From positions 6,628,719-6,692,718 of the forward strand of contig NZ_CM002285.1 of NCBI RefSeq assembly GCF_000497445.1: a stretch of 64,000 nucleotides of DNA, in the 5' to 3' direction. Of this stretch, positions 1 to 64,000 are shown in pieces (the stretch's first letter is position 1; every line of letters starts with the position of its first letter). The translations under genes and the position numbers were made by a program. The notes below the pieces were generated by a model, which ran no database searches, was not told where the DNA came from, and saw nothing but the letters and a program-made list of their open reading frames with translations. Source of the DNA: Streptomyces roseochromogenus subsp. oscitans DS 12.976 (GTDB taxonomy: Bacteria; Actinomycetota; Actinomycetes; Streptomycetales; Streptomycetaceae).

Positions 1-1113
1 TGCGCCTCCTCCCTGCCGTACGTCTCCGGCCGGGACGGCTACGCCACCTACCGCATCCCGGCGGTCGTGACGACCCGGAACGGCACCGTCCTGGCCTTCG
101 CCGAGGGCCGGCGCGACGGCATCAGCGACACGGGCGACATCGATGTCGTGCTGCGCCGCTCCTCCGACGGCGGCTGCACCTGGGGCTCGCTGACCGTGGT
201 GGCCGCCGGGCACGGGGACACCCGGGGCAACCCGGCACCGGTCGTGGACCCGCGCACCGGTGCCGTCGTCCTCGTGACCTGCGGCAACAGCGGCTCGGCG
301 ACCGAGGGGCAGATCATGCGCGGCGAGGTCCCGGCGGACCGGGGCCGCCGGGTGTTCGTACAGCGCAGCCAGGACGACGGCCGCCACTTCAGCAGCCCCG
401 TGGACATCACCGCCCAGGTGAAGCGGCCCGGCTGGCGCTGGTACGCCACCGGCCCCGGGCACGCGTTGGCCCTCACCCGGGGCTCGCACGCCGGCCGCCT
501 GCTCGTCCCGGCCAACCACTCCGGCATGCCGCCCGCCGGTTCCTCCGACACCGGCCGGGAGGCGAAGTACTACGGCGGTCACGCCCTCTACAGCGACGAC
601 GGCGGCTGCACCTGGCACCTCGGTTTCGCGAACGACCACTACGACGGCGTGACCGACGTCAACGAGACGAGCGCCGCCCAACTCCCGGACGGCCGCGTCT
701 ACTTCAGCGCCCGCGACCAGGGTGGCAGCGCGCCCGGCAACCGCCTCGACGGCTACTCCGCCGACGGCGGCGCAACCCTCAACCGCCCCTACGCCGCCCA
801 GCCCACCCTGGCCGACGTCCCCGCGGTCCAGAGCAGCGTCCTCCAACTCCCCGGCACAGGAGCGCCGTTGCTGTTCTCGGGCCCCTCCGTGCCCACCGCC
901 CGCCGGGCCATGGCGATCTGGTCCAGCGAGGACTTCGGCCACACCTTCACCCGGCTGCGCACCCTCTCGGACCGGCCGGCCGCCTACTCCGACCTCGTCC
1001 CGCTCGGCCACGACACGGTCGGCATCCTCTACGAGACCGGCGCCCACACCTACGACACACTGGAGTTCCGCCGCCTGACCCTGCCCTGGAGCAGCCCCGT
1101 GGTCGCGCGCTGA
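1..1113 (+). CDS. Sialidase (exo-alpha-sialidase, BNR repeats), 5' end cut by window edge
   Basis: The reading frame is open from base 1, so the true start lies to the left and 370 residues are visible. It begins with a YRIP motif, the arginine-containing FRIP/YRIP signature of bacterial sialidases that grips the sialic acid carboxylate. Asp-box (BNR) motifs follow: SSDGGCTW, SQDDGRHF, YSDDGGCTW and SSEDFGHTF. This supports a secreted six-bladed beta-propeller glycosidase that releases terminal sialic acids. Export cannot be judged because the N-terminus is missing. The gene converges on an aldolase/importer operon that could use the released sugar. Family assignment is firm; substrate is inferred. 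Confidence 0.88.
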   Translation, partial: CASSLPYVSGRDGYATYRIPAVVTTRNGTVLAFAEGRRDGISDTGDIDVVLRRSSDGGCTWGSLTVVAAGHGDTRGNPAPVVDPRTGAVVLVTCGNSGSATEGQIMRGEVPADRGRRVFVQRSQDDGRHFSSPVDITAQVKRPGWRWYATGPGHALALTRGSHAGRLLVPANHSGMPPAGSSDTGREAKYYGGHALYSDDGGCTWHLGFANDHYDGVTDVNETSAAQLPDGRVYFSARDQGGSAPGNRLDGYSADGGATLNRPYAAQPTLADVPAVQSSVLQLPGTGAPLLFSGPSVPTARRAMAIWSSEDFGHTFTRLRTLSDRPAAYSDLVPLGHDTVGILYETGAHTYDTLEFRRLTLPWSSPVVAR

Positions 1114-1158
1114 GCTCCGCTGGAACGGCCGCGATATGCCGTCGTCCGTCTGCGGCGC

Positions 1159-2085
1159 TCAGAGCAGCCCCGCCGCCGCCAGGAACTTGCAGACCTTCTC
1201 GGTCTCCTCGCCGGACAGCGGTACCTGCGGCTCGGCCGTCACCGGGCAGTCGATGATGCCGCGCAGATGCAGCGCGGCCTTGAACGCGCCCAGTGCCGAC
1301 GAACTGCCGCCCATCCGCGCCGGATCGCCGACCGCGACCATCCCGAACAGCGCGCACAGCCGCTCCTGTTCGGCCCGCGCGCCCTCCCAGTCGCCCGCCC
1401 GGCACATCCGGTACAGCCGCACATATCCGTGCGGGTCGACGTTGGCCAGCCCCGGCACGGCTCCGTCGGCGCCCAGCGCCAGCGCGGCGTCCACGAGCAG
1501 CTCGGAGCCGGTCAGCACGCTGAACCCGGGGTGCGTACGGGCCCCGGTGACGATCTCGCGGAAGGCACCCAGGTCCCCGCTGGAGTCCTTGATCCCGGCC
1601 AGCACCTGGTCGGCGGCCAGCCCCAGCACCAGGTCGGCGGGGAGCTTGGTGTGCACGGCGACGGGGATGTCGTAGGCGATGACCGGCACCTCGCCGGCGG
1701 CCGCGATCCTGCGGTAGTGGTGGACGATCTCGGCGCGGTGGGTGCGGGCGTAGAAGGGGGCTGTGACGACCACCGCCTCCGCTCCGGCCGCCGTCACCGC
1801 CGCGACGTGGTCGAGGACGCGGGGGGTGGTCATGTCGATGGCGCCGGCGAGGACCGGCAGCTGCCCGCCGATGTGAGCGACCACCGCCTCGACGACCTGT
1901 CTGCGCTGCCGGTCCGTCAGGAACGCCGCCTCGGACGTGGACCCGAGCACGAACAGCCCGTGCGCCCCGCCCTCCACCAGATGGTCGACCAGCCTGAGCA
2001 GCGAGCGGACGTCCACCTCGCGCTCCGGCGTCAGGGGGGTGCAGACGGGCGGGACGACACCGGTGAGCGGGGTGGGCAACGACAT
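1159..2085 (-). CDS. Dihydrodipicolinate synthase/N-acetylneuraminate lyase family aldolase
   Basis: A 308-residue class I aldolase, normal length for the DapA/NanA family. It has GSTSEA (phosphate/carboxylate loop), Tyr in VIAYDIPV near residue 139 and the Schiff-base Lys in AGIKDSSGD near residue 167. Family members cleave or form pyruvate-containing sugars or amino acids. The ATG at 2083-2085 overlaps the stop of the upstream ATPase gene (TGATG), so it is the last gene of the importer operon and not the housekeeping dapA. Next to a sialidase, N-acetylneuraminate lyase activity (Neu5Ac to ManNAc plus pyruvate) is the leading guess; other 2-keto-3-deoxy sugar acids are possible. Confidence 0.85.
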   Translation of the reverse strand: MSLPTPLTGVVPPVCTPLTPEREVDVRSLLRLVDHLVEGGAHGLFVLGSTSEAAFLTDRQRRQVVEAVVAHIGGQLPVLAGAIDMTTPRVLDHVAAVTAAGAEAVVVTAPFYARTHRAEIVHHYRRIAAAGEVPVIAYDIPVAVHTKLPADLVLGLAADQVLAGIKDSSGDLGAFREIVTGARTHPGFSVLTGSELLVDAALALGADGAVPGLANVDPHGYVRLYRMCRAGDWEGARAEQERLCALFGMVAVGDPARMGGSSSALGAFKAALHLRGIIDCPVTAEPQVPLSGEETEKVCKFLAAAGLL

Positions 2086-3089
2086 CAGGGCTCCTGGCGT
2101 GCTAGGTCGCGAGTCGACTGGTCCTCCTCTACAGGATGGTGGCAGCGGTAGCGGTGTCCGGGCCGTGACGCGGCCGAGAAGTCCGGCATCGCCCCGGCAC
2201 ACAGGTGATCCGCCTTCCAGCAGCGGGTGCGGAACGGGCAGCCGCTCGGCGGCCGGGTCGCCGAGGGAACCGGCCCGGTCAGCGGGATCGGGTCGATGGG
2301 GTCCAGCAGGCCGGGCGTGGCGGAGAACAGGGCGCGGGTGTACGGGTGCCGGGCCGCGTCGGTGACCCGGTCGGCCGGGGTCTCCTCCACGATCCGGCCC
2401 AGGTACATGGTGATCACCCGGTCGCTCATCCGCCGTACCGTCTGGATGTCGTGCGAGACGAACACCAGGGCAAGGCCGAGCCGTTCCCGCAGGTCCAGCA
2501 GCAGGTTGAGGATCTGCGCGCGGACCGAGACGTCCAGGGCGCTGGTCGGCTCGTCCGCGACGACCAGGGCGGGGTCCAGGGCGAGCGCGCGGGCGATGGC
2601 GACGCGCTGCCGCTGGCCGCCGGAGAGCTGTCCGGGCAGCGCGTCGGCCAGCGCCCGGGGCAGGCCCACCAAGGCCATCAACTCCCGTACTCTCTCCTCC
2701 CGTTCGGCCCGGGTGCCGCGGTCGTGGACATCCAGCGGGTCGCGCAGGATCCGGCGTACGGTCAGCCGCCGGTTGAGCGCGGTCGACGGATCCTGGAAGA
2801 CCATCCCGACGCCCCTGCCGAGCGTGGCCCGGCGTTCCGCGGGCGGCATCGTCCACAGGTCACGGGCCCGGAACGCCACCGTTCCGGAGGTCGGCCGCTG
2901 GATGCCCACCAGCACCCGCGCCAGCGTCGACTTCCCGCACCCCGACTCACCGACCACGCCCACCGTCTCCCCGGCGGCCACGGTGAGGTCGGCGCCGGTC
3001 AGCGCGTACACCCGGTCGCGCCTCAGCAGTCCGCCACTGCGGGCCTTGTGCACCACATGCGCGTCCCGGACCTCGATGACGGCGTTCAC
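2085..3089 (-). CDS. ABC transporter ATP-binding protein, oligopeptide class (DppF/OppF-like)
   Basis: A 334-residue ATPase with Walker A GESGCGKST, signature LSGGQRQRV, Walker B ALVVADEPTS and an H-loop SHD. A C-terminal Cys-containing oligopeptide-type extension follows (CPFRTRC...C), which in OppD/F-type ATPases can bind an iron-sulfur cluster. The GTG start at 3087-3089 overlaps the upstream stop by 4 nt (GTGA), giving translational coupling. With the fused protein upstream it completes the two nucleotide-binding domains of one importer. Confidence 0.9.
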   Translation of the reverse strand: MNAVIEVRDAHVVHKARSGGLLRRDRVYALTGADLTVAAGETVGVVGESGCGKSTLARVLVGIQRPTSGTVAFRARDLWTMPPAERRATLGRGVGMVFQDPSTALNRRLTVRRILRDPLDVHDRGTRAEREERVRELMALVGLPRALADALPGQLSGGQRQRVAIARALALDPALVVADEPTSALDVSVRAQILNLLLDLRERLGLALVFVSHDIQTVRRMSDRVITMYLGRIVEETPADRVTDAARHPYTRALFSATPGLLDPIDPIPLTGPVPSATRPPSGCPFRTRCWKADHLCAGAMPDFSAASRPGHRYRCHHPVEEDQSTRDLARQEP

Positions 3090-5050
3090 TGGAGAGCCTC
3101 CTGCACGGGTACGGCTGGGTGATGGCAGGCGGCCGTGTGGGCGGCCGTACCGGTGAGGACGGGCGCGCTGTCGTGGCACAGCCGGGTCGCCAGCGGGCAG
3201 CGGTCGGCGAAGCGGCAGCCCGCCGGGAAGTCGGCCGGGGCGGGTACGACCCCCTTGATCTGCGTCATCCGTTGCTCGGCCGACTCCAGCGACAGCACAC
3301 TGCCGAGCAGACCGCGCGTGTAGTGGTGGGCCGGCGCCGCCACCAGGTCGGCGGTCACCCCGCTCTCCACGATCTGCCCGCCGTACATCACCACCACCCG
3401 GTCGGTGACATCGGCGACCAGCGCCAGATCGTGCGAGACCAGGATCAGCGCGAAGCCCAGCTCCGCACGCAGCCGCAGCAGCAGTTCCATCACCTGGGCC
3501 TGCACGGTGACGTCCAGCGCGGTCGTCGGCTCGTCGGCGATGATCAGCCGTGGGTCGCGGGAGAGGGCCATGGCGATGAGGACGCGCTGGCGCTGGCCGC
3601 CGGACAGTTCGTGCGGATAGCTGCGCAGGGTGCGCTCCGGGTCGAGCCCGACCATCGACAGCAGCTCCTGCGGGGTACGGCGGCCACCGCGCCGGACGAG
3701 CTGCTTCAGCTGGGCGCGGATGGTCATCGCCGGGTTCAGCGAGGACAGGGCGTCCTGGTAGACCATCGCCATCTCGTGCCCGAGCAGCTTCCGCCGCGCC
3801 CGCATCGGCTCGGTGAGCAGGTCCCGCTGCCGGAACCGGATCCGGCCGCCGACGCGCGCGCCGGGCGGCTGGAGCCCCATCACGGTGAGCGCGGTCAGCG
3901 ACTTCCCGCAGCCCGACTCGCCGACCAGCCCGAGCACTTCACCGGGGTACACCTCGAAACTGACCCCGGCGACGATGTCCACGCCCCGGTGCCGGTCCGG
4001 GAAGCCGATGGTGAGGCTCTCCACGGCGAGGACCGGCTGCCCGGAAGAGTCGGGGCGGGGCCGGGCCCGGGAACGCAGCCGCCGGGCGGCCTCGGCCAGG
4101 CCGGGCAACGGGAGCACCTCGCCGCTGCCGGACTCCGGCGCCTCCAGCCGGTCCTTCGGCGCCTCCACTTCCCTCGGCGCCGGTGCCGCCCACGCGTCGG
4201 ACGCGCCCTCGGAGAGGATGTTCAGCGACAGCACGGTCAGCAAGATCAGCAGCCCGGGGAAGACCGTCGCCCACCAGCCTCCGGTCAGCACCATGTTCTT
4301 GCCGTCGGCGATGACACTGCCCCAGGACGGGTCCGGCGGCCGCACCCCGGCACCGATGAAGGACAGCGACGCCTCGAACACGATCGCCTCGGCGACCTGC
4401 ACCGTGCAGAACACCAGCACCGGGGCGGCACAGTTGACGGCCACGTGCCGCAGCACGATGTGCGGGGTGCGGGCGCCGATCACCCGTTCCGCCGTGACGT
4501 AGTCCTCGCCGTACTGGTCGAGGACGTTGGCCCGTACGACCCGCGCCACCGGCGGCGTGAACAGGAAGGCGATCGCGCAGATCAGCACCCCGATGCCGCC
4601 GCCGAACACGGCGACCAGCACGGCCGCCAGCGCGATCCCCGGGAACGCCATCACCACGTCCAGGCAGCGCATCAGCGTCTCGTCGACGCCCTTGCGCGAG
4701 GTGGCCGCGATCGCCCCGATGACCGCGCCCACGACCAGGGCGAGTGCGGTCGCGCCCAGCCCGATCGCGAGCGACCACCGGGCGCCGTACATCAGCCGGC
4801 TCAGGATGTCCCGGCCGAGGCTGTCCTGCCCGAGCCAGTGCGCGGCCGACGGATGCCCGCTGCCGCCGACCGGGTCCTGCTGGTCCAGCGGATCATCCGG
4901 GGCGAGCACCGGGGCGAGCACGGCGACCAGCACCACCACGGCCAGGAAGCAGAGGGCGGCCTTCGACAGCAGCGGCAGCCGGCGCCAGCTCCGCAGCCGG
5001 ACTCCGCCGGGCCGGGAGAACCGCTCGGCGAGACTCGCGCGCGTGACCAT
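3086..5050 (-). CDS. Fused ABC permease (DppC-like) and ATP-binding protein (DppD-like)
   Basis: A 654-residue fusion. Residues 1 to about 300 form a DppC-type permease with an N-terminal membrane helix, periplasmic segment and five more helices. After a charged linker, residues about 340-654 form an oligopeptide-type ATPase: Walker A GESGCGKS, signature LSGGQRQRV, Walker B LIIADEPTT, H-loop SHD and a C-terminal Cys cluster (CRFADRCPLATRLC). Such fusions occur in actinomycete dipeptide-class importers and lock one membrane domain to one ATPase. Its start overlaps the stop of the DppB-like gene (TGATG). No sign of frameshift: both halves are intact. Confidence 0.9.
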   Translation of the reverse strand: MVTRASLAERFSRPGGVRLRSWRRLPLLSKAALCFLAVVVLVAVLAPVLAPDDPLDQQDPVGGSGHPSAAHWLGQDSLGRDILSRLMYGARWSLAIGLGATALALVVGAVIGAIAATSRKGVDETLMRCLDVVMAFPGIALAAVLVAVFGGGIGVLICAIAFLFTPPVARVVRANVLDQYGEDYVTAERVIGARTPHIVLRHVAVNCAAPVLVFCTVQVAEAIVFEASLSFIGAGVRPPDPSWGSVIADGKNMVLTGGWWATVFPGLLILLTVLSLNILSEGASDAWAAPAPREVEAPKDRLEAPESGSGEVLPLPGLAEAARRLRSRARPRPDSSGQPVLAVESLTIGFPDRHRGVDIVAGVSFEVYPGEVLGLVGESGCGKSLTALTVMGLQPPGARVGGRIRFRQRDLLTEPMRARRKLLGHEMAMVYQDALSSLNPAMTIRAQLKQLVRRGGRRTPQELLSMVGLDPERTLRSYPHELSGGQRQRVLIAMALSRDPRLIIADEPTTALDVTVQAQVMELLLRLRAELGFALILVSHDLALVADVTDRVVVMYGGQIVESGVTADLVAAPAHHYTRGLLGSVLSLESAEQRMTQIKGVVPAPADFPAGCRFADRCPLATRLCHDSAPVLTGTAAHTAACHHPAVPVQEALQ

Positions 5051-6006
5051 CAGGCCGCCCTCAGACGTGGGTTGACCAGCAGATACAGGATGTCGATGAG
5101 GAGGTTGACGACGACGAACCCGGTGGCCGTGGTGAGCACCACCCCCTGGACGACGGCCGGATCGCCGTTCTGTACGGCGTCGATCATCAGCTTGCCCATG
5201 CCGGGCAGCGAGAAGATGGTCTCGATGACGACGGCACCGCCGAGGAGATAACCGACCCGCAGTCCCAGCACGGTCAGCGGATTGACCAGGGCGTTCCTGA
5301 GGACGTTCCGCCCGACGACCACCAGGGGCGGCAGCCCGCTCCCGATCGCGGTGCGCACGTAGTCCTTGTCCAGCTCCTCCACCACCGAGGTCCGTACGAT
5401 CCGGGTGAGCTGGGCGGCCACCGGCAGGGAGAGGGCGAAGGCAGGCAGCGCCATGGTCTTCAGCCAGCCGGTGACGGAGTCGGCCGGGTTGATATAGCCG
5501 CCGGTCGGGAACCAGCCCCGGTCCACCGCCAGGTACTGGATCATCAGCAGCGCCAGCCAGAACCCGGGCGCGGCCACCCCGATCAGCGAGACGACCCGGA
5601 TGGCCTGGTCCGGGATCCGGTCCCGGTACACGGCCGCCGTGACCCCGCCGGACAGCGCCAGCACCACCGCGACACCGAGGCCGAGGAAGGTCAGCTGGAG
5701 GGTGAGCGGCAGCGCGGTGGTGACCTGGTCGACGACCGGGGCGCGGGTCAGTGCGCTGGTGCCGAGGTTGCCGTGGAGGAGGCCGCCGACGAAGTGGACG
5801 TACCGTACGGGCAGCGGATCCAGCAGCCCGCCCCGCTCCCGGAAGTCGTGCAGCTGCTGCGGGGTCGGGTTCGAGCCCTGGAAGAACGCGGACGCCGGGT
5901 CGACGTCCGAGAAGCGCATCACCAGGAACACGAACAGCACGATCCCGAGCATGAGCGGCACGAGCAGGGCGACACGGCGGAGCAGGATCCGTACGACGGC
6001 CGTCAT
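5050..6006 (-). CDS. ABC transporter permease, dipeptide class (DppB-like)
   Basis: A 318-residue integral membrane protein with the DppB layout: helix near residues 8-30, a long external loop (about 31-95), then five helices. The EAA-type cytoplasmic loop reads RNVLRNALVNPLTVLGLRVG. It pairs with the permease half of the downstream fusion to form the membrane channel. The start lies 4 nt from the stop of the substrate-binding gene, so the operon order is binding protein, DppB, DppC-DppD fusion, DppF, aldolase. Confidence 0.9.
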   Translation of the reverse strand: MTAVVRILLRRVALLVPLMLGIVLFVFLVMRFSDVDPASAFFQGSNPTPQQLHDFRERGGLLDPLPVRYVHFVGGLLHGNLGTSALTRAPVVDQVTTALPLTLQLTFLGLGVAVVLALSGGVTAAVYRDRIPDQAIRVVSLIGVAAPGFWLALLMIQYLAVDRGWFPTGGYINPADSVTGWLKTMALPAFALSLPVAAQLTRIVRTSVVEELDKDYVRTAIGSGLPPLVVVGRNVLRNALVNPLTVLGLRVGYLLGGAVVIETIFSLPGMGKLMIDAVQNGDPAVVQGVVLTTATGFVVVNLLIDILYLLVNPRLRAA

Positions 6007-6010
6007 GCCG

Positions 6011-7639
6011 TCAGACCCACTTGGCCTGGAGCACGTTGATCCCCGGGTACGGCTGTGCTCTTATCCCGGTGAGTTTGCGCGGGTCCCAGGCGGTCATCAG
6101 CTCGTTGTGCACCACCGGGTACAGCACGGCCTGCTCGGCGACGATGTCGATGTAGTCCTGGATCATCGCCTTCTTCTTCGCCGCGTCCGGCTCCCGGGTC
6201 GCCCGGTCCATGTCCTTGAAGAGCTGCTTGGCGACGGAGTCGTCGGCCCACCGGGTGTACCCCATCCACAGGTTCTGGGGGCCGTAGTTGTAGTGCATGA
6301 TCAGGTCGGCGTCGAGCCCGAACTGATTGGGATTGGAGGCGGCGGCGACCACCTGGTAGTCCCGCTTCTGGTCCATCTTGGTGAAGACGGCCGTGGTCTC
6401 CTGCGGTGCCAGGGTCGTCTCCACGCCGACCGCGTCCCAGGACGACTTGATGGTCGGCAGACAGTCCACGATCCAACTGACGTTCACGGCAAGGATGTTG
6501 ACCTTGAGGTTCGTCACGCCCGCCGCCTTCAGCAGCGCCTTCGCCTTCTGCGGGTCGTAGTCGTACACGGTCCTGGCCCGCCGGTAGCCGGGATTGCCCT
6601 CGTTGAGGAACGAGGAGGCGGGCTTCCCGTGCCCTCTCAGGGCGACCTGCACCATCTTCTCGGTGTCGATGGCGTAGTGCAGCGCCTGCCGCACCCGTAC
6701 GTCGTCGAACGGCTTGTGCCGGGTGTTGAACATCAGGAACAGGTTGTTCATCCCGGCGCCGCCCGCGACCGTCAGGCCACCCTGCTCCAGTCTCGCGATA
6801 TTGGCGTACGGGATGTTGTCCGCGATCTGTGCCCCGGCGCCGGACCCGGAGATCTTCGCGACGCGCGGAGCGGCGTCCACGATGGTCAGCCAGTTCATGC
6901 GCTTGAAGGCGGGCTTGCGGGGGCCGTTGTAGGCGGCGAACGCCTCGAAGGCGGTGTTGGACTTCGGGTGGTGCGCGGTCTGCCGGTACGGTCCCGAGCC
7001 CACGGCGAGTCCCTTGACGGCGTCGTCCCAGGCGCCGGGCCTGGAGAAGACGTGCTCCGGCATGATCTTGGCGAGGGTGAGCCGGGAAAGCCCGTCCGGG
7101 AAGGGGAACTTGAGTACCAGCTCGACGGTCCTCGTATCGACCTTCTTCACGCTGTCCAGCCAGCTCACGAAGAAGCCCTTGGCGAGCGTCTGGGTGCCCG
7201 GGTCGAGGATCCGGTCGAAGACGAACACGACGTCGTCGGCGGTGACCTGCTTGCCGTCGTGGAAGGTCGCGCCGGAGCGCAGTGTGAACCGCCAGGTGGT
7301 GGCGTTGGGGTCCTTGGGGACCTCGGTGCCGAGCGCCGGATACGGCACCCGGGTGATCGGGTCGGTGTCCAGCAGCCCCTCGTAGACATGGTTGTTGGCG
7401 GCCATCGAGAACGCCGACGCCGTCTGCGTCGGATCCCAGGTGCCGTCGTTGCCGTAGCCGATCACGGCGGTCAGCGTCCGGTCCTTGCCACCGCCTCCGG
7501 TGTCGTTCGTGGACTCGGGCCCGGCCGAGCAGCCGGCCAGCACGGGCGGCAGCGCGGCGGCCGCGCCCAGCGCACCGGTGAACTTCAGGAACGACCGGCG
7601 GCGCGGGGCCGGTGCGTCGGGGGTCACGTCGTCGCGCAC
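6011..7639 (-). CDS. ABC transporter substrate-binding lipoprotein, SBP family 5 (DppA/OppA-like)
   Basis: A 542-residue extracellular solute-binding protein. The N-terminus has a twin-arginine-like RRRSFLKF motif, a hydrophobic stretch and a lipobox LAGC near residue 36, so it should be exported and lipid-anchored. The body has the family 5 pattern (RFTLRSGATFHDGKQVTADD). GTG start with GGAGGA a few bases upstream. It is the first gene of the importer operon. Family 5 proteins bind peptides, nickel or sugars; SatA, which binds sialic acid in Haemophilus, belongs to this class, and the adjacent sialidase makes that ligand plausible here. Confidence 0.88.
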   Translation of the reverse strand: MRDDVTPDAPAPRRRSFLKFTGALGAAAALPPVLAGCSAGPESTNDTGGGGKDRTLTAVIGYGNDGTWDPTQTASAFSMAANNHVYEGLLDTDPITRVPYPALGTEVPKDPNATTWRFTLRSGATFHDGKQVTADDVVFVFDRILDPGTQTLAKGFFVSWLDSVKKVDTRTVELVLKFPFPDGLSRLTLAKIMPEHVFSRPGAWDDAVKGLAVGSGPYRQTAHHPKSNTAFEAFAAYNGPRKPAFKRMNWLTIVDAAPRVAKISGSGAGAQIADNIPYANIARLEQGGLTVAGGAGMNNLFLMFNTRHKPFDDVRVRQALHYAIDTEKMVQVALRGHGKPASSFLNEGNPGYRRARTVYDYDPQKAKALLKAAGVTNLKVNILAVNVSWIVDCLPTIKSSWDAVGVETTLAPQETTAVFTKMDQKRDYQVVAAASNPNQFGLDADLIMHYNYGPQNLWMGYTRWADDSVAKQLFKDMDRATREPDAAKKKAMIQDYIDIVAEQAVLYPVVHNELMTAWDPRKLTGIRAQPYPGINVLQAKWV

Positions 7640-7864
7640 GGGTCCTCCAGCAAGTCGGTGAGGGGAGGGGGTGGGAGATACGACGTCCTACGTCCTACGT
7701 CCGGTCGGTAGCGCGACCATAAGAGGGGCTGTGGGGGCGGTCAAGACAGCGCACACGAATGGCCTAGCCGTCAGAGGTCGTGCCAATGGCGGCCTGAAAT
7801 ACTCGGGTACGGGCGCGAGTTGGGCCGATCGGGTCCACAGGGATCGCGCAGGGGACGCGGCGGG
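7640..7864. promoter_or_regulatory. Promoter region of the importer operon with a triple heptamer ACGTCC(T/G)
   Basis: No gene is visible. Three head-to-tail heptamers, ACGTCCT, ACGTCCT and ACGTCCG, occupy 7683-7703, about 45-65 nt upstream of the GTG of the binding-protein gene. Short direct repeats in this position can be regulator sites, but I cannot name the protein. The rest of the gap shows no convincing stem-loop. Confidence 0.35.
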
Positions 7865-9316
7865 TCAGGTCCGGTCGTCCCGTTCCTCCACGACCAGGTT
7901 GCCGTCCGGGGTCAGCCGGGCCAGGACGCCGGTGCGGTGGAAGCCGTCGGGGGTGAAGGCCCGGGCGTTGTGTTCGGGGGACCGGTAGTAGCCGCGAGGG
8001 GTGTACGGGCCGCGGACGAGGAGTTCGCCGGCCTCTCCCTCGGGGGCGTCGATACGGATCTCGTCGGCCGGGGAGACCGGGCGTCCTTGGGTCGTGAGCA
8101 CGACGTCCCGCGGGTCGTCGAGGCGGGTCATGGTGAGCAGCCCCTCGGCCCTGCCGGACACCTGCTGCAGTCGGCAGCCGAAGCCGGGCTCGATCCGTGC
8201 GGCGAGGCCGGGGGCGAGTCGGCCGCCGCCGATCTGCAGCACGCGCAGCGAGGCCAGCGCCCCGGCAGGCGACGTCTGCCCGTCAAGGAGTGGAGCGGCG
8301 TCCGGTGCGGCGAGCGGGCGTGCCGGGCGTCGCGACGGGGTGAACGTTGCCTGCCGGGGCACCAGGCCGGCCCCGGCGCCGTCGAGGGCGTCCAGCCACC
8401 GGGCGGCGAGGCCGGGCAGCACCGCGGTGACGGTCACCCGTTCCCGCGCGATCGCGGCGAAGGCGGTGTCCGGTGCCGGGTCGTCGAGCAGCACCACGGT
8501 GCCGCCCGCGGCCAGGGTGCCGAGGATGCCGGGACTGCCGAGGGTGAGGTTGAACTCCGCGGGCAGCGCCGCCAGATAGACGTCCTCGGGGCCGAGGCCG
8601 AGCAACTCGGCGGTGGCGCGCAGCTGGTAGGCGTAGTCGTCGTGGGTACGGCCGATGAGCCCCGGCGGCGCCGTCGTACCGCCGGGCAGCACCGTCGTAC
8701 CGCCCGACAGCAGGAAGAACGCCACGTCGGAGGCGTCCAGACGGCGGTCCGGTACGGGTGCCTCGTCCACAGTGTGCAGCGGGAAGGCCAGACAGCCGCC
8801 CGGCAGCACCGAGAAGCCGCCCGCCTGCTCGCCGGGCACGGCGACGGTGAAGATCCGCCGCAGTGATGTCGACCCGGTGGCGACCCGGGCGGCCATCGCG
8901 GTGTGGTCGAAGCCGCCGTGCACCGCCGGGCCGATGTAGCCGACGGCCTCGGTCTCGGCGACCACATGGGTGATCTCCCGCTCCCGATGGGTGATCGGCG
9001 CGAGCACGGGGACCGCCCCGGCGCGCATCAGCGCGAACACCGCGACGATGAACTCCGGGGTGTTCGGCAGCTGCACCACGACGCGCTTGCCGGGTGCGAC
9101 GCCGCGCAGCCGCAGCCCCGCGGCCATCCGGTTCACCCGCCGGTCCAGCTGGAAGTACGTCAGACGGGTCGCGCCGTGCGCGAGCGCGGTGCGCGGGCCG
9201 TACGCGGCCGCCCAGTCGTGCAGCAGCTCGGGCAGGGTACGGCCCTGCCAGTAGCCGGCGCGGCGATAGGCGAGGGCGGTCTCCTCGGGCCAGGGGGTGA
9301 AGCCGTTCGCTGCCAT
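7865..9316 (-). CDS. Degenerate 2,3-dihydroxybenzoate-AMP ligase-like protein (EntE/DhbE family), lacking the C-terminal lid
   Basis: A 483-residue member of the adenylate-forming family. The N-terminus (FTPWPEE...YRRAGYWQG) and middle (TQGRPVSPADE, RGPYTPRGYYRSPEHN) align by eye with aryl acid ligases of siderophore pathways. Three features suggest lost activity. The P-loop SGGTTGTPK is replaced by an expanded SGGTTVLPGGTTAPPG without the lysine, because 21 nt are duplicated (copies of GGCGGTACGACG at 8672-8683 and 8693-8704). The TGDL motif reads TGVL, so the ribose-binding Asp is gone. The protein ends about where the roughly 100-residue lid domain with the catalytic Lys should start. Start chosen at 9316 because upstream codons have low G/C third positions and EntE-type proteins begin here. 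No siderophore genes are adjacent. Confidence 0.75.
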   Translation of the reverse strand: MAANGFTPWPEETALAYRRAGYWQGRTLPELLHDWAAAYGPRTALAHGATRLTYFQLDRRVNRMAAGLRLRGVAPGKRVVVQLPNTPEFIVAVFALMRAGAVPVLAPITHREREITHVVAETEAVGYIGPAVHGGFDHTAMAARVATGSTSLRRIFTVAVPGEQAGGFSVLPGGCLAFPLHTVDEAPVPDRRLDASDVAFFLLSGGTTVLPGGTTAPPGLIGRTHDDYAYQLRATAELLGLGPEDVYLAALPAEFNLTLGSPGILGTLAAGGTVVLLDDPAPDTAFAAIARERVTVTAVLPGLAARWLDALDGAGAGLVPRQATFTPSRRPARPLAAPDAAPLLDGQTSPAGALASLRVLQIGGGRLAPGLAARIEPGFGCRLQQVSGRAEGLLTMTRLDDPRDVVLTTQGRPVSPADEIRIDAPEGEAGELLVRGPYTPRGYYRSPEHNARAFTPDGFHRTGVLARLTPDGNLVVEERDDRT

Positions 9317-9321
9317 CCCTG

Positions 9322-9334
9322 CAACATATTGTTG
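9322..9334. promoter_or_regulatory. Short inverted repeat CAACA-TAT-TGTTG just upstream of the ligase-like gene
   Basis: Perfect 5-bp arms around TAT, 6 to 18 nt upstream of the ATG at 9316, overlapping the weak ribosome binding site region. It sits in an A/T-richer patch and could be an operator or promoter part. Short enough to be chance. Confidence 0.25.
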
Positions 9335-9516
9335 ACCCGGTGATTCCGTAAAGCGGTTTGGCTTTTCCATGATTCGGAATTCGGGCGGGGTGGCGGATTG
9401 TAGAGGCGGAGCGTCACTCTGGATGTGCGAAGCGTGAAACTCGGGAAGGAAGGGGAGCAGGTCAAGGCGCGACGCACAATCCGCGCGGCGCGCTGTGTGC
9501 CGAACAGCCGGAGGAC

Positions 9517-9744
9517 ATGTTGAGGGAATTGCGGCCTGCCGTCGGCAGCCATGTGGTGGACACGCGTACCGGCAGGCTCGGCATCGTCATGGGGTACGAG
9601 GGGCCCTACGTCCAGCTGAGACCGTACGGCGGAGGTCGGGAGTGGGACGCCGAACCCGGAGCACTGCGCACCGCGACCGCCGCCGAGCGGCTCAAGGCGG
9701 CGACCGCGCACGCCAACGCCCGCAGCCGCGGAGAAGCGCTCTGA
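9517..9744 (+). CDS. Small conserved actinobacterial protein with YVQLRPYGGGREWDAEP motif
   Basis: A 75-residue protein of unknown function with no membrane segment or signal. It has DTRTGRLGIVMG and YVQLRPYGGGREWDAEP and ends in ANARSRGE. The first 75 residues of the protein encoded at 39306-39803 share this pattern, so two family members lie in the window. The fold looks like a small beta-rich domain (SH3/KOW-like spacing is my guess). GGAGGA at 9510-9515 is too close for the ATG at 9517; the TTG at 9520 may be the true start. G/C-rich third positions support coding. It lies 31 nt upstream of the recO leader. Confidence 0.65.
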   Translation: MLRELRPAVGSHVVDTRTGRLGIVMGYEGPYVQLRPYGGGREWDAEPGALRTATAAERLKAATAHANARSRGEAL

Positions 9745-9775
9745 CCGTTCCCCCGCATGGGTGAGAATGGGTGCC

Positions 9776-9907
9776 ATGAGTCTGTTCCGCGACGACGGCA
9801 TCGTGCTGCGCACCCAGAAGCTGGGTGAGGCGGACCGGATCATGTTGTGCTTGCCCGGGGGGCACCCCCCGGAGCCCCGGCCGGGTGAAGGCGGGGGTCG
9901 GCGATGA
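9776..9907 (+). pseudogene. Duplicated recO head: 43-codon upstream reading frame coupled to recO
   Basis: Bases 9776-9842 (67 nt) repeat bases 9904-9970 with two synonymous differences, so the first 22 codons of recO occur twice. In the first copy the frame then runs through a 61-nt GC-rich linker (hairpin CCGGGGGG-CA-CCCCCCGG at 9855-9872) and stops at TGA 9905-9907. That stop overlaps the ATG of full recO (9904-9906) as ATGA. The natural recO ribosome-binding context lies before the first copy, so translation of recO probably depends on coupling to this 43-residue leader. It is either a duplication scar or a working leader peptide. Confidence 0.8.
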
Positions 9908-10653
9908 GTCTGTTCCGGGATGACGGCATCGTGCTGCGCACCCAGAAGCTGGGTGAGGCGGACCGGATCATCACGTTGCTCACGCGCGGTCACGGCCGGG
10001 TACGGGCCGTGGCGCGCGGGGTGCGGCGCACCAAGTCGAAGTTCGGGGCCCGGCTGGAGCCCTTCTCCCATGTTGACGTGCAGTTCTTCGCGCGCGGGAG
10101 CGAGCTGATCGGGCGCGGGCTCCCGCTGTGCACACAGAGTGAGACCATCGCGCCGTACGGCGGCGGGATCGTGACCGATTACGCGCGCTACACCGCCGGT
10201 ACGGCGATGCTGGAGACCGCCGAGCGGTTCACGGACAACGAGGGCGAGCCCGCCGTGCAGCAGTATCTGCTGCTGGTCGGAGCCCTGCGGACGCTGGCGC
10301 GGGGAGAGCACGCCCCTCACCTCGTCCTCGACGCCTTCCTGCTGCGCTCCCTCGCCGTCAATGGCTACGCGCCCAGCTTCGACGCCTGCGCGAAGTGCGG
10401 CATGCCCGGCCCGAACCGCTTCTTCTCGGTCGCCTCCGGCGGCTCCGTCTGCGCCGACTGCCGGGTGCCCGGCAGCGTCGTACCCTCGCCACAGACCCTG
10501 GTACTGCTCGGCGCGCTGCTTACGGGAGACTGGGAGACGGCGGACACGTGCGAGGCGCGGTACGTCCGCGAGGGCAGCGGGCTGGTGTCCGCCTACCTGC
10601 ACTGGCATCTGGAGCGGGGGCTGCGCTCGCTCAGGTATGTGGAAAAGACGTAG
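9904..10653 (+). CDS. recO: DNA repair protein RecO
   Basis: A 249-residue RecO, usual length for actinobacteria. The N-terminal OB-fold region (FRDDGIVLRTQKLGEADRI) is followed by the helical C-terminal part with a zinc-type cysteine set (CAKCGMPG...CADCRVPG, residues about 159-185). RecO anneals SSB-coated DNA and loads RecA with RecR in the RecFOR pathway. It is followed 17 nt later by uppS, a common actinobacterial arrangement. Start: the ATG at 9904 lacks its own good ribosome binding site and overlaps the stop of the duplicated head (9776-9907). Confidence 0.95.
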   Translation: MSLFRDDGIVLRTQKLGEADRIITLLTRGHGRVRAVARGVRRTKSKFGARLEPFSHVDVQFFARGSELIGRGLPLCTQSETIAPYGGGIVTDYARYTAGTAMLETAERFTDNEGEPAVQQYLLLVGALRTLARGEHAPHLVLDAFLLRSLAVNGYAPSFDACAKCGMPGPNRFFSVASGGSVCADCRVPGSVVPSPQTLVLLGALLTGDWETADTCEARYVREGSGLVSAYLHWHLERGLRSLRYVEKT

Positions 10654-10670
10654 AGGGAGACGAGAAGCAC

Positions 10671-11519
10671 ATGGTCGTACGCGGGATCCTGGGACGCCAG
10701 CGGCGCGAGTACCGGGCGCCGGAGCCGCACCCGTCCGGTGCCCGCGCGCCGAAGCTCCCCGGCGAGCTGGTCCCGAACCACGTGGCCATCGTCATGGACG
10801 GCAACGGCCGGTGGGCGAAGGAGCGCGGTCTGCCCCGCACCGAAGGGCACAAGGTCGGCGCCGAGCGGGTGCTCGACGTGCTGCAGGGCTCCATCGAGAT
10901 CGGCGTCCGCAACATCTCCCTCTACGCCTTCTCCACCGAGAACTGGAAGCGCTCGCCCGAAGAGGTCCGCTTCCTGATGAACTTCAACCGCGACTTCATC
11001 CGCAAGACCCGCGACCAGCTCGACGCACTCGGCATCCGGGTGCGCTGGGTGGGCCGGATGCCCCGGCTGTGGAAGTCGGTCGCCAAGGAGCTCCAGGTCG
11101 CCCAGGAGCAGACCAAGGGGAACGACCTGCTCACCCTGTACTTCTGCATGAACTACGGCGGGCGCGCCGAACTCGCCGACGCGGCCAAGGCGTTGGCCGA
11201 GGACGTGAAGGCCGGCCGGCTCGACCCGGCCAAGGTCAGCGAGAAGACCATCCAGAAGTACCTGTACTACCCCGACATGCCGGACGTGGACCTGTTCCTG
11301 CGCCCGAGCGGTGAGCAGCGCACCTCCAACTACCTGCTCTGGCAGAGCGCGTACGCCGAGATGGTCTTCCAGGACGTGCTGTGGCCCGACTTCGACCGGC
11401 GTGACCTGTGGCGGGCCTGTGTCGAATTTGCCTCCCGCGACCGGCGGTTCGGCGGCGCCGTCCCGAACGAGGAGCTGCTGGCCATGGAGGCCGCCATGAA
11501 GGGCGAATCCACCTCGTAG
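10671..11519 (+). CDS. uppS: Isoprenyl transferase (undecaprenyl/polyprenyl diphosphate synthase)
   Basis: A 282-residue cis-prenyltransferase. The diphosphate-binding motif VAIVMDGNGRWA contains the essential Asp. Further family blocks are RTEGHKVGAE, LYAFSTENWKRS, YFCMNYGG and DLFLRPSGEQRTSNYLLWQS. It makes the lipid carrier for cell-wall and glycan precursors. ATG at 10671 follows GAGGGAGACGAGAAG at a good distance. The roughly 35-residue N-terminal extension before the catalytic core is usual in Streptomyces. Probably cotranscribed with recO. Confidence 0.95.
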   Translation: MVVRGILGRQRREYRAPEPHPSGARAPKLPGELVPNHVAIVMDGNGRWAKERGLPRTEGHKVGAERVLDVLQGSIEIGVRNISLYAFSTENWKRSPEEVRFLMNFNRDFIRKTRDQLDALGIRVRWVGRMPRLWKSVAKELQVAQEQTKGNDLLTLYFCMNYGGRAELADAAKALAEDVKAGRLDPAKVSEKTIQKYLYYPDMPDVDLFLRPSGEQRTSNYLLWQSAYAEMVFQDVLWPDFDRRDLWRACVEFASRDRRFGGAVPNEELLAMEAAMKGESTS

Positions 11520-11752
11520 CGTGATCGGCTTATGTACGATCCCGCCTCATGGTCATGGGGCGGGAGCGGACCCCACCTCGACGGTGCGGGCGCGACTGCG
11601 GGTGAGCCGGTTCGGGTAGGTCTGGCGGTGGCTGCCGTTCGCCGCGCAGCCGCGGTATCGGGCAGCCGCGGTATCGGGAGGCACCGCGCGTGTTCGTCCT
11701 CCTCAGCGCGGACAAGAACGCCACCGCCTTCACCATGCCGCGTCCGGAAACG
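11520..11752. other. Intergenic region uppS/zur with a 16-nt tandem repeat
   Basis: The gap between convergent uppS and zur carries no gene I can support. Two adjacent copies of GCAGCCGCGGTATCGG lie at 11646-11661 and 11662-11677. A minus-strand frame from 11736 starts with coding-like codons (MVKAVAFLSALRR) but soon degrades, so it may be a relic. Confidence 0.4.
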
Positions 11753-12169
11753 TCAGTCGCTCCGCGTCGCGCAGTCCGCGCACGTGCCGAAGATCTCCAC
11801 CGTGTGGGCCACGTTGACGTAACCGTGCTCCGCCGCGATCGCCTCCGCCCACTTCTCCACCGCGGGTCCCTCGACCTCCACCGCCTTCCCGCAGGTGCGG
11901 CAGACCAGGTGGTGGTGGTGTTCGCCGGTGCTGCAGCGGCGGTAGACGGACTCGCCGTCGGACGTGCGCAGGACGTCGACCTCGCCGGCGTCGGCGAGGG
12001 ACTGGAGGGTGCGGTAGACCGTGGTCAGACCGACCGAGTCGCCCTTGTGCTTGAGCATGTCGTGCAGATCCTGCGCACTGCGGAACTCGTCGACCTCGTC
12101 CAGGGCCGCCGCCACTGCTGCCCGCTGTCGGGTCGCACGGCCCTTCACGGGCGGTCCAGCGGTCGTCAC
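11753..12169 (-). CDS. zur: Zinc uptake regulator Zur (Fur family)
   Basis: A 138-residue Fur-family repressor. Residues about 8-80 form the winged-helix DNA-binding domain (FRSAQDLHDML, VGLTTVYRTLQSLA). The His/Cys-rich metal region is CSTGEHHHHLVCRTCG, with a second CxxC near the end (CADC), matching the structural zinc site. With zinc bound it represses zinc uptake genes. GTG start at 12169 follows AAGGAGG at 6 nt. The open frame continues upstream, but that stretch is the structured znuB-zur spacer. It lies downstream of znuACB on the same strand. Confidence 0.93.
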   Translation of the reverse strand: MTTAGPPVKGRATRQRAAVAAALDEVDEFRSAQDLHDMLKHKGDSVGLTTVYRTLQSLADAGEVDVLRTSDGESVYRRCSTGEHHHHLVCRTCGKAVEVEGPAVEKWAEAIAAEHGYVNVAHTVEIFGTCADCATRSD

Positions 12170-12212
12170 CGTTGCCTCCTTCGATGGCTCGTTCGCCTGC
12201 GGGGCGACTTGA

Positions 12213-12280
12213 GCCGGTGTCGGGGGCGCGACCGTGCTCAGCCCTTCGGGCCTCCGCGCGCTCGCGCCCTCGACACCGGC
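12213..12280 (-). terminator. Long intercistronic stem-loop between znuB and zur
   Basis: Arms of 19 nt at 12213-12231 and 12262-12280 pair with one mismatch (they begin GCCGGTGTCG and end CGACACCGGC), with a roughly 30-nt loop that itself contains GCCC-TTC-GGGC (12241-12251). No T-run follows. The structure could be a processing, attenuation or partial termination element that lowers read-through from znuACB into zur, or the end of the znu transcript with a separate zur promoter beyond it. Confidence 0.55.
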
Positions 12281-12358
12281 GCGCCCCTTCGGCTCTCTCG
12301 CGGGCTCATCTCTCGCTTCTGCCCGGGTGGCCATTGTGCCAGCCCGGGCTGTCAGCGG

Positions 12359-13261
12359 TCAGACACCGATCTTGTCCCCGGCCCCTCTCGTGGCCGGAAT
12401 CGTGCACTCGGCCGGGTCCCCCGCCGGGTGTGCGGCGGCCGCCGCACGGGCGCGTCGACGGGCCAGCGGCGTGGCCAGCGCCGTCAGCGCGACGAACGCG
12501 GCGATGGTCAGCAGGACGATCGTCGCACCGGGCGGAACGTCCTGGTAGTACGAGGTGATCGTGCCGCTGACGGTCACCGTCACCCCGATCGCGACGGCGA
12601 TCACCAAGGTCGCCGTGAAGCTGCGGCTGAGCTGCTGCGCGGCCGCCACCGGCACCACCATCAGCGCGGACACCAGCAGCAGACCGACCACGCGCATGGC
12701 GACGGTCACGGTCACCGCCGCCGTCACGGCCGTCAACAGGTTGAGCGCGCGCACCGGCAGGCCCGTGACCCGCGCGAACTCCTCGTCCTGGCTGACCGCG
12801 AACAGCTGGCGGCGCAGGCCGAGCGTGACCAGCACCACGAACGCGGCCAGCAGACAGATCGAGACGACGTCCGACTGCGAGACCGTCGACAGCGAGCCGA
12901 ACAGGTACGTCGTCAGGTTCGCGTTGGAGCCCGTCGGCGCCAGGTTGATGAACATCACGCCGCCGGCCATACCGCCGTAGAAGAGCATGGCGAGGGCGAT
13001 GTCGCCGCGGGTCTTGCCGTACCAGCGGATCAGTTCCATCAGGACCGCGCCGAGCACCGACACGGCGGTCGCCATCCAGACCGGGGAGGTGGAGAGGAGG
13101 AAGCCGAGGCCGACGCCCGTCATCGCCACGTGCCCGATGCCGTCGCCCATCAGGGCCTGGCGGCGCTGGACCAGATAGATGCCGACCGCGGGCGCCGTGA
13201 TGCCGACCAGGACGGCGGCGAGCAGCGCCCGCTGCATGAAGGCGTAGTTCAGGAAGTCCAT
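12359..13261 (-). CDS. znuB: Zinc ABC transporter permease
   Basis: A 300-residue ABC-3 family membrane protein with about eight hydrophobic segments. The conserved early part is VLVGITAPAVGIYLVQRRQA followed by MGDGIGHVAMTGVGLGF. It forms the zinc channel with ZnuC. Its ATG overlaps the stop of znuC (TGATG at 13259-13263), so the two are translated together. Zinc specificity comes from the linked His-rich ZnuA and Zur. Confidence 0.92.
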   Translation of the reverse strand: MDFLNYAFMQRALLAAVLVGITAPAVGIYLVQRRQALMGDGIGHVAMTGVGLGFLLSTSPVWMATAVSVLGAVLMELIRWYGKTRGDIALAMLFYGGMAGGVMFINLAPTGSNANLTTYLFGSLSTVSQSDVVSICLLAAFVVLVTLGLRRQLFAVSQDEEFARVTGLPVRALNLLTAVTAAVTVTVAMRVVGLLLVSALMVVPVAAAQQLSRSFTATLVIAVAIGVTVTVSGTITSYYQDVPPGATIVLLTIAAFVALTALATPLARRRARAAAAAHPAGDPAECTIPATRGAGDKIGV

Positions 13262-14028
13262 CAGCTCAGCAGTCCCGTCCGCAGAGGTTCGGAGCCCGCG
13301 GATGCGTGCGGGTGTACGTGGTCGTGGCCGGGCAGGGCATGCTGGCCAACGGCGCGCGGCGGCGGCCCGTCGTGCAGCACACAGCCGTCGCGCAGGACGA
13401 CCGCCCGGTCGATCAGGGGCTCCAGGGGGCCCAGTTCGTGCAGTACGAGCAGGACCGTCGTGCCCCGCTCGACCTGTTCGCGCAGCGTCCGCGCGAGGAT
13501 CTCCTGGCTGGCCAGGTCGACGCCCGCCATCGGCTCGTCCATGATCAGCAGTTCGGGCTCGGCGACGAGGGCGCGGGCGATCAGGACGCGCTGGTGCTGG
13601 CCGCCGGAGAGGGCGTTCACCGAGTCCTTGGCCCGGTCGGCCATGCCGACCAGCTCCAGGGCCCGCTGCACGGCCTCCCGGTCGGCCTTGCGGAAGACGC
13701 CGAAGCGGGTGCGGGAGAGCCGGCCGGACGACACGATCTCGGTCACCGTCGCGGGGACTCCGCCCGCGGCCGTCGTCCGCTGCGGTACGTAGCCCACGCG
13801 CGCCCAGTCGCGGAAGGCGCGGCGCGGGGTGCCGAACAGCTCGACCGTGCCGCCGCTCGCCGGGACCTGGCCGATGATCGTGCGGATGGCCGTGGACTTG
13901 CCGGAGCCGTTGGCGCCGAGCAGCGCGACGACCTCGCCGCGGCCGACGGTCAGGTCGATGCCGCGCAGCACGGGACGCGCGCCGAGTTCGGCGGTGACGC
14001 CGCGCAGGGCTATGACGGGTTCTCCCAT
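13261..14028 (-). CDS. znuC: Zinc ABC transporter ATP-binding protein
   Basis: A 255-residue ATPase: Walker A GANGSGKST, Q-loop YVPQRT, signature LSGGQHQRV, Walker B LLIMDEP, H-loop VLHE. The C-terminus is His-rich (HALPGHDHVHPHA), as in many zinc ABC ATPases. I chose ATG 14028 because GGGAAGGCAGG precedes it. A GTG at 14052 overlapping the znuA stop (GTGA) would add eight residues. Second gene of znuACB. Confidence 0.92.
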   Translation of the reverse strand: MGEPVIALRGVTAELGARPVLRGIDLTVGRGEVVALLGANGSGKSTAIRTIIGQVPASGGTVELFGTPRRAFRDWARVGYVPQRTTAAGGVPATVTEIVSSGRLSRTRFGVFRKADREAVQRALELVGMADRAKDSVNALSGGQHQRVLIARALVAEPELLIMDEPMAGVDLASQEILARTLREQVERGTTVLLVLHELGPLEPLIDRAVVLRDGCVLHDGPPPRAVGQHALPGHDHVHPHASAGSEPLRTGLLS

Positions 14029-14048
14029 GATCCTGCCTTCCCTGTCGG

Positions 14049-15008
14049 TCACTTGGCGCCCAGCGCCTGCTGGAGTGCCTTGAGGTTGGCCTCCTGGACG
14101 GAGAAGTAGTCCTTGCCGCGGGACTTGGCCGTGATGCCCTCGATCGGGTCGAGGACGTCGGTCTTCAGGCCCGCGTCGCTCGCGATGGTCTTCGCGGTCT
14201 TGTCGCTGACGAGCGTCTCGTAGAAGACGGTGGAGACGCCGTCGGCCTTGGCCATGGTCTCCAGGTCCTTGACCCGGGCCGCGCTCGGCTCGGACTCGGG
14301 GTCGAGGCCGCTGATGGCCTCCTCGGTGAGGCCGTAGCGCTCGGCGAGGTAGCCGAAGGCGGCGTGGGTGGTGATGAAGACCTTGGTCTTCGTGTGCGCC
14401 AGGCCGTCCGTGAACTGTGTGTTCAGGTCGTTCAGCTGCTTGACCAGGGCCGCGGTGTTCTTCTCGTAGTCGGCCGCGTGCTTCGGGTCGGCCTTCTCGA
14501 AGGCCTTGCCGACACCCTCGGCGACCTGGGCGTAACGCACCGGGTCGAGCCAGATGTGCGGGTCCTTGCCCGCCGACTCCTCGTTCTGGTGGGTGTCGTG
14601 CGCGGCCGCGTGGCCGCCGACCTCGTTGCCGTGCTGCTCCAGCGTGGTCAGGGAGGCCGCGTCGATCTTCGTCTTGACCGGGGACTGGGCCACCGCGTCG
14701 TCGACGGAGGGCTGGAGGTTCTTCAGGTACAGGACCGCGTCGGAGTCCTGGAGCATGGCGATCTGCTGGGGGCTGATCTCCAGGTCGTGCGGCTCCTGGC
14801 CGGGGGAGGTGAGGCTGGTGACGTGGACGTGGCTCCCGCCGATCCGCTCGGCGAGGAAGGCCATGGGATAGAAGGACGCGACGACGTCGAACTTGCCGGT
14901 GCCGGCCGCTGCCGCGTTGTCACTGGAGCAGGCGGAGAGTGTGCCGATCCCGAGGGCGGTGACCGCGGTGAGCGCGGCGGCGGGTATGAGGCGTCGTCGT
15001 ACGTTCAT
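14049..15008 (-). CDS. znuA: Zinc ABC transporter substrate-binding lipoprotein
   Basis: A 319-residue cluster A-I metal-binding protein. The signal peptide ends in lipobox LSAC. Metal-site histidines are visible in [10 protein letters not shown] and [12 protein letters not shown], followed by [14 protein letters not shown] His-rich loop ([16 protein letters not shown]) marks it as a zinc rather than manganese binder. It captures zinc outside the membrane for ZnuBC. ATG 15008 is preferred; an in-frame ATG at 15017 is possible. The 15008 start coincides with the predicted transcription start, so the mRNA may be leaderless. Confidence 0.92.
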
Positions 15009-15045
15009 GACAGTCATTTTCAACAAATATGGAAACCGTTGTCAA
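15008..15045 (-). promoter_or_regulatory. znuA promoter with two Zur-box-like sites
   Basis: On the minus strand TTGACA (15040-15045) is followed after 17 nt by a weak -10 region around 15016-15022, placing the start near the znuA ATG. Two 15-nt sites fit the 7-1-7 dyad of Streptomyces Zur boxes: TGAAAATGACTGTCA (15008-15022) and TGACAACGGTTTCCA (15030-15044). One covers the -10/start, the other the spacer next to -35, the expected layout for zinc-dependent repression. Confidence 0.65.
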
Positions 15046-15170
15046 CAAGCCTGGTGAGGGGCCCTGGAGCAGGGGGCCGATTTGGCCGAGGGGGAGCCTG
15101 CGCCGGTAACCTGAATCATTCGCTGGAAGCATCTCGCTTCAACGCCCGTCGTCGTAATGAAGAGAGCACC

Positions 15171-16553
15171 GTGGCCGCCGACAAGATCGACACCATCGTC
15201 AGCCTGAGCAAGCGCCGTGGCTTCGTTTTCCCGTGCAGTGAGATCTACGGCGGACAGCGTGCCGCCTGGGACTACGGACCGCTGGGTGTCGAGCTCAAGG
15301 AGAACATCAAGCGTCAGTGGTGGCGCTACATGGTGACGTCGCGCGAGGACGTGGTCGGTATCGACTCGTCCGTCATCCTGGCCTCCGAGGTCTGGGTCGC
15401 GTCCGGCCACGTCGCCACCTTCACGGACCCGCTGACCGAGTGCACCGCGTGTCACAAGCGGTTCCGCGCCGACCACCTGGAAGAGGCGTACGAGGAGAAG
15501 AAGGGCCACGCCCCGGCGAACGGCCTCGCCGACATCAACTGCCCGAACTGCGGCAACAAGGGCCAGTTCACCGAGCCCAAGCAGTTCTCGGGTCTGCTGT
15601 CGACGCACCTCGGCCCGACGCAGGACTCCGGCTCGGTCGCCTACCTGCGCCCCGAGACCGCCCAGGGCATCTTCACCAACTTCGCCCAGGTGCAGACCAC
15701 CTCGCGCCGCAAGCCGCCGTTCGGCATCGCCCAGATGGGCAAGTCGTTCCGCAACGAGATCACGCCAGGCAACTTCATCTTCCGCACCCGTGAGTTCGAG
15801 CAGATGGAGATGGAGTTCTTCGTCAAGCCGGGCGAGGACGAGAAGTGGCACGAGTACTGGATGGAGCAGCGCTGGAACTGGTACACCGGCCTGGGTCTGC
15901 GCACTGAGAACATGCGCTGGTACGACCACCCGAAGGAGAAGCTCTCCCACTACTCCAAGCGCACCGCCGACATCGAGTACCGCTTCCAGTTCGGCGGCTC
16001 GGAGTGGGGCGAGCTGGAGGGTGTCGCGAACCGTACGGACTACGACCTGGGTGCGCACTCGAAGGCCTCCGGCCAGGACCTCTCCTACTTCGACCAGGAG
16101 GCCGGCGAGCGCTGGACGCCGTACGTCATCGAGCCCGCGGCCGGTGTCGGGCGCACCATGCTGGCCTTCCTGCTCGACGCGTACGTCGAGGACGAGGCGC
16201 CGAACGCCAAGGGCAAGATGGAGAAGCGTACGGTGCTGCGCCTCGACCACCGGCTGGCACCGGTGAAGGTCGCGGTGCTGCCCCTGTCGAGGAACCCCGA
16301 ACTGTCCCCGAAGGCCAAGGGTCTCGCCCAGGCGCTGCGGCAGAACTGGAACATCGAGTTCGACGACGCCGGTGCCATCGGCCGCCGCTACCGTCGCCAG
16401 GACGAGATCGGTACGCCGTACTGCGTGACCGTCGACTTCGACACGCTTGAGGACAACGCCGTTACGGTGCGTGAGCGTGACTCGATGAAGCAGGAGCGCG
16501 TGTCCCTCGACCAGATCGAGGGGTACCTGGCGCAGCGTCTCCTGGGCTGCTGA
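15171..16553 (+). CDS. glyS: Glycyl-tRNA synthetase (alpha2 class IIa)
   Basis: A 460-residue class II synthetase of the dimeric type. It begins [19 protein letters not shown]. Class II motif 2 is seen in [20 protein letters not shown] and motif 3 in [15 protein letters not shown] Cys4 zinc insertion (CTACHK...CPNCGNKG) sits at residues about 94-128. The C-terminal anticodon-binding domain starts near [14 protein letters not shown] start at 15171 with GAAGAGAG upstream. It charges tRNA-Gly and is divergent from znuA, as in other streptomycetes. Confidence 0.96.
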
Positions 16554-16578
16554 GGCCCGCGGCGCACCAGCCGTTCTC

Positions 16579-16619
16579 CGCCCGCCCACCCGCCGACTCG
16601 CTCGGCTGGTGGGCGGGCG
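16579..16619. terminator. Bidirectional terminator-like stem-loop after glyS
   Basis: Arms CGCCCGCCCACC (16579-16590) and GGTGGGCGGGCG (16608-16619) pair perfectly, and the loop contains GCCGA/TCGGC. A short TTGTCAT follows. It separates glyS from the convergent lipoprotein gene. Confidence 0.85.
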
Positions 16620-16630
16620 TTGTCATACGC

Positions 16631-17740
16631 TCATTTCCTGACCGCCGTCACGATCACATAGGCCGTCCTCTTCACGCGGCCGTGGTGGGAGACGATCGTG
16701 ACCGGATAGCGGCCCGGCTTCAGATCGGCACGGAGGGTGGCGATGGTGAAGTAGCGCGGGTCGTCACCGTCGGCGCCCTTGCTGGTGTCCCGGCCCAGGC
16801 GGACGGCGTGGACGAACGCCGGGGACGTGGCGGTCAGGCGGGTCTCCTCGCCCGGGTCCGGGTACGCGTCGTGCCAGATGACCCCGACCCGCCCGCCGGC
16901 GCGGACCCTGATCTCGTGATGGCCCTGGCCGGGGTAGCCCCTGTCCGGGTCGTAGAAGTCGGGGCCGTGCGGTTTGCCGAGGTAGTCGCGGTCGCCGGGA
17001 CGGGCCGCCCGGACCTTCAGATGCTTCTCGGCGATGCGGTGGCCGTGCGGGCCGTACAGCTCGAAGGCGTAACTGCCGTCCGCCAGGCCGGGCTTGAGCT
17101 CCGGAACGGCCGAGAAGGCCCGGGGGTCGTAGTAGTCGATCACGTTGTCGTGGACGAGCCGCACGGGCCGGGGCAGCGCCGGGGACCGCACGGTGAAGTC
17201 GGTGCCGCGCTCGCCCGGGTACAGGTCGTCGAAGCGCAGCGCCACCGGCTCGCCGGGCCGGGTCGCGCGCCAGTCCACGCCGACCGTGAACGACGGGCGT
17301 ACGGAGCGGACGACTTGGATCCGGTCGGTGGCCACGGTGCGGCCCGCGACCGCGACCGACAGCGGGTACCAGCCGGGCCGGTCCGTCATGGCGAGCGGTG
17401 CCACCGCCTCGTAGGCGTGGTCACCCTTGTCCCAGCGCAGCCGTACGGTCGTGCCGAAAGCACGCGACTCGGCGGTCACCGCGTCGTGTCCCCCGGCCCG
17501 GCCGACGCCGTCGAGCAGGATGGAGACCAGCTGCCCGGGGCGGGCGTCGAGCTGGCCGTTCAGGATCAGGAGGGGCTTGCCGGGCGTGGCTACGGGGGCG
17601 ATCGGAGTGCTCGCCGTGCTCGCGGTGTGGTGCGCGGGCACGGCCGCACTCGGCTCGGCCCCGGCCTTGCCCGCCGAGGGGACGCACCCGCACAGCGCGA
17701 GACCGGCCGCTGCGACGCCCAGGGGTTTGGACCAGTTCAT
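16631..17740 (-). CDS. Secreted lipoprotein of unknown function
   Basis: A 369-residue protein with a short signal peptide ending in lipobox ALCGC (residues about 17-21), so it is probably anchored outside the membrane. The rest looks like tandem beta-sandwich segments with repeated phrases (GWYPLSVAVAGR, GSYAFELYGPHG, GRYPVTIVSHHG) spaced about 100 residues apart, resembling Ig-like modules. No catalytic motif is recognised. ATG 17740 follows GTGGGGGA at 5 nt. Confidence 0.7.
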   Translation of the reverse strand: MNWSKPLGVAAAGLALCGCVPSAGKAGAEPSAAVPAHHTASTASTPIAPVATPGKPLLILNGQLDARPGQLVSILLDGVGRAGGHDAVTAESRAFGTTVRLRWDKGDHAYEAVAPLAMTDRPGWYPLSVAVAGRTVATDRIQVVRSVRPSFTVGVDWRATRPGEPVALRFDDLYPGERGTDFTVRSPALPRPVRLVHDNVIDYYDPRAFSAVPELKPGLADGSYAFELYGPHGHRIAEKHLKVRAARPGDRDYLGKPHGPDFYDPDRGYPGQGHHEIRVRAGGRVGVIWHDAYPDPGEETRLTATSPAFVHAVRLGRDTSKGADGDDPRYFTIATLRADLKPGRYPVTIVSHHGRVKRTAYVIVTAVRK

Positions 17741-17824
17741 CGTGTTCCCCCACTTGTCGGTCACACGATGAGATGCCGGAATTGCGGTGCGGGTTGTCCA
17801 TGGGAGGGCAAGGTTTTCTTGTTC

Positions 17825-18868
17825 TCAGCGGCCCTGAAGCGCCTTGACGTTGTCGCCGAAGGTCCAGTTCTTCGAGCCGTCCCAGTTGATCGACCAGGTC
17901 ATCAGGCCCTTGAGCGCGCTGCCGTAGTGCTGCCAGGCCTGGGAGACGAGGGACGGTGACATGTAGCCGCCGCCCGCGCCGGGCTGGGCGGGCAGACCCG
18001 GGACCTGTTTGTCGTACGGCACCTTGATGGTCGTGCCCTGCACCACCAGGCCCTTGTCCAGGCAGTCGGTCTGGGCGGTGAAGCCCGCGACCGTGCCCGC
18101 CTCGTAGGAGTCGCCGGAGCAGCCGTACATGCTGCCGTTGTAGTACTGCATGTTCAGCCACCACAGCCGGCCGTTGTCCGCGTACTTCTTGATGATCGGC
18201 AGATACGCGCCCCAGATCGAGCCGTAGGTGACGCTGCCGCCGGTGACGTACGCGGTCTCGGGGGCCATCGTCAGGCCGAAGCCGGACGGCATCCGGTCGA
18301 GGATGCCGTCGATGATGCGGATCAGGTTGGCCTGGGACGGGGACAGCCGGGTGATGCTGCCGCTGTCTGTCAGGCCCGTCTCGATGTCTATGTCGACGCC
18401 GTCGAAGTTGTACTTCTTCAGGATGGGGACGATCGTCGAGACGAACTTGTCGGCCACGGTGGCCGAGTTGAGGTCGATGCCGGCCGTCGCGCCGCCGATC
18501 GAGAGCAGGATCGTCTGGCCGGACGCCTTGGCGGCGCACATCTCGGCGGGCGTCGCCACCTTCACGCCCGTGTCCATGCCGTCCTCCCACAGCGCTGTGC
18601 CGTCGGAGCGGATGACCGGGAAGGCCGCGTTGATGACGTTGTAACCGTGCGCGGGGATACGGGAGTCGGTGATCGGGGTCCAGCCGAAGGGCGGGTGGAC
18701 GCCGTTGGCCGAGCCGTCCCAGTTCTCCCAGTAGCCCTGGAGGACCTTGCCGGCCGGCCGGGACTTCACGGCGCAGGTGTCGGCGGCGGAGGCGGTGGGG
18801 GCGGTGGCGATCGCGAGGGGGACGAGGGCGGCCGCGGTGAGCGCGGTGGCGAGCAGGCGTCGGAGCAT
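17825..18868 (-). CDS. Secreted chitinase, glycoside hydrolase family 18
   Basis: A 347-residue enzyme. A classic signal peptide ends at ASAA. The GH18 signature is complete: SIGG on strand 3 and FDGVDIDIE on strand 4, where the last Glu is the proton donor. The Met/Tyr pair (NMQYYNG) and a Trp near the end (GLMTWSINWDG) fit the active site. No chitin-binding module is present, so it is a bare catalytic domain. Chitinases of this type release chitooligosaccharides from chitin. Paired TGGTCCAGACCT sites upstream point to control by chitin breakdown products. Confidence 0.94.
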   Translation of the reverse strand: MLRRLLATALTAAALVPLAIATAPTASAADTCAVKSRPAGKVLQGYWENWDGSANGVHPPFGWTPITDSRIPAHGYNVINAAFPVIRSDGTALWEDGMDTGVKVATPAEMCAAKASGQTILLSIGGATAGIDLNSATVADKFVSTIVPILKKYNFDGVDIDIETGLTDSGSITRLSPSQANLIRIIDGILDRMPSGFGLTMAPETAYVTGGSVTYGSIWGAYLPIIKKYADNGRLWWLNMQYYNGSMYGCSGDSYEAGTVAGFTAQTDCLDKGLVVQGTTIKVPYDKQVPGLPAQPGAGGGYMSPSLVSQAWQHYGSALKGLMTWSINWDGSKNWTFGDNVKALQGR

Positions 18869-18921
18869 GCGAGGCCTCCCGGTGGGGGGTACGGCGAGGT
18901 GTCGTAGGCATGACAGTGCTC

Positions 18922-18954
18922 TGGTCCAGACCTCTCGTCAATAGGTCTGGACCA
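18922..18954. promoter_or_regulatory. Chitinase-type regulatory repeats (TGGTCCAGACCT, two copies, inverted)
   Basis: TGGTCCAGACCT at 18922-18933 and its complement AGGTCTGGACCA at 18943-18954 lie 53-86 nt upstream of the chitinase ATG. This 12-mer is the known repeat of Streptomyces chitinase promoters, and each copy resembles the DasR element (core TGGTCTAGACCA). The two are usually direct repeats; here they face each other with 9 nt between them. Confidence 0.8.
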
Positions 18955-18993
18955 TTCTGTGGGCTTCAGGGCTTCTGCAGGTCTTCCGAGGCC

Positions 18994-19034
18994 TTGAATG
19001 ACAAAGTTGGAGTGACAGATATTGAAATCTGTCA
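18994..19034 (+). promoter_or_regulatory. Promoter with a perfect 8-bp-arm palindrome before the aldo/keto reductase
   Basis: TTGAAT (18994-18999), an 18-nt spacer and GATATT (19018-19023) form a plausible promoter. The -10 lies inside the inverted repeat TGACAGAT-ATTGAA-ATCTGTCA (19013-19034). An operator across the -10 suits a repressor; the TetR protein encoded after the reductase is the natural candidate. Confidence 0.6.
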
Positions 19035-19056
19035 GGTGTCATGGCATCGTGAAGGC

Positions 19057-20067
19057 ATGACGATGCGAACCCGAAACCTCGGAACCACCGGACCTGCCGT
19101 CTCCGCCCTCGGCCTCGGCTGCATGGGCATGTCCGCGCTCTACGGCGACGCCGACCGCGCGGAGTCCATCGCGACCATCCACGCCGCCCTCGAAGCGGGC
19201 GTCACGCTCCTCGACACCGGCGACTTCTACGCCATGGGGCACAACGAGATGCTGATCGGCGAGGCCCTGCGCACCGCCCCGGCGGCCCTCCGCGAGCAGG
19301 CCCTGACCAGCGTGAAGTTCGGCGCCCTGCGCGACCCGGAGGGCAACTGGGTGGGTTACGACGGCCGCCCGGCCGCCGTGAAGAACTTCGCCGCCTACTC
19401 CCTGCAGCGCCTCGGCGTCGACCACATCGACGTCTACCGGATCGCCCGTCTCGACCCGGACGTCCCCATCGAGGAGACCGTCGGCGCGATCGCCGAACTG
19501 ATCGAGAAGGGGTACGTCCGGCACGTCGGCCTGAGCGAGGTCGGCGCCGAGACCATCCGGCGGGCCGCCGCCACCGCCCCGATCGCCGATCTGCAGATCG
19601 AGTACTCGCTGATCAGCCGGGGCATCGAGCGGGACATCCTGCCCACCACCCGCGAACTGGGCATCGGCATCACGGCGTACGGCGTGCTCTCGCGTGGGCT
19701 GATCTCCGGGCACTTCTCCCGCGACCGGCAGCTGGCCGCGAACGACTTCCGCGCCCACTCGCCCCGCTTCCAGGGCGAGAACCTCCAGCACAACCTGAAT
19801 CTGGTCGAGGCCCTGCGTAAGATCGCCGAGCAGAAGGGCGTGTCGGTCGCGCAGATCGCCATCGCCTGGGTCCTCGCCCAGGGTGAGGACATCGTGCCGT
19901 TGGTCGGCGCCCGGACCCGTGAGCGGCTGAGCGAGTCGCTGGGCGCGCTGGACGTCACCCTGGACGCGGCCGACCTGGCGGCGATCGAGGAGGCCGTACC
20001 GGCGGACGCGGCGGCCGGCGACCGCTACCCGTCCGCACAGCTGGCACACCTCGACAGCGAGCGCTGA
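19057..20067 (+). CDS. Aldo/keto reductase
   Basis: A 336-residue (alpha/beta)8-barrel oxidoreductase. The N-terminus has VSALGLGCMGMSALYG. The catalytic Asp/Tyr region is DTGDFYAMGHNE, a lysine follows in TSVKFG, and the NADPH-binding loop ends in VGARTRERLSESLGAL. In most relatives the fourth catalytic residue is His; here the corresponding segment reads YRIARLDP. It reduces carbonyl compounds with NADPH; substrate unknown. ATG 19057 chosen from the start of the conserved fold. It is followed 26 nt later by a TetR gene, probably one transcript. Confidence 0.88.
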   Translation: MTMRTRNLGTTGPAVSALGLGCMGMSALYGDADRAESIATIHAALEAGVTLLDTGDFYAMGHNEMLIGEALRTAPAALREQALTSVKFGALRDPEGNWVGYDGRPAAVKNFAAYSLQRLGVDHIDVYRIARLDPDVPIEETVGAIAELIEKGYVRHVGLSEVGAETIRRAAATAPIADLQIEYSLISRGIERDILPTTRELGIGITAYGVLSRGLISGHFSRDRQLAANDFRAHSPRFQGENLQHNLNLVEALRKIAEQKGVSVAQIAIAWVLAQGEDIVPLVGARTRERLSESLGALDVTLDAADLAAIEEAVPADAAAGDRYPSAQLAHLDSER

Positions 20068-20093
20068 TCGTGACTCCGGGTACGGTCTAAGGC

Positions 20094-20690
20094 ATGGCAC
20101 CGCCCACCGAGACCCTGACCGCCGAGCGCATCCTCGAAGCGACCGAGGAGGTGCTGCGCCGCCATGGCCCGGCCAAGGCCACCGTGGTGGACGTCGCCCG
20201 TGCGCTCGGCGTCAGCCATGGCAGCGTCTACCGGCACTTCCGTACCAAGGCGGCGCTGCGCGAGGCGGTCACCAAGCGCTGGCTGGACCGGACGTCGGAG
20301 AAGCTCGCGGGAATCGTCGGCGCGGCCGGCACTCCCGAGCAGCGGCTGCGGGCCTGGCTCGCGGCCCTGTTCGCGGCCAAGCGGCACAAGGCGGGCGACG
20401 ACCCGGAACTCTTCGCCACGTACATGGTGCTGACCGACGAGAACGGCACGGCGGTCGGCGAGCATGTCGCCGACCTGACCGGGCAGCTGACCCGGATCAT
20501 CGCGCAAGGGGCCGGGTCGGGCGCCTTCTCGGTGCCCGACCCGGCCGCTGCGGCCCGGGCCGTCTTCCAGGCCACCGGCCGCTTCCACGACCCCTGTTAC
20601 GCCCGGGAGTGGACCGCTCCCGGCGTCGACGAGGAGTTCACGGCCGTAGTGGACCTGCTGGTACGGGGGCTCAGCTCACCTTCACCGTGA
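20094..20690 (+). CDS. TetR family transcriptional regulator
   Basis: A 198-residue protein. The helix-turn-helix spans about residues 30-55 (VVDVARALGVSHGSVYRHF) and a ligand domain of the AcrR C-terminal type follows. It probably represses the preceding aldo/keto reductase promoter through the palindrome at 19013-19034. Its last 20 nt overlap the 3' end of the convergent secreted-protein gene. Confidence 0.88.
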   Translation: MAPPTETLTAERILEATEEVLRRHGPAKATVVDVARALGVSHGSVYRHFRTKAALREAVTKRWLDRTSEKLAGIVGAAGTPEQRLRAWLAALFAAKRHKAGDDPELFATYMVLTDENGTAVGEHVADLTGQLTRIIAQGAGSGAFSVPDPAAAARAVFQATGRFHDPCYAREWTAPGVDEEFTAVVDLLVRGLSSPSP

Positions 20691-21099
20691 CGGTGGGCGA
20701 GACGACCTTGCCGCTCTTGCTCACGGACGCGACCCGAAGGTGGTGCGTGCCCTTGGGGAGCTTGGCCATCATGGCGTACGAGCTGCCCTTCTTGACCGTC
20801 GTGGTCGCCTTCAGGTTCGTCCACTTGCCGGACACCAGGTGCTGGAGCACCAGCGGGCTGCCGATCTTCAGGCCCTTGGTGCGCCCGGTGAGCTTCACCG
20901 CTTGGCCGGCCTTCACCGAGGTCTTGTTGACCGTCAGGGTGATCGAGGCCTTGACGGTCATGTGGGTCGTGGACGTGGGGGTCGGTGTCGGTTTGGGCGA
21001 GGCGGCGTAGGCTCCGGCGGTTCCGCCGGAGATCAGCGCCACGGAGAGAGCGGCGGCGCCGAGCGCACGGCCGTAGCGATGGCGGAGTACCGAGGTCAT
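20671..21099 (-). CDS. Small secreted protein with one Ig-like beta-sandwich domain
   Basis: A 142-residue protein. The signal peptide ends at AYAA (residue about 32), a Pro/Thr linker follows (KPTPTPTST), then a domain with VNKTSVKAGQAVKLTGRTKG and KSGKVVSPTVTVKVS, typical of bacterial Ig-like/secreted repeat modules. ATG 21099 has AGGAGA upstream. Function unknown; likely extracellular. Confidence 0.72.
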   Translation of the reverse strand: MTSVLRHRYGRALGAAALSVALISGGTAGAYAASPKPTPTPTSTTHMTVKASITLTVNKTSVKAGQAVKLTGRTKGLKIGSPLVLQHLVSGKWTNLKATTTVKKGSSYAMMAKLPKGTHHLRVASVSKSGKVVSPTVTVKVS

Positions 21100-21232
21100 G
21101 TGTGTCTCCTGTCGCTCGATGGACCTTTCCCAGGCTGAGTCAGCGGGCGGAAAGCGGCCACTCGAAAGGTGACGGAGCGTGTCCCCGGTTGGTAAGAGCA
21201 CAGGTCAAGCGCGGTGTTGAGAGCCGGTGTTC

Positions 21233-21457
21233 TTACCTGGAGGGCTGCCGGGCGGCCGCCGGGTCGATCGTCGCCTGATGGGCCTCGGCCAGATGCTCCT
21301 CGGCCTTCAGCCACGGCAGGAACTGGGCGCCCCTGCGCCAGCCGCAGGTGTCGCATCGGATGGTGCGCTGCACTCCCGTGCGGTGCACGCGTACGACATG
21401 CTCCCGGCCGTGCTGGTCCCAGCGGCTGACCTTGCTCGTGCTGTTGCCCTGCGGCAT
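21233..21457 (-). CDS. Small conserved protein with a Cys2-His2-type motif
   Basis: A 74-residue soluble protein. CDTCGWRRGAQFLPW followed by AEEHLAEAHQ gives a CxxC...H...H pattern suggesting one zinc finger. Function unknown; similar short proteins are widespread in Streptomyces. ATG at 21457; no strong ribosome binding site. Confidence 0.6.
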   Translation of the reverse strand: MPQGNSTSKVSRWDQHGREHVVRVHRTGVQRTIRCDTCGWRRGAQFLPWLKAEEHLAEAHQATIDPAAARQPSR

Positions 21458-21569
21458 GACGCCTCACGCCTCCTCGCGTCGGGCACACCCCGACCGGGAC
21501 AGGAGTGTGCAACAGGACGAACATCAACAGGGGGAGGTTCACCCGGAGTTGTCCAAGCCGTGCCCTGCT

Positions 21570-23000
21570 TCAACTAACACGGCGGGGCAGGCGCAGGCTG
21601 AGCAGGCCGGTCAGCACGATCCCGGCCAACTGCACCAGCAGCGTGGTGACCAGCGCGTCCCGCATGCCCATGCGGGGCACGAGGGTCAGGAACAGGGTGC
21701 CGAGCGTGGCCACGCCCAGAGCGAGCGAGGACTGCTGGGTGGTGACCATCACGCCGCTGCCGACACCGGCCCGGGCGGGCGGCACCTCCGACATCACGAG
21801 CCGCAGGACGTTGGGCAGTTGGAGCGCCTGTCCGGCACCGGCGACGGCCGCTCCCGGCAGCAGCGAGCCGACGTCCAGATGCGGCCAGTCCCGCCAGGCG
21901 GCCAGCCCGATCAGCAGGATGCCCACGCCCTGGACCGCGGAGCCCGCGGTGACGACCCGGGTGCCGAAACGGGCGATCAGCCGGGGCCCGGCGAGGGAGA
22001 CGAACAGGAACGCCACGGCCATCGGCGCGAGCGCGAGCCCGGCCGGCACCGGACCGAGCCCGGCGCCCTGTTGCAGCGCCAGCGCGATCACGAACATGAA
22101 CCCGCTGAAGCCGATCGAGAACGGCACCATCAGCGCCAGACCGCGCCGCAGCGAGGCCAGCGCCAGCAGGCTCGGCGGCACCAGCGGGGTGCGCCCCGAC
22201 CGGTCGGCCCGCCGTTCCACCGCCCAGAACGCGCCGGCGGCGAACGGGAACGCGGCCAGCGACAGCCACGTCCACAGCGGCCAGCCCGCGGCCCGGCCCT
22301 CGGTGAGCGGGGCGAGCAGCGTCAGCAGGGACCCCGCGAGCAGGACGGTGCCCAGGCCGTCGACGGGCTCCGGATGCTGCGACCGGGTCTCGGGCATGAC
22401 CCGCACGGCGAGGATCAACCCGACCACGACGACAGGGACGTTGACGAGGAACACCGACCGCCAGCCGGTGCCGGCGACATCGGCGGCGACGAGCACCCCG
22501 CCGAGTATCTGCCCGGCCACCATGGACAGTCCGGCCGTGGCGCCGTACAGGCTCATGGCCTTCGCACGGCGCGCGCCACGCGTCGTGGCCTGGATGGTGG
22601 CGAGCACCTGCGGCAGCATCGCGGCGGCCGACGCGCCCTGCGCGACCCGCGCCGCGACCAGGCTCCAGGCGTCGGGCGCCAGTCCGCAGGCCAGCGAGGT
22701 CAGCCCGAACGCGGCCATCCCGCCGAGGAACAGCCGACGCCGCCCGAACAGGTCCCCGAGCCGGCCGCCGAGCACCAGCAGTACGGCGTAGGCGACGCCG
22801 TACCCGGCGACGACCAGCTCCAGCATGGCCTCGCCCGCACGGAGGTCGGCGCCGATGGCCGGCAGGGCGACGTTGACGATGAAGAAGTCGACCAACGGCA
22901 GTGCCGCGGCGAGCAGAACGGTGAACAGTCCGAGCCCGCCGAGTGCGGGCGGTGCGGCCGTCGTCGTAGGGACGGCCCGGGTGGTGACGGTCTCACTCAT
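21570..23000 (-). CDS. MFS drug exporter, DHA2/EmrB-QacA type (cassette 1)
   Basis: A 476-residue membrane protein with about 14 hydrophobic segments. The first helix reads ALPLVDFFIVNVALPAIG, the motif A loop is GGRLGDLFGRRRLFL, and the motif C-like part lies near LGGVLVAADVAGTGWRSVF. Proton-driven export of a toxic compound is likely. It is divergent from an MmyB-type regulator with 101 nt between them. The pair at 26945/27048 is a close copy in order, spacing and sequence. Confidence 0.9.
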   Translation of the reverse strand: MSETVTTRAVPTTTAAPPALGGLGLFTVLLAAALPLVDFFIVNVALPAIGADLRAGEAMLELVVAGYGVAYAVLLVLGGRLGDLFGRRRLFLGGMAAFGLTSLACGLAPDAWSLVAARVAQGASAAAMLPQVLATIQATTRGARRAKAMSLYGATAGLSMVAGQILGGVLVAADVAGTGWRSVFLVNVPVVVVGLILAVRVMPETRSQHPEPVDGLGTVLLAGSLLTLLAPLTEGRAAGWPLWTWLSLAAFPFAAGAFWAVERRADRSGRTPLVPPSLLALASLRRGLALMVPFSIGFSGFMFVIALALQQGAGLGPVPAGLALAPMAVAFLFVSLAGPRLIARFGTRVVTAGSAVQGVGILLIGLAAWRDWPHLDVGSLLPGAAVAGAGQALQLPNVLRLVMSEVPPARAGVGSGVMVTTQQSSLALGVATLGTLFLTLVPRMGMRDALVTTLLVQLAGIVLTGLLSLRLPRRVS

Positions 23001-23029
23001 GCCCTAGAGCCTGCGCCGTCGTTCAGACT

Positions 23030-23081
23030 GGTACCAGAGTGTCCTCATCCTGGTAGAAGAACTACCTGGCAACAGGATGAG
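23030..23081. promoter_or_regulatory. Shared operator-like block between MFS and XRE gene, copy 1
   Basis: GGTACCAG (23030-23037) and CTCATCCTGGTA (23044-23055) match the block at 26975-27000 in sequence and spacing. It also contains a perfect inverted repeat, CTCATCCTG (23044-23052) and CAGGATGAG (23073-23081), and inside it GGTAG/CTACC (23052-23056 and 23062-23066). Probably the binding site of the adjacent regulator and of both promoters. Confidence 0.6.
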
Positions 23082-23101
23082 AGGGCAGGCACCCTGGAGC
23101 C

Positions 23102-23980
23102 ATGACCACCATGGCCACGGACCACGAGACCGCCCCGCAGCCGGCCCGGGGCTCGGAGATCCGGCGGCACGAGCTGGCCGCCTTCCTGCGCAGCCGCCGT
23201 GAGCGCATCAGCCCCGAGCAGGCGGGCCTGCCGCGCGGCGCCCGGCGCCGTACGCCCGGACTGCGCCGGGAGGAGGTCGCGCAGCTCTCCTCGGTCGGCG
23301 TCACCTGGTACACCTGGCTGGAACAGGCCCGGGACATCCAGGTCTCCGTCCAGGTCCTGGACGCTCTCGCCCGCGCCCTGATGCTGGACGCCAGCGAACG
23401 CGCCCACCTCTTCCAGCTGGCCGGAGCCACCGACCCGACGCCCGCCGCGAGTTGCCCGAGCGTCACCCCGGCCCTGCGCGAGCTGCTGCGCCGGCTGGAG
23501 CCGGTCCCGGCCTGCATCCAGAACAGCCGGTACGACATCCTCGCCTACAACCGCACCTACGGCCGTCTCTTCTGCGACCTGGACGCGCTGCCGGCCGAGG
23601 ACCTCAACTGCATGCTGCTCGTCTACACGAACAAGGAGTGGCAGGAGTCGATCGTCCACCTGGAGGAGACCCAGCGCCTGATGGCCGCCCGGCTGCGCGC
23701 CTCGCTCGCCGGTCATCTCGGCGAGCCGGCCTGGAAGATGCTCCTGAAGCGGCTGGACGCGGCCTCCCCCGAGTTCCGCGAGAACTGGCGGCGTTACGAG
23801 GTGGTCGGCAGCCGCTCCAAGACCAAGGAGTTCCGCAACGCCCAGGTGGGCCACCTCAGAGTGGAGCACACGGACCTGTGGCTGGGTCCCGACCCGGGCG
23901 CCCGCATGGTGACGTACACCCCCGCGGACGAGGAGTCCCGCGAGCGACTGGAGAAGCTGCACGAGATGGCGCGGAGGTAG
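23102..23980 (+). CDS. XRE family regulator with MmyB-like ligand-binding domain (cassette 1)
   Basis: A 292-residue protein. An N-terminal helix-turn-helix (AAFLRSRRERISPEQAGL to REEVAQLSSVGVTWYTWLEQ, residues about 20-85) is joined to the MmyB-like C-terminal domain (IQNSRYDILAYNRTYGRLF). Such proteins usually sit divergent to an exporter or dehydrogenase and control it; fatty-acid-like ligands have been seen in the family. Divergent from the MFS gene at 21570-23000. Confidence 0.9.
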   Translation: MTTMATDHETAPQPARGSEIRRHELAAFLRSRRERISPEQAGLPRGARRRTPGLRREEVAQLSSVGVTWYTWLEQARDIQVSVQVLDALARALMLDASERAHLFQLAGATDPTPAASCPSVTPALRELLRRLEPVPACIQNSRYDILAYNRTYGRLFCDLDALPAEDLNCMLLVYTNKEWQESIVHLEETQRLMAARLRASLAGHLGEPAWKMLLKRLDAASPEFRENWRRYEVVGSRSKTKEFRNAQVGHLRVEHTDLWLGPDPGARMVTYTPADEESRERLEKLHEMARR

Positions 23981-24024
23981 GTCCTCGGCGGACGAGGCCG
24001 CTCATCCGGTCGTGGACCCCGCAC

Positions 24025-25485
24025 TCAGGTCCCCGCGACCACCCCCGCCGCCTCCCGGACCCCCGGTGACGACAGGCTCTCGGCCGTGCGCTCGGCCGTC
24101 CCGCGGGCCCAGCGGCCGCTGGTCAGGAGGCCGAGGGCGAGGACGGCCAGGCCACAGGCGGTGAGGATCCACCAGCCGGGGCGGGCCGCGGAGACAAAGG
24201 TGTCGCGGTAGGCGGAGGTGTGGATGCCGGAGGCCAGGACAGCGCCGACCACCGCGACGCCCAGGGTCTGGCCCAGCTGTCTGCTCGTCGAGGCGACCGC
24301 GGCGGCGACGCCGGCCTGGGCGCGGGGCATGCCGGAGACGGCCGTGTTGGTGATCGGCGCGTTCACGAAACCGAAGCCGATACCGAAGAGGACGTAGCCG
24401 ATGAGGAGGGTGGCGTTCGACGTCTCCGCCTCGAAGGCCGCGAAGAGGAGGCCGCTCGCCGTCATCGCCGTACCGGCCACCAGGAGGGGGAGGCGCGGGC
24501 CGCGGCTGCCGACCAGGCGGCCGGACAGGGGCGCGCACAGGAAGGCCGGCGCGGCCATCGGCAGCATCCACAGGCCCGCGTGCAGCGCGTCGAGACCCCG
24601 GACATTCTGCAGATACAGCGTCGACAGGAACAGGAAGCCGCCCAGCGCCGCGAATGCGCCGATCGCGATCACCGTGGCCCCGCTGAACGGCGCCGAGCGG
24701 AAGAAGCGCAGGTCGATGAGAGGTTCGGCGCGGCGGGGTTCGTACCAGAGGAGAGCCAGGAGAGCCCCCAGGGCGATCGCCGCGAAGGGAGTCACCGTCG
24801 CAGCGCCCGCGTCCGGCGCCTCGATGATCGCGTACGTCAGCGAGCCGAACAGGGCGATGACCAGGAGCTGTCCGATCGGGTCGGGGCGGCGGGCCTTCGG
24901 CGCGCGGGACTCGGGGACGAAGCGGAGGGTGAGGAGGAGGGGGGCGAGGCCTACCGGGAGGTTGACCCAGAAGATCGAGCGCCAGCTCACCGACTGGACG
25001 AGGAGACCGCCCACCAGCGGGCCCACCGCCATGGAAATGCCGACCACCGCGCCCCACACACCGATCGCGCGGGCTCGCTCCCGGGCGTCGGTGAAGGTGT
25101 TGGTGATGATCGACATCGCGACCGGGTTGAGCATCGAGCCGCCGATCGCCTGCACCATGCGGAACACCACCAGCAGGCTGAGGTTCGGCGCCACGGAGCA
25201 GAGTACGGAGCCGACCGTGAACACGATCAGGCCGGTCATGAAGACCTTCTTGCGGCCGACGCGGTCGGCCGTCGAGCCCGCGAGCATCAGCAGCGAGGCG
25301 AGCACCAGCGTGTAGGCGTCGATCGTCCACTGCAGGCCGGAGGTGGCGGCGTGCAGATCGCGCTGCATGGACGGCAGCGCCACGTTCAGCACGGTGTTGT
25401 CCAGGCTCACGATCAGCAGGCTCATGCAGCAGATCGCGAGCACGAGCAGGCGACGGCGAGAGCTCAACTCGGGCATGGGATTCAA
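24025..25485 (-). CDS. MFS exporter, DHA2/EmrB-QacA type (14 TM)
   Basis: A 486-residue transporter. The first helix contains SLDNTVLNVALPSMQRDL, motif A is AGSTADRVGRKKVF, and motif C-like GPLVGGLLVQSVSWRSIFW matches the DHA2 group. About 14 hydrophobic helices. Start: TTG 25485 has GGAG 4 nt upstream; an in-frame ATG at 25476 would shorten it by three residues. It lies between the two MFS-XRE cassettes and is more distant in sequence from their exporters than those are from each other. Substrate unknown. Confidence 0.88.
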   Translation of the reverse strand: MNPMPELSSRRRLLVLAICCMSLLIVSLDNTVLNVALPSMQRDLHAATSGLQWTIDAYTLVLASLLMLAGSTADRVGRKKVFMTGLIVFTVGSVLCSVAPNLSLLVVFRMVQAIGGSMLNPVAMSIITNTFTDARERARAIGVWGAVVGISMAVGPLVGGLLVQSVSWRSIFWVNLPVGLAPLLLTLRFVPESRAPKARRPDPIGQLLVIALFGSLTYAIIEAPDAGAATVTPFAAIALGALLALLWYEPRRAEPLIDLRFFRSAPFSGATVIAIGAFAALGGFLFLSTLYLQNVRGLDALHAGLWMLPMAAPAFLCAPLSGRLVGSRGPRLPLLVAGTAMTASGLLFAAFEAETSNATLLIGYVLFGIGFGFVNAPITNTAVSGMPRAQAGVAAAVASTSRQLGQTLGVAVVGAVLASGIHTSAYRDTFVSAARPGWWILTACGLAVLALGLLTSGRWARGTAERTAESLSSPGVREAAGVVAGT

Positions 25486-25523
25486 TGTACTCCGATTTCT
25501 GTAGTGCGTCTAACTAATGACCG

Positions 25524-26945
25524 TTACATGATCTTCGCGGGCAGCCGCAGACCGAGCCATCCCAGCCCCACCAGTCCCGCCGCCTGCGCCGCCAGCACCA
25601 CCGCCAGCGCCTCCCGCATGCCGAGACCGGGAGTCAGCGACAGGAACAGCGAGCCGAGTGTCGCGACCCCGACCGCCAGGCACGACTGCTGGAGCGTGGC
25701 CGCCAGCCCGCTGCCCGCGCCCGCCAGCCGGGCCGGGATCGCCGCGAGCAGGATCCGGTAGTAGAGGGGGAGTTGGAGACCCTGGCCCACGCCGCACAGC
25801 GCCAGACCGGGGGCGAGGAGCAGCGGGCTGAGCCGGGGCCAGGGACCCAGCAGCGCGGTCGCCGTCACCGTCGCCAGCCCCGCGATGTGCACCACCGCCG
25901 CCAGCGTCACCGCCCGCCCGCCGAACCGTCGTACGGCACGCGGCGCCAGCATCGACGCCGCGAACTGCGCCACCCCCATCGGCACCAGCGTCAGCCCGGC
26001 CCCCAACGCCCCGTATCCGAGGCCCTGTTGCAGCGTCACCGCGCTCACGAACATCCAGCCCGCGAAGCCGATGAACACCGGCAGGCCCAGCAGCAGGCCC
26101 CGGCGGACCTCCGGCGCGGTCAGCAGAGACGGGGGCAGCAGGGGGCTGCCGCCGGCCCGCTCGGCCCGCCGCTCCACCCCGTAGAACCCCGCCCCGCACA
26201 GCGGCGCCGCGCACAGCAGCAGCACCGACCACAGCGGCCAGCCCGCCGCCCGGCCCTCGGTCAGCGGCAGCAGCAGCGCGGTCAGCGTCGCCGCCAGCAG
26301 CGCCGTACCGGCGAGGTCACCCCGCGCGGCCCGCTGGGCCCTGCTTTCCGGCACCGCCCGCAGCGCACAGACCAGGGCGGCGACGGCCACCGGCACGTTG
26401 ACCAGGAACACCGCGCGCCAGCCGGTGCCCGCGAGATCGGCGGCCACCAGCACCCCGCCCAGCACCTGGCCGAGTACGACGGACACCCCGCCGACCGAGC
26501 CGTACAGGGCGACCGCGCGGGCCCGCCGCTCCCCGGACGTCGTCGCGTGGATGGTGGCCAGCACCTGCGGCAGCAGAGCCGCCGACGCGGCACCCTGCGC
26601 GATCCGCGCCGCCACCAGCCACCCGGCGGTCGGCGCCAGCCCGCACACCAGCGAGGTCAGCCCGAAACCGGCCACCCCCCACAGGAACAGCCGCCGCCGG
26701 CCGTGGCCGTCGCCGAGCCGGCCGCCGAGGACGAGCAGCACCGCGTACGCCACCGCGTAGCCGGCCACCACCATCTCCAGCGTGGCCGGCGGCGCGTGCA
26801 GATCGCGCTCGATCGTCGGCAGGGCGACATTGACGATGAAGAAGTCGATCATCGGCAGGGCGGTGCCGAGGAGGAGGGTGAACAGGCCCAGGGGGCTGAG
26901 CGCGCGGGGGCCGGCTGCCGTCGTGAGAGGGGTCGTCGTGGTCAC
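25524..26945 (-). CDS. MFS drug exporter, DHA2/EmrB-QacA type (cassette 2)
   Basis: A 473-residue paralogue of the exporter at 21570-23000. Nearly the same phrases occur: ALPMIDFFIVNVALPTIERD, VLGGRLGDGHGRRRLFLWG, AARIAQGAASAALLPQVLAT and VLGGVLVAADLAGTGWRAVF. GTG start at 26945, divergent from the XRE gene at 27048 with 102 nt between, the same distance as in cassette 1. Probably arose with it by duplication of a whole regulator-exporter unit. Confidence 0.9.
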   Translation of the reverse strand: MTTTTPLTTAAGPRALSPLGLFTLLLGTALPMIDFFIVNVALPTIERDLHAPPATLEMVVAGYAVAYAVLLVLGGRLGDGHGRRRLFLWGVAGFGLTSLVCGLAPTAGWLVAARIAQGAASAALLPQVLATIHATTSGERRARAVALYGSVGGVSVVLGQVLGGVLVAADLAGTGWRAVFLVNVPVAVAALVCALRAVPESRAQRAARGDLAGTALLAATLTALLLPLTEGRAAGWPLWSVLLLCAAPLCGAGFYGVERRAERAGGSPLLPPSLLTAPEVRRGLLLGLPVFIGFAGWMFVSAVTLQQGLGYGALGAGLTLVPMGVAQFAASMLAPRAVRRFGGRAVTLAAVVHIAGLATVTATALLGPWPRLSPLLLAPGLALCGVGQGLQLPLYYRILLAAIPARLAGAGSGLAATLQQSCLAVGVATLGSLFLSLTPGLGMREALAVVLAAQAAGLVGLGWLGLRLPAKIM

Positions 26946-26974
26946 GTCACCGACTCTGCGCCGGCGCCCAGCCG

Positions 26975-27000
26975 GGTACCAGGCGGTGCTCATCCAGGTA
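26975..27000. promoter_or_regulatory. Shared operator-like block between MFS and XRE gene, copy 2
   Basis: GGTACCAG (26975-26982) and CTCATCCAGGTA (26989-27000) repeat the copy 1 block with the same 14-nt offset. In both cassettes the block begins 30 nt from the MFS start codon and 72-73 nt from the XRE start. The long inverted repeat of copy 1 is not kept, so the conserved part is the likely recognition sequence. Confidence 0.6.
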
Positions 27001-27047
27001 CCGGCACCAACTGGAACCGGGTTACGGCGGGACGGCACCCTTGGTGC

Positions 27048-27953
27048 ATGAGCATCGCAGCGCCGGAACACCGCACGGAGCAGCCGCCAGCGCAGCACAT
27101 CCGCACGGAGCAGCCGAAGGCGCAGCACGTCCGGCGCCGGGAACTGGCCGCCTTCCTGCGCAGCCGCCGCGAGCGCATCACCCCGGAGCAGGTCGGCCTG
27201 CCGCGCGGCCCGCGCCGCCGTACACCGGGACTGCGACGGGAGGAGGTCGCCCAGCTCTCCGCGGTCGGCGTCACCTGGTACACGTGGATCGAGCAGGCCC
27301 GCGCCACCCATGTCTCCGCGCAGGTGCTGGACGCCGTCGCCCGGGCCCTGCTCATGGATCCCACCGAGCGCGCCCACCTCTTCGCCCTCGCCGGGACCGC
27401 CGACCCGCGCACCGACCCCGAGTGCCCGGTGGTCTCCACGTCCGCGCGGAAGGTCGTCGAACGGCTCGCGCCCTACCCGGCCGCCCTGCAGAACGCCCGG
27501 TACGACATCCTCCACGCCAACCGCCCCTTCGCCCAGGTCTTCGGCGACCCCGCCGAGCTGCCGCCGGCCGAGCGGAACTGTCTGTGGCTGCTGGCCACCA
27601 GCGAGCGCTGGAAGCGGGACTTCCTCGACCGGGACGAGATGCTGCGGGACCTGATCGCCAAGTACCGGGCGGCCATGGCCGAGCACGTGGCCGAGCCCGC
27701 GTGGAAGGAGCAGCTGGACCGGCTGCAGGCGGTCTCCGGGGAGTTCCGCGAGCTGTGGGGACGGCACGAGGTCGCGCCGATGTCCCCGCACGTCAAGCGG
27801 TACCGGCACCCGGTGGTCGGCCTGATCCGCCTGGAGCACCGCAACATGTGGCTGGCACCACAGTCACCGGCCCACCGCGTGGTCGCGTACATCCCCGCCG
27901 ACGAGGAGAGCGAGGAGCGGCTGGAGCGGTTGGCCGAGCTGTCGGCCGAGTGA
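27048..27953 (+). CDS. XRE family regulator with MmyB-like ligand-binding domain (cassette 2)
   Basis: A 301-residue paralogue of the regulator at 23102-23980, sharing AAFLRSRRERI, REEVAQLSAVGVTWYTWIEQ and LQNARYDILHANRPF. The N-terminus has a short internal repeat (HRTEQPPAQHI / IRTEQPKAQHV) absent from copy 1. Expected to control the divergent exporter at 25524-26945. Confidence 0.9.
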   Translation: MSIAAPEHRTEQPPAQHIRTEQPKAQHVRRRELAAFLRSRRERITPEQVGLPRGPRRRTPGLRREEVAQLSAVGVTWYTWIEQARATHVSAQVLDAVARALLMDPTERAHLFALAGTADPRTDPECPVVSTSARKVVERLAPYPAALQNARYDILHANRPFAQVFGDPAELPPAERNCLWLLATSERWKRDFLDRDEMLRDLIAKYRAAMAEHVAEPAWKEQLDRLQAVSGEFRELWGRHEVAPMSPHVKRYRHPVVGLIRLEHRNMWLAPQSPAHRVVAYIPADEESEERLERLAELSAE

Positions 27954-28003
27954 GGGACAATGGGTGCTTGCCCCGTGCTGTACATCCGCCCCGGAGTCGT
28001 CTG

Positions 28004-29137
28004 ATGACCCACCCGCTCTCCATCGGCCCGCACGCCGTGACGCCGCCCGTCGTGCTCGCACCCATGGCGGGCATCACCAACGCGCCCTTCCGCACGCTGT
28101 GCCGTGAGTTCAGCGGGGGCAAGGGGCTGTTCGTCAGCGAGATGATCACGACCCGGGCGCTGGTCGAGCGCAACGAGAAGACCATGCAGCTGATCAGGTT
28201 CGACGCGAGCGAGCGGCCGCGTTCGATCCAGCTGTACGGCGTCGACCCGGCGACCGTCGGCAAGGCCGTCCGCATGATCGCGGAGGAGGACCTGGCCGAC
28301 CACATCGACCTGAACTTCGGCTGCCCGGTCCCCAAGGTGACCAGGAAGGGCGGCGGCTCGGCCCTCCCCTACAAGCGGAACCTGCTGCGCGCGATCCTGC
28401 GCGAGGCGGTGACCGGCGCCGGTGATCTGCCGGTGACGATGAAGATGCGCAAGGGCATCGACGACGATCACATCACCTACCTCGACGCCGGCCGTATCGC
28501 CGTCGAGGAGGGCGTCACGGCGATCGCGCTCCATGGCCGTACGGCCGCCCAGCACTACGGCGGCACCGCCGACTGGGACGCCATCGCACGCCTGAAGGAG
28601 CACGTGCCGGAGATCCCCGTGCTCGGCAACGGCGACATCTGGTCGGCCGAGGACGCGCTGCGGATGGTCCGGGAGACCGGCTGCGACGGAGTGGTCGTGG
28701 GACGCGGCTGCCTGGGGCGGCCGTGGCTGTTCGCGGACCTGGTCGCCGCCTTCGAGGGACGGCTGGAGGACCTGGCCCGCCCGTCGCTGCGCGAGGTCGC
28801 CGGCGTCATGGTCCGCCACGCCCGTCTGCTCGGCGAGTGGCTCGGGGACGAGTCCAAGGGCGTGATCGACTTCCGCAAGCACGTCGCCTGGTATCTGAAG
28901 GGCTTCGCGGTCGGCTCCGAGATGCGCAAGCGGCTCGCGATCACATCCTCCCTTCAGGAGCTGCGGGCCGGCCTGGACGAGCTGGACCTCGACCAGGCCT
29001 GGCCGCTCGGCGCCGACGGCCCGCGCGGCCGTACGTCCGGCAACAACCGGGTGGTGCTGCCGGACGGCTGGCTGAAGGACCCGTACGACTGCGCGGGCGT
29101 CAGCGAGGACGCGGAGCTGGACACCTCCGGAGGCTGA
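28004..29137 (+). CDS. dusB: tRNA-dihydrouridine synthase (DusB type)
   Basis: A 377-residue FMN enzyme. The start has VLAPMAGITNAPFRTL; the flavin/tRNA active site is HIDLNFGCPVPKVTRKGGG with the catalytic Cys; VVGRGCLGRPWLF closes the barrel; a helical tRNA-binding C-terminus follows. It reduces uridines in tRNA to dihydrouridine with NADPH. ATG 28004 sits in CTGATGACC with a CCGGAG upstream. Its stop TGA touches the stop of the next, convergent gene (TGATCA at 29135-29140), leaving no room for a terminator. Confidence 0.93.
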   Translation: MTHPLSIGPHAVTPPVVLAPMAGITNAPFRTLCREFSGGKGLFVSEMITTRALVERNEKTMQLIRFDASERPRSIQLYGVDPATVGKAVRMIAEEDLADHIDLNFGCPVPKVTRKGGGSALPYKRNLLRAILREAVTGAGDLPVTMKMRKGIDDDHITYLDAGRIAVEEGVTAIALHGRTAAQHYGGTADWDAIARLKEHVPEIPVLGNGDIWSAEDALRMVRETGCDGVVVGRGCLGRPWLFADLVAAFEGRLEDLARPSLREVAGVMVRHARLLGEWLGDESKGVIDFRKHVAWYLKGFAVGSEMRKRLAITSSLQELRAGLDELDLDQAWPLGADGPRGRTSGNNRVVLPDGWLKDPYDCAGVSEDAELDTSGG

Positions 29138-30949
29138 TCAGCCCTTCTTCGGGTGCGGGGTCGAGCCGTACGCCGTCAGGAAGCGGTCCCGGAACGCGCT
29201 CATCTTCCAGACCGGCGCGTTGTGCGCGGGACGCAGGCCGTCGGTCCAGCCCCAGCTGTCGATCTTGTCGAGGAGCTTCGGGTCCTTGGCGACGATCGAG
29301 ACCGGCACGTCACGGCTGGCGTGGTTGCCGCTGGCGTGGGCGTTCGGCTGGTGGTCGCCGAGGAAGACCAGCACGGTGTTGTCGTTGCCGTAGCGCTCCA
29401 GCCACTCGGTCAGCGCCGTCACCGTGTACTGGACGGACTTGCCGTACTCCTCCTTGGTGTGCGTGTCGTCGGTGAGGGTGTAGGTGGATGGGTGACCCGC
29501 CTTCTCGATGGAGTCGAAGACCGAGCCGTCGCCCAGCTGGTTCCAGGGGACCATCCTGGGGATCGGCGCCCAGGGGGTGTGGCTGGAGGTCAGGATGAGG
29601 AGGGACATCCGTGACTTGCCGTCGGCCGGCTTCTTGCTGTGCACACGGTCCTGGTACTGCTGGAGCGTGTACTGGTCCGGCATCGTCGACCAGCTGAACT
29701 TCGGTCCCCTGTAGCCGAGTTCGAAGGCGTTGTAGACCTTGTCCAGGCCGTACCACTTCTGCTCCGGCCACCCCTTCTGCACGCCCGGCATGACACCGAC
29801 GGTGTCGAAGGCGCCGGTCTTCTTGAACGCGTCGGTCAGACTCATGTGGTCGCTGGCCATGACCGTGCGGTAGCGCTGCTGGTCGCTGATCCACAGGCCC
29901 GACATGGTGGTGGAGTGCCCGAGCCAGCTGCTGCCGCCGTACGTCGCCGAGGTCAGCCAGCCGCTCTTGGCGTGGAAACCGGCCTTGGCCAGCGCCTTGG
30001 TGCGCGCGTCGAGGGTGCGGTCGACGCCGGGCGCCATGATCGGATCCTCGACCGCGCTACGCCCGTAACTCTCGATGAACGTGAAGATCATGTCCTTGCC
30101 GCGCAGATCCGGCACCAGCTGGCTGCCCGGGGTGTTCCCGAAGGCGTCCACCCTGGCCACCTTCTCGAACTCCGCCTGGTCCTTGAGCGTGGCCGAGATC
30201 AGGTGAGCCTGGGCCTTCAGCGCGGTGGCGGTGTTGTCGGAGGCGAGCGGTACGCCGGACATCTGGAGGCCGAGCGAGGAGCAGGTGATCCAGACGACCC
30301 CGGCCACCAGCGTGCCCCGGGTCGCGATGCCGGTGTGCCGGGCGAGCAGATTACTCAGCCGGATCATGGACAGTGCCAGCAGCACGAAGAGCAGCAGCAC
30401 GAGGAGGATCAGACCGGCGACGGCGACCAGGGTCTTCGTACGGCCGAGCGAGTCCTCCAGATAGGACTCCGCGTCGCCGAACAGGCTCCAGTCGAGAACG
30501 ACGTTGAAACCTCGGCCGAGGTACTGCTGGAAGCCCATGTCGAGCGCGTTCAGCACGGTCATCGCTGCCAGCGCTACCCCGGACACGGCAGCCAGCACCA
30601 CCCGCGGCCGGCGCGGCAGAGCGATCATCACGGCCGCCCCGATCACGGCCTCCGCCGGTATCCGCAGAAACTGCGAAGGCTCCAGCTGCGCCACGGAGTT
30701 CGGCATCACCAGCGCGGCGACGACCAGGACGGCGGCGAGCACGCTGACCGTGCCGGACAGCACCCGCACGACCTCGGGATGCCCCTCCCGCCAGCGCCGC
30801 GTACCCGTCCGCCAGGCGACCCAGAGACGCCGGAGCCAGGCGGCCCACAGCCGCCAGGAGGGGCGGGGAATGAGCGCGGGCGTTTCGACGGGGGCGTCGT
30901 CGTCCGGTGCTCCGGTTTCCAGCTGGCGCGTGCTCGTGTCCTGAGACAC
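29138..30949 (-). CDS. Membrane sulfatase-like hydrolase (alkaline phosphatase superfamily, LTA synthase-like)
   Basis: A 603-residue protein. After a charged cytoplasmic N-terminus come about five membrane helices (residues roughly 60-260). The extracellular sulfatase-fold domain has FTFIESYGRSAV (first metal site), YGGSSWLGHSTTMSGLW (nucleophile region) and VFLGDHQPNAH (Asp/His metal ligands). Such proteins transfer or hydrolyse phospho-groups on lipids or wall polymers; which one cannot be told. GTG 30949 follows AAGGACC at about 9 nt. Confidence 0.83.
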   Translation of the reverse strand: MSQDTSTRQLETGAPDDDAPVETPALIPRPSWRLWAAWLRRLWVAWRTGTRRWREGHPEVVRVLSGTVSVLAAVLVVAALVMPNSVAQLEPSQFLRIPAEAVIGAAVMIALPRRPRVVLAAVSGVALAAMTVLNALDMGFQQYLGRGFNVVLDWSLFGDAESYLEDSLGRTKTLVAVAGLILLVLLLFVLLALSMIRLSNLLARHTGIATRGTLVAGVVWITCSSLGLQMSGVPLASDNTATALKAQAHLISATLKDQAEFEKVARVDAFGNTPGSQLVPDLRGKDMIFTFIESYGRSAVEDPIMAPGVDRTLDARTKALAKAGFHAKSGWLTSATYGGSSWLGHSTTMSGLWISDQQRYRTVMASDHMSLTDAFKKTGAFDTVGVMPGVQKGWPEQKWYGLDKVYNAFELGYRGPKFSWSTMPDQYTLQQYQDRVHSKKPADGKSRMSLLILTSSHTPWAPIPRMVPWNQLGDGSVFDSIEKAGHPSTYTLTDDTHTKEEYGKSVQYTVTALTEWLERYGNDNTVLVFLGDHQPNAHASGNHASRDVPVSIVAKDPKLLDKIDSWGWTDGLRPAHNAPVWKMSAFRDRFLTAYGSTPHPKKG

Positions 30950-31068
30950 CCGAGGTCCTTCCGTACGACACCCGTGACGTCTCTCCGTACGGCCACCCCA
31001 CAACCCCTGTTCACAGCACTTTGCAAACACCGGGCAAATATCGGGCTTTTAGGGGCACCCCAATGGCG

Positions 31069-33006
31069 CTAGACCCCACCCACTCCCGTCAGCAGAGCAA
31101 GCGGCACCGCAGCCGACCGAGACTCCCGCACACACGCATGCGGATAGGGAACCGGCTCCGGATGAGTGTCCCTCCCGTACCCGGCCAGGACTTCCGGCAG
31201 ACGATGTCCAGCCACCGTCGCCGCGTCGATCAGCGAACGCGCCACCGTACGGGCCTCGTCATGCAGCCCGTACCGCGCAAGACCCAGCGTGATCAGCGCG
31301 TTGTCATGCGGCCACACAGAACCCCGGTGATACGAGAGCGGGTGGTACGCCGCCTGCCCTGCGGCCAGCGTCCGCACACCCCAGCCGGAGAAGAAGTCCG
31401 GCTCCAGCAGCCGTCGGCCCACCACCTCGCCGTACTCCTTGTCCAGCAGCCCCGACCACAGAAGATGCCCGGCGTCGGAGGCCAGCGCGTCGATCTGGCG
31501 GCCCTGGCCGTCCAGCGCGAGCGCCGGGAAGGAGTGCTCCCGCATCCAGAAGTCCCGCTGGAACCGGTCCCGCAGATCGGCTGCCACCTGCTCCAGCAGC
31601 GCCGCGTACGTCTCGTCGCCCCACACCGTGCGCCCCAGCCACGCCGTGCGGCGCAGTGCGTCGTACGCGTAGCCCTGCGCGCCCGCCGCCATGACCGCGC
31701 CGGTGGGCCGGGTGCCGTCGGCGCAGCAGATCGCGCCGGGGGAGTCCTTCCAGTTCTGGTTGGCGAGACCGCCCTCGTCGGCGCGGTAGACGAGGTAGCC
31801 GCGCGAGGTCAGGCCGCCGTGGTCCAGCATCCAGCCGACGGCGGCACGCGCGTGCGGCTCCAGGCGCCGGGCCGGGACCTGGTCCCCGGTCCGTTCGACG
31901 TACGCGCCGAGCAGGATCAGGAACAGCGGGGTCGCGTCGACCGAGCCGTAGTACCGCCCGAACGGCACCTGCCCGAAGTGCGCCAGTTCGCCGTGGCGTA
32001 CCTCGTGCACGATCTTGCCGGGCTGGGCGACCGGGGACAGGCCGGTGCCGGCCGCCTGGGTCGCGGCGAGCGCGGGGAGCGTGGCGGCGGCCAGCTCCGG
32101 GCGGTACGGCAGGGCGAACAGGGAGGTGAGCAGGGCGTCGCGGGCGAGGAGGGTGAGGAACCAGGGGGCTCCGCCGGCCGGGACGCGCAGTTCCTCGCCG
32201 TCCGGTCCGGTGGCCGGCACCTGGAGCGCGGCCAGGTCGGCGAGGCCCCGCGCACAGGCGGCCGCCAGTTCCGGCCAGCTGGTCGGGAAGGCCACGCCCT
32301 CCATGAACTCCCCCTCCGCAGCCAGGAGTTGCTCGTCCTGGGCCACGGGGTCGCGGGGCACGCGCAGGGCGCGTTTCTCGCCGTGCGGGCGGGCGATCAC
32401 GCGGAGCAGCAGCTCGGTCGTGCCGTGCGGGTCCAGGCCGAGGGTCCACACCAGGCGCCGGGCGCCGGTGCCGGTCTCCTCCACGGCGTCGGGGGCGGGG
32501 TCGGCCGTGATGGTCGTACGCGATCGCCATTCGGCGCGCCGGTAGGTGAACTCGATGCCGTCGTCGAGGACTTCGCGGGAGCGTACGGCGCCGGGCTTGG
32601 CGTAGGTGCGGTGGTCGGAGCGGAGTTCGAACTGGTCGGTGAAGTCGGCGTCGGCGGTGATGGCGAGCCGGACCGTGGTCGGCTCCGGGCGGTTGCTGGT
32701 CACCCGCAGCGACTCCACGAACGAGCTGTCGCCGACGGCCTGACGGCGGAACAGGGTGTGCGCCGGAGGCTCCTGCCGGCCGCCCCGCGGGACCAGCACA
32801 CAGCGGGCCGCGTCACTGTCGGTGACCGGGGTGAGCACCTCGGGCACGGCGCCGTCCACGGTGAGCTGCCAGCGGCTGAGATGCCGGGCGTCTCGTACGA
32901 ACAACCCGTCCGGGGAACCGTTGCCCCGGACGCCGCTGATGTCGCCCCGGTCGCCCACGGCGGCGAACGTCGCCCCGTGCACAAGCAGATGATGCCGGTC
33001 GCTCAT
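31069..33006 (-). CDS. Glycogen debranching enzyme-type glycoside hydrolase (amylo-alpha-1,6-glucosidase family)
   Basis: A 645-residue protein. Residues 1 to about 200 match the glycogen debranching N-terminal domain (HGATFAAVGDRGDI, GLFVRDARHLSRW). The rest is an (alpha/alpha)6 barrel with PGKIVHEVRHGELAHF, DATPLFLILLG, KDSPGAI and the late YHRGSVWPHDNALI. It probably trims alpha-glucans or glucosides. Its ATG overlaps the stop of the upstream hydrolase (ATGA at 33003-33006), so the two form an operon divergent from the ROK regulator. No signal peptide: cytoplasmic. Confidence 0.85.
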   Translation of the reverse strand: MSDRHHLLVHGATFAAVGDRGDISGVRGNGSPDGLFVRDARHLSRWQLTVDGAVPEVLTPVTDSDAARCVLVPRGGRQEPPAHTLFRRQAVGDSSFVESLRVTSNRPEPTTVRLAITADADFTDQFELRSDHRTYAKPGAVRSREVLDDGIEFTYRRAEWRSRTTITADPAPDAVEETGTGARRLVWTLGLDPHGTTELLLRVIARPHGEKRALRVPRDPVAQDEQLLAAEGEFMEGVAFPTSWPELAAACARGLADLAALQVPATGPDGEELRVPAGGAPWFLTLLARDALLTSLFALPYRPELAAATLPALAATQAAGTGLSPVAQPGKIVHEVRHGELAHFGQVPFGRYYGSVDATPLFLILLGAYVERTGDQVPARRLEPHARAAVGWMLDHGGLTSRGYLVYRADEGGLANQNWKDSPGAICCADGTRPTGAVMAAGAQGYAYDALRRTAWLGRTVWGDETYAALLEQVAADLRDRFQRDFWMREHSFPALALDGQGRQIDALASDAGHLLWSGLLDKEYGEVVGRRLLEPDFFSGWGVRTLAAGQAAYHPLSYHRGSVWPHDNALITLGLARYGLHDEARTVARSLIDAATVAGHRLPEVLAGYGRDTHPEPVPYPHACVRESRSAAVPLALLTGVGGV

Positions 33007-34655
33007 CCCCGGTCTCCTCCTTCGTCACTGCTGTCGAACGTGCCGGTAGCCGCCTTGGACACGCCCTCGCCGGGGCGCTTGGGAAGGTCTTTGTGCAGCT
33101 CTTGGTTTCGCTCTCGACGCAGCTCATGGTGCAGATCGAGGGCGAGCGCGGCGGTCCAGCCGAAGCCGGTCGCGCCGCAGGCCTCTCCGGTGTACGGGTC
33201 GACGTACTCCGCGAAATCGGTGGCGTCGGCGAGGTGGAGCACGGCCGCGCGCAGCGCGTCGGCCCGCTCCCGCTCGCCGTGCAGGCGCAGTCCCCGCTCC
33301 AGCAGCCAGCCGGTGTTGAACCAGGCCGGGCCGCGCCAGTACCGGTGCGGGTCGAAGGCCTCGCCGAGCAGGTCGTAACTGGGCACGAGCCGGGTACGAC
33401 CACCGAGCCCGAAGTGCGGCCCGCACACCGTACGGACGAGCGCGCCGGCCACGTCACGCGGCAGCCCGGGCAGAATGAGCGGCATCAGCCCGGTGACCCC
33501 ACGTTCACGGATCAGGCCGGACCCCGCATGCTCGCAGACCGGCCCGCGGACGCCCCGCTCGCCGACCGCTCCGGACACTCCCCACTCAGGCATAGACCCC
33601 CCGCCCCGAAGATCCCGGCACAGGAACATCCCGGCGGCCGGGTCCCACAGCCGGTCCACCAGGGCCGCCGTCAGGCGTTCGGCACGCGCGTGCCGGGCTG
33701 TGCCCGCCGCGCCCAGTTCCCCGGCGATCCGGGCCAGCGCGTGCTCGGAGGCGATGAGCAGGGCGTTGAAGGAGGGGTCCTCTACGGCGAACTCCCCGTC
33801 GCCGACCCTGCTTCGCCCGCCCGTCCCGTCCCTGTTTCTCCCGCCCGCCCCGTCCCTGCTTCGCCCGCCCGCCCCATCCCCGCCTTTCCCGCCCGCCCCA
33901 TCCCTGTACCCGGCGTCCCGGTAGTCGGCGGCCAGCCGTACGTAACGCCCGTAGTCCAGATCAGTCGGCCGGTCCTCGGGTGCGCCGTGGGCGAGGTCGG
34001 CGCGGCGGAAGGAGCGGGCCGGGGCCGGGGTGATCCGGGCGAGCGGGGCGTCCCAGCAGGGGCTGTTGTCCATGCCCTGCTCCCAGGGGTGGACGATCGA
34101 CACCAGCCCCGCACCGCCCAGGTCCCGGCGGTGCAGCAGATAGCGGTGCCAGGCGGCCAGCCTCGGGTAGACCCGGGCCAGAAAGCCGCGCGCCCGGGAC
34201 AGACCGGGGTCGGCGCGGTGCACCAGCCAGGCCGCGAGCGCGTGCACCGGTGGCTGGACGATGCCCGAGGTCTGTACGGTGCGCGGGGCGCCCGCGGGGC
34301 GGCCGGCGGTGGTGGAGCGCCAGAAGTCGGGGCTCGGAAAGTAGGCGTCGAGCGGTACGGAGGGGTTGAAGACGATGTGCGGGACGCGTCCGTCGGCCCA
34401 TTGGGCGGCCAGCAGCGTCTCCAGCTCGGTCTGGGCCCGCTGCGGGGAGATGTGCCGCAGGCCGATCGCGATGAACGCCGAGTCCCAGGACCACTGGTGC
34501 GGATACAGGTTCCGGGAGGGGACCGTCGAGCTGCCCGTCCAGTTCGCGTCGAGCACCTTGGCGGCTCTGATGTGCAGAGACGCGTCGGAGGCCGGAGGGT
34601 CGTACGCGATCTTGCACTCCATCGGGCGGGCGGTGAGCTGCGTGCTGCGATCCAC
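33003..34655 (-). CDS. MGH1-like (GH63/GH37-type) glycoside hydrolase with a repetitive insertion
   Basis: A 550-residue (alpha/alpha)6-barrel hydrolase. NLYPHQWSWDSAFIAIG near residue 50 is the acid/substrate loop of the MGH1-like group, and YWRGPAWFNTGWLLERGL comes near residue 430. The middle (residues about 250-285) holds a Gly/Arg/Asp tandem repeat from four 24-nt units, likely a surface loop. GTG 34655 has GGGGAG 5 nt upstream; ATG 34622 has no such site. First gene of the two-hydrolase operon; sugar substrate unknown, possibly set by the divergent ROK protein. Confidence 0.82.
   Translation of the reverse strand: MDRSTQLTARPMECKIAYDPPASDASLHIRAAKVLDANWTGSSTVPSRNLYPHQWSWDSAFIAIGLRHISPQRAQTELETLLAAQWADGRVPHIVFNPSVPLDAYFPSPDFWRSTTAGRPAGAPRTVQTSGIVQPPVHALAAWLVHRADPGLSRARGFLARVYPRLAAWHRYLLHRRDLGGAGLVSIVHPWEQGMDNSPCWDAPLARITPAPARSFRRADLAHGAPEDRPTDLDYGRYVRLAADYRDAGYRDGAGGKGGDGAGGRSRDGAGGRNRDGTGGRSRVGDGEFAVEDPSFNALLIASEHALARIAGELGAAGTARHARAERLTAALVDRLWDPAAGMFLCRDLRGGGSMPEWGVSGAVGERGVRGPVCEHAGSGLIRERGVTGLMPLILPGLPRDVAGALVRTVCGPHFGLGGRTRLVPSYDLLGEAFDPHRYWRGPAWFNTGWLLERGLRLHGERERADALRAAVLHLADATDFAEYVDPYTGEACGATGFGWTAALALDLHHELRRERNQELHKDLPKRPGEGVSKAATGTFDSSDEGGDRG
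33809..33904. repeat. Coding minisatellite, four 24-nt units
   Basis: Units at 33809-33832, 33833-33856, 33857-33880 and 33881-33904, each ending in CGCCCGYCCCRTCCC-type sequence, are head to tail with few changes. As 24 is a multiple of 3 the frame of the hydrolase is kept; each unit codes eight residues of the form DGAGGRSR. Copy number probably varies between strains by slippage. Confidence 0.85.
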
Positions 34656-34788
34656 TCGGGGCTCCCCGAAGACGAAAAGGCACCCGGCTGGGCCGGCCAG
34701 GTTCGGTTGCTACGGCCGTAGAGTTACGTCTATTTAACACGCAAAACTCACTATGTAATGCATGGTTGGGAAGCACAAGGGGGTGAGC

Positions 34789-36009
34789 ATGACCAACCGT
34801 CAGGAGAGGCCCGTCAGACGGGGCGGACAGGCCGGCGCCGGCGAGCTGCTGGAACTGGTGCGCAGCGGCCGGGCCGTGACGCGCGGTGCGCTCCAGCAGG
34901 TCACCGGGCTGTCCCGGGCGACCGTCGGCCAGCGCCTGGACCGGCTGTTCCGGGCCGGCTGGCTGCGCGAGGGCGCCGGCGGACCGGTCGGCTCACCGCT
35001 CGGCGGCCGCCCCTCGATCACCCTGGAGTTCGACGACCGCCACGCCGTGGTGCTCGCCGCCGACCTGGACACCCGGCACGCCCGCGCGGCCGTCCTCGGC
35101 CTGACCGGCGAGATCCTCGCTGAGCACTCGGGGAGATTGGTCGTCGAGGACGGTCCGGAGGCGGTGCTCGGCGAACTCGGCCACTGGTTCGACCGGTTGC
35201 TGGAGAAGACCGGGCGTCCGGCGGCGGACGTCTGCGGCATCGGGCTCGCCGTGCCCGGCCCGGTGGACACCGGGACCGGCCGGGTGGTGCAGCCCCCGAT
35301 GATGCCCGGCTGGGACGGTTACGACATAAGGGGCCGTCTCTCCCGCGCCTTCACCGAGCACACCGGCGCGGGTGCGGTCCCGGTCCTGGTGGACAACGAC
35401 GCCAACCTCATGGCCTACGGCGAACAGCGCGCCGGACATCCCGACTGCGCGGCATTCGTACTGGTCAAGGTGTCCACGGGCATAGGCGCCGGGGTGGTCG
35501 TGGACGGCGCGATCTACCGGGGCGTCGACGGTGGCGCGGGCGACATCGGGCACATCCGCATCGGCGCGGACGCGCTGTGCCGCTGTGGTTCGCACGGCTG
35601 TCTCGCCGCCGTCGCGAGCGGCGGCGCCGTGGCCCGGCGGCTGGCGGAGAGCGGGGTGCCGGCCGCTTCCGGCGCGGACGTACGGGACCTGCTGGCCGCC
35701 GGGCACCCCGAGGCCACGGCGCTGGCCCGCGAGGCCGGGCGTCAGGTCGGTGTGGTGCTGGCGACGGTCGTGACCCTGCTCAACCCGGGCGTGCTGATGA
35801 TCGCGGGCGACCTCGCGGGTACGCCCTTCCTCACCGGGGTGCGCGAGCTGCTCTACCAGCGGGCGCTGCCGCGCTCCACGGCCCACCTGGACATCGTCAC
35901 CTCGCGGCTGGGGGAGCGGGCCGCGCTCATCGGAGCGGGTGCGCTGGTCGTGGAACACCTCTACGCGCCGGAACGGGCCGAGGAGCGGCTGCGGGCGCTG
36001 GGTGTGTGA
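34789..36009 (+). CDS. ROK family transcriptional regulator
   Basis: A 406-residue protein. An N-terminal winged helix (AVTRGALQQVTGLSRATVGQ) is fused to a ROK sugar-kinase fold: VLVDNDANLMAYGE, the metal-binding CRCGSHGCLAAVASG near residue 265, and GIGAGVVVDGAIYRG. It probably senses a sugar or its phosphate and controls the divergent glycoside hydrolases. ATG 34789 has GGGGGTG at a good distance. The 133-nt shared promoter region includes an A/T-rich patch around 34725-34765. Confidence 0.9.
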   Translation: MTNRQERPVRRGGQAGAGELLELVRSGRAVTRGALQQVTGLSRATVGQRLDRLFRAGWLREGAGGPVGSPLGGRPSITLEFDDRHAVVLAADLDTRHARAAVLGLTGEILAEHSGRLVVEDGPEAVLGELGHWFDRLLEKTGRPAADVCGIGLAVPGPVDTGTGRVVQPPMMPGWDGYDIRGRLSRAFTEHTGAGAVPVLVDNDANLMAYGEQRAGHPDCAAFVLVKVSTGIGAGVVVDGAIYRGVDGGAGDIGHIRIGADALCRCGSHGCLAAVASGGAVARRLAESGVPAASGADVRDLLAAGHPEATALAREAGRQVGVVLATVVTLLNPGVLMIAGDLAGTPFLTGVRELLYQRALPRSTAHLDIVTSRLGERAALIGAGALVVEHLYAPERAEERLRALGV

Positions 36010-36459
36010 CATCGCCGCCGGCGGGTGCGTTCGGTGCCGCCGGGCGTGTGACGAGGGTGTTTCCGGTATCGGAAGGCGGTCCGCATGGTGAAATCCGGCG
36101 GGCTGTGGCAGCGTGATTCTCGCCACCCTTGATAAGGGTTGCGCTCAGATGAGCGAATCATGGGCGACTGCACTTCTCCAAGGGGTGGCACTGGGTGCCA
36201 CCCCTTGATCGTTCATCGATCGAAATCAGACGTGCAGGATCCCCGCTCATCTGAGCGGAAAACCTCGCATCTCGGGGTGTGTGCGTTCAAGAAGTGAAGA
36301 CATCGAGCCCTGTCGGCTTGCCAAGCCTTGACTTTCGATCCGCTGGCGGACGACTGGTTACAGGCGCATGACGCGCAAGTAGACGTACCCATGTTCCTTC
36401 GATCTGGGTATGTTCCTCGCCGTCAGGGCAGCCACCGTGGCCTCAAGGAGTCGAGACCC
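36010..36459. promoter_or_regulatory. ROK-ppdK intergenic region: hairpins and paired CGCTCA-TGAGCG dyads
   Basis: A 450-nt gap without a gene. Two stem-loops end the ROK side: ACCCTT-GAT-AAGGGT (36125-36139) and AAGGGGTGGCA-CTGGG-TGCCACCCCTT (36180-36206), the second a good terminator. Two dyads share arms: CGCTCAGATGAGCG (36142-36155) and CCGCTCATCTGAGCGG (36243-36258), 102 nt apart centre to centre. They look like a pair of operators for ppdK. TACCCA/TGGGTA (36386-36391 and 36405-36410) could fold in the ppdK leader. Confidence 0.55.
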
Positions 36460-39180
36460 GTGTCGGAAAACAAAGAACCCCACGGAGTGAAGTTCGTTTA
36501 CGACTTCACCGAGGGAAACAAGGACCTCAAGGACCTCCTCGGCGGCAAGGGCGCCAACCTCGCCGAGATGACCAACCTCGGTCTGCCGGTCCCTCCCGGC
36601 TTCACCATCACCACGGAGGCCTGCAAGGTCTACCTGGAGAGCGGCGAGGAGCCCGCGGCACTGCGTGACGAGGTGAGTGCGCACCTCGACGCCCTGGAGT
36701 CCCGCATGGGCAAGAAGCTCGGCCAGCCCGACAACCCGCTGCTGGTCTCCGTCCGCTCCGGCGCCAAGTTCTCCATGCCCGGCATGATGGACACGGTCCT
36801 GAACATCGGATTGTCGGACAAGTCGGTACAGGGCCTGGCCAAGCAGGCCGGCGACGACCGCTTCGCCTGGGACTCCTACCGCCGCCTGATCCAGATGTTC
36901 GGCAAGACCGTCCTCGGCGTCGACGGCGACCTCTTCGAGGAGGCCCTGGAGGCGGCCAAGGGGGCCAAGAAGGTCACGGTCGACACCGACCTGGAGGCCG
37001 CCGACCTGAAGAAGCTGGTCACCACCTTCAAGAAGATCGTCAAGAAGGAGGCCGGCCGGGACTTCCCGCAGGACCCGCGCGAGCAGATGGACCTCGCCAT
37101 CAAGGCGGTCTTCGACTCGTGGAACGGCGACCGGGCGAAGCTGTACCGCCGCCAGGAGCGCATCCCCGGCGACCTCGGTACGGCCGTCAACATCTGCTCG
37201 ATGGTCTTCGGCAACCTGGGCCCGGACTCCGGCACGGGCGTGGCGTTCACCCGCGACCCCGCCTCGGGTCACCAGGGCGTCTACGGCGACTACCTGCAGA
37301 ACGCCCAGGGCGAGGACGTGGTGGCGGGCATCCGCAACACCGTCCCGCTCGCGGAGCTGGAGTCGATCGACAAGAAGTCGTACGACCAGCTGATGCAGAT
37401 CATGGAGACGCTGGAGAACCACTACAAGGACCTCTGCGACATCGAGTTCACGATCGAGCGCGGTCAGCTGTGGATGCTCCAGACCCGGGTCGGCAAGCGC
37501 ACGGCGGGCGCGGCTTTCCGTATCGCCACGCAGCTGGTCGACCAGGGCCTGATCGACGAGACGGAAGCCCTCCAGCGGGTCACCGGCGCCCAGCTGGCCC
37601 AGCTGATGTTCCCGCGCTTCGACGAGCAGGCGAAGGTGGCCCAGGTGGCGCGCGGTATCGCCGCGTCCCCGGGCGCGGCGGTGGGCAAGGCGGTCTTCGA
37701 CTCGTACACGGCCGTGAAGTGGTCCCGCTCGGGTGAGAAGGTCATCCTGGTCCGCCGCGAGACGAACCCCGACGACCTGGACGGCATGATCGCGGCGGAA
37801 GGCATCCTCACGTCGCGCGGCGGCAAGACGTCGCATGCGGCCGTGGTCGCCCGGGGCATGGGCAAGACCTGTGTCTGTGGCGCGGAGGAGCTGGAGGTCG
37901 ACACCAAGCGCCGCCGCATGACGGTCCCGGGCGGCCACGTCGTGGAAGAGGGCGACCTGATCTCCATCGACGGCTCCTCCGGAAAGGTCTACCTGGGCGA
38001 GGTCCCGGTGGTCCCGTCCCCGGTCGTGGAGTACTTCGAGGGCCGGATGCACGCGGGCGCCCACGACGCCGACGAGTTGGTCGAGGCCGTGCACCGCATC
38101 ATGGCCTTCGCCGACCGCAAGCGCCGGCTGCGCGTGCGCGCCAACGCGGACAACGCCGAGGACGCCCTGCGGGCCCGCCGCTTCGGCGCCCAGGGCATCG
38201 GCCTGTGCCGCACGGAGCACATGTTCCTCGGCGACCGCCGTGAGCTGGTCGAGCGCCTCATCCTGGCCGACACGGAGGACGAGCGCCAGGAGAGCCTGAA
38301 GGCACTGCTCCCGCTGCAGAAGCAGGACTTCGTGGAGCTGTTCTCGGCGATGGACGGCCTGCCCGTGACCGTCCGGCTGCTGGACCCCCCGCTGCACGAG
38401 TTCCTGCCGGACATCACGGAGCTGTCGGTCCGGGTGGCCCTCGCCGAGTCCCGCCAGGAGCCCCACGAGAACGAGCTGCGCCTGCTCCAGGCGGTCCACC
38501 GCCTGCACGAGCAGAACCCGATGCTCGGCCTGCGCGGCGTACGCCTCGGCCTGGTCATCCCCGGCCTGTTCACCATGCAGGTCCGCGCGATCGCCGAAGC
38601 GGCGGCCGAACGCAAGAACGCCAAGGGCGACCCGCGCGCCGAGATCATGATCCCGCTGGTCGGCACGGTCCAGGAGCTGGAGATCGTCCGCGAGGAGGCC
38701 GACCAGGTCATCGCGGAGGTCGAGGCGGCGACGGGCACCGAGCTGAAGCTGGCGATCGGCACGATGATCGAGCTGCCGCGAGCGGCCCTCACGGCGGGCC
38801 AGATCGCGGAGGCGGCGGAGTTCTTCTCCTTCGGCACGAACGACCTGACGCAGACGGTATGGGGCTTCAGCCGCGACGACGTGGAGGCGTCCTTCTTCAC
38901 GGCGTACCTGGAGAAGGGAATCTTCGGCGTATCCCCCTTCGAGACGATCGACAGGGACGGCGTGGGCTCCCTGGTGAAGCTGGCGGCGGAAGCGGGCCGA
39001 CGCACCCGCCCCGACCTCAAGCTCGGCGTCTGCGGCGAGCACGGCGGTGACCCGGAGTCGGTCCACTTCTTCCACGAGGTGGGTCTGGACTACGTCTCCT
39101 GCTCCCCGTTCCGCATCCCGGTCGCCCGCCTCGAAGCGGGCCGCGCGGCGACGAACTCGGAGGGCAGCGACCACCGCTGA
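36460..39180 (+). CDS. ppdK: Pyruvate, phosphate dikinase
   Basis: A 906-residue enzyme that interconverts pyruvate, ATP and phosphate with PEP, AMP and pyrophosphate. The N-terminal nucleotide-binding domain has LLGGKGANLAEM and PGMMDTVLNIGL. The swivelling phospho-His domain is seen at GGKTSHAAVVARGMGK near residue 460. The C-terminal PEP/pyruvate barrel includes GIGLCRTEHMF and ends GVCGEHGGDPESVHFF. GTG 36460 has AAGGAG 9 nt upstream. The open frame extends left but without codon bias. In Streptomyces it feeds PEP for gluconeogenesis. Confidence 0.96.
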   Translation: MSENKEPHGVKFVYDFTEGNKDLKDLLGGKGANLAEMTNLGLPVPPGFTITTEACKVYLESGEEPAALRDEVSAHLDALESRMGKKLGQPDNPLLVSVRSGAKFSMPGMMDTVLNIGLSDKSVQGLAKQAGDDRFAWDSYRRLIQMFGKTVLGVDGDLFEEALEAAKGAKKVTVDTDLEAADLKKLVTTFKKIVKKEAGRDFPQDPREQMDLAIKAVFDSWNGDRAKLYRRQERIPGDLGTAVNICSMVFGNLGPDSGTGVAFTRDPASGHQGVYGDYLQNAQGEDVVAGIRNTVPLAELESIDKKSYDQLMQIMETLENHYKDLCDIEFTIERGQLWMLQTRVGKRTAGAAFRIATQLVDQGLIDETEALQRVTGAQLAQLMFPRFDEQAKVAQVARGIAASPGAAVGKAVFDSYTAVKWSRSGEKVILVRRETNPDDLDGMIAAEGILTSRGGKTSHAAVVARGMGKTCVCGAEELEVDTKRRRMTVPGGHVVEEGDLISIDGSSGKVYLGEVPVVPSPVVEYFEGRMHAGAHDADELVEAVHRIMAFADRKRRLRVRANADNAEDALRARRFGAQGIGLCRTEHMFLGDRRELVERLILADTEDERQESLKALLPLQKQDFVELFSAMDGLPVTVRLLDPPLHEFLPDITELSVRVALAESRQEPHENELRLLQAVHRLHEQNPMLGLRGVRLGLVIPGLFTMQVRAIAEAAAERKNAKGDPRAEIMIPLVGTVQELEIVREEADQVIAEVEAATGTELKLAIGTMIELPRAALTAGQIAEAAEFFSFGTNDLTQTVWGFSRDDVEASFFTAYLEKGIFGVSPFETIDRDGVGSLVKLAAEAGRRTRPDLKLGVCGEHGGDPESVHFFHEVGLDYVSCSPFRIPVARLEAGRAATNSEGSDHR

Positions 39181-39252
39181 CCCACCCCGAACGCCGGAGC
39201 CGCCGCCTGTCCCCGACCCTCAACCGATGGGCGACGGCTCCGGACCACGAAA

Positions 39253-39289
39253 GGAGAGGCGGCATCCTGTGCGGGGGTGCCGCCTCTCC
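39253..39289 (+). terminator. ppdK terminator
   Basis: Perfect 12-bp stem GGAGAGGCGGCA (39253-39264) and TGCCGCCTCTCC (39278-39289), followed by GTGTGTCCCT. It lies 73 nt after the ppdK stop. Confidence 0.85.
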
Positions 39290-39305
39290 GTGTGTCCCTC
39301 AGGGC

Positions 39306-39803
39306 TCACCTTCGCGGAAGCCGTGCATCCTCTTCAGCGGCCGTCCGCCGGGTTTGACCGTCGTGGCCCCGCACGGAACCGGTGTGGCAGGGGCAGTCGC
39401 AACGGGGCGTCAGCAGTATGCCAATGGCTCCCGGAAGGGGTATGTCCTGCGTCTGGATGCACGCGTGGTGCAACTCCTCGTAGCCGGGCCGCCTGGCCAG
39501 TGCGCACTCCGCAGATGGAGACGGACTCTCCGCGTCGTTGCCCGGGTTTCCAGCGCCGTCCGGGAGAAGCGTGTTCGCCACCACCGCTGCCATTCGCCTG
39601 GACCGGGCATTGGCCTCTGCTACCTGCGCGTTCAGAGTCCCCGGCGGGCGCACCAACTCCAGGTGCTCCGGCTTCGCGTCCCATTCCCTGCCACCGCCGA
39701 GTGGCCTCAGCTGCACGTACGAACCGACGAACCCCATGATTCTGCCGATTTTGCCGGTATCGGTGTCCTTCACGATGGTGCCGATGCCCGGTGTATCTGT
39801 CAT
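39306..39803 (-). CDS. GREWDA-family small domain with a Cys/His C-terminal extension
   Basis: A 165-residue protein. Residues 1-75 (IGTIVKDTDTGKIGRIMGF, YVQLRPLGGGREWDAKP, ANARSR) match the 75-residue protein at 9517-9744. The remainder is unlike it: HHACIQTQDIPLPGAIG and RCDCPCHTG suggest a small zinc site. It may be a fusion of two tiny genes. ATG 39803 overlaps the stop of the preceding gene (ATGA), with GGGGAGG upstream. Base composition is less G/C-rich than the housekeeping neighbours. Function unknown. Confidence 0.7.
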   Translation of the reverse strand: MTDTPGIGTIVKDTDTGKIGRIMGFVGSYVQLRPLGGGREWDAKPEHLELVRPPGTLNAQVAEANARSRRMAAVVANTLLPDGAGNPGNDAESPSPSAECALARRPGYEELHHACIQTQDIPLPGAIGILLTPRCDCPCHTGSVRGHDGQTRRTAAEEDARLPRR

Positions 39804-40102
39804 GGCAGTGCCTCCCCGGACAGCGCCAGCCGCCGTTCCACGGACGACGCCACGTAGTAGCGGGCTGGTGAACCTTGTCCCATGTCCGTGGCGAGCACCG
39901 GCGGCGCGGGTGGCCACAGATGAGGAGCTCTGCGGTGCCTGGCCCACTGGAGGGCGCGCGTCAACTCTCCTGATGACGGAAAGCCTTCATGCCCGTACGC
40001 CTCCGGGGCCGAGGCCGGGGTGGCGCGGTCGTGTACGCCAGGACTAACCCACCGGAGCACGAACGCTCTCACGTATGCGAGGGCCCGTAACGCGATATGC
40101 AC
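39800..40102 (-). CDS. Small protein of unknown function, first gene of a GntR-controlled unit
   Basis: A 100-residue protein beginning VHIALRALAYVRAFVLRW, then RALQWARHRRAPHLWPP. No known domain seen. GTG 40102 has GAAGGAG 6 nt upstream, and its stop overlaps the ATG of the GREWDA gene, so both are made together. Two palindromic sites lie 75-130 nt upstream. Unusually basic and Pro-rich; could be a small DNA- or membrane-surface protein, but I cannot assign it. Confidence 0.6.
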   Translation of the reverse strand: MHIALRALAYVRAFVLRWVSPGVHDRATPASAPEAYGHEGFPSSGELTRALQWARHRRAPHLWPPAPPVLATDMGQGSPARYYVASSVERRLALSGEALP

Positions 40103-40176
40103 AGTCAACTCCTTCGCAGTCGGCCGTGTCCCGGGCCGTAGCGCGGCGCCGGGTTTTGGGAAGCGCGACGAATCGG

Positions 40177-40232
40177 CAACTTGGATATCCAAGTTGGGGA
40201 GAGCTTATTGGTGGATGCTTGGATATACAAGC
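40177..40232. promoter_or_regulatory. Two GntR-type operators (TTGGATATCCAA class)
   Basis: A perfect 20-bp palindrome, CAACTTGGATATCCAAGTTG (40177-40196), and a near-palindrome, GCTTGGATATACAAGC (40217-40232), have centres 38 bp apart. Both share CTTGGATAT. They sit between the GntR gene and the two-gene unit it precedes, in the promoter region of that unit. A HutC-type GntR repressor is the likely binder. Confidence 0.75.
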
Positions 40233-40274
40233 AGTCACGTGAAGGGCGGCCCGAGGGGAAGGGGTAACCGATGG

Positions 40275-41045
40275 TCAGGGCACGTCAATGACGTACTGGA
40301 ACCGATGGCGGTCGCACGGCACGCGTGAGTCCAGTACCTCGACCACTCGCCCGTCCTGGACCCAGGTACTGCGCAGCACGCGTGCCAGGGGAACGCCGGG
40401 CGGGATATGCAATGTGTCGACCTCTGAAGGCGTGGGCATCCGGATGTCCAGATCCTCCACGAAGCGCATGATGCGCTGTTTCACCGGACCAGCCCGATCC
40501 TCGATCAAGGCGCTTACGCCGCCGGCGATGCGTCGGGGTTCCTCCACTGGGCTGCCAGCGAACAGCTCTGCCGGGTAGTACCCATCGGCCAGCTGCATGG
40601 GTTCGTCGTCGATGAGGAAGACGCGTCTACGCACGATCACCGGTGTGCTCGCCGGAGTCCCGAGTCGTTCCGCGATTTCGGCCGGAGCCGGGACCCTCTC
40701 CACCGACAGGATTCGCTGTTCGGCCCGCAGGCCCTGTGCTGCCGCCTCGGCGGTGAAGTTGCTGACGCCGGTGGAACGCCGCTCGCGGAAGTTCGCTCCG
40801 GTCGTTTGCATGAGCACTCGGGGCTGCGGGCGCACGAAAACGCCCCGGCCTTGTTCGCTGATCAGCAGCCCGTCAGCCTTGAGCAGGGACAGGGCTTTGC
40901 GGACAGTGACCCGTGTCGTGCCGTACTGGTCCTTGAGTTCGTTCTCTGATTTCAGCTTCTCACCCGGAGCCAGCTTCCCTTTCGCGATCGCGGCGCGCAG
41001 ATCGTCGGCGATCTGACGGTATGGGGGAAGATCGCGGTCGGGCAT
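40275..41045 (-). CDS. GntR family (HutC/UTRA) transcriptional regulator
   Basis: A 256-residue protein. Winged helix: PPYRQIADDLRAAI to TTRVTVRKALSLLKADGLL, ending EQGRGVFV (residues about 8-72). The UTRA effector domain follows (PVIVRRRVFLIDDEPMQLADGYYP). ATG 41045 has GAGGTG 6 nt upstream; GTG 41054 is the alternative. It is on the same strand as, and just before, the two small genes at 39306-40102; the palindromes at 40177-40232 are its likely targets. GntR proteins of this kind often sit in integrated plasmid remnants, but no transfer or integrase genes are visible. Confidence 0.88.
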   Translation of the reverse strand: MPDRDLPPYRQIADDLRAAIAKGKLAPGEKLKSENELKDQYGTTRVTVRKALSLLKADGLLISEQGRGVFVRPQPRVLMQTTGANFRERRSTGVSNFTAEAAAQGLRAEQRILSVERVPAPAEIAERLGTPASTPVIVRRRVFLIDDEPMQLADGYYPAELFAGSPVEEPRRIAGGVSALIEDRAGPVKQRIMRFVEDLDIRMPTPSEVDTLHIPPGVPLARVLRSTWVQDGRVVEVLDSRVPCDRHRFQYVIDVP

Positions 41046-41079
41046 GAACGTCACCTCGGGTTCGGCTGTCCCGGTAAGG

Positions 41080-41496
41080 CTATGTGAAGGCCCAGCCGCT
41101 CCACTGCTCGACCCGGACGGCGACCGCAGGGCCCTGGGGTGGAGACTCCCCGTACTGGGCGTACTTGTCGCACAGCAGCCTCACCGCGTGCTGGCGCTCT
41201 TCACCTTCCTCCAGGACTTCGCCACGGCCGTCGGCGCGTGCCCACCACAGCTCTGACCAGTCGTCGTCGTAGTGGTCGACCAGTGCTGTCACTGCCGGGT
41301 TCTCCCGGATGTTGCGCAAGCGGCGCAGATTCCAGGTGCTCTTGGGCTTGTGGTCGACTGCGAAGTACAGGACGTCGTCCTGGACGGCGAAGGTGACGGG
41401 TACCGCATGCGGCACCCTGTTGGCGTCGGCGGTCGCCAGCCGGGCGACGGATGACGCGACAAAACGTTCCCGGGCGACGAACGGCGAGAGCTTCAT
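41080..41496 (-). CDS. PPOX-class F420-dependent or FMN-binding oxidoreductase (split-barrel)
   Basis: A 138-residue pyridoxamine-phosphate-oxidase-like split barrel. Typical phrases are VARLATADANRVPHAVPVTF, LYFAVDHKPKSTWNLRRL and NPAVTALVDHYDDDW, close to the actinobacterial group that uses F420. Substrate unknown. ATG 41496 chosen; a GTG at 41505 adds three residues. Ends 34 nt before the GntR start, so it may be cotranscribed. Confidence 0.82.
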   Translation of the reverse strand: MKLSPFVARERFVASSVARLATADANRVPHAVPVTFAVQDDVLYFAVDHKPKSTWNLRRLRNIRENPAVTALVDHYDDDWSELWWARADGRGEVLEEGEERQHAVRLLCDKYAQYGESPPQGPAVAVRVEQWSGWAFT

Positions 41497-41645
41497 GCGT
41501 CCCACGGTAGTGAAGGCTTGGAGCCCTGGCCGCCTTGGACCGTCAAGGATTCAGCCTGGTTGGCGTGGTGCCGTCGTCACGGATCTCGGATCCGCTTTGC
41601 CGGGCTGCCTGCCGATGCCCGAATCTCGGAGCTGCACGAGTAGAT

Positions 41646-41770
41646 TGTGGCGCTGCCAAGCGCACTTCGAAGATCCGAAGCCGGGCTATGTCGCAGCCTG
41701 GGCACATCTCCCCGAGTGGCAGCGGGAAACCGACGCCGACATCTTCGAGGCTGTCGAGCAGAGCGCGTGA
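41646..41770 (+). pseudogene. C-terminal remnant of an unknown gene
   Basis: About 40 codons with coding character end at TGA 41768-41770. The peptide ends HLPEWQRETDADIFEAVEQ, a phrase that looks like a conserved C-terminus. Upstream in the same frame there is no plausible beginning, only unstructured Ser/Arg-rich translation. I read it as the tail of a deleted gene in the accessory stretch 39306-44264. Confidence 0.45.
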
Positions 41771-41809
41771 TCTGGAGGGGCGGCACCCGGTGTGGGCGCC
41801 GCCCCTCAT

Positions 41810-42325
41810 TCAGTTACGCGTGGTCAACAGGCCTTCCACCAAGGCCGTCAGGCCGTGCGCGTACGTGGCCTGCGGGGTCAGTGGTGCCCAGCGTTCCGCC
41901 ACCTCGGCCAGGCGGGGGAGTTCGGTCGGGTCGGGGCCGGTGAAGTCGCGGTCGCGGTGCGTCGGGCGGTCGCCGGTCGTGCGGCGGTGGGTCGCTGTCG
42001 TGCGGATCGCGATCTCGTCGGCGGTGTGGTACCAGATCGCCCGGTATCCGTGCACGGCAGAATCCAACCAGGGACAGCGGCCAGCACCTCGTGGATCGCG
42101 GTTGCGGCGGCGATGACGCGTGCGCGCGGGGCGGTGGGGGAGCGGGCGGCCGGCGCAGGTGCTGGGCGGCGTAGCCGTCCAGCGGGAGGAGGAGCGTGCC
42201 TCCTTGTCGCGGGCGTGGTGGCAGAGCGCCACGGGCGTGCTGCCGACCCCGGAGGCCGGCCGGCGCACCGTCAGCCGGTCCACACCCTCGTCCTCACCCC
42301 GGCCCCGCATCGGCCCTCCCGTCAT
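41810..42325 (-). pseudogene. TetR family regulator, broken by frameshifts
   Basis: The DNA-binding part (GVDRLTVRR...STPVALCHHARDKEA) is readable from 42325. Then the frame must shift for LLLPLDGYAAQHLRRP, shift again for RVIAAATAIHEVLAAVPGW, and return to the first frame for HGYRAIWYHTADEIAIRT and AERWAPLTPQATYAHGL. The three pieces in order match a TetR repressor with its C-terminal ligand domain. The usual N-terminal helix is also missing and several core residues are altered. It is divergent from the MFS gene it presumably once controlled. Confidence 0.78.
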
Positions 42326-42381
42326 GCTTCACCTCCCCTTCCCAGACTCCAGGAGTCGACAACGGCGGTCGGTGCGGGTTA

Positions 42382-42403
42382 GTTTTCTTACATGTATAGA
42401 AAC
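42382..42403. promoter_or_regulatory. Imperfect 22-bp palindrome over the MFS start codon
   Basis: The arms GTTTTCT and TAGAAAC surround a central TACATGTA (42382-42403), giving a TetR-operator-like dyad. The ATG of the exporter (42392-42394) lies in its centre. Likely the former binding site of the broken TetR next door. Confidence 0.5.
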
Positions 42404-43879
42404 TTACGGGGAAATCCCACGACTGTGCTCGCGGCCGCCGCCGTAGCCCAGTTCGTCGTCGCTCTGGACATGGCCGTGGTCAATGTCGCGCTTCCGGCGG
42501 TCCGTACCGCGCTCGGGTTCGATGCGCTCGGGCTGTCCTGGGTCGTGCATGTGTACGCGCTCACCTTCGGCGGGTTTCTGCTGCTCGGCGGCCGGGCCTG
42601 CGACATGTACGGGCGCCGGCGGCTCTTCGTCGCGGGACTGGTCGTCTTCGGGATCTGCTCGCTTGCCGGTGGACTGGCCCAGGAACCCTGGCAGTTGGTC
42701 GCCGCCCGTGCGGGACAGGGTCTCGGCGCGGCCGCCACCGCGCCGGCCGCGCTGGCGCTGCTGACCACCACCTTCACCGACGGCCCCCGGCGTGTCCGAG
42801 CCCTCGGTGTGTGGAGCGGAATGAACGCCGTGGGCGGCGCGCTGGGCGTGCTGGTGGGCGGGGTGCTCACCCAGTACGCGGGCTGGCGCTGGGTGATGCT
42901 GATCAACCTGCCCATCGTGGCCACGGCACTCGTGCTGGTCCATGCGGCCGTACCCGCCGAGCCGAGGCAGGCCACCCGGCGGGAGCGGCCCGATGCGCTC
43001 GGAGCCGTGCTGGCGACCGGCGGAACCGGGCTGCTCGTGTTCGGTGTCGTACGGACCGATGTCCAGGGGTGGGCGTCCACGGAGACGTTGATGACTCTCG
43101 GGGGCGCTGCTCTCCTGCTGGTCGCGTTCGGTCTCGTCGAATCCCGGGTGCCCGCCCCGTTGTTGCGGCTAGGGCTGCTGCGCAGCCGCTGGGTCGCCGG
43201 CGCCAACCTGCTGGTGTTCCTCGCCGCAGCCGGACAGTTCACCGCGTTCTACTTCATCTCCCTCTACCTCCAGCAGGTCCTGGGCCTCGGCGCGGCCGCG
43301 ACCGGCGCCGCGTTCCTGCCGTTCAGTGTCGGTTCGGTGGCCGGCACCGTCGTCGCCACCCGCATCACCGCGAACCGCTCGCCCCGCGTGGCCCTCGTGC
43401 CCGGCGCGCTGCTCGCCGCCGTGGGCCTGGCCTGGTTCGCGCGGATCAGCCCGCATGGCGGCTTTCTCACCGACGTGCTCGGGCCCTCGCTGCTCACCAG
43501 CGTCGGCATCGGGCTGGTCTTCGCGCCGGCGGCCGCAGCGGCGACGACCGGCGTCCGGGCCGACGAGGCCGGTATGGCCTCGGGCCTGTTCAACAGCGCA
43601 CGTCAGCTGGGTGGTTGCATCGGCGTCGCCACGCTGGCCACCATCGCCGCCCACCACACCGGCACGGCCACCGACCCCGGCGCGCTCAACGGCGGCTATG
43701 CCCTCGGCCTGGCCGTTTCGGCCGCGCTCCTCCTGCTCTCGGCGGTCGTGGCGATCTGTGTGCTGCCCCGACGACGCCGGAGCGGCGCCGGATCCTCGGC
43801 CCCGCAGTCCGCGACTCCCGTGGTTCACGCGAAGCGTGCGAAACACGCGAAGCAACGGACGGGAGGAAAATCCTCATGA
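42392..43879 (+). CDS. MFS exporter, DHA2/EmrB-QacA type
   Basis: A 495-residue transporter with about 14 helices: VVALDMAVVNVALPAVRTAL in helix 1, GGRACDMYGRRRLF as motif A, and VGGVLTQYAGWRWVMLINLP. The C-terminus is Lys-rich (HAKRAKHAKQRTGGKSS). The ATG at 42392 has no ribosome binding site, so translation may be leaderless. With its TetR partner decayed it may be expressed without control. Followed by a coupled truncated cupin. Confidence 0.88.
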   Translation: MYRNLRGNPTTVLAAAAVAQFVVALDMAVVNVALPAVRTALGFDALGLSWVVHVYALTFGGFLLLGGRACDMYGRRRLFVAGLVVFGICSLAGGLAQEPWQLVAARAGQGLGAAATAPAALALLTTTFTDGPRRVRALGVWSGMNAVGGALGVLVGGVLTQYAGWRWVMLINLPIVATALVLVHAAVPAEPRQATRRERPDALGAVLATGGTGLLVFGVVRTDVQGWASTETLMTLGGAALLLVAFGLVESRVPAPLLRLGLLRSRWVAGANLLVFLAAAGQFTAFYFISLYLQQVLGLGAAATGAAFLPFSVGSVAGTVVATRITANRSPRVALVPGALLAAVGLAWFARISPHGGFLTDVLGPSLLTSVGIGLVFAPAAAAATTGVRADEAGMASGLFNSARQLGGCIGVATLATIAAHHTGTATDPGALNGGYALGLAVSAALLLLSAVVAICVLPRRRRSGAGSSAPQSATPVVHAKRAKHAKQRTGGKSS

Positions 43880-44148
43880 CCCTTACGGCCGTCGATCTGT
43901 TCCCCTCGATCCTGGACTTCCGATCCGACGGCGGCGCCCTGCCCGGCGCCCGGCGGATGACGGAAGGCGACCTCGGCTCCGGGCAGGTCGCGGCCTTCCC
44001 TCTGGAGACCGGCGCCGATGTGCACGCCGACCGCTCGGAGGCGCATCCCGGGGGCGAGGAGGCCGTGTGCTGCCTGTGCCCGGCGGTGTGCGCCCGTACT
44101 TCCGAGGCGCAGCGGCTCACGTCAGGAGAAGCACACCGGCCTCGATGA
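43876..44148 (+). pseudogene. Truncated cupin-like protein coupled to the MFS gene
   Basis: A 90-codon frame whose ATG overlaps the MFS stop (ATGA at 43876-43879), with GGGAGG upstream. The N-terminus (DFRSDGGALPGARRMTEGDL) and ADVHADRSEAHPGGEEAVCCL resemble the metal-binding first half of a small cupin. After that the sequence goes out of frame: the next frame reads GVRPYFRGAA, which continues the expected cupin strand. The second half is absent. Probably a broken gene. Confidence 0.55.
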
Positions 44149-44153
44149 CCGAT

Positions 44154-44207
44154 CCGGTCTCGGCGGCTGAGCCGGTCTCGGCCGCTGAATTCGGTCTCGG
44201 CGGCTGA
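44154..44207. repeat. Three 18-nt tandem repeats
   Basis: Units at 44154-44171, 44172-44189 and 44190-44207, of the form CCGGTCTCGGCGGCTGAG with few changes, immediately follow the truncated cupin. No gene is seen on either strand. A slippage product. Confidence 0.8.
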
Positions 44208-44228
44208 TTCGCGCCGCTGAGAGGCGCG

Positions 44229-44264
44229 AGGGGCGGCACACCATCGGTGTGGGCTGCCGCCCCT
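44229..44264. terminator. Terminator-like stem-loop between convergent genes
   Basis: AGGGGCGGCA (44229-44238) pairs with TGCCGCCCCT (44255-44264), and an inner CACACC/GGTGTG extends the fold. It is 35 nt from the 3' end of the convergent DUF4232 gene. Confidence 0.75.
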
Positions 44265-44299
44265 TCGTCTTCGCCTCTGTCCCCTCTCCTCTCGGACTC

Positions 44300-44872
44300 T
44301 CAGAAGACGCCCTGCACGTTCACCGGGCCCACCTGGAAGACGCCGGAGCAGATCTTCCAGGGCGCTGGGAGCAGGGCCGCGGCGCGGGACGCCGGTGGGT
44401 AGATCCGCAGGTACGTTCCCGCGCGCAGGCAGGGGCCGCCGACCGGGCCGTTGGTGGTGCGTACGACCGCCGAGGCGGAGTGGGACGGGGTGAGGGTGAC
44501 CGTGTCGTAGGACCTGCCGCTGTGCGTGGCTGCCGGGCCGATCTGGTGGTGTGCGGTGTCCAGGACACTGACGCCCGGATAGCCGCGCAGGGCACAGCTG
44601 GTCGTGCCGGTGTTGGTGAACCGGACCGGCCAGTACAGCGACCCCGCCGCACCCTCCTTGCGGCCCGTGGAGACATACAGGTCGCTCACGGTGCAGGTCC
44701 GGAGAGACGACGAGGTGTGCGCCGCCGTCGACGAGGTGCGTGCCGCCGTCGGGGTCGCGCTCCACGCCGCGCCCGCGGCCGTCAGGCCCACGACGCCTGC
44801 GGTCAGCGCCGCGGCTGCGCCCCACCTGGGCAGTGCCCGGAAGGAACTCAGAGGGTTCCGATACTGAAACAT
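44300..44872 (-). CDS. Secreted DUF4232-type protein
   Basis: A 190-residue protein. A signal segment (WGAAAALTAGVVGLTAAGAAW) is followed by a Ser/Thr linker and a DUF4232-like beta domain: CTVSDLYVSTGRKEGAAG, RFTNTGTTSCALRGYPGV and the late CSGVFQVGPV. Cysteines are placed as disulfides. The domain is common in actinobacterial cell-surface proteins; role unknown. ATG 44872 with GGAGG 11-12 nt upstream. Confidence 0.78.
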   Translation of the reverse strand: MFQYRNPLSSFRALPRWGAAAALTAGVVGLTAAGAAWSATPTAARTSSTAAHTSSSLRTCTVSDLYVSTGRKEGAAGSLYWPVRFTNTGTTSCALRGYPGVSVLDTAHHQIGPAATHSGRSYDTVTLTPSHSASAVVRTTNGPVGGPCLRAGTYLRIYPPASRAAALLPAPWKICSGVFQVGPVNVQGVF

Positions 44873-45125
44873 GGCGCATCCGCCTCCAACGGGCGAATGG
44901 GTGGATGAAGGGTCACTGTGTTGGATGCACCCCGGCCCGGAAAAGTTGCGCATCGCTGTGGCCCGCCGGAGGACCGGCAGCGCGACCTCCACACGCCGAA
45001 GGGGTGGCCCGGCCTGAAGGACCTCATTCACCGGTGACACACGGACGCAACACCTCTTTCGTAATCGGTGTGCATGGTTGATCGTTGGGCCGTGCATCGA
45101 CGACGGACGTCAGGGGGCACAGACG
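44873..45125. promoter_or_regulatory. Divergent promoter region of the sugar importer
   Basis: 253 nt with no gene. It must contain the promoters of the DUF4232 gene and the sugar ABC operon. I see no convincing LacI- or GntR-type operator. Confidence 0.3.
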
Positions 45126-46388
45126 ATGACCATGAGCCGTAGAGCACTGCTGGCCGCGGCAGCCGGGACCGGAGCGGGGCTGCTCGCCGGGTGCGGATCC
45201 AACACCGGGCGCGGGGACGGGGGTTCGGGGGTGACGCTGGCCCAGTGGTACCACCAGTACGGCGAGCCCGGCACCGAGCAAGCCGTCGAGCGGTACGCCG
45301 CCGCCTACAAGAAGGCGGGCGTCAAGGTGCAGTGGCGGCCCGGGAACTACGACCAGCAGACCGCCGCCGCCCTGCTCACCGACTCCGGACCGGACGTCTT
45401 CGAGGTCAACGGGCCCACGATCGACCAGATCCAGGGCGGTCAGGTCGTCGACCTCTCCGATCTCCTCAAAGACGTCAAGGACGACTTCAATCCGGCGGTG
45501 CTCGCACCGAAGACGTACGACGGACGGATCTGGGGCATCCCGCAGGTCATCGACATGCAGCTGCTCTACTACCGCAAGAGCCTGCTGAAGGATGCCGGGG
45601 TCGAGCCGCCGGCCACGCTCGACGCCCTCGTGGACGCCGCCAGGAAGCTCACCGACAGCAAGGTCAAGGGACTCTTCCTGGGCAACGACGGAGGAGCCGG
45701 GGTGCTCGGCGGTACACCCCTGTACGCCGCCGGGCTGCAGCTGGTCACCGAGGACGGCAAGGTCGGCTTCGACGACCCCGCCGCCGCCCGCACCCTCGGC
45801 AAGCTGCACCAGTTGTACGCCGACCAGTCCCTCCTCCTCGGCGCGCCCGCCGACTGGTCCGACCCGTCCGCCCTCCTGCAGGAGCTCACGGCGATGCAGT
45901 GGTCCGGGCTGTGGGCGCTGCCGCAGGTACGGAAGGAACTCGGCGACGACTTCGGGGTGCTGCCGTTTCCCGGGGACGGTGGCCAGGGGAAGCCCGCCGT
46001 GCCCGTCGGGGCGTACGGGGCCGCCGTCAGTGCGCGCAGCAGACACAAGGACGCCGCCAAGGAGTTCGTGAAGTGGCTGTGGGTCGAACGGACCGACTAT
46101 CAGGAGGACTTCGCGCTGTCCTACGGCTTTCACATCCCGGCCCGGATCTCCCTCGCCAGGAAAGCCACCCGACTCCAGAACGGTCCCGCCGCCGACGCCG
46201 TCCGCTTCACCACCGACCACGGCTACGCCCAGCCCCTGCTGTGGACGCCGGCCGCCCAGACCGCCTACCAGGACGCGCTCAGCCGGATCATCAGGAGCGG
46301 GGCGAATCCGGAGAACGAACTGCGGGCCGTCGTAAGGAAGGTGGCCGGTGAACTCAACCGTGTGAAGAACGCGAAGAAGACGTCGTGA
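45126..46388 (+). CDS. Sugar ABC transporter substrate-binding lipoprotein (CUT1)
   Basis: A 420-residue SBP family 1 protein. The signal MTMSRRALLAAAAGTGAG ends in lipobox LLAGC. The body shows the family pattern (YDGRIWGIPQVIDMQLLYYRKSLLKDAG). It binds an oligosaccharide or glycoside outside the cell. ATG 45126 follows GGGGGCAC. The stop overlaps the GTG of the next gene (GTGA at 46385-46388). Confidence 0.88.
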   Translation: MTMSRRALLAAAAGTGAGLLAGCGSNTGRGDGGSGVTLAQWYHQYGEPGTEQAVERYAAAYKKAGVKVQWRPGNYDQQTAAALLTDSGPDVFEVNGPTIDQIQGGQVVDLSDLLKDVKDDFNPAVLAPKTYDGRIWGIPQVIDMQLLYYRKSLLKDAGVEPPATLDALVDAARKLTDSKVKGLFLGNDGGAGVLGGTPLYAAGLQLVTEDGKVGFDDPAAARTLGKLHQLYADQSLLLGAPADWSDPSALLQELTAMQWSGLWALPQVRKELGDDFGVLPFPGDGGQGKPAVPVGAYGAAVSARSRHKDAAKEFVKWLWVERTDYQEDFALSYGFHIPARISLARKATRLQNGPAADAVRFTTDHGYAQPLLWTPAAQTAYQDALSRIIRSGANPENELRAVVRKVAGELNRVKNAKKTS

Positions 46389-47287
46389 GACGCCGCGGGA
46401 CCCTCTGGTTCTGGGTGTTCGTGGGGCCGTTCGCCGCCGGGCTCGCGCTGTTCACCTATGTTCCGCTGCTGTGGAGCGTGGGCCTCAGCTTCTTCGACGC
46501 GCACAACACCGTCACGCCCACGCACTTCATCGGCCTGGACAACTACACGGCGATGCTGCGGGACGACGCGTTCGTCGGCAGTCTGAGGACCTTCCTCGTC
46601 TTCACCGCCTTCATCGTGCCGGCCACATACGTCTTCTCGCTCTCGCTCGCCCTGATGGTCAACCGCCTGACATACGCCCGCGCGTTCTTCCGCTCGGTCT
46701 TCTTCCTGCCGGCCGCGTGCAGTTACGTCGTCGCCGCCCTGGTGTGGAAGATGTCGCTCTTCAACGGGGTGCGGTTCGGGCTCGCCAACACCGTCCTCGG
46801 CTGGTTCGGCGGCGCTCCCGTCGCCTGGCTGTCCACCACCGATCCGCCCTGGTACTGGCTGGTCATCGTCACCGTACGGCTGTGGCTGCAGGCCGGGTTC
46901 TACATGATCCTTTTCCTCGCCGGGCTGCAGCGGATCGACCCGGTGCTGTACGAGGCGGCCGCCGTGGACGGTGCCCGGCCCGGCTGGACGGTGCTGCGGC
47001 ACATCACACTGCCCCAGCTGCGGGCCACCTCGGTCGCGGTGGTGCTGCTGCTCGTCATCAACGCCTTCCAGGCCTTCGACGAGTTCTACAACCTGCTGTC
47101 TGATGCCAGGGGTTACCCGCCGTATGCCCGGCCTCCGCTGGTCTACCTCTACTACACCGCCCTCGGGCAGGGGCAGAACCTCGGGTCGGGCAGCGCGGGC
47201 GCGGTGATCCTTGCGCTGGTCATCGCCGTCGTGACGGTGGGGCAGGCGCGGTGGCTGAAACTGGGAAGGACGGACGCCGATGGATGA
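46385..47287 (+). CDS. Sugar ABC transporter permease (MalF-like)
   Basis: A 300-residue membrane protein with six helices. The EAA motif is YEAAAVDGARPGWTVLRHIT, which docks the ATPase. GTG start coupled to the binding-protein gene. No ATPase gene follows in the operon; in Streptomyces such CUT1 importers usually share the MsiK ATPase encoded elsewhere. Confidence 0.9.
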   Translation: MRRRGTLWFWVFVGPFAAGLALFTYVPLLWSVGLSFFDAHNTVTPTHFIGLDNYTAMLRDDAFVGSLRTFLVFTAFIVPATYVFSLSLALMVNRLTYARAFFRSVFFLPAACSYVVAALVWKMSLFNGVRFGLANTVLGWFGGAPVAWLSTTDPPWYWLVIVTVRLWLQAGFYMILFLAGLQRIDPVLYEAAAVDGARPGWTVLRHITLPQLRATSVAVVLLLVINAFQAFDEFYNLLSDARGYPPYARPPLVYLYYTALGQGQNLGSGSAGAVILALVIAVVTVGQARWLKLGRTDADG

Positions 47288-48113
47288 CGCCCTGGTACGG
47301 GCCGGACGGGCGCTCCGACTCGTGGTGCTGATCACGCTCGCCCTGCTCTTCCTGATCCCCTTCTATCTGCTCGTGCGCAACGGACTGTCCAGCGAGCGGG
47401 ACATCACCTCGCCCCAATGGACCTTCTTTCCCGCCGAGTTGAGGTGGGGGAACGTCCGGGAGCTGTTCGACGATCCGTCCGTCCCCTTCGCCCGCTCTCT
47501 GCTCAACTCCGCGCTGATAGCCGTCGCCACGACGCTCGGCACCCTGCTGATCGCCTCCCTCGCCGGCTACGGCCTCGCCCGCATCCCCTACCGGCACGCG
47601 AACAAGGTCTTCTACGGCGTCCTCGGCACCCTGCTCGTCCCGGCCGCCGTCACCTTCGTACCCAGCTTCGTGCTGGTGTCGTCGCTCGGCTGGATCTCCA
47701 CGCTCCGGGGACTGATCATCCCGACGCTGTTCTCGGCGTTCGCGTGCTTCGTCTTCCGGCAGTACTTCCTGGGTTTCCCGCGCGAGCTGGAGGACGCGGC
47801 GCAGGTCGACGGGCTCGGCTACTGGCGCACGTACTGGCTGGTGGTCGTGCCGAACGCGCGGCCGGTGTTCGCGGCGGTCGGCACGATCGTCTTCCTCGGC
47901 GCGTGGAACTCCTTCCTGTGGCCGCTGGTGATCGGGCAGGACCAGAGCGCCTGGACGGTGCAGGTGGCGCTGTCGTCGTTCACGACGTCCCAGGTGATCC
48001 GGCTGCACGAACTGTTCGTCGCCGCCGTCGTGTCGATCCTGCCGCTGCTGCTGGTGTTCCTGTGCTTCCAGCGGTGGATCGTGGCGGGGGTGGAGCGGTC
48101 GGGGATCGACTAG
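47280..48113 (+). CDS. Sugar ABC transporter permease (MalG-like)
   Basis: A 277-residue permease with six helices and EAA motif ELEDAAQVDGLGYWRTYWLV. It overlaps the MalF-like gene by 8 nt. Third and last gene of the importer; no glycosidase or regulator is attached, so the sugar cannot be guessed. Confidence 0.9.
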   Translation: MDDALVRAGRALRLVVLITLALLFLIPFYLLVRNGLSSERDITSPQWTFFPAELRWGNVRELFDDPSVPFARSLLNSALIAVATTLGTLLIASLAGYGLARIPYRHANKVFYGVLGTLLVPAAVTFVPSFVLVSSLGWISTLRGLIIPTLFSAFACFVFRQYFLGFPRELEDAAQVDGLGYWRTYWLVVVPNARPVFAAVGTIVFLGAWNSFLWPLVIGQDQSAWTVQVALSSFTTSQVIRLHELFVAAVVSILPLLLVFLCFQRWIVAGVERSGID

Positions 48114-48116
48114 GTG

Positions 48117-48345
48117 CCGTTCCCAGGGAGCCGTCGCTGTCCACGACCAGGTCGGTGCCGACGACCGAGGCCGCGCCGCCGGAGGCCAGGCAGAGGACGG
48201 CGGCGGCACGCCAGGGCTGACCGCGTTGATCCGGACGCCGTCCCGGATGTGGCCCAGCGCGGCGCCGCGGCTGAGCGCGGTCACTGCGGCCCTGGCCGCG
48301 GAGCAGCCGGCAGCTCCGGGGGCGGTGTGCAGGCCGAAGGTGGAG
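48117..48345 (-). pseudogene. Short-chain dehydrogenase remnant
   Basis: The minus strand reads AVTALSRGAALGHIRDGVRINAVSPG, the stretch following the catalytic YxxxK of SDR enzymes, but the catalytic pair itself reads CSAARAAV (Tyr and Lys replaced). About 35 residues are then missing and the C-terminal AVLCLASGGAASVVGTDLVV appears in another frame. The N-terminal Rossmann half is gone. Clear relic, downstream of nirD. Confidence 0.75.
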
Positions 48346-48495
48346 GAGAGACCGGAGGCCGATCGCCAGGGCCTGCCCGGCGGATCCTGTCGAGGACGCG
48401 GGGGCCGGCACGCCCTCCCCCACTGCCTTGAGGGCGTGGCGGCACCCCCAGTGGCGTTGTCGATTTCCCGCGACCTGATCCGCCGAACAGCACAC

Positions 48496-48846
48496 CTAGG
48501 CCGTCCGCACCTCGTACGCGGCCACCCGTACCGCCCCGTCGTCCAGGCACTCGCCGCTGATCAGGTCGAAGCGCTGCTTCAGCAGGGGTGAGGCGACGAA
48601 CGGGCGGTCCTGGTGGGTGCCGGTCAGGCCGCGGGAGAGGACGGCCGCGCCCGTGAAAGGGTCGCGGTTGTCGACGGCGTACAGGCGGTCGGCGCGGTCG
48701 CGGAAGAGGGCCACCTGGCGGCCGTCCGGCAGCAGGGCGGCCGCCCCGCGCCCGGGGGTGAGCGCGCTCAGGTCGCAGGCCGTGAACCAGCCCTCCGCAA
48801 GCCGGAGCTGGACCTTCAGGTCGGTGGTCTCGGGAGCCAGGGTCAT
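48496..48846 (-). CDS. nirD: Nitrite reductase small subunit NirD (Rieske-like fold)
   Basis: A 116-residue protein with the NirD pattern LLPDGRQVALFRDRADRLYAVDNRDPF and SPLLKQRFDLISGECLDD. The Rieske Cys/His ligands are replaced, as normal for NirD, so it carries no cluster. It is the partner of NirB in NADH-dependent nitrite reduction to ammonium. The ATG overlaps the nirB stop (ATGA at 48843-48846). Confidence 0.9.
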   Translation of the reverse strand: MTLAPETTDLKVQLRLAEGWFTACDLSALTPGRGAAALLPDGRQVALFRDRADRLYAVDNRDPFTGAAVLSRGLTGTHQDRPFVASPLLKQRFDLISGECLDDGAVRVAAYEVRTA

Positions 48847-51461
48847 CGCTGGGCGCTTCCTTCCAGGACGTCGTCGGCGGGCCGCAGGCCGATGGACAGC
48901 AGCGGCAGGTCGGGCTTGATCTGGTCGCGCTCGGGGACGAAGGCGACGACCGGGTCCGGGGTGTCCGGGGCATTCACGAAGGACACGAACCGGGCCAGCT
49001 TCTCGGGGTCGTTGACGGTCTCCGCCCACTCGTCGCGATAGTGGGCGACATGCGCCCGCATCAGCTGCTCCAGCTCGTCGCAGATGCCGAGCGAGTCGTG
49101 CACCACCACGTCCCGTACATGGTCCAGGCCGCCCGGGATCCGCTCCAGCCACACGCTCGTGCGCTCCAGGCGGTCGGCCGTGCGGATGTAGAACATCAGG
49201 AAACGGTCGATCAGGCGGACCAGCTCGGCGTCCGACAGGTCCTGGGCCAGCAGGTCCGCGTGACGCGGGGTGGCGCCGCCGTTGCCGCCGACGTACAGGT
49301 TCCAGCCGTTGGCGGTGGCGATCACGCCGAAGTCCTTCGACTGGGCCTCGGCGCACTCGCGCTGGCAGCCGGAGACCGCCGACTTCAGCTTGTGCGGGGA
49401 GCGCAGGCCCCGGTAGCGCAGCTCCAGGTCGATCGCCATGCGGACGGAGTCCTGGACGCCGTAGCGGCACCAGGTCTGGCCGACACAGGACTTCACCGTG
49501 CGCAGTGCCTTGCCGTACGCGTGGCCCGACTCGAAGCCGGCGTCCACCAACCGGGCCCAGATCAGCGGCAGTTGCTCGACCCGCGCGCCGAACATGTCGA
49601 TCCGCTGACCGCCGGTGATCTTCGTGTAGAGACCGAAGTCACGGGCGATCTCGCCGATCACGATCAGCTTCTCGGGCGCGATCTCGCCGCCCGGGATGCG
49701 CGGCACGACCGAGTACGATCCGTTCTTCTGCAGGTTGGCCAGGAAGTGGTCGTTGGTGTCCTGCAGGGCCGCCTGCTCGCCGTCCAGGACATAGCCGCTC
49801 GCGCCGATCGTCGGGGCGAGGGAGGCGATGATCGAGGCGACGGCCGGCTTGCAGATCTCGCAGCCCTCGCCGCCCCGGGCGTCCTCGCGGCCGTAGCGGT
49901 CGAGCAGGTCCCGGTGGCTGGTGATGCGCAGGGCGAGGACGATCTCGTACAGCTCCTCGCGGGTCTGCGAGAAGCAGCCGCACAGGCCCTTGTCGACCTC
50001 GACGCCGGACGCCTCCAGCTCGGCGTTGACGAGCTGGCCGAGCACCTTGACGCAACTGCCGCAGCCCGTACCGGCCTTGGTGCACTTCTTCACCTCGGGC
50101 ACGGTCGTGCAGGAGTGCTCCGTGACCGCGCCGCGGATCGTGCCCTTGCTGACGTTGTGGCAGGAGCAGATGACCGCCTCGTCGGGGAGGGCCGTCGGGC
50201 CGAGCTGGGCCCCCGAGTCCGCTCCGGCGGGCAGGACGAGGGACTCGGGGGAGACCGGGGGCACCGAACCGGTCAGCGCGCGCAGGGTGCCGTACGCCTC
50301 CGCGTCGCCGACCAGGATGCCGCCGAGCAGCGTCCCGTCACGGCCGATGACCAGCTTCTTGTACAGGCCGGCGCGGGAGTCGGAGTAGACGACGTCCAGG
50401 CAGTCCTCGGTGGTGCCGTGCGCGTCGCCGAAGGAGGCGACGTCGACGCCGAGCAGCTTCAGCTTGGTGGACAGGTCGGCACCGGTGAACGTCAACTGGT
50501 CGGTCTCGTCCGCGGCGATGGCCGCGGCCGCCGTCTCCGCCTGCTCGTAACCGGGCGCCACCAGGCCGTACACCCGGCCGTCGGAGGCCAGCGCGCACTC
50601 GCCGACAGCGAAGACATGCGGGTCGGACACGGTACGGCACTGCTCGTCCACGGTGATGCCACCGCGTTCGCCGACCGTCAGACCGCAGTCGCGGGCCAGC
50701 TGGTCACGGGGGCGGACGCCGGCGCTGAACACCACCAGGTCCGTGGCGAGTTCGGAGCCGTCGGACAGCTTCATCCCGGTGACGGCGCCTGAGTCGTCGG
50801 TGACGATCTCCTGGGTGCCGACGCCCGTGTGGACGGTCAGGCCCATGTCCTCGATGGTGCGCAGGAGCGCCGCGCCACCGCCCTCGTCGACCTGGACGGG
50901 CATCAGCCGGGGCGCGAACTCCACGATGTGGGAGGTGAGTCCGAGGCCCTTCAGCGCACCGGCCGCCTCCAGGCCGAGCAGACCGCCGCCGACCACGGCA
51001 CCGGTGGAAGCCTTCGCCTTCGCGTATTCCTCGATCGCGAGGAGGTCCTCGATGGTCCGGTACACGAAGCAGCCGACCGCGTCCTTGCCCGGGACCGGCG
51101 GTACGAACGGGTACGAGCCGGTGGCGAGGACGAGGACGTCGTACTCGAAGACCTGGCCCGACCTGGCCGTGACCTTCCTCGCCTCGCGGTCGATCGTCAC
51201 CGCCGGGTCGCCGACATACAGCTCGATGCCGTGCAGGGCGATGAACTCGCCGTCCGTCAGGGAGAGTTCCTCGGGCGTCCGGCCCGAGAAGTACGAGGTG
51301 AGGGCGACGCGGTCGTACGCCGGACGCGGCTCCTCGCAGAGGACGACCACGCGGTGCGTGGCGGTCAGGCCGCGCTCGGCGAGCGCTTCGAGGAAGCGCT
51401 GGCCGACCATGCCATGGCCGACGAGCACGATCGTGGGGGTGGCCCCCGGGGCGGTGGTCAT
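48843..51461 (-). CDS. nirB: Nitrite reductase large subunit NirB
   Basis: An 872-residue enzyme. N-terminal FAD/NAD domains (IVLVGHGMVGQRFLEAL; VVGGGLLGLEAAGAL). A BFD-type [2Fe-2S] domain near residues 430-490 has ICSCHNVSKGTIRG and CTKAGTGCGSC. Ferredoxin-like and siroheme domains follow, with [4Fe-4S]/siroheme cysteines in SCVGQTWCRYG and SGCQRECAEA. It reduces nitrite to ammonium for assimilation. ATG 51461 overlaps the stop of the FAD oxidoreductase; the longer open frame upstream is only a shadow of that gene. Confidence 0.95.
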   Translation of the reverse strand: MTTAPGATPTIVLVGHGMVGQRFLEALAERGLTATHRVVVLCEEPRPAYDRVALTSYFSGRTPEELSLTDGEFIALHGIELYVGDPAVTIDREARKVTARSGQVFEYDVLVLATGSYPFVPPVPGKDAVGCFVYRTIEDLLAIEEYAKAKASTGAVVGGGLLGLEAAGALKGLGLTSHIVEFAPRLMPVQVDEGGGAALLRTIEDMGLTVHTGVGTQEIVTDDSGAVTGMKLSDGSELATDLVVFSAGVRPRDQLARDCGLTVGERGGITVDEQCRTVSDPHVFAVGECALASDGRVYGLVAPGYEQAETAAAAIAADETDQLTFTGADLSTKLKLLGVDVASFGDAHGTTEDCLDVVYSDSRAGLYKKLVIGRDGTLLGGILVGDAEAYGTLRALTGSVPPVSPESLVLPAGADSGAQLGPTALPDEAVICSCHNVSKGTIRGAVTEHSCTTVPEVKKCTKAGTGCGSCVKVLGQLVNAELEASGVEVDKGLCGCFSQTREELYEIVLALRITSHRDLLDRYGREDARGGEGCEICKPAVASIIASLAPTIGASGYVLDGEQAALQDTNDHFLANLQKNGSYSVVPRIPGGEIAPEKLIVIGEIARDFGLYTKITGGQRIDMFGARVEQLPLIWARLVDAGFESGHAYGKALRTVKSCVGQTWCRYGVQDSVRMAIDLELRYRGLRSPHKLKSAVSGCQRECAEAQSKDFGVIATANGWNLYVGGNGGATPRHADLLAQDLSDAELVRLIDRFLMFYIRTADRLERTSVWLERIPGGLDHVRDVVVHDSLGICDELEQLMRAHVAHYRDEWAETVNDPEKLARFVSFVNAPDTPDPVVAFVPERDQIKPDLPLLSIGLRPADDVLEGSAQR

Positions 51462-52678
51462 CAGGAGCCTCCATCGTGAGTGAGCAGGTGGAGCAGCGGG
51501 CCGCCGTCGGAGGGCAGCGGCTCTGCTCCCTCCCAGGCGCGGGCGAGCGCGCCGACGGTGCCGAGTTCGCCGACGAGCACCCCGCCGACCAGGCGGTCCT
51601 CGCGGACGACGACCTTGCGGTAGGTGCCGCGGGTGGCGTCGGCGAGCCGTACGACGTCGTCGCCGGGGCGCGCCTCGGTCTCGCCGAAGGCGGCCAGGTC
51701 GAAGGGGGAGCCCGGGCCGGTGAGGGTCAGCCGGGTCAGGGAACGGGTGCCGCGATAGCGCGCCTCGGTGTCTCCGGCCAGCAACTCGGCCAGTGCCTCG
51801 GCCTGTTCGAGGGCGGGTGCCGCCAGGCCGTAGACCGTGCCGTCGTGCTGGACGCAGTCGCCGACGGCGTGGATGCGCGGGTCGGAGGTGCGCAGTGCGT
51901 CGTCGACGAGGATGCCGTGGTGGACGGCGAGACCGGCCTGTTCGGCGAGTCCGGTGCGCGGGCGTACCCCGCAGGCGAGTACGACGAGGTCGGCGTCCAG
52001 GGCGTATCCGTCGGCCAGTTCCACCGAGCGGACCGCGCCCGCGACACAGCGCACGTCCCGCACCCGGCACTCGGTGTGCACCTCGACGCCCAGGTCGGTG
52101 AGGTGCCGCAGCACCAGCCGGGAGGCGTCCGGGTCGAGCTGGCGTTCCATGAGCCGCTCGGCCTGCTGGGCGAGGACCACCTGCGCGCCGCGCACGGCGA
52201 GCGCGCGGGCGGCGGACACACCGAGCAGCCCGCCCCCGACGACGACCGCGCGCACCCCCGGCCGGACCGCCTTGGCGAGGCCCAGGCAGTCGTCCATGGT
52301 GCGGAACGCGTGGACGCCCTCGGGGAGTTGGTGGTCAGGATTGAACAACCCGCGCAGGGGCGGCAGCACCGGGTTGGAGCCGGTGGCCAGGACCAGCGTG
52401 TCGTATGCGATCGAGGTGCCGTCGGCGCACTCGACGGTGCGGGCGGCCCGGTCGATTCCGGTGACCCGGGTGCGCAGCAGGCCGCCCGGCTCCGGGAGGG
52501 TGATCACCTCCGGGGCGTACCGCCCGGCCAGCACCTCGGCGAGCAGCACCCGGTTGTACGGCGGGTGCTCCTCCTCGCCGACGAGCAGCGCGGGCGTGCC
52601 CAGCTCGCCGAGCCGCCGGGCGAGCCGTACGCCCGCGAGGCCGGCGCCGATCACCACCACACGCGTATTCGAGGTCAT
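51461..52678 (-). CDS. FAD-dependent NAD(P)H oxidoreductase of the nitrite reductase operon
   Basis: A 405-residue flavoprotein with FAD motif VVVIGAGLAGVRLARRL, NAD motif VVVGGGLLGVSAARAL and the family end VVLACGVRPRTGLAEQAGL. It resembles the N-terminal domains of NirB and nitrate reductase electron-transfer subunits (NasB-like). First gene of the nir operon. It may pass electrons from NAD(P)H to nitrate or nitrite reductase. Strong promoter-proximal GlnR-type box at 52702-52739. Confidence 0.87.
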   Translation of the reverse strand: MTSNTRVVVIGAGLAGVRLARRLGELGTPALLVGEEEHPPYNRVLLAEVLAGRYAPEVITLPEPGGLLRTRVTGIDRAARTVECADGTSIAYDTLVLATGSNPVLPPLRGLFNPDHQLPEGVHAFRTMDDCLGLAKAVRPGVRAVVVGGGLLGVSAARALAVRGAQVVLAQQAERLMERQLDPDASRLVLRHLTDLGVEVHTECRVRDVRCVAGAVRSVELADGYALDADLVVLACGVRPRTGLAEQAGLAVHHGILVDDALRTSDPRIHAVGDCVQHDGTVYGLAAPALEQAEALAELLAGDTEARYRGTRSLTRLTLTGPGSPFDLAAFGETEARPGDDVVRLADATRGTYRKVVVREDRLVGGVLVGELGTVGALARAWEGAEPLPSDGGPLLHLLTHDGGS

Positions 52679-52701
52679 GCCCCTGAGCGTGCGTCGTGGA
52701 C

Positions 52702-52739
52702 GTTACCCGGTCGCATCACGTCTGTTTCCCGTGAGGAAC
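52702..52739. promoter_or_regulatory. GlnR box upstream of the nir operon
   Basis: GTTAC-n6-GCATC-n6-GTTTC-n6-GGAAC at exact spacing (52702-52706, 52713-52717, 52724-52728, 52735-52739) matches the streptomycete GlnR consensus GTnAC-n6-GAAAC repeated twice at about 16 of the fixed positions. It lies 24-61 nt before the oxidoreductase ATG. GlnR activation of nirB under nitrogen limitation is known in Streptomyces coelicolor. The TSUP gene on the other side (start 52821) could also respond. Confidence 0.75.
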
Positions 52740-52820
52740 GCTGCCCTCAGCGGGGGCGGGCCGGGGGTGTGAGGGTCCCGTGGGCGCGCCCGGGAGGGCT
52801 GTGAGGTTAGGGTCGCGATC

Positions 52821-53603
52821 ATGCCCGACATACCCGTGACCGTCGTAGCCCTGTTGTGCCTGGCCTCCCTCGCGGCGGGGTGGATCGACGCGGTGGTCGG
52901 CGGGGGCGGGCTGCTGCTTCTGCCGGCCCTGCTGCTCGGACTGCCGTCGGTCACCCCGGCGGCGTGGGCGCTCGGCACCAACAAGGCCGTCGCCATCGTC
53001 GGCACCAGCGGCGCCGCCGTCACCTATGTCCGCAAGGCGCCGGTGGACGTCGGCACGGCCGTGCGCATCGGGCTCGCCGCGCTCGCCGGGTCCTTTGCCG
53101 GTGCCTTCTTCGCGGCCGGGATGAGCACGGACGTCCTCAAGCCGGTGATCATGGTGGTGCTGGTCGGGGTCGCCGCCTTCGTGATCCTTCGCCCGGGCTT
53201 CGGCACGGCCCCGGCGGCCGGCCCGGCCACCCGCCGCCGGCGGCTCGCCGCGATCGGCCTGGCCGGGCTGGGCATCGGCTGCTACGACGGCCTGATCGGC
53301 CCCGGCACCGGGACCTTCCTGGTCCTCGCGCTCACCGCACTGCTCCGCCTCGACCTGGTCACCGCCTCCGCCACCGCGAAGATCGTCAACTGCTGTACCA
53401 ACGCGGGCGCCCTCGCGATGTTCGCCTGGCAGGGCACGGTCCTGTGGAAACTGGCGGCCCTGCTGGCCGTCTTCAACCTCGCCGGCGGCACCCTCGGCGC
53501 CCGCACCGCGCTCAAGCAGGGCAGCGGCTTCGTCCGGGTGGTCCTGCTGACGGTCGTCTTCGCGCTGGTGACGAACCTGGCGTACCAGCAGTGGGTGGCC
53601 TAG
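52821..53603 (+). CDS. TSUP (TauE/SafE) family membrane transporter
   Basis: A 260-residue protein with about eight helices. The two half repeats are visible: AGWIDAVVGGGGLLLLPALL with GTNKAVAIVGTSGAA, and GCYDGLIGPGTGTFLVLAL with ASATAKIVNCC. The family moves small organic or sulfur anions. Divergent from the nir operon; export or uptake of an anion tied to nitrogen or sulfur metabolism is only a guess. Confidence 0.88.
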   Translation: MPDIPVTVVALLCLASLAAGWIDAVVGGGGLLLLPALLLGLPSVTPAAWALGTNKAVAIVGTSGAAVTYVRKAPVDVGTAVRIGLAALAGSFAGAFFAAGMSTDVLKPVIMVVLVGVAAFVILRPGFGTAPAAGPATRRRRLAAIGLAGLGIGCYDGLIGPGTGTFLVLALTALLRLDLVTASATAKIVNCCTNAGALAMFAWQGTVLWKLAALLAVFNLAGGTLGARTALKQGSGFVRVVLLTVVFALVTNLAYQQWVA

Positions 53604-53609
53604 CCGCCG

Positions 53610-54257
53610 TCAGCGGCTGCCCGTCAGATGTGCGAACACCACCACGTTGCCCTGGTAGCCGGTGGCCTTCGAGTAGCCGCCGCCGCAGGTGATGACGCGC
53701 AGCTCGGGGCGGGAAGCGGCGCCGTACACCTTCTCGTCGGGGAAGTCGCGCGCCGCGTACACCTCCACCGCGTCCACGGTGAACACGGCCACGCTGCCGT
53801 CCCTGCGGTCCACCTCGATCCGGGCGTCCCGCCTGAGCGCGCCGAGGTTGTAGAAGACGGCCGGCCCCTCCACGTTGTCGACATGGCCGGCGACGATCGC
53901 GGTGCCCGTCTCGCCGGGCAGGGTGCCGGACTCGTACCAGCCGGCCAGGTTCTTGTTCCGGGCGGGCGGCACGTCCAGGCTGCCGGAGGAGGTGAGGGCC
54001 AGGCCCATCAGGGGTGCGTTCACCCGGATCGCGGGGATGCGGATACGGATGGGCGGGGAGGGGGCGAGGGCGGGGGCCGTGAAGCGCGCGCCATCCGGAT
54101 CGGGGCGGCCCTCGGCGGCGGCCGGCTGCGGCGGCTCGTGCGTCCCGGCACCGCCGTCGAGCAGCCACACCCCGGAACCGAGGGCCACGACGGTGACCGC
54201 GGCTATCGCGGTGTCGCCGAGTCTGGCGCTCCTGCCGCGTCTCGCGCTCCTGCGCAT
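53610..54257 (-). CDS. Class F sortase
   Basis: A 215-residue protein with one N-terminal membrane helix (TAIAAVTVVALGSGVWLL) and a sortase barrel. The catalytic His is in AIVAGHVDN and the Cys in LRVITCGGGY; Arg candidates lie in the last strands. Class F enzymes are common in actinobacteria, and their substrates are mostly unknown. ATG 54257 has GGGAGAGAGG upstream. Directly downstream of a secreted protein gene on the same strand, separated by a 22-nt repeat array. Confidence 0.87.
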   Translation of the reverse strand: MRRSARRGRSARLGDTAIAAVTVVALGSGVWLLDGGAGTHEPPQPAAAEGRPDPDGARFTAPALAPSPPIRIRIPAIRVNAPLMGLALTSSGSLDVPPARNKNLAGWYESGTLPGETGTAIVAGHVDNVEGPAVFYNLGALRRDARIEVDRRDGSVAVFTVDAVEVYAARDFPDEKVYGAASRPELRVITCGGGYSKATGYQGNVVVFAHLTGSR

Positions 54258-54270
54258 GCGAACCTCTCTC

Positions 54271-54425
54271 CCGGAGGCGGACCCCCGATCTTCCGGAGGC
54301 CAACCCCGAATCCTCCGGGGGCAGACCCGGATGCTCCGGGGGATGAACCCCGGAATGTCCCGGAGGCGGCTCCCGAATGTCCCGGGGGCTGCCCCCGGAT
54401 GTCCCGGAGGCGGGCCTCCTGGGAC
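54271..54425. repeat. Seven imperfect 22-nt tandem repeats before the sortase gene
   Basis: Units with core CCGGAGGC or CCGGGGGC start at 54271, 54293, 54315, 54336, 54360, 54382 and 54404, so the period is 22 nt (21-24), about two helical turns. Each has a CCCGGATGTC-like second half. The array ends just before the sortase ribosome binding site. Too regular for chance GC-rich sequence and too degenerate for CRISPR. Confidence 0.75.
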
Positions 54426-54510
54426 CCCCTCCCCCTCCGGGCCGCGAGGGGCATCGGACCCGGAGGGGGCGGGATTGCGGTACCGGCGGACGGACAGCGG
54501 AGGGTGTCCG

Positions 54511-55020
54511 TCAGATCCTGTCGCCTCTCGCCCGGCGATGCAGGAGCCAGGTACCGCCCGCGGCGGCGACGGCCAGCGCCGCCACACCCACCACGGTCTG
54601 CACGGGGTCGGGACCGAGCGCGCCGCCGACCCCCGTCTTCAGGCTTCCCCGCGGCTGCGTTTGCCCGTGCGCCGGGCTCAACGCCACCACCAGGTCGCCC
54701 GTCACCTGCCGGTTGCCCTCGGCGCACTTGGCGACGATCTCGTACGTCCCCGGCTGCGCGCTCTCCGGCACCTGGAACTGGCCGACCGCCTCGCCCTCGT
54801 GCGCGCTGGGCGCCAGCGTGAACGTACCCGCGCCGACCGCGCCCGCGTCCCCGGTCGCCGAGCCCTTGTCGCCGCATGCGGCGGTGTTCACCGTGACCTC
54901 GGTTCCGGGCACCACACTGGAGGGGTACACCTCCAGGCTCGTGCTGCTGCCGGCGTAGGCGGGTGCCGCGGCCGCCACGACGAGCGCGGTACCGGTCAGC
55001 AGCCGGGCGGTGCGTCGCAT
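54511..55020 (-). CDS. Secreted, C-terminally membrane-anchored protein; sortase neighbour
   Basis: A 169-residue protein. A signal peptide (residues 1-22, ending AYAG) leads a beta-rich domain with two Cys and TSLEVYPSSVVPGTEVTV. The C-terminus has a helix (VVGVAALAVAAAGGTWLL) and a positive tail HRRARGDRI, the layout of a wall-sorted protein. But there is no LPxTG; the nearest motif before the helix is LKTGVGG. Possibly a sortase F partner. Confidence 0.72.
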   Translation of the reverse strand: MRRTARLLTGTALVVAAAAPAYAGSSTSLEVYPSSVVPGTEVTVNTAACGDKGSATGDAGAVGAGTFTLAPSAHEGEAVGQFQVPESAQPGTYEIVAKCAEGNRQVTGDLVVALSPAHGQTQPRGSLKTGVGGALGPDPVQTVVGVAALAVAAAGGTWLLHRRARGDRI

Positions 55021-55263
55021 GGTGCTCCCCAGAGCTTGTCCGACTCGTGTCTCCTCTGCCCTTCCGAGGTAAATGGCTTTCGCCCCGGTCCGCTTCCTGA
55101 GGGCCCGTCAGGAATGCGGTGAACGGGTGTCGAGACCAGCCCCACACGGCGTAGCCGCCGCCGAGTTCCGGCAGGTCACAGACGTATGGAAAGGGACGAT
55201 GAGATGACCGTGTGAAGAGCACACGAATGGAGCGACGCCCGCCGTTGAACGGGTGAGGGTACG
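55021..55263. other. Intergenic region, no gene seen
   Basis: 243 nt between the secreted-protein gene and the end of the histidine kinase gene. No stem-loop with a T-run and no coding frame with normal codon use; it should hold the promoter of the secreted protein/sortase pair. Confidence 0.4.
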
Positions 55264-56661
55264 TCAGTCCCCGGCCGCCGCCGGCAGCCGCACCTCCGCC
55301 TCGGCTCCGCCGTCCGGCGCGTTCCGCAGCCGCACCCGCGCCCCGATCACCTGCGCCTGCCCGAGGGCGATGGTCAGTCCCAGCCCGGTGCCCTGGCCGC
55401 GCTCGGCCGCCCCGGTCAGGAACCGCCGCGGCCCCTCCCGCAACAGCCGCTCCGGGAAGCCCTCCCCGTGGTCCCGTACGGTCACGGCGCACCCGGACAC
55501 GGACACCTCGACCCGGCCGCCGCCGTGCCGCCGGGCGTTGCTGATCAGGTTGGCCAGCACCCGCTCCAGCCGGCGCGCGTCCGTCCGTACGGGGGTCTCC
55601 TCGCCGGCGCCGGTGAGCCCCACGTCCTCGCCGGCCCGCCGCACGATCCCGGCGACCATGGGACCCAGCGGGCGCACCTGAAGGTCCGGCCGCTCCGCCT
55701 CGGCGTCCAGCCGGGCCACCTCCAGCAGGTCCTCGGTGAGCGTCCGCAGCGCCCGCACCCGGTCCCGGACCAGCTCGCTCGGCCGACCCGGCGGCAGCAG
55801 TTCGGCCGCCGTGTGCAGGCCGGTCAGCGGGGTGCGCAGTTCATGGGCGACGTCGGCGGTGAACCGCTGCTCGGCCTCCAGCCGGCTCTGCAGGGTCGCC
55901 GCCATCGTGTCGACGGCGGCGCCGAGTTCGGCCACCTCGTCCCGGCCGCCGGCCGTGCCCGGCCCGCCGATCCGGGCGTCCAGCTCGCCCTTGCTGATCC
56001 GGCGTGCGGTCGCCGCCGCCGTCCGCAGCTCACGGCTGAGCCGGCCGGCCAGCAGGGCCCCGCCGAGCGCGGCGAGCGCCACCACTCCGGCACCGGACAC
56101 CATCAACTGCCGGTCGAAATCGGCCATCTCCCGGGCCTCTTCGTCCAGTGGCTTGCGCACGGACAGCACATGACCGCCGATCGGCCGCGCCGCCCACACC
56201 GCGGGGTGGTCCGAGGACAGGTCGAGGTAGGTCGTGCGCCGCCCGTCGAGCGCGGCATGCCGCAGCGGCTCCGGTACGGCGGAGGAGTCGAGGGCGCCCT
56301 CGGCGTCGTCCTCGTCGACGTGGCCGGTGAGTTCGTACACCTGCCGGACCCGGACCAGCTGGGCCAGCGCCTGTGCCCGTGCCCCGTCGGCGACCTGCTC
56401 CAGCCGCGCCTGGTGCACGAGCAGCCCGATGGCGACGGCGACCAGCGCACAGCCGACGGCGAGGAGCACGGCGATCTTGCCGCGCAGCCCGAGCCGGCGC
56501 AGCCCGATCGGGTCCAGGCCGAGCCGACGGAGCCGAAGCCGACGGAGTTGAAGCCGAGGGAGGCCGGGTCGGCGCGGCGTGAGCCGGGGCAGCCCGGGGC
56601 GGCGGGGCCCGCTACGGCCCGGGCCGCCATGGCGGCGCACACCCTGGCCGAGCGCCGTCAC
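55264..56661 (-). CDS. Sensor histidine kinase, orphan
   Basis: A 465-residue kinase. After an Arg/Leu-rich repetitive N-terminus (residues 20-60, e.g. RRPGLPRLTPRRPGLPRL) come helix 1 (about 62-82), a sensor loop, helix 2 (near LMVSGAGVVALAALGGALL), a HAMP domain, the phospho-acceptor FTADVAHELRTPL, N-box ANLISNARRHGGG and G-boxes GEGFP and GQGTGLGLTIA. GTG 56661 overlaps the stop of the upstream lipoprotein gene (GTGA). No response regulator gene is adjacent, which is unusual. Confidence 0.88.
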   Translation of the reverse strand: MTALGQGVRRHGGPGRSGPRRPGLPRLTPRRPGLPRLQLRRLRLRRLGLDPIGLRRLGLRGKIAVLLAVGCALVAVAIGLLVHQARLEQVADGARAQALAQLVRVRQVYELTGHVDEDDAEGALDSSAVPEPLRHAALDGRRTTYLDLSSDHPAVWAARPIGGHVLSVRKPLDEEAREMADFDRQLMVSGAGVVALAALGGALLAGRLSRELRTAAATARRISKGELDARIGGPGTAGGRDEVAELGAAVDTMAATLQSRLEAEQRFTADVAHELRTPLTGLHTAAELLPPGRPSELVRDRVRALRTLTEDLLEVARLDAEAERPDLQVRPLGPMVAGIVRRAGEDVGLTGAGEETPVRTDARRLERVLANLISNARRHGGGRVEVSVSGCAVTVRDHGEGFPERLLREGPRRFLTGAAERGQGTGLGLTIALGQAQVIGARVRLRNAPDGGAEAEVRLPAAAGD

Positions 56662-57350
56662 CGTGCGCCGCCCTTGCTCTGTGCGGGGGACGGCGTCGGC
56701 TCCGCGCCGGCGGACCCGTACTTCTTCTCGTCGCTGACCGTCACCAGACGGACACCGTTCCAGTGGAAGCGCACGGCCTGCTGGGCGCCGTCCGCGCACA
56801 GGCCGCGCAGCACCAGGTCCCGGCCCACCGTCTCCACGGTCATCTGCCGGCCCCCGCTGAGCAGCACCTCGTACACCCGGCCGGCGCGGGCGGCGAACAC
56901 GGCGAGCAGGCTGCGGCCGTTCTCGGTGTCCACGGCGACGAGCAGCTCGGGCTGCCCGTCCCCGGACAGGTCGGCGTAGCGCGGCGGGCGCAGTCCGGCC
57001 GGGCCCGGCTTGTCGGTGCTCGGCCGGTCGGCATACGGCCGGGTGCGCGGGTCGGCGCGCAGCACCGCCCGCACGTCCAGATCCCGCAGGTCCTTCAGCC
57101 CGTCCGTGCCGATCCGGGGCAGCCCGTTCAGAGGCTCGGGCGGCGGCTGATGTGTGGAGGCCTGTGCGCCGGGCGCCGAGGCGGACGTACCGGACCAGGC
57201 CGGCCATACCGCGTCGGGGCGTGGCTGCGCGGACACGGAGGGTGCCGGTTCCCCGGCGGCCAGCCCGTTCGTGGCGGCACACCCGGTGGCGACCCCGGCG
57301 GCGACGAGCGCGGCGCAGCCGGGGAGCAGCAGGCGGAGGGACGGCTTCAT
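56658..57350 (-). CDS. Lipoprotein coupled to the histidine kinase
   Basis: A 230-residue protein with lipobox ATGC (residue about 24). A Pro-rich linker precedes a domain with RYADLSGDGQPELLVAVD, an FG-GAP/calcium-loop-like motif, and ends in a Ser/Pro tail. Its stop overlaps the kinase start by 4 nt. A surface lipoprotein made with a sensor kinase may tune it, as CseA does for CseC, but the sequence is not obviously CseA. Confidence 0.75.
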   Translation of the reverse strand: MKPSLRLLLPGCAALVAAGVATGCAATNGLAAGEPAPSVSAQPRPDAVWPAWSGTSASAPGAQASTHQPPPEPLNGLPRIGTDGLKDLRDLDVRAVLRADPRTRPYADRPSTDKPGPAGLRPPRYADLSGDGQPELLVAVDTENGRSLLAVFAARAGRVYEVLLSGGRQMTVETVGRDLVLRGLCADGAQQAVRFHWNGVRLVTVSDEKKYGSAGAEPTPSPAQSKGGAR

Positions 57351-57433
57351 GCCTCCGACCGTTGCACCGCTTCATCACGGAAATCCGGAGATTGTGTAAC
57401 AAGGATCAGTTAAGGCGGGTGATCCGGGTGTTT

Positions 57434-57484
57434 CGGGACCAAAGTCCCGGGACCAACAGGCCGGTGCCCGGACCGGCACCGGCC
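57434..57484 (-). terminator. Stem-loops downstream of the M4 protease gene
   Basis: CGGGAC-CAAA-GTCCCG (57434-57449) and GGCCGGTGCC-CGGACC-GGCACCGGCC (57459-57484) are both perfect. They follow the stop of the protease gene (57515) on the minus strand and are likely its terminator. Confidence 0.65.
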
Positions 57485-57514
57485 ATGGAGATGGAGATGG
57501 AGAGGGAGGCGGCC

Positions 57515-59167
57515 TCAGTTCACATTGACGGCGCTCCAGGCCGCCGCCACCGTGTCGTACTCCGTGCTGCCCGCGCCGTACAGGTCCTTGGCGGCGTTCA
57601 GGGTCGCCGTACGGGCCCCCTTGTAGTTGGTCGAGGAGGTCATGTAGACCGTCAGCGCCCGGTACCAGATCTTGCCGAGCTTGTCCCGGCCGATGCCGGT
57701 GATCGTGGAGCCGTTGTACGTGGGGGAGTCGTAACTGACCCCGTTGATCGTCTTCGGGCCGCTGCCCTCCGCCAGCAGATAGGCGAAGTGGTTGGCGACG
57801 CCGGAGGAGTAGTGGACGTCGAGATTCCCGACCGACGAACTCCAGTAGTCCGCGGAGCTGCCGTCCTTGGACGGCTTGTCCATGTAGCGCAGGGCGGTGT
57901 GGCCGAACCCGGGCTTCACGATCTTCTCGCCGATCAGGTAGTCACCGGGGTCGGAGGGGTTGTTCGCGTACCACTCGACCAGCGTGCCGAGGACGTCCGA
58001 GGTCGCCTCGTTGAGCCCGCCGGACTCCCCGGAGTAGGTCAGCGCGGCGGTCTTCGACGTCACCCCGTGGGTCATCTCGTGGCCGGCGACGTCGAGGGCG
58101 ACCAGCGGCCCGAAGGTGGTCCCGTCACCGTCGCCGTACGTCATGCAGAAGCAACTGTCGTCCCAGAAGGCGTTGTTGTAGTTGCTGCCGTAGTGGACGC
58201 GGTTGTACGAGCCCTTGCCGTCGCCGCCGATGCCGTTGCGGCCCTGGACGTTCTTGTAGTAGTCCCAGGTCTCGTCGGTGCCGTACTGGGCGTCGACGGC
58301 GGCCGAGGCGCGGTCGGCGGTGGTGCCGCTGCCCCAGTGGTTGTCGGCGTCCGTGAACAGCACCGCGGGGGCCCGGCTGATGCAGATGCTCAGGATGCAC
58401 GCGTCGGTCTGGCCCTGTGCGTCCCCGGTGTAGGTGTTGCCGCGCGTCGGGTCTTTGAGCTGGTACGACGATCCCGACGGGGTCGTCTGAAGCGGCACCG
58501 TCCCGCTGTAGAGCGACTTGCCGTCGCCGGCGGCGGTCTCGATGCTGTCCCAGGCGTCGATCTGGGCGCCGGTGCGGGCGTCGGTCAGCACGGTCCGGGC
58601 GACCGGGTTGCCGAGCGAGTCCAGGCCGACCGCATTGGTGCGCCAGGCGAGCCTGGGGGTGCCGTGCAGGGCGTCGACGATCAGCTCGGGCTTGGCCTTG
58701 ACCTGCTTCAGCACGGTGCCGAGGTTCGCGGCGCGCAGGGCGTTCACGGCGAGGCCGGCGGCCTCGGGGCTCGCGATCTTCGGGACGATCGAGGCGAGGG
58801 ATATCGGGGCCCGGGTGGACCGGTCCGCGCTGCGGTAGGCGCCGTCCGGGGCCAGATGGACCACGAAGTCACCGCCCAGCACTGGCAGTTGGTGGTAGGT
58901 GCGGTCGTAGCGGACGTGCTGGGTGCCGTCCTTGTCCACGATCACGTCGCGGACGCTGGTGTTCTCGGCCGAGGTCAGGCCCAGGCTCGCGGCATGGGCC
59001 AGGAGTGCCGCCGCCGCGTTCTCGATCGCGGTGGCCCGGGACGGTCTCGTGTCCGCGTGGGCGGCGGGGGAGAGGGCTGCGGTCAGCAGGGTCGCGGTGG
59101 TGACGGCGACGCCGGCGGTGGTGCTGAGACGACGGGATATTCGGACCTGCGGCCGTATCCGGCTCAT
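57515..59167 (-). CDS. Secreted neutral metalloprotease, peptidase family M4
   Basis: A 550-residue preproenzyme. Signal peptide residues 1-38 (ending AHAD), FTP/PepSY propeptide (about 40-210) and thermolysin-like domain. Zinc site: VAGHEMTHGVT (HExxH) with the third ligand in GGLNEATSD. The catalytic His-side motif is SSGVANHFAYLL. A Cys pair in DACILSICIS and one in DDSCFCMTYG may form disulfides. It degrades extracellular protein. ATG 59167. Confidence 0.95.
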   Translation of the reverse strand: MSRIRPQVRISRRLSTTAGVAVTTATLLTAALSPAAHADTRPSRATAIENAAAALLAHAASLGLTSAENTSVRDVIVDKDGTQHVRYDRTYHQLPVLGGDFVVHLAPDGAYRSADRSTRAPISLASIVPKIASPEAAGLAVNALRAANLGTVLKQVKAKPELIVDALHGTPRLAWRTNAVGLDSLGNPVARTVLTDARTGAQIDAWDSIETAAGDGKSLYSGTVPLQTTPSGSSYQLKDPTRGNTYTGDAQGQTDACILSICISRAPAVLFTDADNHWGSGTTADRASAAVDAQYGTDETWDYYKNVQGRNGIGGDGKGSYNRVHYGSNYNNAFWDDSCFCMTYGDGDGTTFGPLVALDVAGHEMTHGVTSKTAALTYSGESGGLNEATSDVLGTLVEWYANNPSDPGDYLIGEKIVKPGFGHTALRYMDKPSKDGSSADYWSSSVGNLDVHYSSGVANHFAYLLAEGSGPKTINGVSYDSPTYNGSTITGIGRDKLGKIWYRALTVYMTSSTNYKGARTATLNAAKDLYGAGSTEYDTVAAAWSAVNVN

Positions 59168-59435
59168 CTGTCTCCTCGGGGTGGCGCCGAACGGGGGCGT
59201 GGGGGCGGCGCCGAACGGGGGTGGGGAAGGGGGAATGGGGCTGATGCCTGCAGAGATTTAAGAGGTCATGACATTTGATGTCCATAGACCCTTCATGGAG
59301 ATGTGTGAGGGGGCGGGGGAGGCGCTGCACCGGACGCACTTCACGTGAATGTAGTGTTCATGACAATTCTGAGGAGGGGTGGGCGCCAGGGCCGCCGCGG
59401 CCGGGGGGTGCGCGGTGAGGGGGCGAGCGGGCCGG
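59168..59435. promoter_or_regulatory. Protease promoter region with a 15-nt direct repeat
   Basis: GGCGCCGAACGGGGG occurs at 59183-59197 and 59207-59221 (24-nt period), right behind the protease start. An A/T-rich stretch around 59260-59300 is the likely promoter. The SARP gene ends at 59436. No gene seen. Confidence 0.4.
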
Positions 59436-60179
59436 CTAGGTCGACACGAGATCCCTGATGAGCTGCGTCATCTGTGCGGACGGGGCGACCCCCAGTTCCC
59501 TGCGGAGCAGCGCCCGGTAGTCCTCGTAGCGCTTGACCGCGCAGGCGAGGTTGCCTTCGGCGGCGTGCACGTCGATCACGATGCGGTGGCCGGTTTCGCG
59601 GATCGGGTCGATCTCGATGGCTGCCAGCGCGGTCTGGAGCGCGGGTAAGTAGTGCCCCGCTGAGCGGAATTGCTGGGCCAGACTTTCGAGGGCGTGCTGG
59701 CGCAGCTGGTTCCAGCGGTCGCGCTCCGTCGTCAGCCATTCATCAGGCCAGCCGGGCAGCAGCTCCCTGGACAGTTCCTCGATCAACGGCTCGAAGTCAT
59801 CGGGGAGTTCGCTCAGACCCGAGATGATCTGCCGAGCCGCCGCCCACGCGGCGCGCAGGTCCACCAGGACCGCCTCGGACAGCCGCAACCGTTGCCCGAT
59901 GCACTCGACCGCCGGTACGAAGGACGCTCGCCGTGCCTGGCACAGGGCGGAGCGGAGATTCGCAGCCGCTCGGCACGGGGTCGAGTCCGGCCACAGCACC
60001 CCGGCGGCCGCAGCTCGGTACACCCCCTCGCGGTTCAGTGCAAGTAGGGCCAGCAGGCGCTGTGTTCCGAGCGGAATCGGGCGCGGTCCTTCGCCGCAGG
60101 CGAACTCGAAAGCTTGAAGTAGTTGCAGGTTTGGACCAGTCCCAGAAGACACATTCACCACTGTTCCCAGAAGACACAT
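59436..60179 (-). CDS. SARP/BTAD-type transcriptional regulator
   Basis: A 247-residue protein. The N-terminal half resembles an OmpR-like winged helix of AfsR/SARP regulators (LALLALNREGVYRAAAAGVLWPDS, then RSALCQARR). The C-terminal half is a bacterial transcription-activation domain (ESLAQQFRSAGHYLPALQTA, ELGVAPSAQMTQLIRDL). Such proteins activate secondary-metabolite operons by binding heptamer repeats. ATG 60179 lies inside a 25-nt tandem duplication that shifts the frame of the original start. Divergent from the PatG-like protease gene and its small partners. Confidence 0.8.
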   Translation of the reverse strand: MCLLGTVVNVSSGTGPNLQLLQAFEFACGEGPRPIPLGTQRLLALLALNREGVYRAAAAGVLWPDSTPCRAAANLRSALCQARRASFVPAVECIGQRLRLSEAVLVDLRAAWAAARQIISGLSELPDDFEPLIEELSRELLPGWPDEWLTTERDRWNQLRQHALESLAQQFRSAGHYLPALQTALAAIEIDPIRETGHRIVIDVHAAEGNLACAVKRYEDYRALLRRELGVAPSAQMTQLIRDLVST

Positions 60180-60187
60180 TCACCACT
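60140..60187. repeat. 25-nt tandem duplication over the SARP start
   Basis: The 23-mer TCCCAGAAGACACATTCACC-ACT occurs at 60140-60162 and again at 60165-60187, period 25. As 25 is not a multiple of 3, the upstream start codons (GTG 60219 or ATG 60213) are out of frame with the SARP body. With one copy removed the frame would be continuous from them. The ATG used now comes from the duplication itself. Confidence 0.85.
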
Positions 60188-60308
60188 TTGCAACGGGCAT
60201 ATGCGTCGTGCATCTGCACATCCGCTCATGGGGTCGACCGGCCGCATCCGGCCGCGGCTGGCGCCACCATCGTTTCACCCCGCCCCGCACGCCCCTGACG
60301 TGCGCAAA

Positions 60309-60337
60309 GAACGCACCGCGAACGCATCGGCAACGCC
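60309..60337 (+). promoter_or_regulatory. SARP-type heptamer repeats before the PatG-like gene
   Basis: GAACGCA (60309-60315), GAACGCA (60320-60326) and CAACGCC (60331-60337) have 4-nt spacers, an 11-bp period. SARP activators bind such 11-bp-spaced heptamers just upstream of the -10. It lies 110-138 nt before the protease ATG, divergent from the SARP gene. Confidence 0.55.
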
Positions 60338-60446
60338 CGCGGAGCAGGGCCGCGGCGCTCCGGGGACACCTGCGCCACATGCCCCTCCGAGGCTGGGTCC
60401 AGCAGCCGCCGCAGCAGAGCGGTGGCCCGGTTCGAAGGGCTATGGG

Positions 60447-63050
60447 ATGGAAGCGCGTTCGATCCTCGGGGACCCCGCCGTCGTCGGCGGCCTCCTGGGT
60501 GATCCGCGTGTGTGCGTGGCGGTGCTCGACGGTCCGGTGGACCTCGGCCACCCCTGCTTCGCCGGTGCCGACGTCCGTGTCCTGCCCACCCTGGTGCGGG
60601 ACCCGGCAGGCTCGGGTCCGATGGCGTTGCACGGAACCCACGTCACGAGCCTGCTGTTCGGGCAGCCCTCCGGCCCGGTGACGGGCGTCGTACCCCGGTG
60701 CCGCGGTCTGCTGCTGCCGGTGTTCCCCGACGACACCCGGACCCGGGTACGCCAACTGGACCTCGCTCGCGCGATCGAGCAGGCGGTCCAGGCCGGGGCG
60801 CACATCATCAACATCAGCGGAGGCGAACGCACCCCCGACGGCCTGCCCGACCCGATGCTGGAACGGGCGCTGAAGCTGTGCGACGACCACCGCGTCCTCG
60901 TCGTCGCCGCCGTGGGCAACGACGGCTGCGACTGCCTCCAGGCCCCCGCCGCCACCGCATCGGTCCTCGCAGTGGGCGGGTTGGGCGCCGACGGCGCACC
61001 CCTGGAGATCAACAACTGGGGGCCGGCCTATCGCGTCAATGGGGTGCTGGCGCCGGGCGAGGGCATCCGGGGCGCCGCCCCGGGCGGCGGCGTCCGCGCC
61101 CTGACCGGGAGCAGCTTCGCCACGCCCCTCGTGTCCGGCCTCGCCGCGCTGCTGGTCGCGGACCAACTGCGACAGGGGCTGCCACCGGACCCCAGGGCGG
61201 CCGGCCAGGCGATCCTCGCCACGGCCACCGCCACCGCGTGCCGGCCCGACGACGCCCCGCACTGCCGACGTTTCCTCGCCGGAACGGTGTCCGCCCCACG
61301 GGCCTTCCGGCTCATCGCGGCCGCACAGCCGCAACCCGCCACGGCACGGCCCGCCGCCGCTGCCGTGGCACCGCAGCCATATGAGGGGGGCGCGTTCGAT
61401 GGATCCGATGGAGAAGGAGCGAGCGAGATGGACAGTGACCGCCAGTACTGGGACGCAGCACACGGTGCCGCGAGCATGAGCCGTGCCGTACCGGGAGAAG
61501 GGCTGCACGCGGCAGCGGGCACGCCTTGGCCGGCCGACGGAGGGATACGGGCGGCAGCGAGCACGCTTCCCCCGCCCGACGGAGGGATGCAGGCGGCAGG
61601 GAACACCCTTCCGCCGCCCGACGGCGGCACGACCCCGCCCTCTCCCGCCGCCCCGCCCCAGCCCTCTCCCGCCGCCCCGCCCCCGCCCGCCATTCCGCCC
61701 CGGCCCGTCGGGGACCCCGGCGTTCTCGCCTCGTGCGCCTGCGGATGCGGAGGGGGGCCGGGCTGTTCGGAAGCAGACGGCGGCGTGGGACCCGCCGCCG
61801 CACAGCCCCCAGCACACACACCGCGGACCCCGGCCCCCGGCGTCGTACCGGCGGACACCGCACCAGCCGGTGCGGTCCCGCCCGCTCATCTTCGGTCCGA
61901 GCCCGAAGCCCGGCTCCAGCCCTCGGGCCTTCCGGGCGGGCCCGAGGGCGGAGCCCTCCAGCCGCCGTCCCCCGAACTGCCCGGGCCCGCGAGCCCCCAC
62001 CCCGCACCCGGCGTGCGCCCAGCGTGCGCCTGCGCGACCGGTACATCCGGCACAGCGCTGGTCTACGCGATCGGCACCGTCGGATTCGACTACACGACCG
62101 AAGCCCGTCGGGACAGCTTCCGTCAGGCGATGCCCTTCGTCGACGACGGGCAGGACGACCAGGGACGCCCGCGCACCAAGCAGCCGGACGTCTACGACCC
62201 CGCCCAGCTGCGCGACTACCTGATCACGGCCCCCTGGGCGGCGAACAACCTCGCCTGGACCCTGATGGTCGACGGCGCACCGGTCTACGCGCTGGAGGCC
62301 GAACCGGCCATCGGCATGGAGTACGGCGAGACCTTCGACGAGGAGCGGGTACGCGGCGCGGCCTCGGACCCCTCCGGCCTGGCGGACCTGCTGGTCGAAC
62401 TCGCGCGCCCGCCCGTCTCCACGGTCTACCGGACGTTCCGGGACGCCATCGTCGGCGAGGCGCTGAAGCCGGAGGACAAGAACTTCGTCTCCCTCGTGTC
62501 CATCCCCGGTGTGCTGACCGACCGCACCACACGCCTGTTCAGCGGACAGGTCGTGCCTGTGGTCGAGGTGAAGAGCCGCGGACTCTACACCTGGAATGAG
62601 GCGGCCCTGGTCGAGGACGTCATCGCCACCGTGATGGCCGACAACGCGCGGCGCAACGTCGACCTGAGCGAGGACACGCTCCGCAAGACCGTACGCGCCC
62701 TGCTGGACAAGCTCTACTACCAGTTCCGCAACCTCGGGCAGACCGACGCGGACCGGGCCCTGAACTACGCCGGCACCAACGCGTTCCTGCTCACCAGCTC
62801 CTTCGCCGACGGGTTGCTGGGTGCGAAGTACGTCCCCGGCGACGAGGACCGCTTCTACTCCCTGGACACCATCACGGTCAGCAAGAGCACGTACTGCCGG
62901 GAGAGTTCGGTCTGCTACGACGTCGTGACGACCTTCTTCGACCCGGAGAACGAGCTGCGTTCACGGCTGTCCTTCCTGCAGACGATCGACGTCAGCATCG
63001 AGACCCCGGTCAGCGTGGCACCGGTCCACCAGTTCCTGGGCGCCATGTGA
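60447..63050 (+). CDS. Subtilisin-like serine protease with PatG-like C-terminal domain
   Basis: An 867-residue protein. Residues 1-280 form an S8 domain with all catalytic groups: Asp28 (VAVLDGPVD), His65 (LHGTHVTSL), Asn158 (AVGND) and Ser223 (TGSSFATPL). A Pro/Ala/Gly-rich linker (about 295-535) has three 14-residue repeats ending in DGG (353-394) and Cys-rich CACGCGGGPGC. Residues about 537-867 start VYAIGTVGFDYTTEARRDSF and include RTTRLFSGQVVPVVEV, closely recalling the C-terminal domain of cyanobactin macrocyclase PatG. No signal peptide, so it is cytoplasmic. ATG 60447 has GAAGGG 7 nt upstream. It heads an operon of small genes; likely role is cleavage or cyclisation of a ribosomal peptide. 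Function inferred. Confidence 0.82.
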   Translation: MEARSILGDPAVVGGLLGDPRVCVAVLDGPVDLGHPCFAGADVRVLPTLVRDPAGSGPMALHGTHVTSLLFGQPSGPVTGVVPRCRGLLLPVFPDDTRTRVRQLDLARAIEQAVQAGAHIINISGGERTPDGLPDPMLERALKLCDDHRVLVVAAVGNDGCDCLQAPAATASVLAVGGLGADGAPLEINNWGPAYRVNGVLAPGEGIRGAAPGGGVRALTGSSFATPLVSGLAALLVADQLRQGLPPDPRAAGQAILATATATACRPDDAPHCRRFLAGTVSAPRAFRLIAAAQPQPATARPAAAAVAPQPYEGGAFDGSDGEGASEMDSDRQYWDAAHGAASMSRAVPGEGLHAAAGTPWPADGGIRAAASTLPPPDGGMQAAGNTLPPPDGGTTPPSPAAPPQPSPAAPPPPAIPPRPVGDPGVLASCACGCGGGPGCSEADGGVGPAAAQPPAHTPRTPAPGVVPADTAPAGAVPPAHLRSEPEARLQPSGLPGGPEGGALQPPSPELPGPASPHPAPGVRPACACATGTSGTALVYAIGTVGFDYTTEARRDSFRQAMPFVDDGQDDQGRPRTKQPDVYDPAQLRDYLITAPWAANNLAWTLMVDGAPVYALEAEPAIGMEYGETFDEERVRGAASDPSGLADLLVELARPPVSTVYRTFRDAIVGEALKPEDKNFVSLVSIPGVLTDRTTRLFSGQVVPVVEVKSRGLYTWNEAALVEDVIATVMADNARRNVDLSEDTLRKTVRALLDKLYYQFRNLGQTDADRALNYAGTNAFLLTSSFADGLLGAKYVPGDEDRFYSLDTITVSKSTYCRESSVCYDVVTTFFDPENELRSRLSFLQTIDVSIETPVSVAPVHQFLGAM

Positions 63051-63080
63051 GGCCCTACCCGCCCCTAGGAGGCGACGACA

Positions 63081-63281
63081 GTGTCCAGTACGCACCGACC
63101 ACCGCGGATCAGACCGCCCATCCCCGCACCGCCCGTGTTCAGGGACGGGCCCATGGAACTCCCGGGGCACGCCGGCCCCGGAGCGGACGGCGGGGCCCGG
63201 GCAGCGGGTGACCGCTGCGGGCACCTGTCCGGCACAGCGCGGCAGATGTGTTACTCCGCGCGCTACGGCATCCGGGTCTGA
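63081..63281 (+). CDS. 66-residue peptide, candidate precursor or partner of the PatG-like protease
   Basis: GTG 63081 has a perfect AGGAGG (63067-63072) 8 nt upstream and begins 30 nt after the protease stop. The N-terminal half is Pro/Arg-rich (RPPRIRPPIPAPPVF), the middle Gly/Ala-rich, and the C-terminus compact with Cys46, Cys57 and two Tyr (CGHLSGTARQMCYSARYGI). No known family recognised. Leader-core layout is suggestive but not proof of a RiPP precursor. Confidence 0.65.
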   Translation: MSSTHRPPRIRPPIPAPPVFRDGPMELPGHAGPGADGGARAAGDRCGHLSGTARQMCYSARYGIRV

Positions 63282-63320
63282 ACGATCCGGGTAGGAAAGA
63301 AGACAGAGAGGAGCAAGGCC

Positions 63321-63524
63321 ATGAGGGACCGCATCTCGCGAGAGGCGGACGGGCTCAGGGCCGCCGCGCTGCGCATGCCGCAGCAGGCGCCCCCGGTCGA
63401 CCGGACCGCCGCCGGGGCTGCCGCCTACGCCCACGACAGGGGCGACGGCGTCCAGCCGAACGGACTCCTGAGCTGGCTCGGCCAGCAGGCGGACAACGTC
63501 GTCGGCAACGTCCTGCCGTTCTGA
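63321..63524 (+). CDS. 67-residue peptide with amphipathic C-terminus, candidate precursor
   Basis: ATG 63321 with GAGAGGAG 7 nt upstream. The N-terminal half is charged and helical (READGLRAAALRM); the C-terminal end, NGLLSWLGQQADNVVGNVLP plus a final Phe, is an uncharged-to-weakly-acidic amphipathic stretch. That pattern fits a leader followed by a core peptide, or a small helix that binds a partner. No family recognised. Confidence 0.65.
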   Translation: MRDRISREADGLRAAALRMPQQAPPVDRTAAGAAAYAHDRGDGVQPNGLLSWLGQQADNVVGNVLPF

Positions 63525-63607
63525 CACCGCCACCGCGCAGGCGGGCGCGGCTGCCCATCACGTCCGCCTGCGCGCCCCCTTATCCGTAACGGACGAAAGG
63601 CCGTGCC

Positions 63608-63937
63608 ATGCGCCTCAACCTCCCACCCCAGGCGGCGATCGACCGGAAGCGGGACCGCTACCACCCTTATCTGCTCAGCTACGTCCTCACGGACGACTCG
63701 TCCGGCGACTCCTCCGACAATTCGCCTGGCGGCTCGTCCGGCAACTCGTCCCGGGCTCCGGGGGCGGTGCGCACCGTCACCCCACGGGACAGCCTGCTGC
63801 CGCCCGGCGGCCCGGCTCGCGACAGTAACGCGTTCGTGCTCGAGGTCCAGCCCGGCGGTCTCTTCGGCCACGACCCCGGCGACCCCGCCCCCCTGTGCCG
63901 CTCCACCCGCGGCGGCTGTCCCCCGTCCCGCCGCTGA
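63608..63937 (+). CDS. 109-residue protein with a Ser/Gly/Asp-rich repeat
   Basis: ATG 63608 follows GAAAGG. Residues about 30-48 are a low-complexity run of DSSGDSSDNSPGGSSGNSS type; before it RDRYHPYLLSYVL, after it SNAFVLEVQPGGLFG, and a Cys-containing tail (CRSTRGGC). No signal peptide. Fourth gene of the protease unit, spaced 83 nt from the previous one. Function unknown. Confidence 0.6.
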   Translation: MRLNLPPQAAIDRKRDRYHPYLLSYVLTDDSSGDSSDNSPGGSSGNSSRAPGAVRTVTPRDSLLPPGGPARDSNAFVLEVQPGGLFGHDPGDPAPLCRSTRGGCPPSRR

Positions 63938-63964
63938 CCCGGCCGCCGCCCGAGAGGGGACACC

Positions 63965-64000
63965 ATGCCCGCCCTGCGCACGGCCATCGCCTGGCCCAAC
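63965..64000 (+). CDS. Start of a further gene in the protease unit, cut by window edge
   Basis: ATG 63965 follows GAGAGGGGAC and lies 27 nt after the previous stop. Only MPALRTAIAWPN is visible. The spacing says it belongs to the same operon. Confidence 0.55.
   Translation, partial: MPALRTAIAWPN

What the first reader, a model, noticed from the sequence alone, without database searches (positions are those of the whole stretch)
60447..64000. PatG-like protease followed by a run of small peptide genes under a SARP: possible RiPP-like system
The protein at 60447-63050 joins an intact subtilisin domain to a C-terminal region resembling that of PatG, the macrocyclase protease of cyanobactin pathways. 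Directly downstream are genes for 66-, 67- and 109-residue proteins with good ribosome binding sites, then another cut by the window edge. A SARP-type activator lies divergent. No YcaO, radical SAM or other known RiPP tailoring gene is visible, so if it is a RiPP locus it is of an unfamiliar kind. A non-RiPP role for the protease is the main alternative.
Basis: partly seen in the sequence, partly recalled or inferred. Interest (0 to 1): 0.88.

Follow-up and report, generated by a model that had tools for sequence, protein, structure and literature searches.

The report
Solo PatA-type protease with peptide precursors
A soil bacterium carries what looks like a stripped-down relative of the cyanobactin pathway: one cutting enzyme followed by small genes that resemble peptide precursors with a cutting site built in, but without the ring-making enzymes of cyanobactins.

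Summary
The 867-aa protein is a full PatA/PatG-family protease (TIGR03895 528 bits). Its catalytic domain is PatA-type (leader-cutting, 315 bits), not PatG-type (macrocyclase, 151 bits). The small genes are not chance. In 22 assessable actinobacterial loci the first (C...G-x-AR-x-MC core) follows the protease in 21 by pattern and in the last by eye; the pattern occurs nowhere else on either strand of these loci. The second is a multi-copy family (47 copies, 20 of 22 loci) with constant leader ([LM]PxQAxPVxR), a site like that of PatA, and a variable hydrophobic tail. Profile comparison links it to real cyanobactin precursors over leader and site (96%, E 5e-9). The third resembles PatB weakly; a SARP relative lies nearby in 17 of 27 loci compared. 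No YcaO or second S8 gene was found in the flanks held of 40 solo-clade loci, and the own genome has one PatG_C protein. The tree puts the protease in a solo-PatA clade spanning several phyla. Best reading: a YcaO-free, macrocyclase-free cyanobactin-like pathway releasing linear amphipathic peptides. Cleavage, product and role are inferred. The exact published PatA consensus is met in only 4 of 47 copies.

The parts
59436..60179 (-). divergent SARP-like regulator (BTAD), 247 aa; start codon uncertain
   Evidence: PF03704 56.7 bits; same family near the protease in 17 of 27 loci compared
60140..60187 (.). two perfect 23-nt direct repeats, 25 nt apart, at the SARP start; possible operator (inference)
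   Evidence: not shared by the five other loci looked at
60447..63050 (+). solo PatA-type protease S8 + linker + PatG_D + PatG_C, 867 aa
60510..61226 (+). S8 catalytic domain, PatA-type
   Evidence: PF00082 residues 22-260; 315 bits to PatA 3zxx/4h6v against 151 bits to PatG macrocyclase 4h6x
61332..62048 (+). low-complexity linker (residues 296-534) with several G-V-x-A/P sites, including GVRPA at residues 522-526
   Evidence: pLDDT under 50 in the model
62061..62303 (+). PatG_D domain
   Evidence: PF18047 residues 539-619
62670..63035 (+). PatG_C domain
   Evidence: PF18065 residues 742-863
63081..63281 (+). type A small protein, 66 aa: leader-like PxPAPPVxR, degenerate site GARA, conserved core C-GHLSGTARQM-C
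   Evidence: core pattern in 21 of 22 loci, 0 elsewhere on both strands of them; alignment A7
63321..63524 (+). type B precursor, 67 aa: leader MPQQAPPVDR (63375-63404), site GVQPN (63447-63461), predicted released tail 63462-63521
63608..63937 (+). type C protein, 109 aa, weakly resembling PatB (LPxQ..I.R ... GHDPGDPxP)
63965..64000 (+). start of a 425-aa hemopexin-repeat protein that ends beyond the window (L003:7684-8961)

Best explanation
The locus is a minimal, cyanobactin-like peptide-maturation operon, probably controlled by the divergent SARP. Its single PatA-type protease recognises precursors carrying the N-terminal motif [LM]PxQAxPVxR and cuts at a G-V-[E/Q]-[A/P]-[N/S/D]-like site. 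For the 67-aa protein this would release a linear, hydrophobic, amphipathic tail of about 20 residues. The conserved 66-aa type A protein is a second substrate or an accessory whose two Cys may pair. The 109-aa protein may be the counterpart of PatB. No heterocycles and no PatG-type ring closure are expected. The variable amphipathic tails suggest membrane-active (bacteriocin- or surfactant-like) products. Shown by sequence: the gene set and its conservation, the leader/site/variable-tail anatomy, kinship to cyanobactin precursors, the PatA type of the protease, and lack of YcaO and PatG partners in the flanks held. Inferred: cleavage, release, product activity, SARP control.
For: PatA/PatG family assignment and PatA-type catalytic domain (tree). 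PatA cuts after G(L/V)E(A/P)S (PMC10885120, passages); a related site G[VI][EQD][AP][SNDA] is in 35 of 47 type B proteins, the others having GVAAS, GAEAN, GIEGS or GGAAAS. Type B profile (32 of the 47, chosen by hand) matches canonical cyanobactin precursors over leader plus site (96%, E 5e-9). Leader more conserved than tail within a locus in 16 of 17 loci with two or more copies, means 0.59 and 0.35, Wilcoxon p 4.6e-5. Tails GRAVY 0.76 against -0.69 for the part before. Type A 21 of 22 loci by pattern, L006 by eye. Leader motif 52 of 278 against 4 of 1667. Three further distinct loci from genome draws agree. SARP relative in 17 of 27 loci. YcaO match by tblastn in 0 of 40 solo-clade loci against 13 of 40 other loci, and no solo-clade locus with more than one S8 gene, in the flanks held. 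Two of nine such actinobacterial genomes show no YcaO at all. One PatG_C match in the whole own genome.
Against: Nothing was tested at the bench. The exact published consensus G(L/V)E(A/P)S is met in 4 of 47 type B proteins, and G[LVI]E[AP][SND] in 25 of 47; the window's own site is GVQPN. The type A protein of this window has a degenerate site (GARA), and its tail is conserved, unlike a product core. No transporter or immunity gene appears among the widely shared families. The helical moment of the tails exceeds shuffles by z over 1.65 in only 20 of 47, and mean charge is -0.6, unlike typical cationic antimicrobials. The isolated PatG C-terminal domain did not bind precursor by NMR (PMC4259220, passages), so how the leader is read is open. 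No model of NCBIfam or Pfam hits the window's small proteins, and the profile links rest on short stretches. The loci were the best 80 of 205 relatives, chosen by likeness to the query, and several are close kin, so the counts are not independent; L023 and L024 are contigs of one strain and probably two halves of one locus. Four of 16 non-actinobacterial solo loci show no leader ORF.
Confidence: 0.7

Rival explanations
1. The small leader-bearing proteins are not product precursors but partners of the protease (inhibitors, chaperones or docking regulators), and the protease acts on something else.
For: Type A is conserved in its C-terminal part as well; PatB, whose function is unknown (PMC4663559, passages), carries the same leader motif; type A of this window lacks a good cleavage site; the exact PatA consensus is rare in type B (4 of 47).
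Against: Type B is multi-copy, and its leader is better conserved than its tail in 16 of 17 loci; it matches known substrates of the same protease family over the known cleavage site.
Confidence: 0.15
2. The tails are cut by this protease and then closed head-to-tail or otherwise tailored by enzymes encoded elsewhere in the genome, so the product is a macrocycle or otherwise modified.
For: The own genome holds 4 YcaO proteins elsewhere, and seven of nine other such genomes have at least one; PatG-type enzymes are macrocyclases (PMC10885120, passages).
Against: No RSI- or RSIII-like element by my patterns in 47 of 47 type B proteins, against 6 and 11 of 14 canonical ones; no Cys in 47 of 47 type B tails; no other PatG_C protein in the own genome; nearest YcaO about 116 kb away; genomes G006 and G007 (loci L015, L016) show no YcaO (their completeness is not told).
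Confidence: 0.09
3. The products are made as described but serve development (aerial-growth surfactant or signal) rather than antagonism. This is a variant of the best explanation, not exclusive of it.
For: Hydrophobic, on average slightly anionic tails; the next larger gene varies and can be a hemopexin-repeat, Rv2525c-like glycoside-hydrolase-like or trypsin-like protein.
Against: Patchy occurrence (an intact system in 2 of 100 other genomes drawn from the genus, and the protease in 5 of 100 others of the family) and copies on five plasmid records and near both ends of one chromosome fit an accessory trait better than development.
Confidence: 0.2
4. The small ORFs are chance or gene-calling artefacts beside an ordinary protease.
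For: High-GC sequence gives many spurious ORFs.
Against: Fisher p 3e-41 for the leader; type A pattern in 21 of 22 loci and 0 elsewhere on both strands; held-out loci agree.
Confidence: 0.01

Closest known systems
Cyanobactin pathways (patellamide pat, and the anacyclamide/piricyclamide type)
   Same: PatA/PatG-family protease with PatG_C domain; precursors with LPxQxxPVxR leader and a protease site of the G-V/L-E-A/P kind; perhaps a PatB-like small protein; several precursor genes in tandem
   Different: No PatG-type macrocyclase and no linked YcaO found, no RSI- or RSIII-like element in the precursors, longer hydrophobic Cys-free tails, SARP regulator, different phylum
Linear cyanobactins (recalled: aeruginosamide, viridisamide; muscoride A is named in PMC10885120, passages)
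   Same: Linear product expected
   Different: To my recollection their clusters still carry tailoring enzymes; here none was found among the shared families
Leaderless or double-glycine class II bacteriocins (recalled)
   Same: Small unmodified hydrophobic peptides in tandem genes
   Different: Leader and peptidase are of the cyanobactin type; no transporter family is among those widely shared at the loci
Actinobacterial 'cyanobactin' calls by genome mining (Saccharopolyspora NFXS83, PMC10145562; Streptomyces, PMC12672707; passages of both)
   Same: Noted because of cyanobactin-like genes
   Different: In the passages seen no precursor, leader, cleavage site or solo-PatA clade is described

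Membership tests
PatA/PatG cyanobactin maturation protease family | Whole-protein score over the curated cut-off | tested here: met
   TIGR03895 528.5 against 421
PatA/PatG cyanobactin maturation protease family | PatG C-terminal domain | tested here: met
   PF18065 102 bits, PF18047 30.6 bits; 159 bits to PatG-DUF 4uvq
PatA/PatG cyanobactin maturation protease family | Catalytic residues | tested here: met
   His62 and Ser223 invariant, Asp28 in at least 90% of 21 sequences; their roles are read from the subtilisin pattern (recalled)
Cyanobactin biosynthesis | PatG-type macrocyclase | tested here: not met
   S8 domain groups with PatA; single PatG_C protein in the own genome
Cyanobactin biosynthesis | PatE-type precursor with leader motif and N-terminal protease site | tested here: met
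   hhalign 96%, E 5e-9; but exact G(L/V)E(A/P)S only in 4 of 47 type B, and the window's own site is GVQPN
Cyanobactin biosynthesis | Precursor over a curated cyanobactin-precursor model (TIGR03678, TIGR04446, NF042906) | tested here: not met
   No NCBIfam hit for the window's three small proteins or three further actinobacterial ones; of three canonical precursors tested the same way two pass a cut-off and one falls below
Cyanobactin biosynthesis | C-terminal recognition sequence (AYDG or FAGDDAE type) | tested here: not met
   0 of 47 type B against 11 of 14 canonical, by my pattern
Cyanobactin biosynthesis | PatB and PatC proteins | tested here: inconclusive
   Type C against PatB: 69.6%, E 4e-5 over 53 columns, but type B against PatB gives 68.7% from the leader alone; PatC not sought
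Azole-containing RiPP (TOMM) | Linked YcaO | tested here: not met
   Nearest about 116 kb away; 0 of 40 solo-clade loci in the flanks held
RiPP in the strict sense | Ribosomal precursor that is proteolytically matured or modified | not testable with these tools
   Needs mass spectrometry

The most novel reading that the evidence does not exclude
Solo-PatA loci are a separate, phylum-crossing class of ribosomal peptide pathway: one PatA-type protease reads a shared LPxQxxPVxR leader and frees linear peptides (amphipathic in actinobacteria, Cys-rich in alphaproteobacteria and some planctomycetes), with no macrocyclase and no heterocyclase. Cyanobactins would then be one elaborated branch of it. 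The protease carries copies of its own cutting site in the linker before the PatG_D domain and may split itself there, and PatB would be a derived leader-bearing protein of the same lineage.
Probability: 0.4. Interest if true: 0.87.

Novelty: new variant of a known kind. Interest (0 to 1): 0.78.

Why it matters
It proposes substrates for a protease family that databases already name 'cyanobactin maturation protease' in many streptomycetes. Of the 74 type B relatives found, every source name shown is 'hypothetical' or 'uncharacterized' and none has a Pfam domain. It shows that the leader motif of cyanobactins is kept where no heterocyclase or macrocyclase is linked, so its reader may be the protease or another shared part. 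That bears on two stated open questions: what the conserved PatA/PatG C-terminal domain does (PMC4259220, passages) and what PatB does (PMC4663559, passages). It also points to a simple, testable source of possibly membrane-active peptides.

Tried and rejected
Macrocyclase reading of the protease: rejected on domain scores and tree. YcaO partner: not linked (tells only presence in the genome). M15-type peptidase for the C-terminal half of the hemopexin protein: a recalled H-x6-D...H-x-H pattern is present and invariant in six sequences, but Pfam, a profile search of solved structures and a fold search show the hemopexin part, and the C-terminal part is modelled poorly; left open. AlphaFold model of the protease (mean pLDDT 64, 21 sequences) was too weak to place the linker sites and was not searched. 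A first protease-end pattern was too strict; its counts are replaced. The direct repeats at the SARP start are not shared by the five other loci looked at, though L016 has a 19-nt tandem repeat of its own there. Viral contigs gave only distant S8 matches. PatG_C alone is not a marker of the system: 15 of 101 genomes of the genus match. Of the six such regions looked at more widely, four have distant, separate S8 and PatG_C genes without leader peptides, one is a degenerate copy and one a two-protease locus; the other regions were seen only as about 3 kb.

Rows dropped or chosen: L012 and L023 (protease cut by contig end) before the counts over 22; L004:12174-12575 (out-of-frame ORF) and L009:12506-12682 (really type A) from the type B list, 49 to 47; type C alignment 16 of 17 (L021 left out), type B alignment 32 of 47, type A alignment 20 sequences (L006 and L018 not in it). 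The type A pattern was widened after seeing variants: the first form gave 17 of 22, the wider 21 of 22, and L006 and L113 (AQKLC, ARQLC) are by eye. In one search the site pattern hit an earlier glycine stretch in three proteins (two of L004, one of L009), so their tails there are too long; one search used a tighter pattern. The linker shuffle keeps composition only.
Full report
What is there. The protein at 60447-63050 is an S8 protease (residues 22-260), a low-complexity linker of about 240 residues, and the PatG_D and PatG_C domains; it passes the curated PatA/PatG cut-off. Downstream are proteins of 66, 67 and 109 aa, then, across the window edge, a 425-aa hemopexin-repeat protein (a fold search finds hemopexin domains first). 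A SARP-like BTAD gene is divergent.

PatA, not PatG. Against solved structures the catalytic domain scores 315 bits with PatA (3zxx, 4h6v) over its length, and 151 bits with the PatG macrocyclase (4h6x), where the N-terminal part aligns poorly. An IQ-TREE tree of 109 S8 domains (three of them stretches from solved structures) separates a PatG-type side of 28 rows, all from loci with more than one S8 gene plus 4h6x, from a PatA-type side of 81 rows (100/100). The 23 actinobacterial rows form one clade (100/98) inside a 39-row clade (95/84) with Pseudomonadota, Planctomycetota, Bacillota, Gemmatimonadota, Acidobacteriota and three cyanobacteria (the program warns that bootstrap values are rough and long branches unsure, and the root is only a midpoint). 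Of the 40 loci listed for that clade (L024 has no S8 row of its own) none shows more than one S8 gene in the flanks held, which reach 10 kb at most and are much shorter for some. The whole own genome has a single PatG_C protein.

The small genes are a conserved set. The scan of species genomes found 205 relatives; the best 80 were kept, 79 distinct loci. With the window's own, 24 belong to the actinobacterial system, 22 of them with the protease end. All-against-all comparison of genes called in 27 loci gives as widest families the protease (24 loci), the SARP relative (17 loci; on the opposite strand in the loci printed except L004) and the hemopexin protein (7 loci, L006 with the C-terminal half only), besides the small ones. 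Type A (the 66-aa protein): core C-x(3-6)-[GD]-x-[AR]-[RQ]-x-M-C in 21 of 22 loci within 900 bp, 0 elsewhere in 757 kb of strand sequence (both strands of the 22 loci, 390 kb); L006 has a variant by eye. Type B (the 67-aa protein): 47 proteins in 20 of 22 loci; L017 has its copies upstream on the other strand, none was found in L013. Type C (the 109-aa protein): listed in 17 of 22 loci by pattern and eye. The leader motif is in 52 of 278 small ORFs downstream against 4 of 1667 elsewhere. A draw of 101 genomes of the family, the own one included, gave six with the protease; of the five regions fetched three are new loci, and all three have type A and type B genes, type A of L113 by eye.

They look like precursors. 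Type B has a constant N-terminal part, a glycine-led site, then a tail. The site fits G[VI][EQD][AP][SNDA] in 35 of 47, G[LVI]E[AP][SND] in 25 and the exact published G(L/V)E(A/P)S in 4; the rest have GVAAS, GAEAN, GIEGS or GGAAAS. PatA cuts after G(L/V)E(A/P)S (PMC10885120, passages). Within a locus leader identity exceeds tail identity in 16 of 17 loci (0.59 against 0.35; L018 is the exception); L102 shows it best, four copies with nearly one leader and three tails. Tails are 10-39 residues, Cys-free (0 of 47 with Cys) and hydrophobic. Profile comparison with 14 canonical cyanobactin precursors taken from L041, L044, L047, L057, L058 and L059 gives 96%, E 5e-9, aligned over leader and site; type A against the same gives 76%, E 2e-5. 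Of three of these canonical sequences scanned, two pass an NCBIfam precursor cut-off and one falls below; the actinobacterial ones scanned have no hit. RSI- and RSIII-like elements are absent by my patterns (0 of 47 each; 6 and 11 of 14 in the canonical set), as expected without PatD and PatG.

PatB and the leader. The cyanobacterial small protein beside PatA is PatB in the one scanned (TIGR04220, 122.6 bits), and the aligned relatives begin with LPxxSxPVKR or close to it, the precursor motif (77% over 12 columns against the precursors). Type C resembles PatB at both ends (69.6%, E 4e-5, 53 columns). But type B against PatB reaches 68.7% from 14 leader columns alone, so the probability does not single out type C; type C against type A gives 25%. 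These are weak, short matches, offered as leads.

The protease carries the site itself. In 106 of 111 linkers (of 120 proteins; nine not delimited) there is at least one G-[VI]-x-[AP] (215 in all; 58 +- 7.5 in shuffled linkers), often GVRPS before a CxCGG stretch; several cyanobacterial PatA proteins have VEASGCGCGG there. Self-cleavage or a built-in pseudosubstrate is possible; untested.

Beyond actinobacteria. Of 16 other loci of the solo clade, 12 have at least one strict leader ORF within 4 kb downstream and 4 (L066, L068, L071, L074) have none. Alphaproteobacterial tails are Cys-rich and alike in L076, L079 and L080.

YcaO. The own genome has four, the nearest about 116 kb away. Of nine actinobacterial genomes with the system that I searched, seven have a YcaO somewhere and two (L015, L016) none; linkage was tested only by tblastn in the flanks: 0 of 40 solo loci, 13 of 40 others.

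Mechanism and standing. The most likely mechanism is leader-guided cutting by a lone PatA-type protease, freeing linear amphipathic peptides under SARP control. It belongs to the PatA/PatG protease family; it should not be filed as a cyanobactin pathway, because macrocyclase and C-terminal recognition sequence were tested and not met, though it may work like the first half of one. Searches of the held papers (open-licence PubMed Central only; listings, and passages of seven papers) showed 'cyanobactin' calls in actinomycetes (PMC10145562, PMC12672707), a cyanobactin peptidase in Roseomonas (PMC8776678), and a 2015 statement that cyanobactin clusters were only known from cyanobacteria (PMC4663559), but no description of these precursors in what I saw; most subscription literature is not held.

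Noticed in passing
L118:12998-13144 (-), L118:5844-10138 (-): A two-protease (PatA-like plus PatG_C-bearing second protease) locus in a Streptomyces genome with a precursor ending in FAGDDAE: a cyanobactin-type cluster outside cyanobacteria.
   Followed up: partly
L072, L077, L073, L078, L081: Two-protease PatA+PatG loci in Gandjariella, Actinomadura, Caulobacter, an Eremiobacterota and a Nanopelagicales MAG. Caulobacter L073 precursors repeat GVEAS...PFAG cassettes, and no YcaO was found in its genome.
   Followed up: partly
L036:13727-13948 and other PatB genes: PatB, of unknown function, starts with nearly the same LPxxSxPVKR motif as cyanobactin precursors.
   Followed up: partly
window 61332-62048; PatA linkers of many loci: The linker of the protease carries repeated G-V-x-A/P sites, in several cyanobacteria VEASGCGCGG: copies of its own expected cutting site before the C-terminal domain.
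   Followed up: partly
L076, L079, L080, L067: Cys-rich leader peptides in alphaproteobacterial solo-PatA loci, tails alike (PSDCCGxGxCCVGAC...) in L076, L079, L080, and a second kind with a Cys-helix core somewhat like type A.
   Followed up: no
G183:C1:10527 and C1:7072693; hits H1-H5: The protease lies near both ends of one 7.08-Mb chromosome contig and on five Streptomyces plasmid records.
   Followed up: no
L117:5611-6575 (-): Broken pieces of the protease on a 583-kb contig, without leader peptides.
   Followed up: no
L005:7133-7906, L009:14013-16031, L010:15458-17218: In other loci the next larger gene after the small ones is an Rv2525c-like glycoside-hydrolase-like or trypsin-like protein instead of the hemopexin protein.
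   Followed up: partly
window 60140-60187: Two perfect 23-nt direct repeats at the start of the SARP gene, spacing 25 nt.
   Followed up: partly
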